Shown one piece after another: positions 1-34,345 of a DNA stretch of 34,345 nucleotides. The position numbers were made by a program, and so were the translations under genes. The stretch is taken from NCBI GenBank assembly GCA_937139365.1, contig CAKZPT010000032.1, forward strand, positions 1 to 34,345, given 5' to 3'. The notes under the pieces were generated by a model. The model did no database searches, was not told where the DNA came from, and worked only from the letters and a program-made list of their open reading frames with translations. Each line of letters opens with the position of its first letter. Position 1 is the stretch's first letter. This DNA is from an uncultured bacterium (GTDB taxonomy: Bacteria; Verrucomicrobiota; Kiritimatiellia; PWTM01).

Positions 1-1870
1 ATCAAAACCAACTGGAGCGATCGGCTGGTGCCCTCAAGCGGCAAGGACTACGTCGCGGCGTTCAACATCCGCACCCCCACGGACGCGAACGCGTACACCT
101 TCGGCGACCAGTCGTTCATCATCAACTCCACGATCACCGGCAGCGTGGATCCGAAACACCAATGAAACCGGCACGCCTTTTACGAACACGGTCTTCATGC
201 CGCAGGGGAATTTCGTCGGGCGCTCGACCGTCAGCAACGCGCCGGTGTTGGTAATCTCCAACGAGGCCAACCTGGGGATGAACCCCTCGGTCTTCGAGGC
301 CGGCGCGCCGACGCTTTACGGCGGCGGCCAATCGCGGATCACCAGCGGCCACTCGATGGACGACAACAATCGCGGCGTCACGGTGAGCTCCGATCCGACG
401 GTGACCTGGGCGGGGATTGCCGTCGAGGGCGGCCAGACGGTGTGGTCGTGGCTTCCGATCGCGGGCGACGGCCTGTTGGCGAAACTGGGCGGCGGGACCC
501 TGAACTCGCGCGTGACCTCCAACTTCACCGGCAACACCTACCTCGGCGGAACGGTCGTCTCCGGCGGCGTGTTGAACGCCTACACGCGCGGCTCGATGGG
601 GGCGGGCAGCGTCGCGATGTACACCGCCGGCCGCCTGCTGGTCTTCTCCCGCTCGATCCTGGGCGCCTCGGCCTCCAACAGCACTGGCAGCACCCTGGTG
701 TGGAGCGCGCCGCGGGCCGCCGGCACGGCGGCGGTCGACATTGCTCGAAGCGGCCGCCTGATCCTCGACGCGCCGGGCGCAACCAACGGCGCCACCGTCG
801 CCTGGAACGACGGCGGCATCCTCGCGATCACCCGGCCGAACCTCTTTGTCCACTTCCACCGTCGCGGTGTCGGGAAGCCGGGTGCTGGAGGTCTACACCA
901 GCCCCGCGTACGTCGTCGATCCAAGCATCGTGGCGAACGTAGCCCCCTCTTCCGACGGCGTGTTGTCTCCGCGGGCGTCGGGTCTGTCGGCGTCGTCCTC
1001 TCGAACCGCGGCCAGATCGTCGTGAACGGCGGCACGCTCGCGATCGAACACTATACGACGAGCGTCGGCGACCTCGAGGACAGCCTTGTGAAACCCGGCG
1101 CGCAGCTCGCCCTGGCGGCATGGGGCGGCCAGCCGACCTACCAACGTGATGCAGGGCGGCATTGCCGAAAACTACGGACTGTTCGGAGCCGGCAACAGCG
1201 CCCCCTCAAACAGCTCCCCTTGGCGGCTGGAGTCCGACACGGAAATCCGGATCGTCGGCGATTCGGTGACGTTGTCCGGCCCCGTCGCAGGCCCCGGCGC
1301 GCTCCTGATGACCAACTCGAGCGGCACGCTCCACCTGCGGGGGACGAACCTTTATGCCGGAGGCACGCTGGTCACACGCGGGCGGCTGTCCGTCATCGGG
1401 GCGTCGGTGCTGCCGCTGGGCACCGGCGACGTGAGGGTCCGGGGGGACACTGGCGGCCAGCTTGGGGTGCAGGAGGCGGTGCGGGTCACGAACGCCGTGG
1501 CAATCCGCGGCTACGGTTGGGCCGAGTCGTTCGGGCAACTCAGCGCCCTCCGCTTCTCCAGCACCGGCACGGTGAGCGGTCCGGTGACGCTCGAGGGCGA
1601 CAGCCGCATCGTCGCTTTCGCCAGCGGCGACATGGGCGAGGTCTCCGGACCGATCAGCGGCGCGTACAACCTGCAGATCAACTGGGCGACCAACTACTCC
1701 GGCACCGCGGGCGGCACTCCGGGCACCGGCACCATCACTCTCTCCGGCGACAATGCGGCCCGGCGGTTCCGTCAGTCTCCCGGAGCCCAACAAAGCGCGG
1801 CCGTCAGGCAGCCTTGCGCCACCCACCGTGATGTTGCGGGGCGGGAAACACCGGACCGGCAACGGAGCGG
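1..1870 (+). pseudogene. Frameshifted autotransporter-associated beta-strand-repeat protein, 5' end outside window
   Basis: The reading frame enters from the left edge, so no start is visible. The translation is Gly/Thr/Ser/Val-rich with the short alternating beta-strand repeats of the autotransporter-associated repeat family, for example NTYLGGTVVSGGVLNAYTRG near 535-600, NLYAGGTLVTRGRLSVIG near 1345-1400 and a final GTITLSGDN near 1730. Such proteins are secreted or surface-exposed passenger-type beta-solenoids. The repeat-like text jumps frame several times: frame 1 to about 147, frame 2 to about 845, frame 3 to about 955, frame 2 to about 1140, frame 3 to about 1765, then possibly frame 1 (VMLRGG near 1830). 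No single frame spans the region and no C-terminal anchor or beta-barrel is recognisable. I read it as a decaying gene. Assembly errors are the alternative, although every other gene in the window except the acetylesterase remnant is intact. Confidence 0.7.
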
Positions 1871-1925
1871 ATCAGCCCACTGAGGGCCGCGACGCCGGCC
1901 TGCTTCGTTGCGCAGCCCCCGCCGT

Positions 1926-3299
1926 TCAGTGGGTGCGGGGGGCGGGTTTGCGGAGGGCGAGGGCGAGCGCGCCCGCGACCAGGCACGCAACGCCGGCCGC
2001 GAGAAACGCGCCGCGGTAACTGCCGACGGCGAATTCCTTCGTTGTACCCGCGGCATCGGCCAGGTACGGGACCTTTGCCGCGGTGGTCATCAGTCGGGCC
2101 GCCAGCCACGGGCCCAACAGGCCGCCCACGCCATAGGCCGAGAACAGCCATCCGTAGTTGACCCCGATGTGGCGGGTCCCGAAGAAGTCCGCGGTCACCG
2201 CCGGATACATCGCCAGGAAGCCGCCGAAGCAGAGGCCGATTAGGCAGACGCCGAGCAGGTACAGGCCGTACGAACGCATCCAATCGAGCCCCAGCATCGC
2301 CGCACCGCAGAGGAAGAACATGGCCGCCAGGGCGGGTTTGCGACCGATCGAATCGGAAATCTTTCCCCACAGGATGCGGCCGAGGGAGTTGAAGATCGCG
2401 AGGATCGAGACGGCCATCGCCCCCTGGGTCGCGATCCGTTTGAAGTCCTCGGCCGAGACCGGCGGCGTCATCCCACCGATGCGGAACGACTGCCAGATGG
2501 GGGAGGCCTTCATGATCACCATCAGGCCCGCGGCGCAGCCGGCTAGGTAGGTGATCCAGAGCAGCCAGAACATCGGCGTGGCCAGCATCTCGCGCGGCCC
2601 GAAATCGGCCTTGGGCGCGCCACCGGAGGAGGAGGCCGCCGGCGGGGTCCAGCCGGCGGGTGCATACCCCGGCGGCGGATTGCGCAAAAGCTGCGCACCC
2701 GCCACCACGGCGACCAGGAAGATCGCCCCCAGCGCGAAGAAGGTACGGAACACGCCGAGCTGCGGCAGCGGAAAGAGGTCGGCCCCCAGCAGATTGTAGG
2801 GGGTGCCGGAGATCAGACCGCGGGCCAGCGGGGCGAAGAAAAAGGCGCCGGCGCCGAACCCGGCGACGGCCAGTCCGGTGATGAAGCCGCGCTTGTCCGG
2901 GAACCACTTCACGCAGGTCGCGATGGGGCAGACGTAGCCGGCGCCGATGCCCGCCCCGCCGAGCACGGCGAAGGTGAGCAGGAGCCAGTACAGGGCGGCC
3001 GACTCGGAGAACCGGCCCGTCAGGCTGGCCAGCATTAGCCCCACCCCCAGTATCAACCCGCCGGCGGTCGCCACCCGACGTGGCCCGAGTTTGTCCTGGA
3101 TGCGCCCGCCGAAAATCACCGCCAGCGCGAACGAGGCCAGCACGATCTGGGCGGGGAGCGTCACCTGCGCCTCGGTCCAGCCGGGGAAGGCGCCTTTCAG
3201 CGGCGTCTGAAAGACGCTCCAGATGTACACGGCGCCGAGGCTGACCTGAATGACCAGCGCGCCGACCACGACCCACCAACGGTTGAAGGTAGCGGACAT
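1926..3299 (-). CDS. OFA-family MFS transporter (oxalate/formate antiporter-like)
   Basis: 457 aa, a polytopic inner-membrane carrier with about 12 hydrophobic segments. The N-terminus (RWWVVVGALVIQVSLGAVYIWS) and the GGRIQDKLGPRR loop between TM2 and TM3 are typical of the oxalate/formate antiporter (OFA) family of the major facilitator superfamily. A Pro/Ala/Ser-rich cytoplasmic insert at about residues 205-240 (NPPPGYAPAGW) separates the two six-helix halves, as in many OFA members. The family moves small mono- or dicarboxylates, and the substrate cannot be read from sequence. It lies 82 nt downstream of acs on the same strand and is probably co-transcribed, which suggests acetate, pyruvate or a similar monocarboxylate. 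The start codon ATG at 3299 gives a normal N-terminus. Confidence 0.85.
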   Translation of the reverse strand: MSATFNRWWVVVGALVIQVSLGAVYIWSVFQTPLKGAFPGWTEAQVTLPAQIVLASFALAVIFGGRIQDKLGPRRVATAGGLILGVGLMLASLTGRFSESAALYWLLLTFAVLGGAGIGAGYVCPIATCVKWFPDKRGFITGLAVAGFGAGAFFFAPLARGLISGTPYNLLGADLFPLPQLGVFRTFFALGAIFLVAVVAGAQLLRNPPPGYAPAGWTPPAASSSGGAPKADFGPREMLATPMFWLLWITYLAGCAAGLMVIMKASPIWQSFRIGGMTPPVSAEDFKRIATQGAMAVSILAIFNSLGRILWGKISDSIGRKPALAAMFFLCGAAMLGLDWMRSYGLYLLGVCLIGLCFGGFLAMYPAVTADFFGTRHIGVNYGWLFSAYGVGGLLGPWLAARLMTTAAKVPYLADAAGTTKEFAVGSYRGAFLAAGVACLVAGALALALRKPAPRTH

Positions 3300-3381
3300 G
3301 GGGGGGGTTCTCCGGCCTGCGATGACGCACGGACTAGCCGGGGGGCCGCCATCGGCCCCCCGGCCGGCCGCGCCCGCGGCG

Positions 3382-5355
<1,974 letters not shown>

Positions 5356-5423
5356 GAAACACGTCTCCTGTCGTTGAGTTTCTGTTGAGTCCAGGTTTGG
5401 GCCGCACAACACGGCCCGCCGGG

Positions 5424-5452
5424 ATAGTACGGCACCCGGGTCGGCCTTGCAA
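5424..5452 (-). promoter_or_regulatory. Candidate sigma70-type promoter of acs
   Basis: Read on the minus strand, TTGCAA (5452-5447) and TACTAT (5429-5424) are separated by exactly 17 nt. Each matches 4 of 6 consensus positions. Transcription from here would give a leader of about 60 nt before the acs ATG at 5355. This is sequence resemblance only; PVC-group promoters are poorly characterised. Confidence 0.4.
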
Positions 5453-5547
5453 ACCCTTCGGTCCGGTCCCGCTCACATGGCCGGCCCGGCCGGGTTGCCC
5501 GAAGCGCCGGAAAGATGTATCCCGTTCCGACCTTGGAAAGGGATCGC

Positions 5548-6834
5548 GTGAACCCGATCACCGAACGAACGACCTGCCGCGTGTGCGGCAGGGGAGGATT
5601 GAGGCCGGTCCTCTCGCTCGGCGAGCAAAGCGCGGTGGGGTTTCTCGAGTCGCCCGACGCCCCCGCGCTGCGCGCCCCGCTGGACCTGGTCCTCTGCGAC
5701 CCGGACGAGGGCGGCTGCGGCCTGTTGCAGCTCCGCCACACGCTCGACCACGACCTGCTCTACCGCCAGTACTGGTACCGGTCGGGCATCAGCACCACGA
5801 TGGTCGAGGCCCTGCGCGACGTCGCCCGGGCGGCCGAAAGGACAGCCCGGCTGCGCGCCGGCGACGTCGTGATCGACATCGGCTGCAACGACGGCACGCT
5901 GCTGCGGCAGTACGCCGTCCAAGGATTGGAACTCCACGGCTTCGAGCCGTCCAACCTTTGGACGCTCGCCCGCGGCCCCGGCCTGACGATCCACCACGAC
6001 TATTTCCGGGCGGAGCCGTTTCTCGCCGCCGCCGGCGGGCGGCGCGCGCGGGCGATCACCAGCATCGCGATGTTCTACGACCTGGAGGATCCGACCGCCT
6101 TCGTCCGCGATATCCGCGCCTGCCTGGCGCCGGACGGACTCTGGATCGTGCAGATGAACTACCTCGGCCTGATGATCGAGCAGGCCACCTTCGACAACAT
6201 CTCGCACGAACACCTGGAATACTATTCGTTGCACTCGATGGAGCGGCTGCTGGAACGCCACGGGATGGAGGTGATGGACGTCGAGCTCAACGACGTCAAC
6301 GGCGGGAGCTTTCGTCTGTACATCCGCGCGACCGGCTCGCCGCTGGCGCCTCCGTCGGGTGGCGCGGAGCGCGTGGCGGCGCTGCGCGCGCGCGAGGCCG
6401 CCGCCGGGCTGCACCGCGCCGCGGCGATCGAGGCCTTTGCCCGACGCATCGAGGGCATCCGCGAGCGGCTGTTGGCGGCCCTCGACGCCGAACGGGCCGC
6501 CGGCCGCCGGGTCTACATCTACGGCGCCTCCACGCGGGGGCTGGTCGTCCTCCAGTACGCCGGCATCCGAGCCGACCGCATCCCGCTGGCTGTGGACAAA
6601 AATCCCGACAAGGCCGGCCGCTATGTCGCCGACACGGGCATTCGCGTGATCACGATCGACGAGTACCGCGCCGATCCGCCCGATGTCCTCTTCGTGCTGC
6701 CCTACCAGTTCGAGCGAGAGATCGCGTTGCAGGAGGCGGAGTTTCTGCGGCGCGGGGGGCGAATGCTGTTCGCGATCCCCGACGTGCGATGGGTCACGGC
6801 ATCCGATCTCGCGCGCTGGGAGGCCGCGACATGA
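5548..6834 (+). CDS. SAM-dependent sugar C-methyltransferase (three-domain, NDP-ketosugar type)
   Basis: 428 aa from the GTG at 5548. That start is preceded by GGAAAGGGA at good spacing; an ATG at 5515 would add 11 unlikely residues. The architecture is that of NDP-4-ketosugar C-methyltransferases. The N-terminal zinc-binding domain has CRVCG at about residues 10-14 and further Cys at CDPDEGGCG. The central Rossmann methyltransferase domain has the SAM motif VIDIGCNDGT. The C-terminal domain includes YIYGASTRG. Such enzymes add a methyl group to a ring carbon of an activated ketosugar. The stop overlaps the next start by 4 nt (ATGA), so it is coupled to the epimerase downstream. Together they probably make a branched or deoxy sugar for the surface glycan encoded on the facing strand. 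Confidence 0.85.
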   Translation: MNPITERTTCRVCGRGGLRPVLSLGEQSAVGFLESPDAPALRAPLDLVLCDPDEGGCGLLQLRHTLDHDLLYRQYWYRSGISTTMVEALRDVARAAERTARLRAGDVVIDIGCNDGTLLRQYAVQGLELHGFEPSNLWTLARGPGLTIHHDYFRAEPFLAAAGGRRARAITSIAMFYDLEDPTAFVRDIRACLAPDGLWIVQMNYLGLMIEQATFDNISHEHLEYYSLHSMERLLERHGMEVMDVELNDVNGGSFRLYIRATGSPLAPPSGGAERVAALRAREAAAGLHRAAAIEAFARRIEGIRERLLAALDAERAAGRRVYIYGASTRGLVVLQYAGIRADRIPLAVDKNPDKAGRYVADTGIRVITIDEYRADPPDVLFVLPYQFEREIALQEAEFLRRGGRMLFAIPDVRWVTASDLARWEAAT

Positions 6835-7811
6835 GCCGCATCCTGATCACCGGCGTCACCGGGTTCATCGGCAGCCACCTCGCGCAGGACCTGCGCCGCC
6901 GCGGGCACGAGGTCTGGGGTCTGGTGCGCCACTCGACGAGCCGGGACACGGCCCGGTTGGCGCCGTTTCTGCGCGGCGTGCGGCTGATCACGGCGGAGCT
7001 GGCGGATTTCTGCGGCGTCCTCGGGGCGCTGCGGAAAGCCGACCCGGAAACGGTCGTGCATCTGGCCGCGATGAGCCCGGTTCGGCACTCCTTCGAGATG
7101 CCCTTTGCCTATGTCCAGGCCAACGTGGTCGGGACGCTGAACCTGGCGCACGCCCTGCTCGAGCTGCCGGACCCCGGTCGGCGCAGGATCGTGTACGCCG
7201 CGACCGCCGAAGTGTACGGCATCCAGGCCCGGCCGCCGCTCCGGGAGGATGCCCTTCTTGCCCCGTCCAGCCCCTATGCCCACACGAAGGCGATGACGGA
7301 CGGCTACCTCCGCATGATGACGCCGGTCTACGGGCTGCCGGCGACGGTGTTGCGCTGCGTCAACACCTACGGCCGGAAGATCGAGACCGAGTTCCTCGTC
7401 GAGTACCTGGTCACGCGGATGCTGCGCGGCGAGCGGGTCCACATCGGGGCGCCCGACTCGAAGCGGGACTACATGTACGTGACCGACCACGTCGCCGCCT
7501 ACCGCGCCGCGCTCGATCATCCGGAGGCGGCCGGCGAGGCGTTCAACGCCGCCGCGGGCCAGGTGGTGACGAACCGCGAGCTGGCTGAGCGGATCGCCGC
7601 GCTCGTCGGATTTCCGCGGCGGAAGCTGGTCTTCGGGGAATACCCGCCCGGCTATCCCCGCCGGCCGCTGGCGTCCGACCAGCCGTTCATCGAGCTTGAC
7701 GCAACGCGCATCCGGGAACGGCTGGGATGGCGCGCTCGCGTGACCCTGGAGGAGGGGCTCCGTCGGACGATCGCCTACTGGCGGCGCGCGCTGCCGCGTC
7801 AGGGCACCTGA
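6831..7811 (+). CDS. NAD(P)-dependent NDP-sugar epimerase/dehydratase (extended SDR)
   Basis: 326 aa. The N-terminal dinucleotide-binding motif is GVTGFIGSHL (about residues 8-17), and the SDR active site is YAHTK. The segment RDYMYVTDHVAAY resembles the GDP-mannose 4,6-dehydratase/RMD branch of extended SDRs (RDYxxVxD). The exact sugar is not readable. The partner C-methyltransferase suggests it makes or reduces a 4-keto intermediate. The ATG overlaps the methyltransferase stop by 4 nt. It converges on the long minus-strand glycan run, with 156 nt between the two stop codons (7812-7967). I see no clear terminator in that gap. Confidence 0.85.
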   Translation: MSRILITGVTGFIGSHLAQDLRRRGHEVWGLVRHSTSRDTARLAPFLRGVRLITAELADFCGVLGALRKADPETVVHLAAMSPVRHSFEMPFAYVQANVVGTLNLAHALLELPDPGRRRIVYAATAEVYGIQARPPLREDALLAPSSPYAHTKAMTDGYLRMMTPVYGLPATVLRCVNTYGRKIETEFLVEYLVTRMLRGERVHIGAPDSKRDYMYVTDHVAAYRAALDHPEAAGEAFNAAAGQVVTNRELAERIAALVGFPRRKLVFGEYPPGYPRRPLASDQPFIELDATRIRERLGWRARVTLEEGLRRTIAYWRRALPRQGT

Positions 7812-7967
7812 ACTTCTCCGAGGTAGATGCCCGCACCGTGACGCCGAACGGGGGTCGCCGGCCCGGCGCCATGCCGTCATGCGCCGGAGGGCGTCTTGGC
7901 GTGCGGGGCGGATTCGGCGGTGCGGGGCGTCGCGCGGTATCCGACGGCGATTCGCCGACGCCTTCGT

Positions 7968-8699
7968 TCAGGCCCCCGCGACGCGGGGCGGCGGCAGGCG
8001 TCCCCAGCGGCGCAGCACCTCCTCGGCCTCCCGGACATTCTTCAGGTCGTTGACCGAGATCCATTCCTCGCCGGGAGCCAACAGGCAGCCGGCCAGCCGG
8101 CCCGCCGCCGCCAGGCGCGTGAAAAGAAGGTCCTCGATCGAACCCCGTTCGGGCAGCATCGGCCGCACGGCGGCGTTGAACAGATACACGCCGATGCTGA
8201 CCGGCGCCTCGGGAATCTGCCGCCCATATTTGAACCCCGTAATCCGGCCGTCGGGCTGCAGGTCCACCACGCTGAAGCGGCAATAAAAAGGCGCCAGCGC
8301 CATCGTCACCGGTGTGCCGGCCTCTCGATGGAACCGCTCGAGGCGGCCGAGGGAGAGGTTCGTGATCTCGTCGCAGTTCATCGCGACGAAATCCTCCTCG
8401 TCGACGTGCCGTTGGATCGCCAGCCGGAACCCCTCGGCCGTCCCGCCCTCGAGGGTGTGCTCGCTGATGTGGATGTCAAGGCCCGGCGCGCCTCCCGACC
8501 GAACGAAATCGACGATCCGCTCGCCGCGGTACGCAATGCCGATGACGACGCGTCGAATGCCCTCGGCGCGCAGCCAGTCCAGGACCCAGCCGATCAGCGG
8601 CCGGCCGCCGATCTCCGCCATCGCCTTGGGGCGGTCGTCGGTCAGCGGCTTCAGCCGCTCCCCGCGTCCGCCCGCGATCACCACCGCCGTCCGAATCAT
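7968..8699 (-). CDS. NDP-sugar nucleotidyltransferase (sugar-1-phosphate nucleotidyltransferase)
   Basis: 243 aa. The N-terminal signature AVVIAGGRGERLKPLTDDRPKAM is that of sugar-phosphate nucleotidyltransferases: a Gly-rich nucleotide-binding loop followed by the activator lysine. A later MNCDEI motif corresponds to the metal-binding Asp region. It activates a sugar 1-phosphate with an NTP, but neither sugar nor base can be told from sequence. It is the second such enzyme in the run, after HddC, so the glycan probably uses a second activated sugar. The ATG at 8699 overlaps the upstream methyltransferase stop by 4 nt (ATGA). It is the last gene of the minus-strand glycan run. Confidence 0.85.
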   Translation of the reverse strand: MIRTAVVIAGGRGERLKPLTDDRPKAMAEIGGRPLIGWVLDWLRAEGIRRVVIGIAYRGERIVDFVRSGGAPGLDIHISEHTLEGGTAEGFRLAIQRHVDEEDFVAMNCDEITNLSLGRLERFHREAGTPVTMALAPFYCRFSVVDLQPDGRITGFKYGRQIPEAPVSIGVYLFNAAVRPMLPERGSIEDLLFTRLAAAGRLAGCLLAPGEEWISVNDLKNVREAEEVLRRWGRLPPPRVAGA

Positions 8700-9427
8700 C
8701 GGGTTGCCCCCCCCGCCCGCCGCCGGCCGACTACGATCGCGTTGGCGCACGGAAACGGCCGGCCGAATTCGGCGGTGCGCACCTCGTCGGCGGCCGCCTC
8801 GCGCCACCGGTTGTCGCGGCTGATGCGCTTCAGGAACAACACCTCGTCGAACGGCAGCCGGCCCGCCCAGAGGTCCGCATCCAGGTGCGGGTGGTAGCCC
8901 AGCGGAAAGGTGACGAGCAGCTCGCCGCCGGGGGCGAGCCAGCCGGCCATCCGCTCCAGGGCCCGGCGGGCCTTGTCGGGGTCGCGGGGCGTCTCGTCCC
9001 AGCCGACGTGCTCGACCGTGGACACGGACACGACCAGCTCGGGGGGCGCCTCGGGCACGTGGTTCATGACGTCCTCGTTCACTACGCCCGAACCGCGTTC
9101 GTACTTATCCACCACCACGTGCGGGAACGCCGCGTACGCCGAGAGGACGTGGCCGACTTCGAGCATGCGGCCGCCGCGATGGCGCGCGACGGCCCGCAGC
9201 GCGACCGGCACCTCGACCGTGCGTTCGTTGTCGAGGATGAAGGGATGGACCATATGCACGTACTCCTCGCCGCCCAGTCGGAACGGCACGGGGCCGCGAA
9301 GCTTCCGCCAGGCCCATTGCGCGCCTCGACTGGCGATGCGCCAGGCCAGCGCCGGCAGGCCGATCCCCGCCGCGCTGCGGTGGCGAGCGATCTGTTCGCA
9401 GGCGGCGCGCCACCGGCCGGCGGTCAC
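8696..9427 (-). CDS. Class I methyltransferase-like protein of a glycan cluster
   Basis: 243 aa if translation starts at the GTG at 9427. That start has GGGGGAGG about 6 nt upstream and overlaps the gmhB-like stop by 4 nt (GTGA); a GTG at 9442 is the alternative. The fold looks like a SAM-dependent methyltransferase. MLEVGHVLSAY is the motif I-like strand and glycine-containing loop, followed by an acidic VVDKYE, then VVSVSTVEHVGWDE and a motif near LAPGGELLVTFPLG. Proteins of this kind are found in LPS and capsule clusters, where they probably methylate a sugar. The substrate is unknown. The N-terminal 60 residues are basic and Trp/Ala-rich and may lie at the membrane. Confidence 0.65.
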   Translation of the reverse strand: MTAGRWRAACEQIARHRSAAGIGLPALAWRIASRGAQWAWRKLRGPVPFRLGGEEYVHMVHPFILDNERTVEVPVALRAVARHRGGRMLEVGHVLSAYAAFPHVVVDKYERGSGVVNEDVMNHVPEAPPELVVSVSTVEHVGWDETPRDPDKARRALERMAGWLAPGGELLVTFPLGYHPHLDADLWAGRLPFDEVLFLKRISRDNRWREAAADEVRTAEFGRPFPCANAIVVGRRRAGGATR

Positions 9428-10017
9428 GGCGTCCTCCCCCACATCGCCGCGGCCGCCTCGGCCAGCGAAGGCACGATCAGGTCAGGTTCGGCCCCGTCGA
9501 ACGACAGAAACCGCTCGATCTGCTCGAGCTTCAGCCGGGTGACGAGGACGGTGCGGCAGCCCGCCGCGCGGCCGGCCCCGACGTCCACCAGCCCATCACC
9601 GACCATCCAGCTCCGCGTCAGGTCAAGGCCGCGCTCACGGGCGGCGCGCAGCAGCAAACCTGGCCGGGGCTTGCGACAATCGCAGCCGGCCACCGAGGGA
9701 TGGTGAGGGCAGACATAGACGGCGTCCCACCGCGCGCCGCCGGCGGCGAGCAAGCCGGCGAGACGCTTGTGAACCGCTTCGAGCTGCTCCGGAGTCAGCG
9801 AGCCCCGCGCGAGGCCGGGCTGGTTGGTGACCACGACGATTTCCAACCCGGCCTCCCGCGCGGCCCGCAAGAACTCCGCGGCCCCCGGCCGCAGACGCAC
9901 CTGTTCCGGCCGGCGCGGCGAGTCGAACAGACCGTGGGTATCGTCGTACACCATCTCGTTCAGGGTGCCATCGCGGTCGACGAACAGGGCCGGCGTTGGC
10001 AAAGTCGGAGCCGTCAT
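9424..10017 (-). CDS. gmhB: D-glycero-D-manno-heptose 1,7-bisphosphate 7-phosphatase (GmhB-like HAD phosphatase)
   Basis: 197 aa, the normal GmhB size. The HAD nucleophile and acid/base motif is FVDRDGTL (Asp14, Asp16). VVTNQPGLARG is motif II. CPHHPSVAGCDCRKPRPG is the Cys/His zinc loop that distinguishes GmhB from related histidinol phosphatases. MVGDGLVDV is the C-terminal metal-binding motif, with a Leu where many homologues have Ser. It removes the 7-phosphate from heptose 1,7-bisphosphate between the HddA and HddC steps. It sits 45 nt after the hddC stop and overlaps the following methyltransferase by 4 nt, inside the GDP-heptose block. Confidence 0.88.
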   Translation of the reverse strand: MTAPTLPTPALFVDRDGTLNEMVYDDTHGLFDSPRRPEQVRLRPGAAEFLRAAREAGLEIVVVTNQPGLARGSLTPEQLEAVHKRLAGLLAAGGARWDAVYVCPHHPSVAGCDCRKPRPGLLLRAARERGLDLTRSWMVGDGLVDVGAGRAAGCRTVLVTRLKLEQIERFLSFDGAEPDLIVPSLAEAAAAMWGRTP

Positions 10018-10062
10018 CCCCGGCAGTGTAGCAAGCCGGCGGCGGCAGGCGAGCGGCCGACT

Positions 10063-10812
10063 TCAGGAAGGATGGCCGGCCAGCAAACGGTCGAGTTCGG
10101 CATAGCTTTCGGGCCGGCCGATCTCATAAAACCGCTCCGGCGATTCCCACGCCGCCAGCCGGCCCTCGCAGGCGAGGGCGCCGAGGATCTCGGAAAGGTC
10201 CAGCGGGCGGGGGGCGTCGAGCCACCTATCGAGCGCCTGGCGTTTCAGGATCTGAAGGCCGTAGTCGATCCACTCGGCCTCGCCGGGCGCCGCCCGTTTC
10301 GTATAGAACACGACCCGGCCGCCGGCGATCCGGACGTTGCTGGCGTCCCATCGTCCCTGGTTGTGGTACACGGTCATCAGGGCGGGGTAGCCGGACTCCA
10401 GGAACGCCCGGTACACCAGCCCGTAGTCCGCGGTGAGATAGGAATCGCCGTAGAGGACGAAGAATACCTCCGGCAGCAGCGGGAGGGCGTTCAGGATCGC
10501 GCCACCGGTCCCCATCAGACGCGCGGGGTCCTCCCGCGCGTAGGCCACCTCTAGGCCGTGGTGGCGTCCGTCCCCCACATGGGCCTCGATCCGATCGGCG
10601 CCGACGCCGACGCACAGCACGACTCGCCGAACGCCCCGGCGCCGCGCGAGGGCGAGCTGACGGTCGATGAACGGGACGCCGCCGACGGGAAGCAACGATT
10701 TGGGCAGCCCGGCGGCGACCGGCGCTATCCGCGTCCCCAGTCCGCCGCAGAGGATGGCCATCGGAGGCAGCCCCCCGGGGGCGTCGTCAGCGGCGCTGGG
10801 CATCGTAGTCAT
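10063..10812 (-). CDS. hddC: D-glycero-alpha-D-manno-heptose 1-phosphate guanylyltransferase-like
   Basis: 249 aa from the ATG at 10812. The nucleotidyltransferase signature is AILCGGLGTRIAPVAAGLPK, and the metal-binding region is VLYGDSYL. It is assigned as HddC because it directly follows hddA and precedes gmhB; the residues alone do not fix GTP over another NTP. The chosen start overlaps hddA by 26 nt. A later in-frame ATG at 10761, giving MAILCGG, would remove the overlap and has a G-rich stretch about 9 nt upstream, so the true N-terminus is uncertain by 17 residues. Its product would be GDP-D-glycero-alpha-D-manno-heptose. Confidence 0.82.
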   Translation of the reverse strand: MTTMPSAADDAPGGLPPMAILCGGLGTRIAPVAAGLPKSLLPVGGVPFIDRQLALARRRGVRRVVLCVGVGADRIEAHVGDGRHHGLEVAYAREDPARLMGTGGAILNALPLLPEVFFVLYGDSYLTADYGLVYRAFLESGYPALMTVYHNQGRWDASNVRIAGGRVVFYTKRAAPGEAEWIDYGLQILKRQALDRWLDAPRPLDLSEILGALACEGRLAAWESPERFYEIGRPESYAELDRLLAGHPS

Positions 10813-11824
10813 CCGAATCGGCCATGTCGGCCACGACCCGCGAGCCGTGCATGCAGGGCACCCAGGCGACGCGCGGCATCCCTTGCGACGCCATGAACGC
10901 GTCCAGCTCGCGGCCGCGGTCGGGGCAGTAGAGCAGGACGAACCCCCCGCCGCCGGCGCCGACGATCTTTCCGCCGAGGACGCCGAACCGCCGGCGGGAC
11001 TCCTCGTAGAGGGCGTCGACGGCGGTCAGCGAGACGGCGGGCGAGAGGCGCTGTTTGCAGAGCCAGTGCTCGTGCATCAGCCGGCCGAAGCGATCGAGGT
11101 CGCGGTCGAGAAAAGCGCGGTGGATGCGGCGGCCGATGTCGCGGATATTCAGGAGCGTGTCGACCACGCGGGCGTGGTCGGGGCGGTCAGGTCGGCGGGC
11201 GGCCTCGTCCTGGTTCTGCAACACGCCCGTCGCCGAACGCTGGATGCCGGTGTAGTACATCCGCGCCTTGTGGGCCAATTCGAGGACCAGCGTCGAGTCC
11301 ACCGGTACGGCGCCCACCTGGACGCGACCGTCCGAGGCGATCTCGAGCGTCCGGAAGCCGCCGAAGGCGGCGATGTACTGGTCCTGCTTGCCCACCGGCT
11401 CGCGGAGGATCTCCATCTCGATGCGGCAGGCCTCCTCGGCGATCTCGGCGGGCGGCGCGGGGTTGCGGCGATAGGCGCGGATGGCGGTCAGAAGGCCCAC
11501 GAGGTACGCGCCGGAGGACCCCAGCCCCGTGCGCGCCGGCAGGTCGGCAAGGCTGGCCAGCTCGATGAAGTCGTCCACGTTGTGGAGGCGCAGCGCCTCG
11601 CGGGCCAGCGGATGGCGAATCTCGTCCACGCTGCTGACGACCTCGACCTGGCTGTACCGGATGATCGTCTTGCGCTCCGTGACGGGAAGGCGGTGCAGAA
11701 CAATGTACATGAACTTGTCGATCGCCATCGTGAACACGAAGCCGCCGTGCTCGCGGTAGAAGGACGGCAGGTCCGTCCCCCCGCCGCCGAGGGTGATTCG
11801 AAAGGGCGTCTGCGTGATGATCAT
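10787..11824 (-). CDS. hddA: D-glycero-alpha-D-manno-heptose 7-phosphate kinase (GHMP family)
   Basis: 345 aa. It begins IITQTPFRITLGGGGTDLP, the characteristic N-terminus of HddA-type GHMP kinases. The GHMP ATP loop is PARTGLGSSGAY (about residues 101-112), and a C-terminal GGKIVGAGGGGF forms the third GHMP motif. It phosphorylates D-glycero-D-manno-heptose 7-phosphate at C1 in the alpha configuration. That commits the heptose to the GDP branch, used for S-layer glycans, capsules and O-antigens, rather than the ADP branch of LPS inner core. It is preceded by the transaldolase (36-nt gap) and followed by hddC. Confidence 0.92.
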   Translation of the reverse strand: MIITQTPFRITLGGGGTDLPSFYREHGGFVFTMAIDKFMYIVLHRLPVTERKTIIRYSQVEVVSSVDEIRHPLAREALRLHNVDDFIELASLADLPARTGLGSSGAYLVGLLTAIRAYRRNPAPPAEIAEEACRIEMEILREPVGKQDQYIAAFGGFRTLEIASDGRVQVGAVPVDSTLVLELAHKARMYYTGIQRSATGVLQNQDEAARRPDRPDHARVVDTLLNIRDIGRRIHRAFLDRDLDRFGRLMHEHWLCKQRLSPAVSLTAVDALYEESRRRFGVLGGKIVGAGGGGFVLLYCPDRGRELDAFMASQGMPRVAWVPCMHGSRVVADMADSDDYDAQRR

Positions 11825-11860
11825 GACGTCGCTCCCGGCGCCGGCCGTCCGCGGGCGGCC

Positions 11861-12583
11861 TCAGATGCAAAAGCCGCTCTTTCGCGCGTCTTCATGGAAC
11901 ATGCGGACCGTCTCGAGCGAAAACTCGTCGAGGTCCTTGCCGAAATTGTCCGCCCGGGCCAGCAGGTCGGGCGTGACGGTGATGATCGGGCAGCCAATCC
12001 ACTCGGCCTGGAGAATGTTCAACGCCTCGCGGGGGCTGGCCCATAGAAGCTCGGCCTTCGGCAGGGGGCGGAGGATCTCGAGCGCCTCGCGCATGATCGG
12101 GACAGGGTCGCGGCCGGAATCGGCGATGCGCCCCGCGAAGACCGAGACGAACGCCGGACAGGCCGGGTCCAGCGCCGCCGCGACGTCGCGGACTTGCTGC
12201 AGCGTCAGGATCGCGGTGATGTTCAGCGGGATGCGGCCGCGGGACAGCCGCGCGATAAGGGGGGCCGACGGCTCACGCCGGGTGTTGGTGATGGGGATTT
12301 TCACGTAGACGTTCGGCCCCAGCGCCGCGAGCACATGGGCCTGGCGCTCCATCTCGTCGAACTCGTCCGAAAACACTTCGAAGGAAACCGGCAGGTCGGG
12401 GACAATCCGCAGCACCTCCCGCGCGAAATGGAGGTAGTGGGTGACTCCCGCGCGCGCCATCAGGGTCGGATTGGTGGTGAAGCCCTTCACCAGCCCGCGC
12501 TGACGGGCGGCGGCGATCGAGTCGAGGTCGGCGCCGTCGGAAAAAATCCTGATCTTGAGATCTTCGAGCCTGGGCACATTCAT
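11861..12583 (-). CDS. Transaldolase-family protein embedded in the heptose block
   Basis: 240 aa, close to the short TalC/FSA-type transaldolases. IFSDGADLD carries the N-terminal catalytic Asp. GFTTNPTLM (about residues 34-42) is the family TNP motif. YVKIPITNT places the Schiff-base lysine at residue 95. Classical transaldolase transfers a dihydroxyacetone unit and can produce sedoheptulose 7-phosphate, the substrate of GmhA. The gene sits directly between the gmhA-like isomerase (4-nt ATGA overlap) and hddA, so a dedicated precursor-supply role is likely but inferred. A fructose-6-phosphate aldolase-like activity is the alternative. No clear Shine-Dalgarno precedes the ATG, which fits translational coupling to the upstream gene. 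Confidence 0.85.
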   Translation of the reverse strand: MNVPRLEDLKIRIFSDGADLDSIAAARQRGLVKGFTTNPTLMARAGVTHYLHFAREVLRIVPDLPVSFEVFSDEFDEMERQAHVLAALGPNVYVKIPITNTRREPSAPLIARLSRGRIPLNITAILTLQQVRDVAAALDPACPAFVSVFAGRIADSGRDPVPIMREALEILRPLPKAELLWASPREALNILQAEWIGCPIITVTPDLLARADNFGKDLDEFSLETVRMFHEDARKSGFCI

Positions 12584-13218
12584 GTTAAAGCTTGAGATCC
12601 GCCGGCCGGATCGCAGCCCTTCAGGCTTTCCCAGCGGGTCGGCGCGGCCTTGAGCCTGGGGTGTGACACGATCAGATGCCACACGACGGCCTGAAAGGCC
12701 TCGGTGTGGGGGGTCACGGCATCGGGGCTGACGGTCGGGATCACGACGCAGGCGTCGGCGGTCCGAGCGGTGTACCCGCCGTCGCGGCCGACGACGCCGA
12801 CCACCGTCGCGCCGGCCCGGCGGGCGGCGCGGATCGCCTCGACCAGGTTGGGGCTCACGTTGCGCCCCTCGTCGCCGCCGCCGACGGAGAACACCAGCAA
12901 GCCGTCGCGAGCGCACAGGCGGCTGGCGGCCAGCCAGCCGGCCAGCGCCGCGGCCCAGCCGTCGTCGTTGATCCGCGCCGTGAGCTCGGACACGTTGTCG
13001 GTGGGCGCGTAGGCCTCGATCGCGCACAGCTTGCGGAAGTCGTTCACCGCATGGCTGGCGTTCGCCGCGCTGCCGCCGATGCCGAGCACGAACAACCGTC
13101 CGCCACGCTCCCGGACCTCCGCCAACCGGTCCACCACCGCGCGGATCGCCCCGCGGTCGAGCCGCGCAAGGATCTCCGCGGCCTCCGCCAGATGCCGTTC
13201 GACGAAGGGATCGCTCAT
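12580..13218 (-). CDS. gmhA: SIS-domain sugar isomerase, probable sedoheptulose 7-phosphate isomerase (GmhA-like)
   Basis: 212 aa, GmhA-sized. The sugar-isomerase loop is GIGGSAANASHAVNDF (about residues 46-61), with a second phosphate-binding stretch FSVGGGDEGRNVSPN. The C-terminus HTEAFQAVVWHLIVSH resembles the helix that bears the catalytic His of GmhA. Sequence alone says SIS isomerase. The GmhA role (sedoheptulose 7-phosphate to D-glycero-D-manno-heptose 7-phosphate) follows from the company of hddA, hddC and gmhB. GIGGSAAN in place of the usual GNGGSAAD-like loop marks a divergent subgroup. It overlaps its neighbours on both sides by 4 nt. Confidence 0.78.
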   Translation of the reverse strand: MSDPFVERHLAEAAEILARLDRGAIRAVVDRLAEVRERGGRLFVLGIGGSAANASHAVNDFRKLCAIEAYAPTDNVSELTARINDDGWAAALAGWLAASRLCARDGLLVFSVGGGDEGRNVSPNLVEAIRAARRAGATVVGVVGRDGGYTARTADACVVIPTVSPDAVTPHTEAFQAVVWHLIVSHPRLKAAPTRWESLKGCDPAGGSQALT

Positions 13219-14219
13219 GGCGCCGCCGACTGCCGATAGACCGCCTCGACGACGGCCAACGCGGCCCGGGCATCCGCCAGCCCGGCCGACGGCGCGCGGT
13301 CGAGACGCACATCCCCGAAGAACTCCGCCAGCTCCGCGGCCCACGAATCGTCGGGGCCTGGATACTCCCAGATGGTCGTGTCGGGCGGCCCCATCTCGGG
13401 CCGCATCCGATACCAGGCCAACCGCTCGACGCCGTAGCTGCCGCCCAGGCCCTCGATGTGCAGTTTGCCGCCCCGCCCGTAGACCTCGAACGAAAAGAGG
13501 TTCTTCCACTCGCTGCAGCTGGCGTGGAGGAACGCCACCTGGCCGCCGGCGGTTCGCAGCGCGAGAAACGAGTTGTCGTCCACCGGCATGTCCCAGTAGA
13601 GCGTCGTCGCCAGCCCCCGCACCTCGGTGAAATCGCCGAGGAACCACCGCGCCAAGTCGATCAAATGCATGCCCTGATCGATCAGCTCGCCGCCGCCGGA
13701 GATGGCGGGGTTGGCGCGCCACTCCCGCTCGTAGCCCGGCCGGCCGCCGTGCCCGTAGCGGCCGCGGACCATCATCAACGGCCCCAGCTCTCCGGCCTCG
13801 ACGATGCGGCGCGCCGCCCGGAGGGCGGGATGATAACGGTGATTGAAGCCCACCCGCACGCGGCGGCCGGCGGCCCGCTCCGCTGCCGCGATCCGGTCCA
13901 CCTCGGCCACGGTCCGGCCGGCCGGCTTTTCGACCAACACATGCCTGCCGCACTCGAGGGCGGCGACGGACACCTCCGCCAGCGCGTCATGCGTGGTCGC
14001 CACGACGACGACATCGAGGTCGGGTCGGGCCACGAGACGCCGCCAGTCGTCCACCGCCTCGGCACCGGCGGCGGACGCCAGTTCGGCGGCGCGGACCGGC
14101 ACCGCGTCGGCGCAGGCCACCAGCCGCCCGCCGGCGGCCGGGAGCGCCGCCGCGCGCTTGCGGCCGACGAGCCCGCATCCGACGATGCCCACACGGACCG
14201 CTGGGGGATCGCCGCCCAT
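13215..14219 (-). CDS. Gfo/Idh/MocA-family sugar oxidoreductase
   Basis: 334 aa from the ATG at 14219. The N-terminal NAD(P) fold has VGIVGCGLVGRK (residues 9-20). The catalytic-lysine motif of the family is EKPAGRT. GGGELIDQGMHLIDLARWF is the usual helix of the C-terminal substrate domain. Family members oxidise or reduce a hydroxyl or keto group on sugars and NDP-sugars; the substrate cannot be assigned here. An upstream extension of the frame to 14420 is rejected, because it would overlap the SDR gene and lacks similarity. The stop overlaps the gmhA-like ATG by 4 nt. A 35-nt gap separates it from the SDR upstream. Confidence 0.88.
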   Translation of the reverse strand: MGGDPPAVRVGIVGCGLVGRKRAAALPAAGGRLVACADAVPVRAAELASAAGAEAVDDWRRLVARPDLDVVVVATTHDALAEVSVAALECGRHVLVEKPAGRTVAEVDRIAAAERAAGRRVRVGFNHRYHPALRAARRIVEAGELGPLMMVRGRYGHGGRPGYEREWRANPAISGGGELIDQGMHLIDLARWFLGDFTEVRGLATTLYWDMPVDDNSFLALRTAGGQVAFLHASCSEWKNLFSFEVYGRGGKLHIEGLGGSYGVERLAWYRMRPEMGPPDTTIWEYPGPDDSWAAELAEFFGDVRLDRAPSAGLADARAALAVVEAVYRQSAAP

Positions 14220-14254
14220 CGCGTCGCGCACGCTAGCAGACCCACGTGCCTGCC

Positions 14255-15142
14255 TCAACCCGGCCGGCCGGGCGAGGGCGGTGTGACCCGCCGAAGGGTG
14301 TAGAGGTCCGTGCCCTCCAACGCGGGCGGCGTGGCGCTCCATTCCCGCCACGGATCCCAGACCGCGCTGATCAGCCGTCCCGTCACCGACACGGCGCGGT
14401 CCGAGACAAGCCAGGCGCACAGCTCCGCTGGCGCGGCGAACGCCGCGGGATCGGCGCGCTGCAACGCCGCCCGCGCCGTCTCGAAATCCCGCCCCCCGGC
14501 CGCCGCCCCCGCCCGCTCGATCTCCGCCAGCATCGAGGTGGGCATCACTCCCGGCGCCAGCGCGTTAACCCGTATGCCGTGCGGCCGAGCCTCCTCGGCC
14601 AGGATCTCGGTCAGCCGCACCAGCGCCGTCTTCGCACAAGCATATGCGGAGAATCGCGGGCGGCCCGAGGCCGCCCCACCGCCGGATACATTGACGATCG
14701 CACCGCCCGGCCGCATCCGCGGAATCGCCGCCCGGCACAGCGCCGCGGGCGCGAGAAAATCCACCGCGATCGCCCGGGTCCATTCGATCCAGTCGTTCTC
14801 CCACAGCGGGCCGATGGGCCCCTGAATCGCGGCGTTGTTCACCAAGATGTCCAGCGGGCCATCGCGCCCGACCGACTCCAGCAGCCTCTCGGCCGCGGCC
14901 GCCGCGCCGCCGGCGGCCTCGCCCACGGCCCCGAAGGCCTCGAGGTCCACGACATGAACATCCGCCCGCTGGCCGTCGCGCGGCGGCAGGCCCTCGGCCG
15001 TGGCGCGAAGCTGGGCCCCGGTGCGGGCGACCAGGACGAGGGACGCCCCCTCCTCCCAGAGCCGGCGCGCAATCGCCGCCCCAAGCCCGCGCCCGGCGCC
15101 CGTGATCATGGCGCGGCGACCGGCGAGGGACCCGCCGCTCAT
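14255..15142 (-). CDS. Short-chain dehydrogenase/reductase
   Basis: 295 aa, a classical SDR with a C-terminal extension. The cofactor motif is GAGRGLGAAIA (about residues 15-25), with the structural NNAAIQG and the active site YACAK. VNALAPGVMPTSM follows at the usual position. The last 35 residues (YTLRRVTPPSPGRPG end) have no family counterpart that I recognise. It would oxidise or reduce a sugar or sugar nucleotide in the glycan pathway, together with the neighbouring Gfo/Idh/MocA enzyme. The ATG overlaps the upstream epimerase stop by 4 nt. Confidence 0.85.
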   Translation of the reverse strand: MSGGSLAGRRAMITGAGRGLGAAIARRLWEEGASLVLVARTGAQLRATAEGLPPRDGQRADVHVVDLEAFGAVGEAAGGAAAAAERLLESVGRDGPLDILVNNAAIQGPIGPLWENDWIEWTRAIAVDFLAPAALCRAAIPRMRPGGAIVNVSGGGAASGRPRFSAYACAKTALVRLTEILAEEARPHGIRVNALAPGVMPTSMLAEIERAGAAAGGRDFETARAALQRADPAAFAAPAELCAWLVSDRAVSVTGRLISAVWDPWREWSATPPALEGTDLYTLRRVTPPSPGRPG

Positions 15143-16098
15143 CCCCGGGCCTCCAGCAACCAGCGGTTGTCGCGCAGGTAGCACAGCGTGCGGATGACGC
15201 TTTCGCGAATCGTCAGCCGGGGGCTCCACCCGAGGGCGCGAATACGGCGGGTGTCGAGGAAGATGAAGGGGCTGTCGCCGATCCATCCTCGCGGGCCGCC
15301 GGTGTACCGCAGGCGCGGACGCAGCCCCAATGCCTCGCAGATCCACGCCACCGAGTCGTTCACCTCGCAGTATTCGTCGGTGCCCAGGTTGAAGATGTTG
15401 ACCCGTCCCTGCGCCCTCGCGATCGCCGTCAGCATCGCCTCCACGCAATCGCCGACGTAGAGGTACGACTTTTTCTGGTGGCCGTCGCCGAGGACCTCGA
15501 GTTCGTCGGGGTTGGCCAGGAGCTTGCGGTAGAAGTCGAACACGTGGCCGTGCGAGTAGTGTTCGCCGAGGATCGAGACGAACCGGAAGATCCATCCCTG
15601 GAAGCCGAAGCCCTCGCAATAGGCCTGAATCAGGCCCTCGCCGGCGAGCTTGGAGGCGCCGTAGAGCGAGGTCTGGACGGGGAACGGGGCGTCTTCCGGC
15701 GTGGGAAAGACGTCCGGCTCGCCATAGATCGAGCCGGTGGAGGCGAAGGCGATGCGGCGGACGCCAGCGGCGCGCATGCCCTCGAGGACATGGAAGGTGG
15801 CGAGGGTGTTCTGTTCGAGGTCGCGCCGCGGGTGGTGCGTGCCGAATCGGACGTCGGCGTTGGCGGCCAGGTGGACGACGAGGTCGGCGCCGCGGAGGGT
15901 CTCCGGCAGGCGGTCGGGCTCGCGGACCAGGTCAAGCCGGACCAGCCGGAAATTCGGCGCCTCGCGGACGGCGTTGAGGAATCGTTCCTGCCCCGTCGAA
16001 AAATTGTCCAGCGCCGTGACGACATGCCCGTCGGCGACGAGGCGGGCGACGAGGTTGCTGCCGATGAATCCGGCGCCGCCGGTGACCACGATAATCAT
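15139..16098 (-). CDS. NAD-dependent NDP-sugar 4-epimerase (GalE-like extended SDR)
   Basis: 319 aa. The Rossmann motif is VVTGGAGFIGSNLV (residues 4-17). The active site is YGASK, with the catalytic Ser/Thr supplied by STGSIYG. DNFSTG after beta-2 is typical of UDP-glucose and UDP-glucuronate 4-epimerase relatives. It probably interconverts an NDP-hexose for the surface glycan, but the exact substrate is not readable. A longer open frame to 16269 is not used, because the ATG at 16098 overlaps the GT9 stop by 4 nt and starts at the Rossmann fold. Confidence 0.88.
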   Translation of the reverse strand: MIIVVTGGAGFIGSNLVARLVADGHVVTALDNFSTGQERFLNAVREAPNFRLVRLDLVREPDRLPETLRGADLVVHLAANADVRFGTHHPRRDLEQNTLATFHVLEGMRAAGVRRIAFASTGSIYGEPDVFPTPEDAPFPVQTSLYGASKLAGEGLIQAYCEGFGFQGWIFRFVSILGEHYSHGHVFDFYRKLLANPDELEVLGDGHQKKSYLYVGDCVEAMLTAIARAQGRVNIFNLGTDEYCEVNDSVAWICEALGLRPRLRYTGGPRGWIGDSPFIFLDTRRIRALGWSPRLTIRESVIRTLCYLRDNRWLLEARG

Positions 16099-17225
16099 GC
16101 GCCATGCCCCGGTTCCGCCGCCGTCCCATCGCGGGCCGGATGGGGCGCGCGGAGCAGCTCGCGGAGGGCGACCTCCACGCGCTCGGGCTCCAGGTCCGTC
16201 AGGCAGGCCATCGGCCGTTCGTGGGTGCAGCGGATGCCATGTTTGGAGAAGAAATAGCAGGGACTGCACGGCAGGCCGAGCCGGACGATCCGGTGGGGCG
16301 TCTTGTACGGCCCGGTGGCGGCGGGATCGGTGGGGCCGACGATCTCCACGGTCGGCACCCGCATCGCGGCGGCGACATGGGTTAGCAGCGTGTCCCCACA
16401 GACGAAGGCCGAGAGGTGTCCGATGGCCGCGGCGGTCAAGAGGACGGGGCCCTCCGGGGCCTCGCCGATGGCCGAGGGGGGCAGGCCCGATGCCTCGATC
16501 AGCGCGTGGCGCAATGGCGCCTCGTCACGGCTGCCGAAGACGACGAGGTGGACGTCGTCGTCCGTCGCGACCCGTCGGGCCAGCGTCGCCCACCGCGGCA
16601 GTGGCCAGCGTTTCAGGATGAGGTTTTTGGTCGTGCCGGACCCGGGATGGAGGCCGATCAGGCGCCGGCCGGCCCGGGGCGGGGTGGCGACCCACGCCGC
16701 GGCGGCGGCGAGGTGCTCGGGCGGGGGATGGAGGCGGGGCCGCGGATCGGGATCGCACAACGGCCGGCCGAGCCCCTCGGTCCAGAGGCGCAGGTTGTTG
16801 TCCACCACGTGCAGCCGACGGTCCTCCCGGACGACTCGGGTCAGCCAGCGGCGGGGCTGCGCGCCGCAGTCGGCACAGAACTCGAAACCGACGCGCTCGC
16901 GAGCGCCGATGAGCCACGTGATGAGGTTGTATTCCAGCCGGTTGTGCGGCATCGGCGTGAACGAGAGGTCGTAGCGCCGCCGGCGGAGGCGGAGGCAGTG
17001 AAGGACGCTCCGGTGCCGCCCGGCGGAAAGGAAGTCGAAGTGCATGACCTCGTCCACGTCGGGGTTGTTCTCCAGCGCCTGACGGGGCGCAGGGCCCTGC
17101 ATGGTGAGGACCTCAACGCGCGCGCGCGGCCAGGCGGCGCGGACCTCGCGCATCAGCGGCGTGGCCAGCAGGGTGTCGCCCGCGCCGGCGAGGGCGAGAA
17201 ACAGGACACGGTCCGGCGGCCTCAT
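16095..17225 (-). CDS. Glycosyltransferase family 9 (heptosyltransferase-like)
   Basis: 376 aa. The N-terminus VLFLALAGAGDTLLATPLMREVRAAWP is the GT9 signature (G-D-x-L-x-x-T-P). GLHPGSGTTKNLILKRWP is the sugar-nucleotide-binding loop at the start of the C-terminal GT-B domain. CGDTLLTHVAAAMRVPTVEIVGPTDP is the conserved C-terminal nucleotide-site motif. GT9 contains the ADP-heptose transferases of LPS. In this GDP-heptose cluster it may instead transfer the cluster's own heptose, which is an inference. It is the only glycosyltransferase seen in the run. Several Cys near the C-terminus (GLPCSPCYFF) are common in the family. It is coupled by 4-nt overlaps on both sides. Confidence 0.88.
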   Translation of the reverse strand: MRPPDRVLFLALAGAGDTLLATPLMREVRAAWPRARVEVLTMQGPAPRQALENNPDVDEVMHFDFLSAGRHRSVLHCLRLRRRRYDLSFTPMPHNRLEYNLITWLIGARERVGFEFCADCGAQPRRWLTRVVREDRRLHVVDNNLRLWTEGLGRPLCDPDPRPRLHPPPEHLAAAAAWVATPPRAGRRLIGLHPGSGTTKNLILKRWPLPRWATLARRVATDDDVHLVVFGSRDEAPLRHALIEASGLPPSAIGEAPEGPVLLTAAAIGHLSAFVCGDTLLTHVAAAMRVPTVEIVGPTDPAATGPYKTPHRIVRLGLPCSPCYFFSKHGIRCTHERPMACLTDLEPERVEVALRELLRAPHPARDGTAAEPGHGA

Positions 17226-18451
17226 CGGCCGCCTCCACGCCACAGGCGCCGAACGCGCCAAGCCAGGGTCGCGCACGCGGCCACGTTCGCGGCGGCCAGC
17301 GACGTGATGACGGACAGCGGATCCCCCCGCGGGCCGGTCCAAAGCAGCCCGACGTAGGCCGCCGCCACCGGCGCCAAGCCGGCGAGCGCGACCACGTCAT
17401 GGCGCGCCCAGAGGTACTGCGACAGCACGTTGACCATGGCGACCGGCACCACCGCCCAGGCATAGAGCCGCAACAGCCTCTCGTAGACGGCGCCCTCGAC
17501 GCCGTACATCCACCGCAGCGCCAGCCGCGGCGCAAGGGTCAGGCCGGCGGCCAGGCCGACCGAGAGGACCAGGGCCATCGCGGCGGGCTGCAGCAAGGTC
17601 CGACGGCGCGTCGAAACGACGGCCCGGGGAAACATCGCCAAGACCAATGGCATCGGCAGGAACAGCACGGTCCGGGCGAGCATCGAGGCCTTGCCGTAGC
17701 AATGAAACACGGCGCCCTCGAGCAGCCGCGGCGCGAGGATCAGATCGGCGTTCATCAGGGCGTAGAGGAGCAACTGGCCGCCGGCGACGGGCAGGAAATA
17801 CCGGGTGAACGGAGCCAGGTCGAGCGGCGCCGCGCCGGCGGCCGCGCGGCGGAGGGGCCACCCGCCCGCCGCCAGCCCCGCCGCCACGCTGGCGGCATAC
17901 GCGCCGAGCATCGCGGAGGCGGTTCCAACGCTGCACGCGATCGGGATGGCCAGCGCCAGCCGGACCACCCCCGGCACGATGGCCGCCGCGGCCATCCAGC
18001 CGAACCGGCGGGCGCCCTGCAGGGCCCCGGAGATCACCGGCGCGTAGATGCTGAGCCATGCGATGACCCCGACCCAGCGCACCGTGCCGGGCGAGGGCGC
18101 ATGAAGCGCCCGCGCCAGCGGGCCGGCGGCCGCCAGCCATGCCGCGGCCGCCGGCAGCCCGACCGCCGTCACCAGCCGCATTACGGAGCGGAACAGCCGG
18201 CCCCACAACTCGGTTTCGCTGGCGTGACAATATTCGGCCGCGTAGCGCGCGACCGCCACCTGCAGCGCCGACGAGGGCACCAACACGATCCACAACAACC
18301 CGAGCAGGGCAACGAAGGCCGCGTATTCGCCGGCCGGCATCCAGCGGCCGCCGACCATGTGCACGGCCAAAAACAGCAGGCCGGCCGTCGCGTTGCCGAC
18401 GACCATCACCGCCGCGTCGCGCGCAAGCGCCAGGTCCAAGGGGAGTTTCAT
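17222..18451 (-). CDS. Polysaccharide flippase (MOP/Wzx-like membrane protein)
   Basis: 409 aa, strongly hydrophobic, with about 12 predicted membrane segments and short basic loops (RRAAAG, STRRRTLL, RVRRLWRGGGR end). The layout resembles MATE/MOP-superfamily oligosaccharide exporters such as Wzx/RfbX. The N-terminal GNATAGLLFLAVHMVGGRWMP and the PSSALQVAVARYAAEY segment fit this family. It would flip lipid-linked glycan units across the inner membrane. It starts 24 nt after leuD and heads the glycan run. Its stop overlaps the GT9 start by 4 nt. Confidence 0.8.
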   Translation of the reverse strand: MKLPLDLALARDAAVMVVGNATAGLLFLAVHMVGGRWMPAGEYAAFVALLGLLWIVLVPSSALQVAVARYAAEYCHASETELWGRLFRSVMRLVTAVGLPAAAAWLAAAGPLARALHAPSPGTVRWVGVIAWLSIYAPVISGALQGARRFGWMAAAAIVPGVVRLALAIPIACSVGTASAMLGAYAASVAAGLAAGGWPLRRAAAGAAPLDLAPFTRYFLPVAGGQLLLYALMNADLILAPRLLEGAVFHCYGKASMLARTVLFLPMPLVLAMFPRAVVSTRRRTLLQPAAMALVLSVGLAAGLTLAPRLALRWMYGVEGAVYERLLRLYAWAVVPVAMVNVLSQYLWARHDVVALAGLAPVAAAYVGLLWTGPRGDPLSVITSLAAANVAACATLAWRVRRLWRGGGR

Positions 18452-18475
18452 GCCGGCGCCGCCCCCCCGCCCGCC

Positions 18476-19120
18476 TCAGCACGAGGAGGGCATCTGCGCG
18501 TCGTGCCGGCGTTCGAACTCCCCGATCTCCGCCGCCCACTGGAGGGTCTGCCGGACCTCGTCCAGCCCCTCCAGCAGCGTGTGCCGCGCCAGCGGATCGA
18601 TCGAGAACGTGAAGACCTTCGGCTCCGGCGTGTGCAGCGTCACGGCACACGCCTCCAAGTCCACGGTCGCTTCCAGCCCCTCGTGGCGGGCCACGGCGTC
18701 GAAGATTTCGTCCACCTCGGCCTCGGCCAACTCCACCGTCAATAGTCCGTTGCGGATGGCGTTGTTGCGAAAGATCTCGGCGAAGGCGGCCACCCGTTCG
18801 CCGTCGCGCACCTGCCAGGGGGCCAGGACGACGCGGAACCCGTACTGCTGGATCGCCCAGACGGCGTGTTCGCGGCTCGAACCGCAGCCGAAGTTGTTGC
18901 GCACCGCCAGGATCGTGGCCTCGGCAAAACGCGGTGAGTTCAGCTCGAAGGCCGGATCGAGCGACCCGTCGGGCAGATAGCGCCAGTCGAAAAACAACGC
19001 CGGGCCGAAGCCCGTCCGGCGGATGGACTTCAAAAACTGCTTGGGGATGATCTGGTCGGTGTCCACGTTGGCGCGGTCGAGCGTCGCCAGCTTGCCCCGG
19101 TGTCGGACGAACGGTTCCAT
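18476..19120 (-). CDS. leuD: 3-isopropylmalate dehydratase small subunit
   Basis: 214 aa from the ATG at 19120, which has GGGAGAG about 10 nt upstream; a TTG at 19138 would add six residues. It contains DTDQIIPKQFLK and NNFGCGSSREHA, the small-subunit substrate-binding motifs. Together with LeuC it isomerises 2-isopropylmalate to 3-isopropylmalate in leucine biosynthesis. It follows leuC after 18 nt. Only 24 nt separate its stop from the flippase start, so transcription from leuC probably continues into the glycan genes unless a terminator is hidden there. I see none. Confidence 0.94.
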   Translation of the reverse strand: MEPFVRHRGKLATLDRANVDTDQIIPKQFLKSIRRTGFGPALFFDWRYLPDGSLDPAFELNSPRFAEATILAVRNNFGCGSSREHAVWAIQQYGFRVVLAPWQVRDGERVAAFAEIFRNNAIRNGLLTVELAEAEVDEIFDAVARHEGLEATVDLEACAVTLHTPEPKVFTFSIDPLARHTLLEGLDEVRQTLQWAAEIGEFERRHDAQMPSSC

Positions 19121-19138
19121 GATGATTCGCTCTCCCAA

Positions 19139-20542
19139 TTAGACATCCCACGCGCGGATGTCCACGAACCGCCCCGCGATCGCAGCCGCGGCGGCCATCG
19201 CGGGACTGACCAGGTGGGTACGACCGCCCTTGCCCTGACGCCCCTCGAAATTCCGGTTCGACGTCGAAGCGCAGCGCTGCCCCTCCTCCAGCCGGTCGGG
19301 GTTCATCGCCAGGCACATGCTACACCCCGGCCGGCGCCATTCGAACCCGGCGTCGCGAAAGGCGCGGTCCAGCCCCTCCGCCTCGGCCTGCCGCCGCACC
19401 AACGCGGACCCTGGCACGACCAGCGCCCGCACGCCGCGCGCGACGGTCCGCCCGCGCACATGGCGCGCCGCCTCGCGAAGGTCCTCGATGCGGCCGTTGG
19501 TGCAGCTTCCGATGAAGACGACGTCGACCTTCACATCCGTCAAGCGCTGGCCGGGGACCAACCCCATGTAGGCGAGGGCGCGCTCCGCATCGCCCCGGCT
19601 GTAGCCCGGCACACGGTCGGGCGGCGGGATCGGCTGGTCCACGTCGATCACCATGCCGGGGCTGGTGCCCCACGTCACCTGCGGGGCCAGATGAGAGACG
19701 TCCAGGGACAGCTCCCGGTCCCACGCCGCATCCGCATCGGCCGCCAGCCGCCGCCATTTCGCGATCGCCCGCTCCAGCTCCACCCCCCGCGGGGCAAAGG
19801 GACGGTCGCCAGCGGCGATGAACTCGAAGGTCGTGTCGTCCGGCGCCACCAGGCCCGCCCGGGCGCCGGCCTCGATGCTCATGTTGCAGATCGTCATCCG
19901 GCCTTCCATCGTCAGCGCGCGCACGGCGGGCCCGCCATACTCCAACACATAGCCCGTGCCGCCTGCCGTCCCGATGGTCCCGATCACCTTGAGGATCATG
20001 TCCTTCGCCGTGACGCCGCGCGGAAGGATGCCTTGAAAGGTGACGCGGAACACCTTCGATCGCCGCTGTTTGAGAGTCTGCGTCGCTAGGACATGTTCGA
20101 CCTCGGACGTGCCGATCCCGAACGCCAGAGCCCCAAACGCGCCGTGGGTGGCCGTGTGCGAGTCCCCGCAGACAATGGTCGTGCCCGGCAGCGTCAGCCC
20201 CAGCTCGGGACCGATGATATGGACGATTCCGTTCCACTCGCTGCCCATGCCGAAAAGCCGGATGCCGAACTCCCGACAATTGGCCTCCAGCGCCGCCATT
20301 TGCTCCCGGGCGACCGGATCGCGCACGTCCCCCGACTCGTCGGTGGGCACGTTGTGATCCATCGTCGCGAACGTCAGATCCGGCCGCCGTACGCGGCGGC
20401 CCGCCAGACGCAGCGCGTCGAACGCCTGGGGGCTCGTGACCTCGTGGACGAGGTGGCGGTCGATGTACAGTAGGGCGGCGCCGTCAGGCAAGGTTTTGAC
20501 GACGTGAGCGTTCCAAATCTTGTCGTACAGGTTTCCGCTCAT
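19139..20542 (-). CDS. leuC: 3-isopropylmalate dehydratase large subunit
   Basis: 467 aa, the standard bacterial LeuC length. The [4Fe-4S] ligands fall at Cys347 (GSCTNGR) and Cys407/Cys410 (CSMC), the spacing expected of Leu[22 protein letters not shown] is the aconitase-family signature. The start ATGAGCGGAAACCTG at 20542 gives the typical N-terminus (SGNLYDKIW). It forms the leucine-pathway dehydratase with LeuD. leuA and leuB are not in the window. Upstream lies a degraded acetylesterase on the same strand. Confidence 0.95.
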
Positions 20543-20551
20543 AAAGAACGC

Positions 20552-20581
20552 ACTATACGGGGCGCGTCCACCCCGCGCAAA
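20552..20581 (-). promoter_or_regulatory. Weak candidate promoter before leuC
   Basis: On the minus strand, TATAGT (20557-20552) is a good -10-like hexamer just upstream of the leuC ATG. The best -35 at suitable spacing is only TTTGCG (20581-20576, 18-nt spacer). It may instead be leftover sequence of the pseudogene. Confidence 0.25.
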
Positions 20582-20654
20582 CAGCCCAGCGGAGCCGGAC
20601 GCGGGCCAGTCCAACTCGTTCGACCGAGGTGAGCGGGGTGGCCGGCCGCCCCGA

Positions 20655-21760
20655 ATCCACCGCCGCGTAGAACGACGGTCCACGCATCGGGTGGTCACGG
20701 GCGGAGGCATGATCTCCCCGCCGCAGAACTCGCTGCTCCGCCGTCGGCACCGCCGGCGGACCAGTGGTTCATCGCGAACAGCGTCTGGCCGGCCGACGAG
20801 ACATGGATCTGCATGGAGCCATACTCGTCCTGCGGCGCCGCCGGTCGTCGCCGTACGCAACTTCCGGCCCCAGCCGCGACAGGTTCAAGTCAAGCATGAG
20901 CTTGCAGGAAGCCGACTCGGGGACGCGTCGGACCAGCCAGTCGATCGGCGGAGGCTCGCCGGCTCGAAACGGCGCGGCCGGCCAGCCCGCGCCGTTGCAG
21001 AGGTTCGGCTCGGACGGGTTGTGCCAGCCGAACCGGACGCCCCGCGGGTCCGGGCAGGCTGGCGAGCTGAGCACCACCGAGTCCCCCTCGACCACGGCCT
21101 ACGCCGCCGTCCGATCGGCGCCCGCCCCGCAGAGCTCGAAGTGCGAGGGCGGCTGTCCGTCGCGGATCTTCAGACCGCCGTGGGCATGATCGTACCGTAC
21201 GCGAATCCGGCGGTCGTCGGGCGAAAGTTCGCGAAATACGGGACCGCTATCGACCGCGTCGGCGCGGCCGCAGGTTCGGCGGAAAGCGATCGCCGCCAGC
21301 GGGCGCCCGACCTTTTGTTTATTCCGCGGATGGATGCCCCGGATGTCGCTCGTGGCTTACCGTCATAGCCGTCCCCGGGATTTGGAGGGCCGCCGCCTGG
21401 GCCTCCCAGAACAGGGGCAGCACATGCGGGTCTTCCTCGGCGTAGTGGTCGGAGGCGATCCTCACGAAGTGGAAGGGCTGTTCGGCCAACCCTACGCCGT
21501 TCGCCAGCCCTTGATCAGGGCTCGCATTTTTTCGGTGTACAGGCGGCCCTCCGCGTGCTTCGATTCGCCCTGCGACCAGAGCGCTCTGCGCAGGCCGTAC
21601 GGTCGGATGGATCATCCCGAAATAGAGGGCGCAGAGGTCCTGGTGCTGCTTGAGCGGCGTGAGGTCCGACGGCCAGGCGGGGGGCGGATCGAGCCGCGCG
21701 CGCTCCGCCAGCGCCGCAAACCCGCCGATGATCGTACGCATGCGCACCCCACTGGCATCC
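20655..21760 (-). pseudogene. Degraded sialate O-acetylesterase (truncated, frameshifted, with in-frame stops)
   Basis: Reading the minus strand and switching frames recovers an ordered acetylesterase. GGFAALAERARLDP (about 21725), then [10 protein letters not shown]-like text, [20 protein letters not shown] (about 21560), PFHFVRIASDHYAEEDPHVL, FWEAQAAALQIPGTAM (to about 21360), IHPRNKQKVGR with the catalytic His, YDHAHGGLKIRDGQPPSHFE (about 21190), VRFGWHNPSEPNLCN and GWPAAPF. TAG stops interrupt it at 21494-21492, where the family has Trp, and at 21101-21099. At least four frame changes occur. The C-terminal domain ([14 protein letters not shown], then [20 protein letters not shown] near 20760-20830) seems to have lost an internal block. 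The N-terminal GQSN half is missing. The gene is dead and fills most of the apparent 1.3-kb gap before GH97. Confidence 0.82.
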
Positions 21761-21849
21761 CGGCCGGCGTTTCGCCGGCGCAGCTCGAAGGGGAACGCCA
21801 GACCCTGTATCATGATCGGCGTCACGAAACCAAGCCGGAGTCCTTCGCG

Positions 21850-23763
21850 ATGAGCCTTCGCATCCCGAGCGCCCTCTGGATCGCGGCGCCGGTGGCCGCC
21901 GGCGCCGCCTTCGACGTGTGGTCACCCGACGGGCGCCTTCGTGTGACGGTCGCTCTGCGAGTGGGCGACACGGTCGGCGGCCCCCAGCCCGTCTGGAGCA
22001 TGGAGTGGGACAGTCGGCCTATTCTCGCCGAATCGGCCATCGGCGTACTCGCGACTACGATGGGCGCGACCGGCGGTTGGCAGGTCGTCGGGCACACAGC
22101 GCGGGCAACCAACGGAACCTGGCGACCGGTGGCGGGCGAACGGAGCGTCGTCCGCGACCAATATCGCGAGCTGACGATCGACCTGCGCGCGCGTGGCGCG
22201 GACCGCATCGGCCAGCGGCTGATCGTCCGCGCCTACGACGAAGGCGCCGCGTTCCGGTACGTCGTTGGACCGGCCGGCGGGGGCGAACGTGTGCGTCTGT
22301 CGGCCGAGGCCACCGAGTTTCGGTTCACCGGCGACTGGCCGGCGTGGGTGACGTACTCCGGCCAGGGCGATTACGAACGCGCACCGCTCAGCCGGATTCG
22401 CGCCGGTTGCGAGCGGCCACTCGTCGTCGAGATCGGAAGCCGCCTCGAGCGCGAGCCCGGCCCCTCGGTGGCGGGCGACCCCGTCATCTACGCGGCCGTC
22501 GGCGAGGCCGCCTTGGTGGACTTCGCGCGGATGAAGTTCGCGCCGTTGAAGGGTGCCCCCCACGCCCTCGCCGCACAACTCGACGGCCCCGTCGAGGGAC
22601 TCGCGCCGCTCGAATCGCCGTGGCGGCTGGTCATGGTCGCCGAGAGCCCCGGCCGACTGCTGGAGAACAACGACATCTTTCTCAACCTCAACGCCCCGTG
22701 TGCAATCGCCGACGTTTCCTGGATCCGGCCGGGCAAGGTGATCCGGGAGGTCACGCTCACCACCGCCGGCGGCCTCGCATGCGTGGATTTCGCCCTCCGA
22801 CGCGGCCTCCAATTTATCGAGTACGACGCCGGCTGGTACGGCCACGAGTACGACGATGCGGCGGATGCGACGACGGTCACCGTGGACCCGGAGCGATCCA
22901 AGGGTCCCCTCGATCTGCCTGCGGTCCTCCGCCACGCGAAGACCAACGGTATTGGCGTGATCCTGTACGTGAACCGGCGCGCCCTCGAACGCCAGCTCGA
23001 CGAGCTGCTGCCGCTCTACCGCGGCTGGGGGGTGGACGGCATGAAATTCGGGTTCGTGCAGGTCGGCTCTCAACGATGGACCGCCTGGCTCCACGACGCC
23101 GTGCGCAAGGCGGCCGCCCATCGGCTGATGGTGGACGTCCACGACGAGTACCGCGAGACCGGCGTCCGCCGGACCTGGCCGAACCTGATGACGGTGGAGG
23201 GCGTGCACGGCGACGAGTGCAGCCCGAGCAACCGGACCACGCTCGCCTATGCGTTCACGCGCTACCTGTCCGGGCCGGCCGACAACACCGTCTGTTATTA
23301 CGACGCGCGGGTCGACCGCCTGGCCTCGCACGCCTATCAGCTCGCCAAGCCGGTGGTCCTGTTCAGCCCCTGGCAGTTTCTGTTCTGGTACGACCGGCCA
23401 TCACAGTCCGCGGACGAGCCGGAGCTGGAGTTCTGGAATCACATGCCGACGGTGTGGGACGAGACGAGGGTGCTGTACGGAGCCATCGGCGAGTACGCCG
23501 TCGTCGCGCGCCGCTCGGGCGAGGACTGGTACCTCGGCGCCATGAACGCCGACACGCCGCGTCGGTTCGAGGTCCGCCTCGACTTTCTGCCTTCCGGCCG
23601 GCCCTTCACCGCCCACGTGTATCGCGACGACGCCACCGTGCCCACGCGCACCCGCGTCCGGGTGGAGCGCCGGCCTGTGGACGCCGGGATGACGCTGACG
23701 ATCGAGCTGCCACCGCGGCAGGGGCAGGCGATCCGCTTCACGCCCCAGCGCGAGGCACCCTGA
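21850..23763 (+). CDS. Secreted glycoside hydrolase family 97
   Basis: 637 aa. An N-terminal hydrophobic stretch with an Ala-rich end (residues 1-20, VAAGAAF) looks like a signal peptide. It is followed by the GH97 N-terminal beta-sandwich, the catalytic barrel and a C-terminal beta domain. Diagnostic segments are AGWYGHEYDD, ILYVNRRALERQ, GVDGMKFGFVQVGSQ, VDVHDEYRETG, PNLMTVEGVHGDE and FLFWYDRP. GH97 enzymes are calcium-dependent alpha-glucosidases (inverting) or alpha-galactosidases (retaining). The strand that carries the nucleophilic Asp in retaining members reads KFGF here, so the retaining mechanism is unlikely. The acid/calcium Glu residues around TVEG and GDE are present. The start ATG at 21850 was chosen for the signal peptide; an open extension to 21334 overlaps the pseudogene. 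It stands alone, divergent from the acetylesterase remnant. Confidence 0.88.
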   Translation: MSLRIPSALWIAAPVAAGAAFDVWSPDGRLRVTVALRVGDTVGGPQPVWSMEWDSRPILAESAIGVLATTMGATGGWQVVGHTARATNGTWRPVAGERSVVRDQYRELTIDLRARGADRIGQRLIVRAYDEGAAFRYVVGPAGGGERVRLSAEATEFRFTGDWPAWVTYSGQGDYERAPLSRIRAGCERPLVVEIGSRLEREPGPSVAGDPVIYAAVGEAALVDFARMKFAPLKGAPHALAAQLDGPVEGLAPLESPWRLVMVAESPGRLLENNDIFLNLNAPCAIADVSWIRPGKVIREVTLTTAGGLACVDFALRRGLQFIEYDAGWYGHEYDDAADATTVTVDPERSKGPLDLPAVLRHAKTNGIGVILYVNRRALERQLDELLPLYRGWGVDGMKFGFVQVGSQRWTAWLHDAVRKAAAHRLMVDVHDEYRETGVRRTWPNLMTVEGVHGDECSPSNRTTLAYAFTRYLSGPADNTVCYYDARVDRLASHAYQLAKPVVLFSPWQFLFWYDRPSQSADEPELEFWNHMPTVWDETRVLYGAIGEYAVVARRSGEDWYLGAMNADTPRRFEVRLDFLPSGRPFTAHVYRDDATVPTRTRVRVERRPVDAGMTLTIELPPRQGQAIRFTPQREAP

Positions 23764-23907
23764 CGGCCGCGGCCACACAGATGCCCCGCCGGGGGAGGTG
23801 CTAGAGGGCGCGAACGCGCCACGCGTGCCACTCGCAGGGCCCCCACCTTGCCCGAAGGCTCCGCGAATCCCAGAGGGAGAGGATGAGCCGGCCCCCACAA
23901 CTCTGTC

Positions 23908-23979
23908 CCGTAGGGCCTCAACTTGCCGAGGCCATTTGCGTCGGCCCGCCTGCGGCTCGAGCACGGTCGAGCCCTACGG
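23908..23979. repeat. Structured intergenic palindromic element
   Basis: Nine-base arms CCGTAGGGC (23908-23916) and GCCCTACGG (23971-23979) enclose two smaller hairpins. These are GGCCTC/GAGGCC (23914-23919 and 23928-23933) and GGCTCGA/TCGAGCC (23954-23960 and 23967-23973), which slightly overlap the arms. The block lies in the 238-nt gap between the convergent GH97 and pssA genes. It could be a dispersed REP-like repeat, a shared terminator region or a small structured RNA. There is no run of T next to it. Confidence 0.45.
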
Positions 23980-24001
23980 TGAGTCGTGACGCTTCCCGCG
24001 G

Positions 24002-24742
24002 TCAGCGGGCGAGCGGGACCTCCTCCTCGTCTTCGACCTCGAGCACCCGCTCGTGGTGGCGGACCAGACCGCCCACCACATAGACAAAAAGGCTGGCCGC
24101 CGTCCCCAGGCAGAACACGGTCAGCGGATAGCCTGTGACCGCCATAAGCGCCAACGCAACCAACATGGCCGTGCGGAGATGGCGTCTCGAGGGCTTCAGG
24201 TACCGCACGTTGGAGACCTGCAGCACCAGAAGACCAAAGGCGATCACCCACGACACGACCAGCGCCGCCCCCCGGTCGATCGCGATCACCTCCAACAGGT
24301 CCTTCTCCATCACCAGCAGCGTCACCGCGATCCAAGTCGCGCTCACGGGTATCGGTAGACCGCGGAACACGTGCCGACCGGGGCGAGAGGGATACGAGCA
24401 CCCGCGGGAAAAACGGAGCACACCCGACAGCACGATCAGGAAGGCCGCGGCCCCGCCCCACCATCCATAGTCCGCCCAAAGAGCCGCGTAGGAGGCCACG
24501 GCCGGGGCCAGGCCAAAGGCGACCACGTCCACGTAGGTGTCCAGTCGCTCGCCGAACCTCGACTCTGCTCTCAACAGCCGCGCCAACGTCCCGTCAAACC
24601 CATCGAGGATCGCAGCCAGAACGATCAGCTCGGCCGCTAGAAAAATGTCGTCCGCGATCGCGGCCAGAATCGCCGCCACGCCCAGGGCCAGCACCCCGAC
24701 CGTCAGGCCACACACCGCCACACGCCGAGTATGAACGTTCAC
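24002..24742 (-). CDS. pssA: CDP-diacylglycerol-serine O-phosphatidyltransferase
   Basis: 246 aa from the GTG at 24742, which overlaps the psd stop by 4 nt (GTGA). It is an integral membrane enzyme with about 7-8 hydrophobic segments. The CDP-alcohol phosphotransferase motif DGFDGTLARLL...GERLDTYVD (about residues 47-71) holds the four metal-binding Asp. It makes phosphatidylserine from CDP-diacylglycerol and serine, which the adjacent psd product decarboxylates. The acidic C-terminus (EVEDEEEVPLAR) is probably cytoplasmic. An ATG further upstream at 24805 would overlap psd by 67 nt and is less likely. Confidence 0.88.
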   Translation of the reverse strand: MNVHTRRVAVCGLTVGVLALGVAAILAAIADDIFLAAELIVLAAILDGFDGTLARLLRAESRFGERLDTYVDVVAFGLAPAVASYAALWADYGWWGGAAAFLIVLSGVLRFSRGCSYPSRPGRHVFRGLPIPVSATWIAVTLLVMEKDLLEVIAIDRGAALVVSWVIAFGLLVLQVSNVRYLKPSRRHLRTAMLVALALMAVTGYPLTVFCLGTAASLFVYVVGGLVRHHERVLEVEDEEEVPLAR

Positions 24743-25434
24743 CTCCGCCTGGTCCTGAGCCGGGCGATCACCGTCTCCCCGGCGCGGACCATCATACCAG
24801 TGCAAACCAAAACATCAACGGACCCTAACGGCAAAAAAACATCCAGCCGCGAGCCGAACTTCATCAATCCGATCCGGTCGCCCGCCCGGACCGCCTGTCC
24901 CGGCTCCAGCCAGTGCACCACTCGACGCGCCACCGGGCCCACGATCTGGCGGACGACACAGCGGACGCGCTCCCCTTCGATGCAGATCGTGTTGCGCTCG
25001 TTGACCCGCGAGGCCCGAGGGTCGAAGGCAAACCGGAACCGGCCGGGCTCGTGCAGCACGGACACGATGCGGCCGGAAATCGGCGCGCGGTTGACGTGCA
25101 CGTCGAAGATGCTCAAGAAGACACTGATTCGCACCGTGGGCTCGCCGAGAAAACCGGGGTCCGCGTCGGCCTCGACCGTCATGACCCGTCCGTCGGCACC
25201 CGAAAGGACCGCATCCGCATCGTCGGGCGGATGTCGCTCGGGATCCCGGAAGAAAAACGCCATGAACGCGGAGGCGACCACACCCCCCGCGGCGAGAAAC
25301 TTGGCGGCCTTCCCATGGCCGGCGGCGGCGGCCACCGAAGCGGGCACCAGCCCGGCGGCGGCCGCCCCGAGGATCCACCCCAGGCCGGCCTTGACAACGC
25401 CATGGCGTTTCGGCGCCCTGCCTGAACGCGTCAT
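24739..25434 (-). CDS. psd: Phosphatidylserine decarboxylase proenzyme (short type)
   Basis: 231 aa from the ATG at 25434, with AAGGTGAG close upstream. A hydrophobic N-terminal region (about residues 15-62, GWILGAAAAGLVPASVAAAA and FLAAGGVVASAFMAFFF) anchors it to the membrane. Conserved stretches are FFRDPERHPP, SVFLSIFDVHVNRAPISG and LMKFGSRLDVFLP. Self-cleavage is expected between Gly194 and Ser195 of the FGS motif, leaving the pyruvoyl group on the small alpha chain. It produces phosphatidylethanolamine. It is coupled to pssA, which encodes the preceding step of the pathway. Confidence 0.92.
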   Translation of the reverse strand: MTRSGRAPKRHGVVKAGLGWILGAAAAGLVPASVAAAAGHGKAAKFLAAGGVVASAFMAFFFRDPERHPPDDADAVLSGADGRVMTVEADADPGFLGEPTVRISVFLSIFDVHVNRAPISGRIVSVLHEPGRFRFAFDPRASRVNERNTICIEGERVRCVVRQIVGPVARRVVHWLEPGQAVRAGDRIGLMKFGSRLDVFLPLGSVDVLVCTGMMVRAGETVIARLRTRRR

Positions 25435-25518
25435 CCAACTCACCTTACCTCGGCGCCGAAGCGACTGTCCAATCCCGCCGTGTTTGGCGCTGCCGCGCGG
25501 GAATTTGGGCCGAGCAGC

Positions 25519-25541
25519 ACGTGGCACCGAAGGTGTCACGT
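25519..25541. other. Hairpin between malQ and psd
   Basis: ACGTGGCACC and GGTGTCACGT flank a GAA loop, a 10-bp stem with one G-T wobble in the plus-strand transcript. It lies between the malQ stop (25641) and the psd start (25434). There is no T-tract on either side, so a terminator function is uncertain; a protein-binding palindrome is equally possible. Confidence 0.3.
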
Positions 25542-25640
25542 CGTGACGACCTGATCCGCGGCGCTTTCGCGCGACGTGCCCCGTTGCGCCGGTGGCGTCC
25601 GGACGCGCCTGCTGCGATTCCCTCCGCCCCGCGCGGCGGG

Positions 25641-27164
25641 TTAGAGGCGCCCCTCCCGTTCCGTCAGCCGGCGCAGCCGTTCCCAGTCGGCCGCGTCGCT
25701 CTGCGCTTCCGTCACGCGCCACCGCCAGTTGCCCGCCGGCCGGCCAGGGGTGTTCATCCGGCCCTCCCTTCCGAGACCCAGCACGTCCTGCAGCGGCGCC
25801 ACCGCTAGGCGCGCCCGCGAACGCCACGCCAGCCCGATCATGCCCCAATGGAAATCGCGGGCATCGCCGCCGACATAGCGCATGGCGGCCTCGCGCAGCC
25901 GACGGTGCCGTTCGGCGTCCTCCGTCGAGTCCCCCCCGGGCACGGAGCGAAGCCATCCCTGGGCCGTGTCGTTGTCGTGCGTCCCCGTATAGCAGACCGT
26001 GTCCACCGGGCACTCCTCCGGAGCTCCCTCCCCGGCCGTCAGGAGGCGTTCCATTGCAAACTGCAACACGAGCATGCCGGGCAGCCGGAATTGCCGGCGC
26101 AGCGCGGTCACGGCGGGCGTGATGAAGCCGAGGTCCTCGGCGATCAGCGGCAGACCGCCCAGCGCGGCCCGGACGGCCTTGAGGAAATCCGCGCCCGGCC
26201 CCGGCACCCAACGGCCCGCGGCCGCAGTCAGCGAGCCGGCCGGCACCGCCCAATAGGCCTCGAACCCGCGAAAATGGTCGAGCCGCACCGCGTCGGCCAA
26301 CTCGAGCGCTCGGCGCAGGCGCGCGATCCACCATGCGTAGCCCTCCTCCGCGTGAGCCGGCCATCGGTACAGGGGGTTGCCCCAAAGCTGCCCCGTGGCA
26401 CTGAAGTAATCCGGCGGCACGCCGGCCACCGCCGTCGGTCGGCCGTAGCGGTCCAACTCGAACAAATCCGGCCGGGCCCATACATCGGCGCTGTCGAGGG
26501 CGGAGAAGATGGGGACGTCGCCGATCACCCGGACGCCCGCCCGACGGGCCGTGCGCCGAACCTCAGCCCACTGGCGCTCGAACCACCATTGCTCGATCCG
26601 CCTTCGCTCGATCTCTTCCGCCCATTTCCGCCGCGCCTGCCGCAACGCCGATCGCTCGCGCCGCGCCAGCGAGGACGGCCATTCCCACCACGGCGCCCCG
26701 CCATACGCGTCCTTGAGCGCCGCAAACAGCGCAAAGTCCTCCAGCCACCCGCCCGCACGCTGCCGGAACTCCTCCAACTCGCGCCGTTCGGCCGCCGACG
26801 ACCGGCGACGCCATGCCTCCGTCGCCCGGCGCAACCGTTCCCGCTTCCATGGAATCAGCGCACCGAAGTCCACCTGGCTTCCCGCCGCCCCCGGCGCCCC
26901 TCCCAGTTCCCCGTCCCTGAGCCACCCCTCCCCCCGAAGGATCTCCAGCGAGACCAGAAGAGGATTGCCGGCAAAGGAACTCAGGGTTTGGTAGGGCGAG
27001 TCACCGAAACCGGTCGGACCCAATGGCAAGGTCTGCCATGCGCCGATGCCCGTCTCGCGCAAACGTTCCACCCATCGAAGGGCGGCCGGCCCGATTTCGC
27101 CGATGCCGACGGGGCCGGGCAGCGAGGTCGGATGCAACAGAAGCCCCGCGGCGCGCCGGCTCAA
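25641..27164 (-). CDS. malQ: 4-alpha-glucanotransferase (amylomaltase)
   Basis: 507 aa if started at the TTG at 27164, which overlaps the hypB stop by 4 nt (TTGA). Homologues begin at LLLHPTSLPG, so little can be missing. It is a GH77 enzyme: SLPGPVGIGEIG at the N-terminus, nucleophile Asp296 in RLDHFRG, acid/base Glu343 in AEDLGF, and stabilising Asp397 in THDNDT. It transfers alpha-1,4-glucan segments between maltodextrins or glycogen chains in the cytoplasm. Its place at the end of the hydrogenase-maturation operon is odd and has no obvious functional logic. The Arg/Glu-rich segment at about residues 125-215 is a typical MalQ helical insert. Confidence 0.92.
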   Translation of the reverse strand: MSRRAAGLLLHPTSLPGPVGIGEIGPAALRWVERLRETGIGAWQTLPLGPTGFGDSPYQTLSSFAGNPLLVSLEILRGEGWLRDGELGGAPGAAGSQVDFGALIPWKRERLRRATEAWRRRSSAAERRELEEFRQRAGGWLEDFALFAALKDAYGGAPWWEWPSSLARRERSALRQARRKWAEEIERRRIEQWWFERQWAEVRRTARRAGVRVIGDVPIFSALDSADVWARPDLFELDRYGRPTAVAGVPPDYFSATGQLWGNPLYRWPAHAEEGYAWWIARLRRALELADAVRLDHFRGFEAYWAVPAGSLTAAAGRWVPGPGADFLKAVRAALGGLPLIAEDLGFITPAVTALRRQFRLPGMLVLQFAMERLLTAGEGAPEECPVDTVCYTGTHDNDTAQGWLRSVPGGDSTEDAERHRRLREAAMRYVGGDARDFHWGMIGLAWRSRARLAVAPLQDVLGLGREGRMNTPGRPAGNWRWRVTEAQSDAADWERLRRLTEREGRL

Positions 27165-27988
27165 CCCGCGACGCGCTCGAGGTACCCGATCCACGCGTCC
27201 ATCCCCTCGCCGGTCTTTGCGCTCACCTCGAACACCACCGCGCCCGGCCGCACCGTCTGGACGGCCCGCAGCGCCGCCGCCCGGTCCCACTCAGCCGCCC
27301 CGGCTAAATCGATTTTGGTCAGCACAACGACGCCGGCCACGGTGAACATCGCCGGATACTTCACGGGCTTGTCCTCGCCCTCGACGACCGACAGCAGCGC
27401 GACCTTGACATGCTCGCCGAGGTCGAAGGTGGCCGGGCAGACCAGGTTGCCGACGTTTTCGATGAACAGCAGCCGAGTGTCCGGCGCCAGCACGTGCGGC
27501 AGCGCCTCGGCGATCTGCACGGCGCTCAGATGACAGGCGTTCATCGTCTCGATTTGGCGGACCGGAGCGCCCCGCCCGGCCAGACGGCGGGCGTCATGGT
27601 CGGTGCGCACGTCGCCGGTGATCACGGCGCAGCCCACGCGTCCGCGAAGCCGATCCAGCGTCGCCTCGAGAAGCCGGGTTTTGCCCGACCCGGGCGAAGA
27701 CATCAGGTTGAACGCCGTCACGCCGCGTTCGGCCAATTGCCGACGAATGTCCACCGCCGCGGCCGCATTGGCCGCCAGAATGTCGGCCTCGACCGCCACG
27801 CGCCGCGTCTCCGCGCCAGCGGCGGGGTCCGGGGCTGCCGCCACGCGGTCGGCATGCTCGTGGGGATGGCCGGGAGGGTGGGGGTGCGGATGATCGTGGT
27901 CGTGCGCCGAATGGCGGGTCTCGGAATGGCCGCCCGCGCGGTCCGCCGCACCGCCGGTGGCCGAGTCACAGCCGCAGTGTTCGCACAT
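27161..27988 (-). CDS. hypB: Hydrogenase maturation GTPase, nickel insertion
   Basis: 275 aa. The N-terminus MCEHCGC is the high-affinity nickel site of HypB, followed by a His-rich nickel-storage stretch (about residues 21-45, HDHDHPHPHPPGHPHEH). The G domain has SPGSGKT (98-104), NACHLSA with the metal Cys/His at the dimer interface, and a TKID specificity motif. HypB works with HypA to deliver nickel to the large subunit of NiFe hydrogenases. The start ATG at 27988 lies 29 nt after hypA. Confidence 0.95.
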   Translation of the reverse strand: MCEHCGCDSATGGAADRAGGHSETRHSAHDHDHPHPHPPGHPHEHADRVAAAPDPAAGAETRRVAVEADILAANAAAAVDIRRQLAERGVTAFNLMSSPGSGKTRLLEATLDRLRGRVGCAVITGDVRTDHDARRLAGRGAPVRQIETMNACHLSAVQIAEALPHVLAPDTRLLFIENVGNLVCPATFDLGEHVKVALLSVVEGEDKPVKYPAMFTVAGVVVLTKIDLAGAAEWDRAAALRAVQTVRPGAVVFEVSAKTGEGMDAWIGYLERVAG

Positions 27989-28017
27989 GTCGTCGCGCCC
28001 TCGCGAAATGCTTGAGT

Positions 28018-28371
28018 TTAGCCGCGGCGATCGCAAAGGTCGAGAGATTCGATTCGCAGCTCGCGGCCCGCGACCGTGTCCACCTCCTGGCTGCCGCAGG
28101 CCGCGCACGCGGGAACCCACGGCTCCGGCCGGCTCCACGCGCCGCACCGGCGGCAGGCCACCTCGAAGGGGACCCGGATCGCCTCGAGCGCCGCGCCCTC
28201 CGCGACCGTCCCCCGCGCCGCGATCGGGAACGCGAATTTCAGGGCGTCGGGGTCCACCCCCGACAGGTCGCCGACACGCACCCGGACCCGCGCGATCGCC
28301 GCCGCCCTCTCCTGCGCCGCGACGCGAAGGGCCTGCTCGAGGATGGTTTCAGCGATGGAGAGCTCGTGCAT
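28018..28371 (-). CDS. hypA: Hydrogenase nickel metallochaperone
   Basis: 117 aa. It begins MHELSIAE, in which Met1, His2 and Glu3 form the nickel site. The structural zinc site is CRRCG...CAACG (about residues 73-93). It passes nickel to HypB and the hydrogenase precursor. It starts 15 nt after hypE. The order hypE-hypA-hypB differs from the common hypABCDE order. Confidence 0.94.
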   Translation of the reverse strand: MHELSIAETILEQALRVAAQERAAAIARVRVRVGDLSGVDPDALKFAFPIAARGTVAEGAALEAIRVPFEVACRRCGAWSRPEPWVPACAACGSQEVDTVAGRELRIESLDLCDRRG

Positions 28372-28386
28372 GCCGGAGGGCCCGCC

Positions 28387-29406
28387 TCAGCAAATCCGCG
28401 GCAGCAGCTCGCCCAGAGGCATGTCGACCAGCCGCCGGCCGCCCATGCGGGTTTCCATCGCAACCGCGCCGTCCCAGGCGCCGCAGACGATCGAGCCGAT
28501 CTCCGCCGCCTCCCGCCCCACCTCCGTCGACCGCCACGACCTCAACACCTCCCCCGCCACCGATGGGTCGCACACCGCGACGATCCGGCCCTCGCACGGC
28601 GAGTGGAGCGGGTCCAGCCCGAGCGCATCGGCCAGCGCCGCGGACGCTGAATGCAGTGGGATCGCAGCCTCGTGCAACATGATCCCCCACGGGCGGCCCC
28701 GGGCGCATTCGTTCAAGGCCGCCGCCACTCCACCACGCGTCGGGTCGCGCATCCACCGGATGCCGCCGGCCATCGGCGCCGCCGCCTCCACCAGCGGAAG
28801 CACGGACGCACAGTCGCTCCGCGGGCCGCCCGCGGAAGCAAATTGCATCCGTGCCGCCATCACCGCCATCCCATGATCGCCCACGGGGCCGCTGACCAGC
28901 ACCCGGTCGCCGGGTCGGATCCGCTCCGGCGACAGGGCGTAGCCGGGGAGGCGCTCGCCGAGGCCGGAGGTCGCCAGGTAGAGGCCGTCGCATTGCCCCC
29001 GCGGCACTACCTTCGTGTCGCCCGTCGCCACCGTCACCCCCGCGGCCTTCGCCGCCACCGTCACGGAGTCCAGCACACGCCGCAGGACGTCAAAGGTCAG
29101 CCCCTCCTCGAGGATCAGCGCCAGCGAGAGCCACCGCGCCCGGGCCCCGCACACCGCCAGGTCGTTCACCGTGCCGTTGACCGCCAGCGAGCCGATGTCG
29201 CCGCCGGGGAAGAACGGCGGCTGGACCACGAACGCGTCGGTCGTGAACGCGATCGCGCCGCCTATCGGCGGCAGGTCCGCCGCGTCAGGAAGGCCGCGCA
29301 GCGGTCCGTCGCCGAACCGCGGGACGATTTCGTCGGCGATCAACGCGGCCGTCAGCCGGCCGCCACCGCCGTGCGCCAACAGAATCCTATCTCCCTTCGG
29401 ATCCAC
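28387..29406 (-). CDS. hypE: Hydrogenase maturation carbamoyl dehydratase
   Basis: 339 aa from the GTG at 29406, which begins one base after the hypD stop and has an AGGA-type site about 9 nt upstream. A GTG at 29448 would add 14 residues and overlap hypD. It contains AHGGGGRLT, the PurM/HypE ATP-binding region (FTTDAFVVQPPFFPGGDIG) and GVTVATGDTKVV. It ends in PRIC, whose terminal Cys carries the thiocarboxamide that becomes thiocyanate, the source of the Fe-CN ligands. The carbamoyl donor enzyme HypF is not encoded in this window. Confidence 0.94.
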   Translation of the reverse strand: MDPKGDRILLAHGGGGRLTAALIADEIVPRFGDGPLRGLPDAADLPPIGGAIAFTTDAFVVQPPFFPGGDIGSLAVNGTVNDLAVCGARARWLSLALILEEGLTFDVLRRVLDSVTVAAKAAGVTVATGDTKVVPRGQCDGLYLATSGLGERLPGYALSPERIRPGDRVLVSGPVGDHGMAVMAARMQFASAGGPRSDCASVLPLVEAAAPMAGGIRWMRDPTRGGVAAALNECARGRPWGIMLHEAAIPLHSASAALADALGLDPLHSPCEGRIVAVCDPSVAGEVLRSWRSTEVGREAAEIGSIVCGAWDGAVAMETRMGGRRLVDMPLGELLPRIC

Positions 29407-29407
29407 G

Positions 29408-30508
29408 TCACGTCCGTCCTGCCCGCTCGTACCTGTACCATGCCGCACAACTGCCCTCGGAGGAGACCATGCACGGCCCCACCGGCCGGTCGGGCGTGCA
29501 GCGGCGGCCGAAGAGCGGACACTCCGGGGGATCGATCCGGCCGGCGACGACGTCGCCGCAACGGCAGCCCCGCGGCTCCGCGCCCGGGCCGACCTCGACG
29601 CCGAGCCGTCGCGCCGCGTCCCATTCGGCCCGGTCGGGCCGCAGCGAATAGCCGCTGTCGGGCAAGCGCCCCAGGCCGCGCCACCAGGCGTCCGACGGCG
29701 TGAGCCATTCCTCGATGAGGGCGCGAGCCCGCGGATTGCCCTTCGGCGTCACGACCCGGGCGTATTCGTTGTGCACCTCCGCGCGTCCGGCCGTGGCCAG
29801 CCGAATCAGTTCAAGCAGCCCCGCCAGCACGTCCAGCGGCTCGAAGCCGGCCACCACGCAAGGGCGCCCGTATCGCTCCGCCACCGGCCGGTAGGCGTCC
29901 GCGCCGATCACCGTGCTGACGTGCGGCGGGCACAGGAAGCCGTCCAGCCGCACGTCGGGCGTCGCCAGCACCGCCTCCATCGCCGGCACCACCCGGCGAA
30001 AGGACGTCAGCAGCGAGACGTTTCGGATACCGGCCCGATGCGCGCGGACCGCCAGCATCAACGTCGGCGCGATCGTTGTCTCGAACCCGATGGCCAGGAA
30101 CACCACCTCGCGCGACGGCGCGGCCTCCGCAAGGGCGAGGGCCTCGAGCGGCGAATAACACACGTGCACGTCGCCGCCGGCGCCCCGCCAGCCGGCCAGC
30201 GTCCGGCCGTCGCCGGCCGGCGCATGCAGCAGGTCGCCGAACGTCGCCAGCACCGCCCCCCGCCGTCCCAGCTCCAGCGCCGCATCGAGATAGCCGGAGG
30301 GCGTCACGCAGACCGGGCATCCCGGTCCGCTGACCAGCCGCACGTTCGGCGGAAGCAGCGCGCGCAGGCCGTGGCGGCCCACGGCCATGGTGTGGGTCCC
30401 GCAGACCTCCATGAAACACAGCCGGCGGTCCCCCGCCGCCGCCGCCCGCAGCCCCGCCGCCAGGGCGCGGGCCACCGTCGGATCGCGGAATCCCTCCGTA
30501 AACCTCAT
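29408..30508 (-). CDS. hypD: Hydrogenase maturation scaffold for Fe(CN)2CO assembly
   Basis: 366 aa, the usual HypD length. Conserved Cys motifs are MEVCGTHT, GPGCPVCVTP and FLCPPHVS. The C-terminal cysteines of the [4Fe-4S] cluster are in RGCRCGDVVAG, CPLFGRRC and SCAAW. Together with HypC it holds the iron while CN and CO ligands are added. It starts 19 nt after hypC and abuts hypE. Confidence 0.95.
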   Translation of the reverse strand: MRFTEGFRDPTVARALAAGLRAAAAGDRRLCFMEVCGTHTMAVGRHGLRALLPPNVRLVSGPGCPVCVTPSGYLDAALELGRRGAVLATFGDLLHAPAGDGRTLAGWRGAGGDVHVCYSPLEALALAEAAPSREVVFLAIGFETTIAPTLMLAVRAHRAGIRNVSLLTSFRRVVPAMEAVLATPDVRLDGFLCPPHVSTVIGADAYRPVAERYGRPCVVAGFEPLDVLAGLLELIRLATAGRAEVHNEYARVVTPKGNPRARALIEEWLTPSDAWWRGLGRLPDSGYSLRPDRAEWDAARRLGVEVGPGAEPRGCRCGDVVAGRIDPPECPLFGRRCTPDRPVGPCMVSSEGSCAAWYRYERAGRT

Positions 30509-30527
30509 CGGCGCGCCGCTCCGGCGG

Positions 30528-30776
30528 CTACTGCGACCCGGGATCGGCGGCCGGGCTGCGCGACGCCGCCAGCGCCTGGAACAGATGGAGCTGCGCCTCC
30601 GCCTCCGCCGCGTCCAGCCGCTCGATCGCAAATCCGGCGTGCACGATCACGTGGTCGCCCGGCGCCCACGCCCCCACCAGCGACACGTCCACCACCCGCT
30701 CCACGCCGTCGCACTCGACCACCGCCCGGCCGTCGGACAGCGCGCGCAGCACCCGCATCGGAATCCCCAGGCACAT
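30528..30776 (-). CDS. hypC: Hydrogenase assembly chaperone, HypC/HupF family
   Basis: 82 aa, beginning MCLGIPM, where Cys2 is the functional residue that binds HypD and the hydrogenase precursor. APGDHVIVHAGFAIERLD is the conserved family C-terminal core. It is the first gene of the hyp run. The 281-nt gap upstream (30777-31057) is shared with the divergent zinc operon; only the palindromic promoter near 31016 stands out in it. No convincing Shine-Dalgarno precedes the ATG. Confidence 0.94.
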   Translation of the reverse strand: MCLGIPMRVLRALSDGRAVVECDGVERVVDVSLVGAWAPGDHVIVHAGFAIERLDAAEAEAQLHLFQALAASRSPAADPGSQ

Positions 30777-31006
30777 CGCGATGCAACGTACCACGCGCAC
30801 CGCGCACCGGCAAACGCGCGATGCGGTTCGCGGCCGCATCCGGTCCGTGGCCCGGCCAGGGTCGATCCTTGCCATCGTCGGCGACACCCGAGCGCCGCCG
30901 GGCCTGCCGTTGCCCGTGGCCGTCTGCGGCGGGAGCCGGCCCGATCCCTGCGGGACCGTTTCCACGGACGGCCGGCATCGCGGCCGGGAGGCCGGCGGCC
31001 CGGCCG

Positions 31007-31035
31007 TTGACATACGTAATACCTGGTATTACTTT
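31007..31035 (+). promoter_or_regulatory. Candidate promoter of the regulator-znuACB operon
   Basis: A perfect -35 TTGACA lies at 31007-31012. At 17-nt spacing the -10 position reads TACTTT (31030-31035), a weak match, so the promoter may need help or use a slightly different -10. Most of the spacer is filled by the 17-bp palindrome at 31016-31032, so a bound repressor would block RNA polymerase. The first gene starts at 31058. Confidence 0.5.
31016..31032. promoter_or_regulatory. Perfect 17-bp palindromic operator candidate
   Basis: GTAATACCTGGTATTAC consists of two exact 8-base half sites around one central base. It is AT-rich in an otherwise very GC-rich region and sits between the -35 and -10 of the metal-transport operon. 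Its size and symmetry fit a dimeric DNA-binding protein. The ribbon-helix-helix protein encoded 26 nt downstream is the natural candidate; a Fur/Zur-type protein encoded elsewhere is the alternative. Confidence 0.6.
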
Positions 31036-31057
31036 CGATGTGCGAGAGCTCTTCGCC

Positions 31058-31360
31058 ATGCCGCGCGCGCCGTCGAAATCCGCGATCCTGACCTTCAAGG
31101 CCGAGCCCGCCCTGGTCGCCGCCCTGCGGGCCGTCCCGAACCGGTCCCGATTCATCCGCGACGCGTTGCTGGAGGCGTTGAACCACGCCTGCCCCCTCTG
31201 CGGCGGCTCGGGCGTCTTCACGCCGGCGCAAAAACGGCACTGGGACGAGTTTCGAAAGGCGCATGCGCTGCGCGAGTGCCGCGACTGCCGCGCCCTCCAC
31301 CTCGTCTGTTCCGCCGGCCGCGGACACGCGGACAAGGCCCGCCGGAGGGCGCCGCGATGA
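31058..31360 (+). CDS. Ribbon-helix-helix regulator with C-terminal zinc-ribbon-like Cys cluster
   Basis: 100 aa. Residues 8-41 (SAILTFKAEPALVAAL, then NRSRFIRDALLEAL) look like a ribbon-helix-helix (CopG/Arc/NikR-type) DNA-binding fold: a short beta strand and two helices. The tail has CPLCG (Cys45, Cys48) and CRDCRALHLVC (Cys74, Cys77, His81, Cys84), enough ligands for one or two metal ions. The stop overlaps the znuA ATG (ATGA), so regulator and importer are made together. I infer a metal-sensing autorepressor of the operon acting at the palindrome upstream. It lacks the NikR ACT-like metal domain, so it is not NikR. An in-frame GTG at 31040 would add six residues. Confidence 0.75.
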   Translation: MPRAPSKSAILTFKAEPALVAALRAVPNRSRFIRDALLEALNHACPLCGGSGVFTPAQKRHWDEFRKAHALRECRDCRALHLVCSAGRGHADKARRRAPR

Positions 31361-32277
31361 CCGGCCGGCCTTTCCTCGGCCTCCGCCCGACCGCCGCCGT
31401 TGTCGGCACGGTCCTGGCCGTCTCGGCCTACGCCGGCTTTGCTTCCGACGCGTCGCGTCCGGGCATTGTCGCCACGATTTTTCCTCTGTACGACTGGGCC
31501 GCCGCGCTGGCCGGAGCTTTCGCCGACGTCCGGCAGTTGATGCCCCCCGGCGTCGAGGTCCATGCCTACGCACCCACGCCGGCGGACGTCGCGGCGATCC
31601 GCGCCGCCAGGGTGTTTCTCTACTGCGGGCCCAAACTCGAACCGTGGGCCGAGCGGCTGGTCGGCAGCACCGCCGGCGAACCTCCGCTGCGCCTTGTCGT
31701 CGCCGACCTCGCGCGCGACCCTGCGCGCCCCAACGACGCCGAGATGGATCCGCACTTCTGGACCGATCCTGTTGCGGCCGCCCGGGCCGTGGCCGGGATC
31801 GCGGATGCGCTCGCGGCCCGGTTTCCGGCGCACGCGGAGGACCTTCGCCGGCGGCGCGCCGCCTATCTGGCCGAGCTGGAGCGGCTTGACCGCGACTGGG
31901 CCGCAATGACCGCCTCCGCCCGCCGCCGCACCGTCCTGTACGGCGGCCACCGCGCGTTCGACGCGCTCGGCGCGCGCTATGGCATCGAGTTCGTCTCCCC
32001 CTACGAGGGCTTCTCGCCCGAGGAGCAGCCGACCCCCCGCGCGATGGCCGAGCTTGTCCGGCGGATCCGCGAAACCGGCAGCCGCGTGATCTTCACCGAG
32101 GAGATCGTCGAACCCCGTGTCGCGCGCGCCATCGCGCTCGAAACGGGCGCCGAGATTCGCGTGCTGCACGCCCTCCACAACCGGACACCCGATGAGGCTC
32201 GCCGGGGCGAAACCTACCTCTCGATCCATCGCCGGAACCTCGAGGAAGTCCGCCGCGTTCTCGTGGAGGCGCCGTGA
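31357..32277 (+). CDS. znuA: Zinc/manganese-type ABC transporter substrate-binding protein
   Basis: 306 aa with an N-terminal signal segment (about residues 1-29). It is a cluster A-I metal-binding lipoprotein/periplasmic protein of the ZnuA/TroA family. Likely metal ligands are His69 (VEVHAYAPTPADV), His133 (MDPHFWTDP) and His198 (YGGHRAFDALGARYG), with an acidic residue near Glu248/Glu249 (FTEEIVEP). The His-rich loop found in many zinc-specific ZnuA proteins is absent, so Zn against Mn, or even Ni, is not settled by sequence. YGGH replaces the more usual FHDAF-type context. It overlaps the regulator and znuC genes by 4 nt each. Confidence 0.88.
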   Translation: MTGRPFLGLRPTAAVVGTVLAVSAYAGFASDASRPGIVATIFPLYDWAAALAGAFADVRQLMPPGVEVHAYAPTPADVAAIRAARVFLYCGPKLEPWAERLVGSTAGEPPLRLVVADLARDPARPNDAEMDPHFWTDPVAAARAVAGIADALAARFPAHAEDLRRRRAAYLAELERLDRDWAAMTASARRRTVLYGGHRAFDALGARYGIEFVSPYEGFSPEEQPTPRAMAELVRRIRETGSRVIFTEEIVEPRVARAIALETGAEIRVLHALHNRTPDEARRGETYLSIHRRNLEEVRRVLVEAP

Positions 32278-33050
32278 TCGCCGGACCGCCCGCCGTCCGC
32301 CTCGAGGGCTTGACCGTCCGTTACGGGGCCAGCGCCGCGCTCGAGGAGGTCGTTTTTTCCGTCGAGCCGGGCGATTACGTCGCCGTAGTCGGCCCGAACG
32401 GGTCGGGCAAGACGACGCTATTGCGCGCGGTTGCCGGGTTGCTAACGCCCCATGCGGGCCGTGTCGAGGTGTTCGGGCGCCCCCCCTCTGAGGCCCGCCG
32501 CGGCGGACGGATCGGCTGGCTGCCGCAGGGCTTCGCCCTTCCCCTGCCCCGCTTCCCCGCGACGGTCGAGGAGATCGTGGCCACCGGCCGGCTGGGCCGG
32601 GGCCCGGCTTCGTATCGCGCAGCGGATCGCGCCGCGATCGCCGAGGCGCTCGCGGCCGTCGGCCTCGAACCGATGCGTCGCCGTCCCGTCGGCTCCCTGT
32701 CCGGCGGCCAGCTTCAGCGGGCGCTGCTGGCGCGGCTGCTGGCGGGCGAACCGGAGCTGCTGCTGCTCGACGAGCCGACGACGGCGCTGGACCCGCTGTT
32801 TCGCAACGATTTCCACGCGCTGATCGAGCGGTGGAACCGCGAGCGGGGGGCGACGGTCCTGCTGGTCACCCACGACGCCGGCGACGTCGGCCGGATCGCG
32901 CGGCGTCTGCTTTACCTCGACCGCCGGGTGGTGTTTTACGGTTCGTTCGAGGAGTTCTGCCGATCCGAGGAGATGACCCGCCGGTTCGGGGCGGTTCAGC
33001 AGCACCTGATGTGCCGGCGGCACGAGGCCGCGCGCGGCGACGTCCGATGA
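32274..33050 (+). CDS. znuC: Zinc-type ABC transporter ATP-binding protein
   Basis: 258 aa from the GTG at 32274 (GTGA overlap with znuA). Walker A is GPNGSGKTT, the ABC signature is LSGGQLQRALLARLL, Walker B is LLLLDEPTTALD and the switch His is in LLVTHD. The order binding protein-ATPase-permease and the spacing match znu/troA-type operons. It powers metal uptake through ZnuB. Confidence 0.92.
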   Translation: MIAGPPAVRLEGLTVRYGASAALEEVVFSVEPGDYVAVVGPNGSGKTTLLRAVAGLLTPHAGRVEVFGRPPSEARRGGRIGWLPQGFALPLPRFPATVEEIVATGRLGRGPASYRAADRAAIAEALAAVGLEPMRRRPVGSLSGGQLQRALLARLLAGEPELLLLDEPTTALDPLFRNDFHALIERWNRERGATVLLVTHDAGDVGRIARRLLYLDRRVVFYGSFEEFCRSEEMTRRFGAVQQHLMCRRHEAARGDVR

Positions 33051-33844
33051 TGGAGCTTCTCCACATGGGTTTCATGCGGCGCGCCCTGCTGGCGGGCGTG
33101 TTGGTCGGGGCGTCGTGCGGTGCGCTGGGCGTGGTGCTGCTGTTGCGCCGCGGCTCGTTGATCGGCGAGGGGCTGGCGCACTTCAGCTTCGGATGCGTGG
33201 GGCTGGCGGTGCTGCTCGGCTGGCCGCCGCTGGCGATGGCGCTGCCACTGGCGGCGGCGGCCTCGCTGGCGATTCTCCGCCTGCCGCGCTCCGGCTCGTT
33301 GCCCGGGGATGCGGCGATCGGGATGGTGGCCGCCGTCGGGCTGGCCGGCGGAGTGGCGCTGGCGGCGGCGCGCGGCGGCTTCCGGGTGGATCTATTCGGC
33401 TACCTGTTCGGGGATGTGCTCACGGTTCCGCCGGTCGAAGTCGGGCTGGCGGCCGTCTTGGCGCTGTCGGTCGCCGGCGTTCTGTTCGGCCTTCGCCGTC
33501 CATGGCTGGCCCTGGCGTTCGACCCGGCCCACGCGGAGGCGGCGGGCCTGCCCACGGCGCGGATGGACCGGGCATTGGCGGTGCTGACGGCCGTCACGGT
33601 CGTGTTGGGCATTCGGCTGGTGGGCAGTCTCCTGATCTCGGCCATGCTGATTTTTCCGGCCGCCACGGCGTTGCGGCTGGCCGGCAGCTTTTCCGGCGCG
33701 ATGGGTTGGGCGATGACGCTGGCGGCGGGTTCGGTCGCTGGCGGTCTGCTCGTCGCGGCCGCCGCCAACCTGCCCGCCGGAGCGGCGATCGTGCTGATTC
33801 AGGCCGCGGGGTTCGCCGCCGTCGCGGCGTTGCGGCGCCGGTAA
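33047..33844 (+). CDS. znuB: Zinc-type ABC transporter permease
   Basis: 265 aa with about 8 membrane segments. It is an ABC-3 family permease. MGFMRRALLAGVLVGASCGALGVVLLLRRGSLIGEGLAHFSFG is the typical N-terminus of ZnuB/TroC proteins. GIRLVGSLLISAMLIFPAATA is the conserved segment contacting the ATPase. The ATG overlaps the znuC stop by 4 nt. It is the last gene of the operon and is followed by a strong palindrome at 33856. Confidence 0.92.
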   Translation: MMELLHMGFMRRALLAGVLVGASCGALGVVLLLRRGSLIGEGLAHFSFGCVGLAVLLGWPPLAMALPLAAAASLAILRLPRSGSLPGDAAIGMVAAVGLAGGVALAAARGGFRVDLFGYLFGDVLTVPPVEVGLAAVLALSVAGVLFGLRRPWLALAFDPAHAEAAGLPTARMDRALAVLTAVTVVLGIRLVGSLLISAMLIFPAATALRLAGSFSGAMGWAMTLAAGSVAGGLLVAAAANLPAGAAIVLIQAAGFAAVAALRRR

Positions 33845-33855
33845 GGCCCGGCGAT

Positions 33856-33873
33856 CCCCGTCATTTGACGGGG
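33856..33873 (+). terminator. Palindrome after znuB, possible terminator
   Basis: CCCCGTCATTTGACGGGG is a perfect inverted repeat (8-bp arms, 2-nt centre) 12 nt after the znuB stop. Only a weak T-rich stretch (GCTTTGTT) follows, after a 9-nt gap, so it is not a textbook intrinsic terminator. TTGACG inside it (33865-33870) could also serve as the -35 of the tRNA gene downstream. Confidence 0.45.
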
Positions 33874-33911
33874 CTGGATCGCTTTGTTAGCGTGCGAGCG
33901 GATGCTCCCGC

Positions 33912-34002
33912 GGAGAGGTGCCAGAGCGGTTGATTGGGCACGCCTGGAGAGCGTGTTTACCCCAAAAGGGTAACGTGGGTTCGAATCCCACCCTCTCCGC
34001 CA
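33912..34002 (+). tRNA. tRNA-Ser (anticodon GGA)
   Basis: 91 nt including encoded CCA. The acceptor arms GGAGAGG (33912-33918) and CCTCTCC (33992-33998) pair perfectly, with discriminator G and CCA. The anticodon stem CACGC/GCGTG holds the loop CTGGAGA with anticodon GGA. A long variable arm (TACCCCAAAAGGGTA) marks a class II serine tRNA. The T loop reads GGTTCGAATCC. It decodes UCC and UCU. Confidence 0.96.
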
Positions 34003-34127
34003 GTTTCGATTTGGCTGATTTTCCGCGACGACCGACCACGAAGCCGGGAAGCGGACATACAACGCGGGATCGCTTCTCGATCCGAGCGGCCGGAAGACTT
34101 CCCCCGACGACGCGGCGCCGGTATCTC

Positions 34128-34281
34128 GCGGCGCTGACGCGCCGCTCGGCGCAAGGCGCCGCGCTGAGCTGCGCGGCTCATGCTCGGCACGCCGACCGCG
34201 TGCCTGCGCTTCCGCCGCCCGCGTGGGCGCGGTCGTCGGTCGGCCCTCCTGCCGCGCCTCGCCGTAGCCTCCGGCGAAGGC
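34128..34281. repeat. Cluster of consecutive hairpins downstream of tRNA-Ser
   Basis: Five inverted repeats follow one another. They are GCGGCGC-TGAC-GCGCCGC (34128-34145), CGGCGC-AAG-GCGCCG (34147-34161), TGAGC/GCTCA (34165-34180), GGCACGC-CGACC-GCGTGCC (34186-34204), and a larger one at 34256-34281 with CGCCG/CGGCG inside GCCT/AGGC arms. I find no gene in 34003-34345; the open frames there are long only because of base composition. The block looks like an intergenic repeat tract (REP/BIME-like) or a recombination-prone sequence. Confidence 0.45.
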
Positions 34282-34345
34282 GTGAACGTTGGGTCGAGGC
34301 TGGCCCGTCGCCCGGTTCGTTCGTGTCCCGGCATAGCTCCGCTTT

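Follow-up and report, generated by a model that had tools for sequence, protein, structure and literature searches.

A small ribbon-helix-helix protein with a Cys/His domain, proposed as a zinc-uptake repressor that takes the place of Zur

In the usual teaching, bacterial zinc import is controlled by regulators such as Zur of the Fur family and AdcR of the MarR family. What, then, is the role of a 100-aa protein with a ribbon-helix-helix (RHH) N-terminus that is encoded first in a zinc-importer operon? The question arises from a stretch of 34,345 nucleotides (the window) from an uncultured Kiritimatiellia bacterium, which has a GC content of 70% and is one contig of a 2.82-Mb, 97% complete genome. 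Our answer, which we consider quite probable, is that the protein belongs to a so far undescribed family of RHH proteins that repress zinc uptake in Zur's place.

The operon has four genes and spans 31058-33844 on the plus strand. The regulator gene comes first (31058-31360) and encodes the RHH protein with its C-terminal Cys/His domain, an assignment based on homology, alignment, an AlphaFold model and an hhalign match to the RHH part of NikR. It is followed by znuA (31357-32277), encoding the metal-binding protein of a zinc ABC importer (PF01297, E 1.7e-65; three-His ligand set), znuC (32274-33050), encoding the ATPase subunit (PF00005), and znuB (33050-33844), encoding the permease subunit (PF00950, E 4.6e-54). 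Stop and start codons overlap at two junctions: the regulator, which starts with ATG, ends with a TGA at 31358-31360 that overlaps the znuA ATG at 31357-31359 (4 bp shared between the genes), and the GTG start of znuC at 32274 overlaps the znuA stop. Having all three Pfam domains in one operon meets the criterion for a cluster A-I importer. The first-pass annotation of this DNA was right to couple the 100-aa gene to znuA-znuC-znuB. In NCBIfam the importer subunits come closest to the AztA/B/C zinc transporters (AztA for ZnuC, AztB for ZnuB), all below the cut-offs. Divergently upstream of the regulator, on the minus strand, lies hypBAEDC (27161-30776, named from translations).

The promoter region is compact. 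A -35 element, TTGACA (31007-31012, plus strand), is followed by 3 bp and then by GTAATACCTGGTATTAC (31016-31032, no strand), which is a perfect 8+1+8 inverted repeat and which we call the operator. A -10-like element, TACTTT (31030-31035, plus strand), is 17 bp from TTGACA and shares the operator's last 3 bp. The operator sits in a patch of 39% GC. When up to three mismatches are allowed, GTAWTACNNNGTAWTAC has a single match in the window, and that match has no mismatches (0.15 expected by chance); a scan of the 2.82-Mb genome for the palindrome at up to two mismatches gave no second copy.

The protein has relatives well beyond this genome. There are 21 strong homologues (E <1e-22), the window protein included, in 388 genomes of its phylum, after which there is a gap down to chance-level matches. 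A contig scan using the single window protein as query found no relatives, but a scan of 84,980 species with an alignment as query did, giving 88, with 80 loci retained. These loci come from Lentisphaerota, Planctomycetota, Desulfobacterota, Spirochaetota, Zixibacteria, Acidobacteriota, Myxococcota, a Firmicute, Hydrogenedentes and TA06, among others. The distribution of the family across bacteria is patchy (e.g., it occurs in 17/116 and 4/118 genomes of two Desulfobacterota orders), and 90 or more genomes from many bacterial phyla have the regulator as the first gene of a zinc-importer operon.

Among the 20 phylum homologues other than that of the window, 19 are directly 5' of znu genes on the same strand and the 20th is at a contig end. 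In the wider set, 73 of the 80 loci have ZnuA and ZnuC downstream on the same strand, 66 of these also have ZnuB, and at one further locus only ZnuA was seen downstream of the regulator. This leaves six loci without znu genes. L143 and L146 are near contig ends, the L146 contig stopping about 0.5 kb past the regulator gene; L120 and L123 have a membrane protein in place of the znu genes, that of L120 being His-rich; and L132 and L135 have neither znu genes nor a replacement membrane protein. RHH proteins of similar size are often antitoxins, so one could suppose that this one is an antitoxin or a plasmid-type repressor in a chance position. We find that scarcely credible, as there is no adjoining toxin gene and the adjacency to znuACB at 73 loci across phyla is a conserved linkage that already excludes chance position.

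The RHH-like N-terminus reported in the first-pass annotation is well supported, and the sequence-profile criterion for the RHH superfamily is met by the family. The RHH part of E. coli NikR is matched by hhalign with a probability of 83% and an E-value of 8.8e-6 (NikR sequence entered by hand), the NCBIfam RHH family aCcr1 is matched by 74/78 members, and RHH_1 is matched by 22/78 members at E<=0.01, with the window protein below the Pfam cut-off. The CopG sequence alone, used as a comparison, gave no match to the regulator. An AlphaFold2 model built from 78 sequences has a pLDDT of 82, with helices at 17-24, 29-42 and 56-65 and strands at 69-73 and 80-84; an earlier model built from 21 sequences was poor (pLDDT 60). 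Foldseek/VIA comparison of the model with solved structures gave nothing significant, the top match being an antitoxin-complex chain (3h87_C) with a Z of only 2.5, and such a search says little for a small two-part model.

What follows the RHH domain is not that of NikR. There are only about 58 residues after it, and no NikR model in Pfam or NCBIfam matches, so the NikR-family criterion is not met and the ACT-like metal domain of NikR is absent, as had been claimed. The Zur/Fur criterion is not met either, the regulator having no match to the FUR domain (PF01475) in Pfam. With the window protein as query, every Pfam and NCBIfam model stays below its cut-off, and we found no model that describes the family; current annotation therefore appears to miss it.

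The short C-terminal domain has the pattern CPLCxGxG...H...CxxC...C, and residues 43-69 match the profile of the anti-TRAP zinc knuckle (3lcz, E 0.0012). The residues invariant in 78/78 members are F13, K14, N28, S30, F32, R34, C45, P46, C48, G50, G52, H69, C74, C77 and C84, while H61 is found in 77/78, H81 in 53/78 and H78 in 46/78. Six ligand candidates had been named in the window protein: the five cysteines among them (C45, C48, C74, C77 and C84) are thus invariant, but H81 is not, and both H69 and H61 had been missed. The Cys spacing and znu adjacency that homologues were to be checked for are both conserved. We infer that a structural zinc is probably held by C45, C48, C74 and C77, and that metal sensing is likely to fall to H69 and C84 together with H61. 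The latter inference is made because H69 and C84 are at the outer ends of the strand pair 69-73/80-84, a placement read from the modelled strand ranges without model coordinates.

CxxC knuckles such as those of DnaJ and anti-TRAP can be purely structural, so a Cys domain need not be a sensor. It is conceivable that the whole Cys/His domain serves merely as a structural zinc ribbon, with the repressor answering another signal (redox via the cysteines, or protein level alone), and the resemblance of CPLCxGxG and CxxC to the structural zinc sites of those two proteins speaks for this. However, the domain has two to three more conserved ligand-type residues (H69, C84 and H61) than the four that a structural site needs, and the linkage of the family to metal import is near-exclusive, so we regard a purely structural role as improbable and prefer a domain that also senses metal.

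The operator is conserved along with the protein. Within the 350 bp upstream, the closest match to RTAWTAYNNNGTAWTAC is exact at 34 of the 80 loci and has one mismatch at 30 and two at 12, i.e., 64/80 loci have the operator with at most one mismatch and 76/80 with at most two. In controls, at most one mismatch was reached in 0.06% of dinucleotide shuffles and in 0/1,415 other windows of the same loci. The operator is present at all 20 phylum homologues besides the window, and the exact site occurs in 19/21 regulator-bearing genomes of the phylum vs 37/367 others (p ~1e-15). Because the motif had been read from some of the 80 loci, we also tested 17 loci from two Desulfobacterota orders that were not used to derive it. 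At each of the 17 the site has 0-1 mismatch and lies 43-68 bp 5' of the protein domain, and in all 17 znuA is the next gene after the regulator.

The aligned loci also reveal what the operator is made of: two 7-bp GTAWTAC boxes (31016-31022 and 31026-31032 in the window) with centres 10 bp apart, each self-complementary except for its central base. Across 76 loci, the two central bases are A or T independently (AA 22, TT 21, TA 18, AT 14). Direct-repeat forms such as GTATTACTTTGTATTAC are therefore as good as inverted ones, and dyad symmetry of the whole site is not the conserved feature. The first-pass annotation described a perfect 17-bp palindrome filling the spacer after TTGACA, which is correct for the window but does not extend to an obligate palindrome, as what relatives keep is the paired boxes. 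Such pairing is as expected if two RHH dimers bind next to each other on the same face of the DNA, which we infer by analogy and without binding data.

In about 40/76 loci the operator lies 2-5 bp downstream of TTGAC(A); it therefore occupies the spacer and reaches the -10, and many relatives repeat the arrangement of the -10-like element relative to the operator. As far as can be told from sequence, the operator is in the position of a repressor site, between -35 and -10. The genomic criterion for a zinc-uptake regulator class, i.e., importer linkage plus a conserved operator at the promoter, is met.

It remains to ask which protein uses this operator. A Zur protein occupying the site would have refuted the first-pass reading, and that can be set aside: a FUR search found no Fur-family gene in the window genome, while 13/14 control genomes were positive. 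In the window's family, four genomes with the regulator have no FUR domain anywhere, and three genomes without it have exactly one Fur-family gene each, which adjoins znuA and is divergent from it in two of them and on the same strand in the third. NCBIfam is undecided on whether these Fur-family proteins are Zur proper, and it is their position beside znuA that says so. Going by gene content, this is a reciprocal replacement of Zur by the regulator, demonstrated only in the window's own family. Beyond that family, the majority of genomes with the regulator have Fur-family genes of unknown specificity as well.

DtxR-family genes are present in all seven family genomes: two where the regulator is present and one where it is absent. 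This allows for the possibility that the operator serves a different regulator, e.g., a DtxR-family one, with the small protein being an accessory or chaperone of the importer. We think this very unlikely: the operator tracks the presence of the regulator across phyla and genomes, the loci with no recognisable operator (L132, L135 and L146) also show no znu genes (with the caveat of L146's short contig), and the small protein has an RHH DNA-binding profile. The small protein itself remains our preferred candidate for the repressor.

Which metal it would sense is a matter of inference, and four lines of evidence point to zinc. The same repressor and operator could instead respond to nickel, manganese or iron, as these metals can be carried by importers of the ZnuACB type, and some cluster A-I ABC importers take up Mn or Fe. 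In the window, the divergent hypBAEDC cluster serves hydrogenase nickel maturation, and NCBIfam ranks the Mn model MntC second, after AztC. However, hyp genes adjoin the regulator in 0/20 phylum relatives, and we therefore dropped the cluster as a pointer to nickel. The linked ZnuAs have three His ligands at the metal site, which is the zinc-type set, and often His-rich loops; a further His-rich ZnuA occurs in the second regulon operon described below; and the regulator swaps with a znu-linked Fur-family gene. A metal other than zinc is thus unlikely, though not so unlikely that it should be forgotten, and we take zinc as the working assumption.

The second operon is found in several Lentisphaeria genomes, where further operator sites precede a putative metal-uptake operon. 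It contains a gene for a small HxxxH/CxxC membrane protein, followed in most copies by one for a prepilin-like DUF1559 protein. In one genome a ZnuA containing HSHEGEEHHHS and an ABC/FtsX pair come after these two, and in another an ABC/FtsX pair and a His-rich protein come after the small protein. Single operator matches in other genomes were treated as chance, being mostly inside genes or beside unrelated genes; the sole one of these extra matches to resemble the second operon is a match in one additional genome.

The mechanism we propose would run as follows. The N-terminal RHH domain (strand at about 9-14, helices 17-24 and 29-42) would dimerise, and its beta-ribbon would read a 7-bp GTAWTAC box, operator binding being itself inferred. 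Two dimers would be adjacent on the boxes, which are one helical turn (10 bp) apart between -35 and -10, and once bound would block RNA polymerase; two dimers on two boxes is again an inference. The two CxxC knuckles would form a structural zinc ribbon, while H69 and C84 (with H61), as the inferred sensing residues, would respond to the metal. With sufficient cytoplasmic zinc, the inferred co-repressor, the metal-loaded protein would repress regulator-znuA-znuC-znuB, and when zinc falls, the metal would be lost and the importer made, a direction of response that we also infer. Metal-dependent self-repression, which the first-pass annotation had put forward, is an inference that fits the operator position, the autoregulatory arrangement, the invariant Cys/His residues and the exchange with Zur.

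NikR was called the sole metal-regulated RHH protein in a 2019 review (PMC7055735). Some delta-proteobacterial species surveyed in 2004 had znuABC but neither Zur nor a Zur site, and the survey left open 'another regulatory mechanism' (PMC545781). The regulator family is present in Desulfobacterota lineages related to those delta-proteobacteria. We found no description of the family in the open-licence literature, and an earlier description elsewhere is not excluded. It seems to us fairly likely that the family is a second metal-sensing branch of the RHH proteins: zinc co-repressors that span phyla, have a built-in Cys/His sensor, displace Zur and bind as two adjacent dimers on paired 7-bp boxes, which may explain znuABC operons with no known regulator, such as some of the delta-proteobacterial ones. 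If true, this would give a second RHH metal sensor, found in many phyla, whose predicted regulon is simple and open to direct test.

Among known systems, NikR is similar in having an RHH DNA-binding domain with a C-terminal metal domain and in repressing a metal ABC importer, as is proposed for the regulator. It differs in its ACT-like nickel domain, its GTATGA-N16-TCATAC-type operators and its nikABCDE target, whereas the regulator ends in a short Cys/His domain and goes with zinc importers and an operator of two 7-bp boxes at 10-bp spacing. Zur is similar in being a znuABC-linked, presumed repressor and is swapped with the regulator in the window's family, but its winged helix fold (PF01475) is unrelated to RHH and its operator is different. 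In MetJ/Arc-type RHH repressors, adjacent dimers bind adjacent short operator boxes, as proposed here, but they have no metal domain, and the co-repressor of MetJ is S-adenosylmethionine. The closest NCBIfam models are the archaeal RHH proteins aCcr1/CdrS (NF053762, NF058555; E down to 8e-8), which to our knowledge regulate the cell cycle and have neither a known metal-sensing role nor a znu link. Anti-TRAP (RtpA) and DnaJ zinc domains share the CxxCxGxG zinc knuckle, but neither protein is a DNA-binding regulator of metal uptake. The regulator would work like Zur and has a DNA-binding domain like that of NikR, but it belongs to neither family, as it lacks both a FUR domain and the ACT domain of NikR.

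Upstream of the regulator operon in the window lies a divergently oriented hydrogenase-maturation set, hypB-hypA-hypE-hypD-hypC (27161-30776, reverse strand; hypC start at 30776), which we named from the translations, and a tRNA-Ser (GGA) gene (33912-34002) sits directly downstream of znuB. In relatives, no hyp genes adjoin the regulator.

Two loci from other genomes, L120 (5352-6188) and L123 (5308-5961), encode a multi-pass membrane protein after the regulator, in place of the znu genes. Pfam and NCBIfam gave nothing above cut-off for this protein, which has a His-rich loop in L120, and we consider it a candidate for a new zinc permease. Among genomes of the window's phylum, a second ZnuA-like protein (match split in two pieces) is encoded at G000:C21:10270-11199, with equivalents in G007, G020, G213, G148 and G243. 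It occurs irrespective of regulator presence, and its contig differs from that of znuACB.

Upstream of the regulator in L133 and L143, GTAWTA boxes form two tandem pairs rather than one, possibly a double operator. The regulator-less genome G319 has 10-bp tandem repeats that include GTAWTAC (G319:C49:1597-1623 and G319:C341:2356-2392), probably an unrelated repeat array. In three genomes of a single genus, the operator lies approximately 200 bp ahead of a gene whose product starts MLSFAEEIYLLALDDVTGKIV (L090 3603, L093 3860, L095 1396) and, judged by eye only, is GPP34-like.

Operator copies also precede a small membrane protein (L083 3760, L084 3702, L085 3569, L089 3696, L092 3683, L096 619, L097 296), which in L097 is DUF2946-like, albeit with a match below cut-off. 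Next comes, in most of these loci, a prepilin-like DUF1559 protein; ABC/FtsX genes are present in the operons of L092 and L085, and that of L092 also encodes a His-rich ZnuA. The operator and small-membrane-protein operon together constitute a putative second zinc-uptake operon, apparently undescribed so far.
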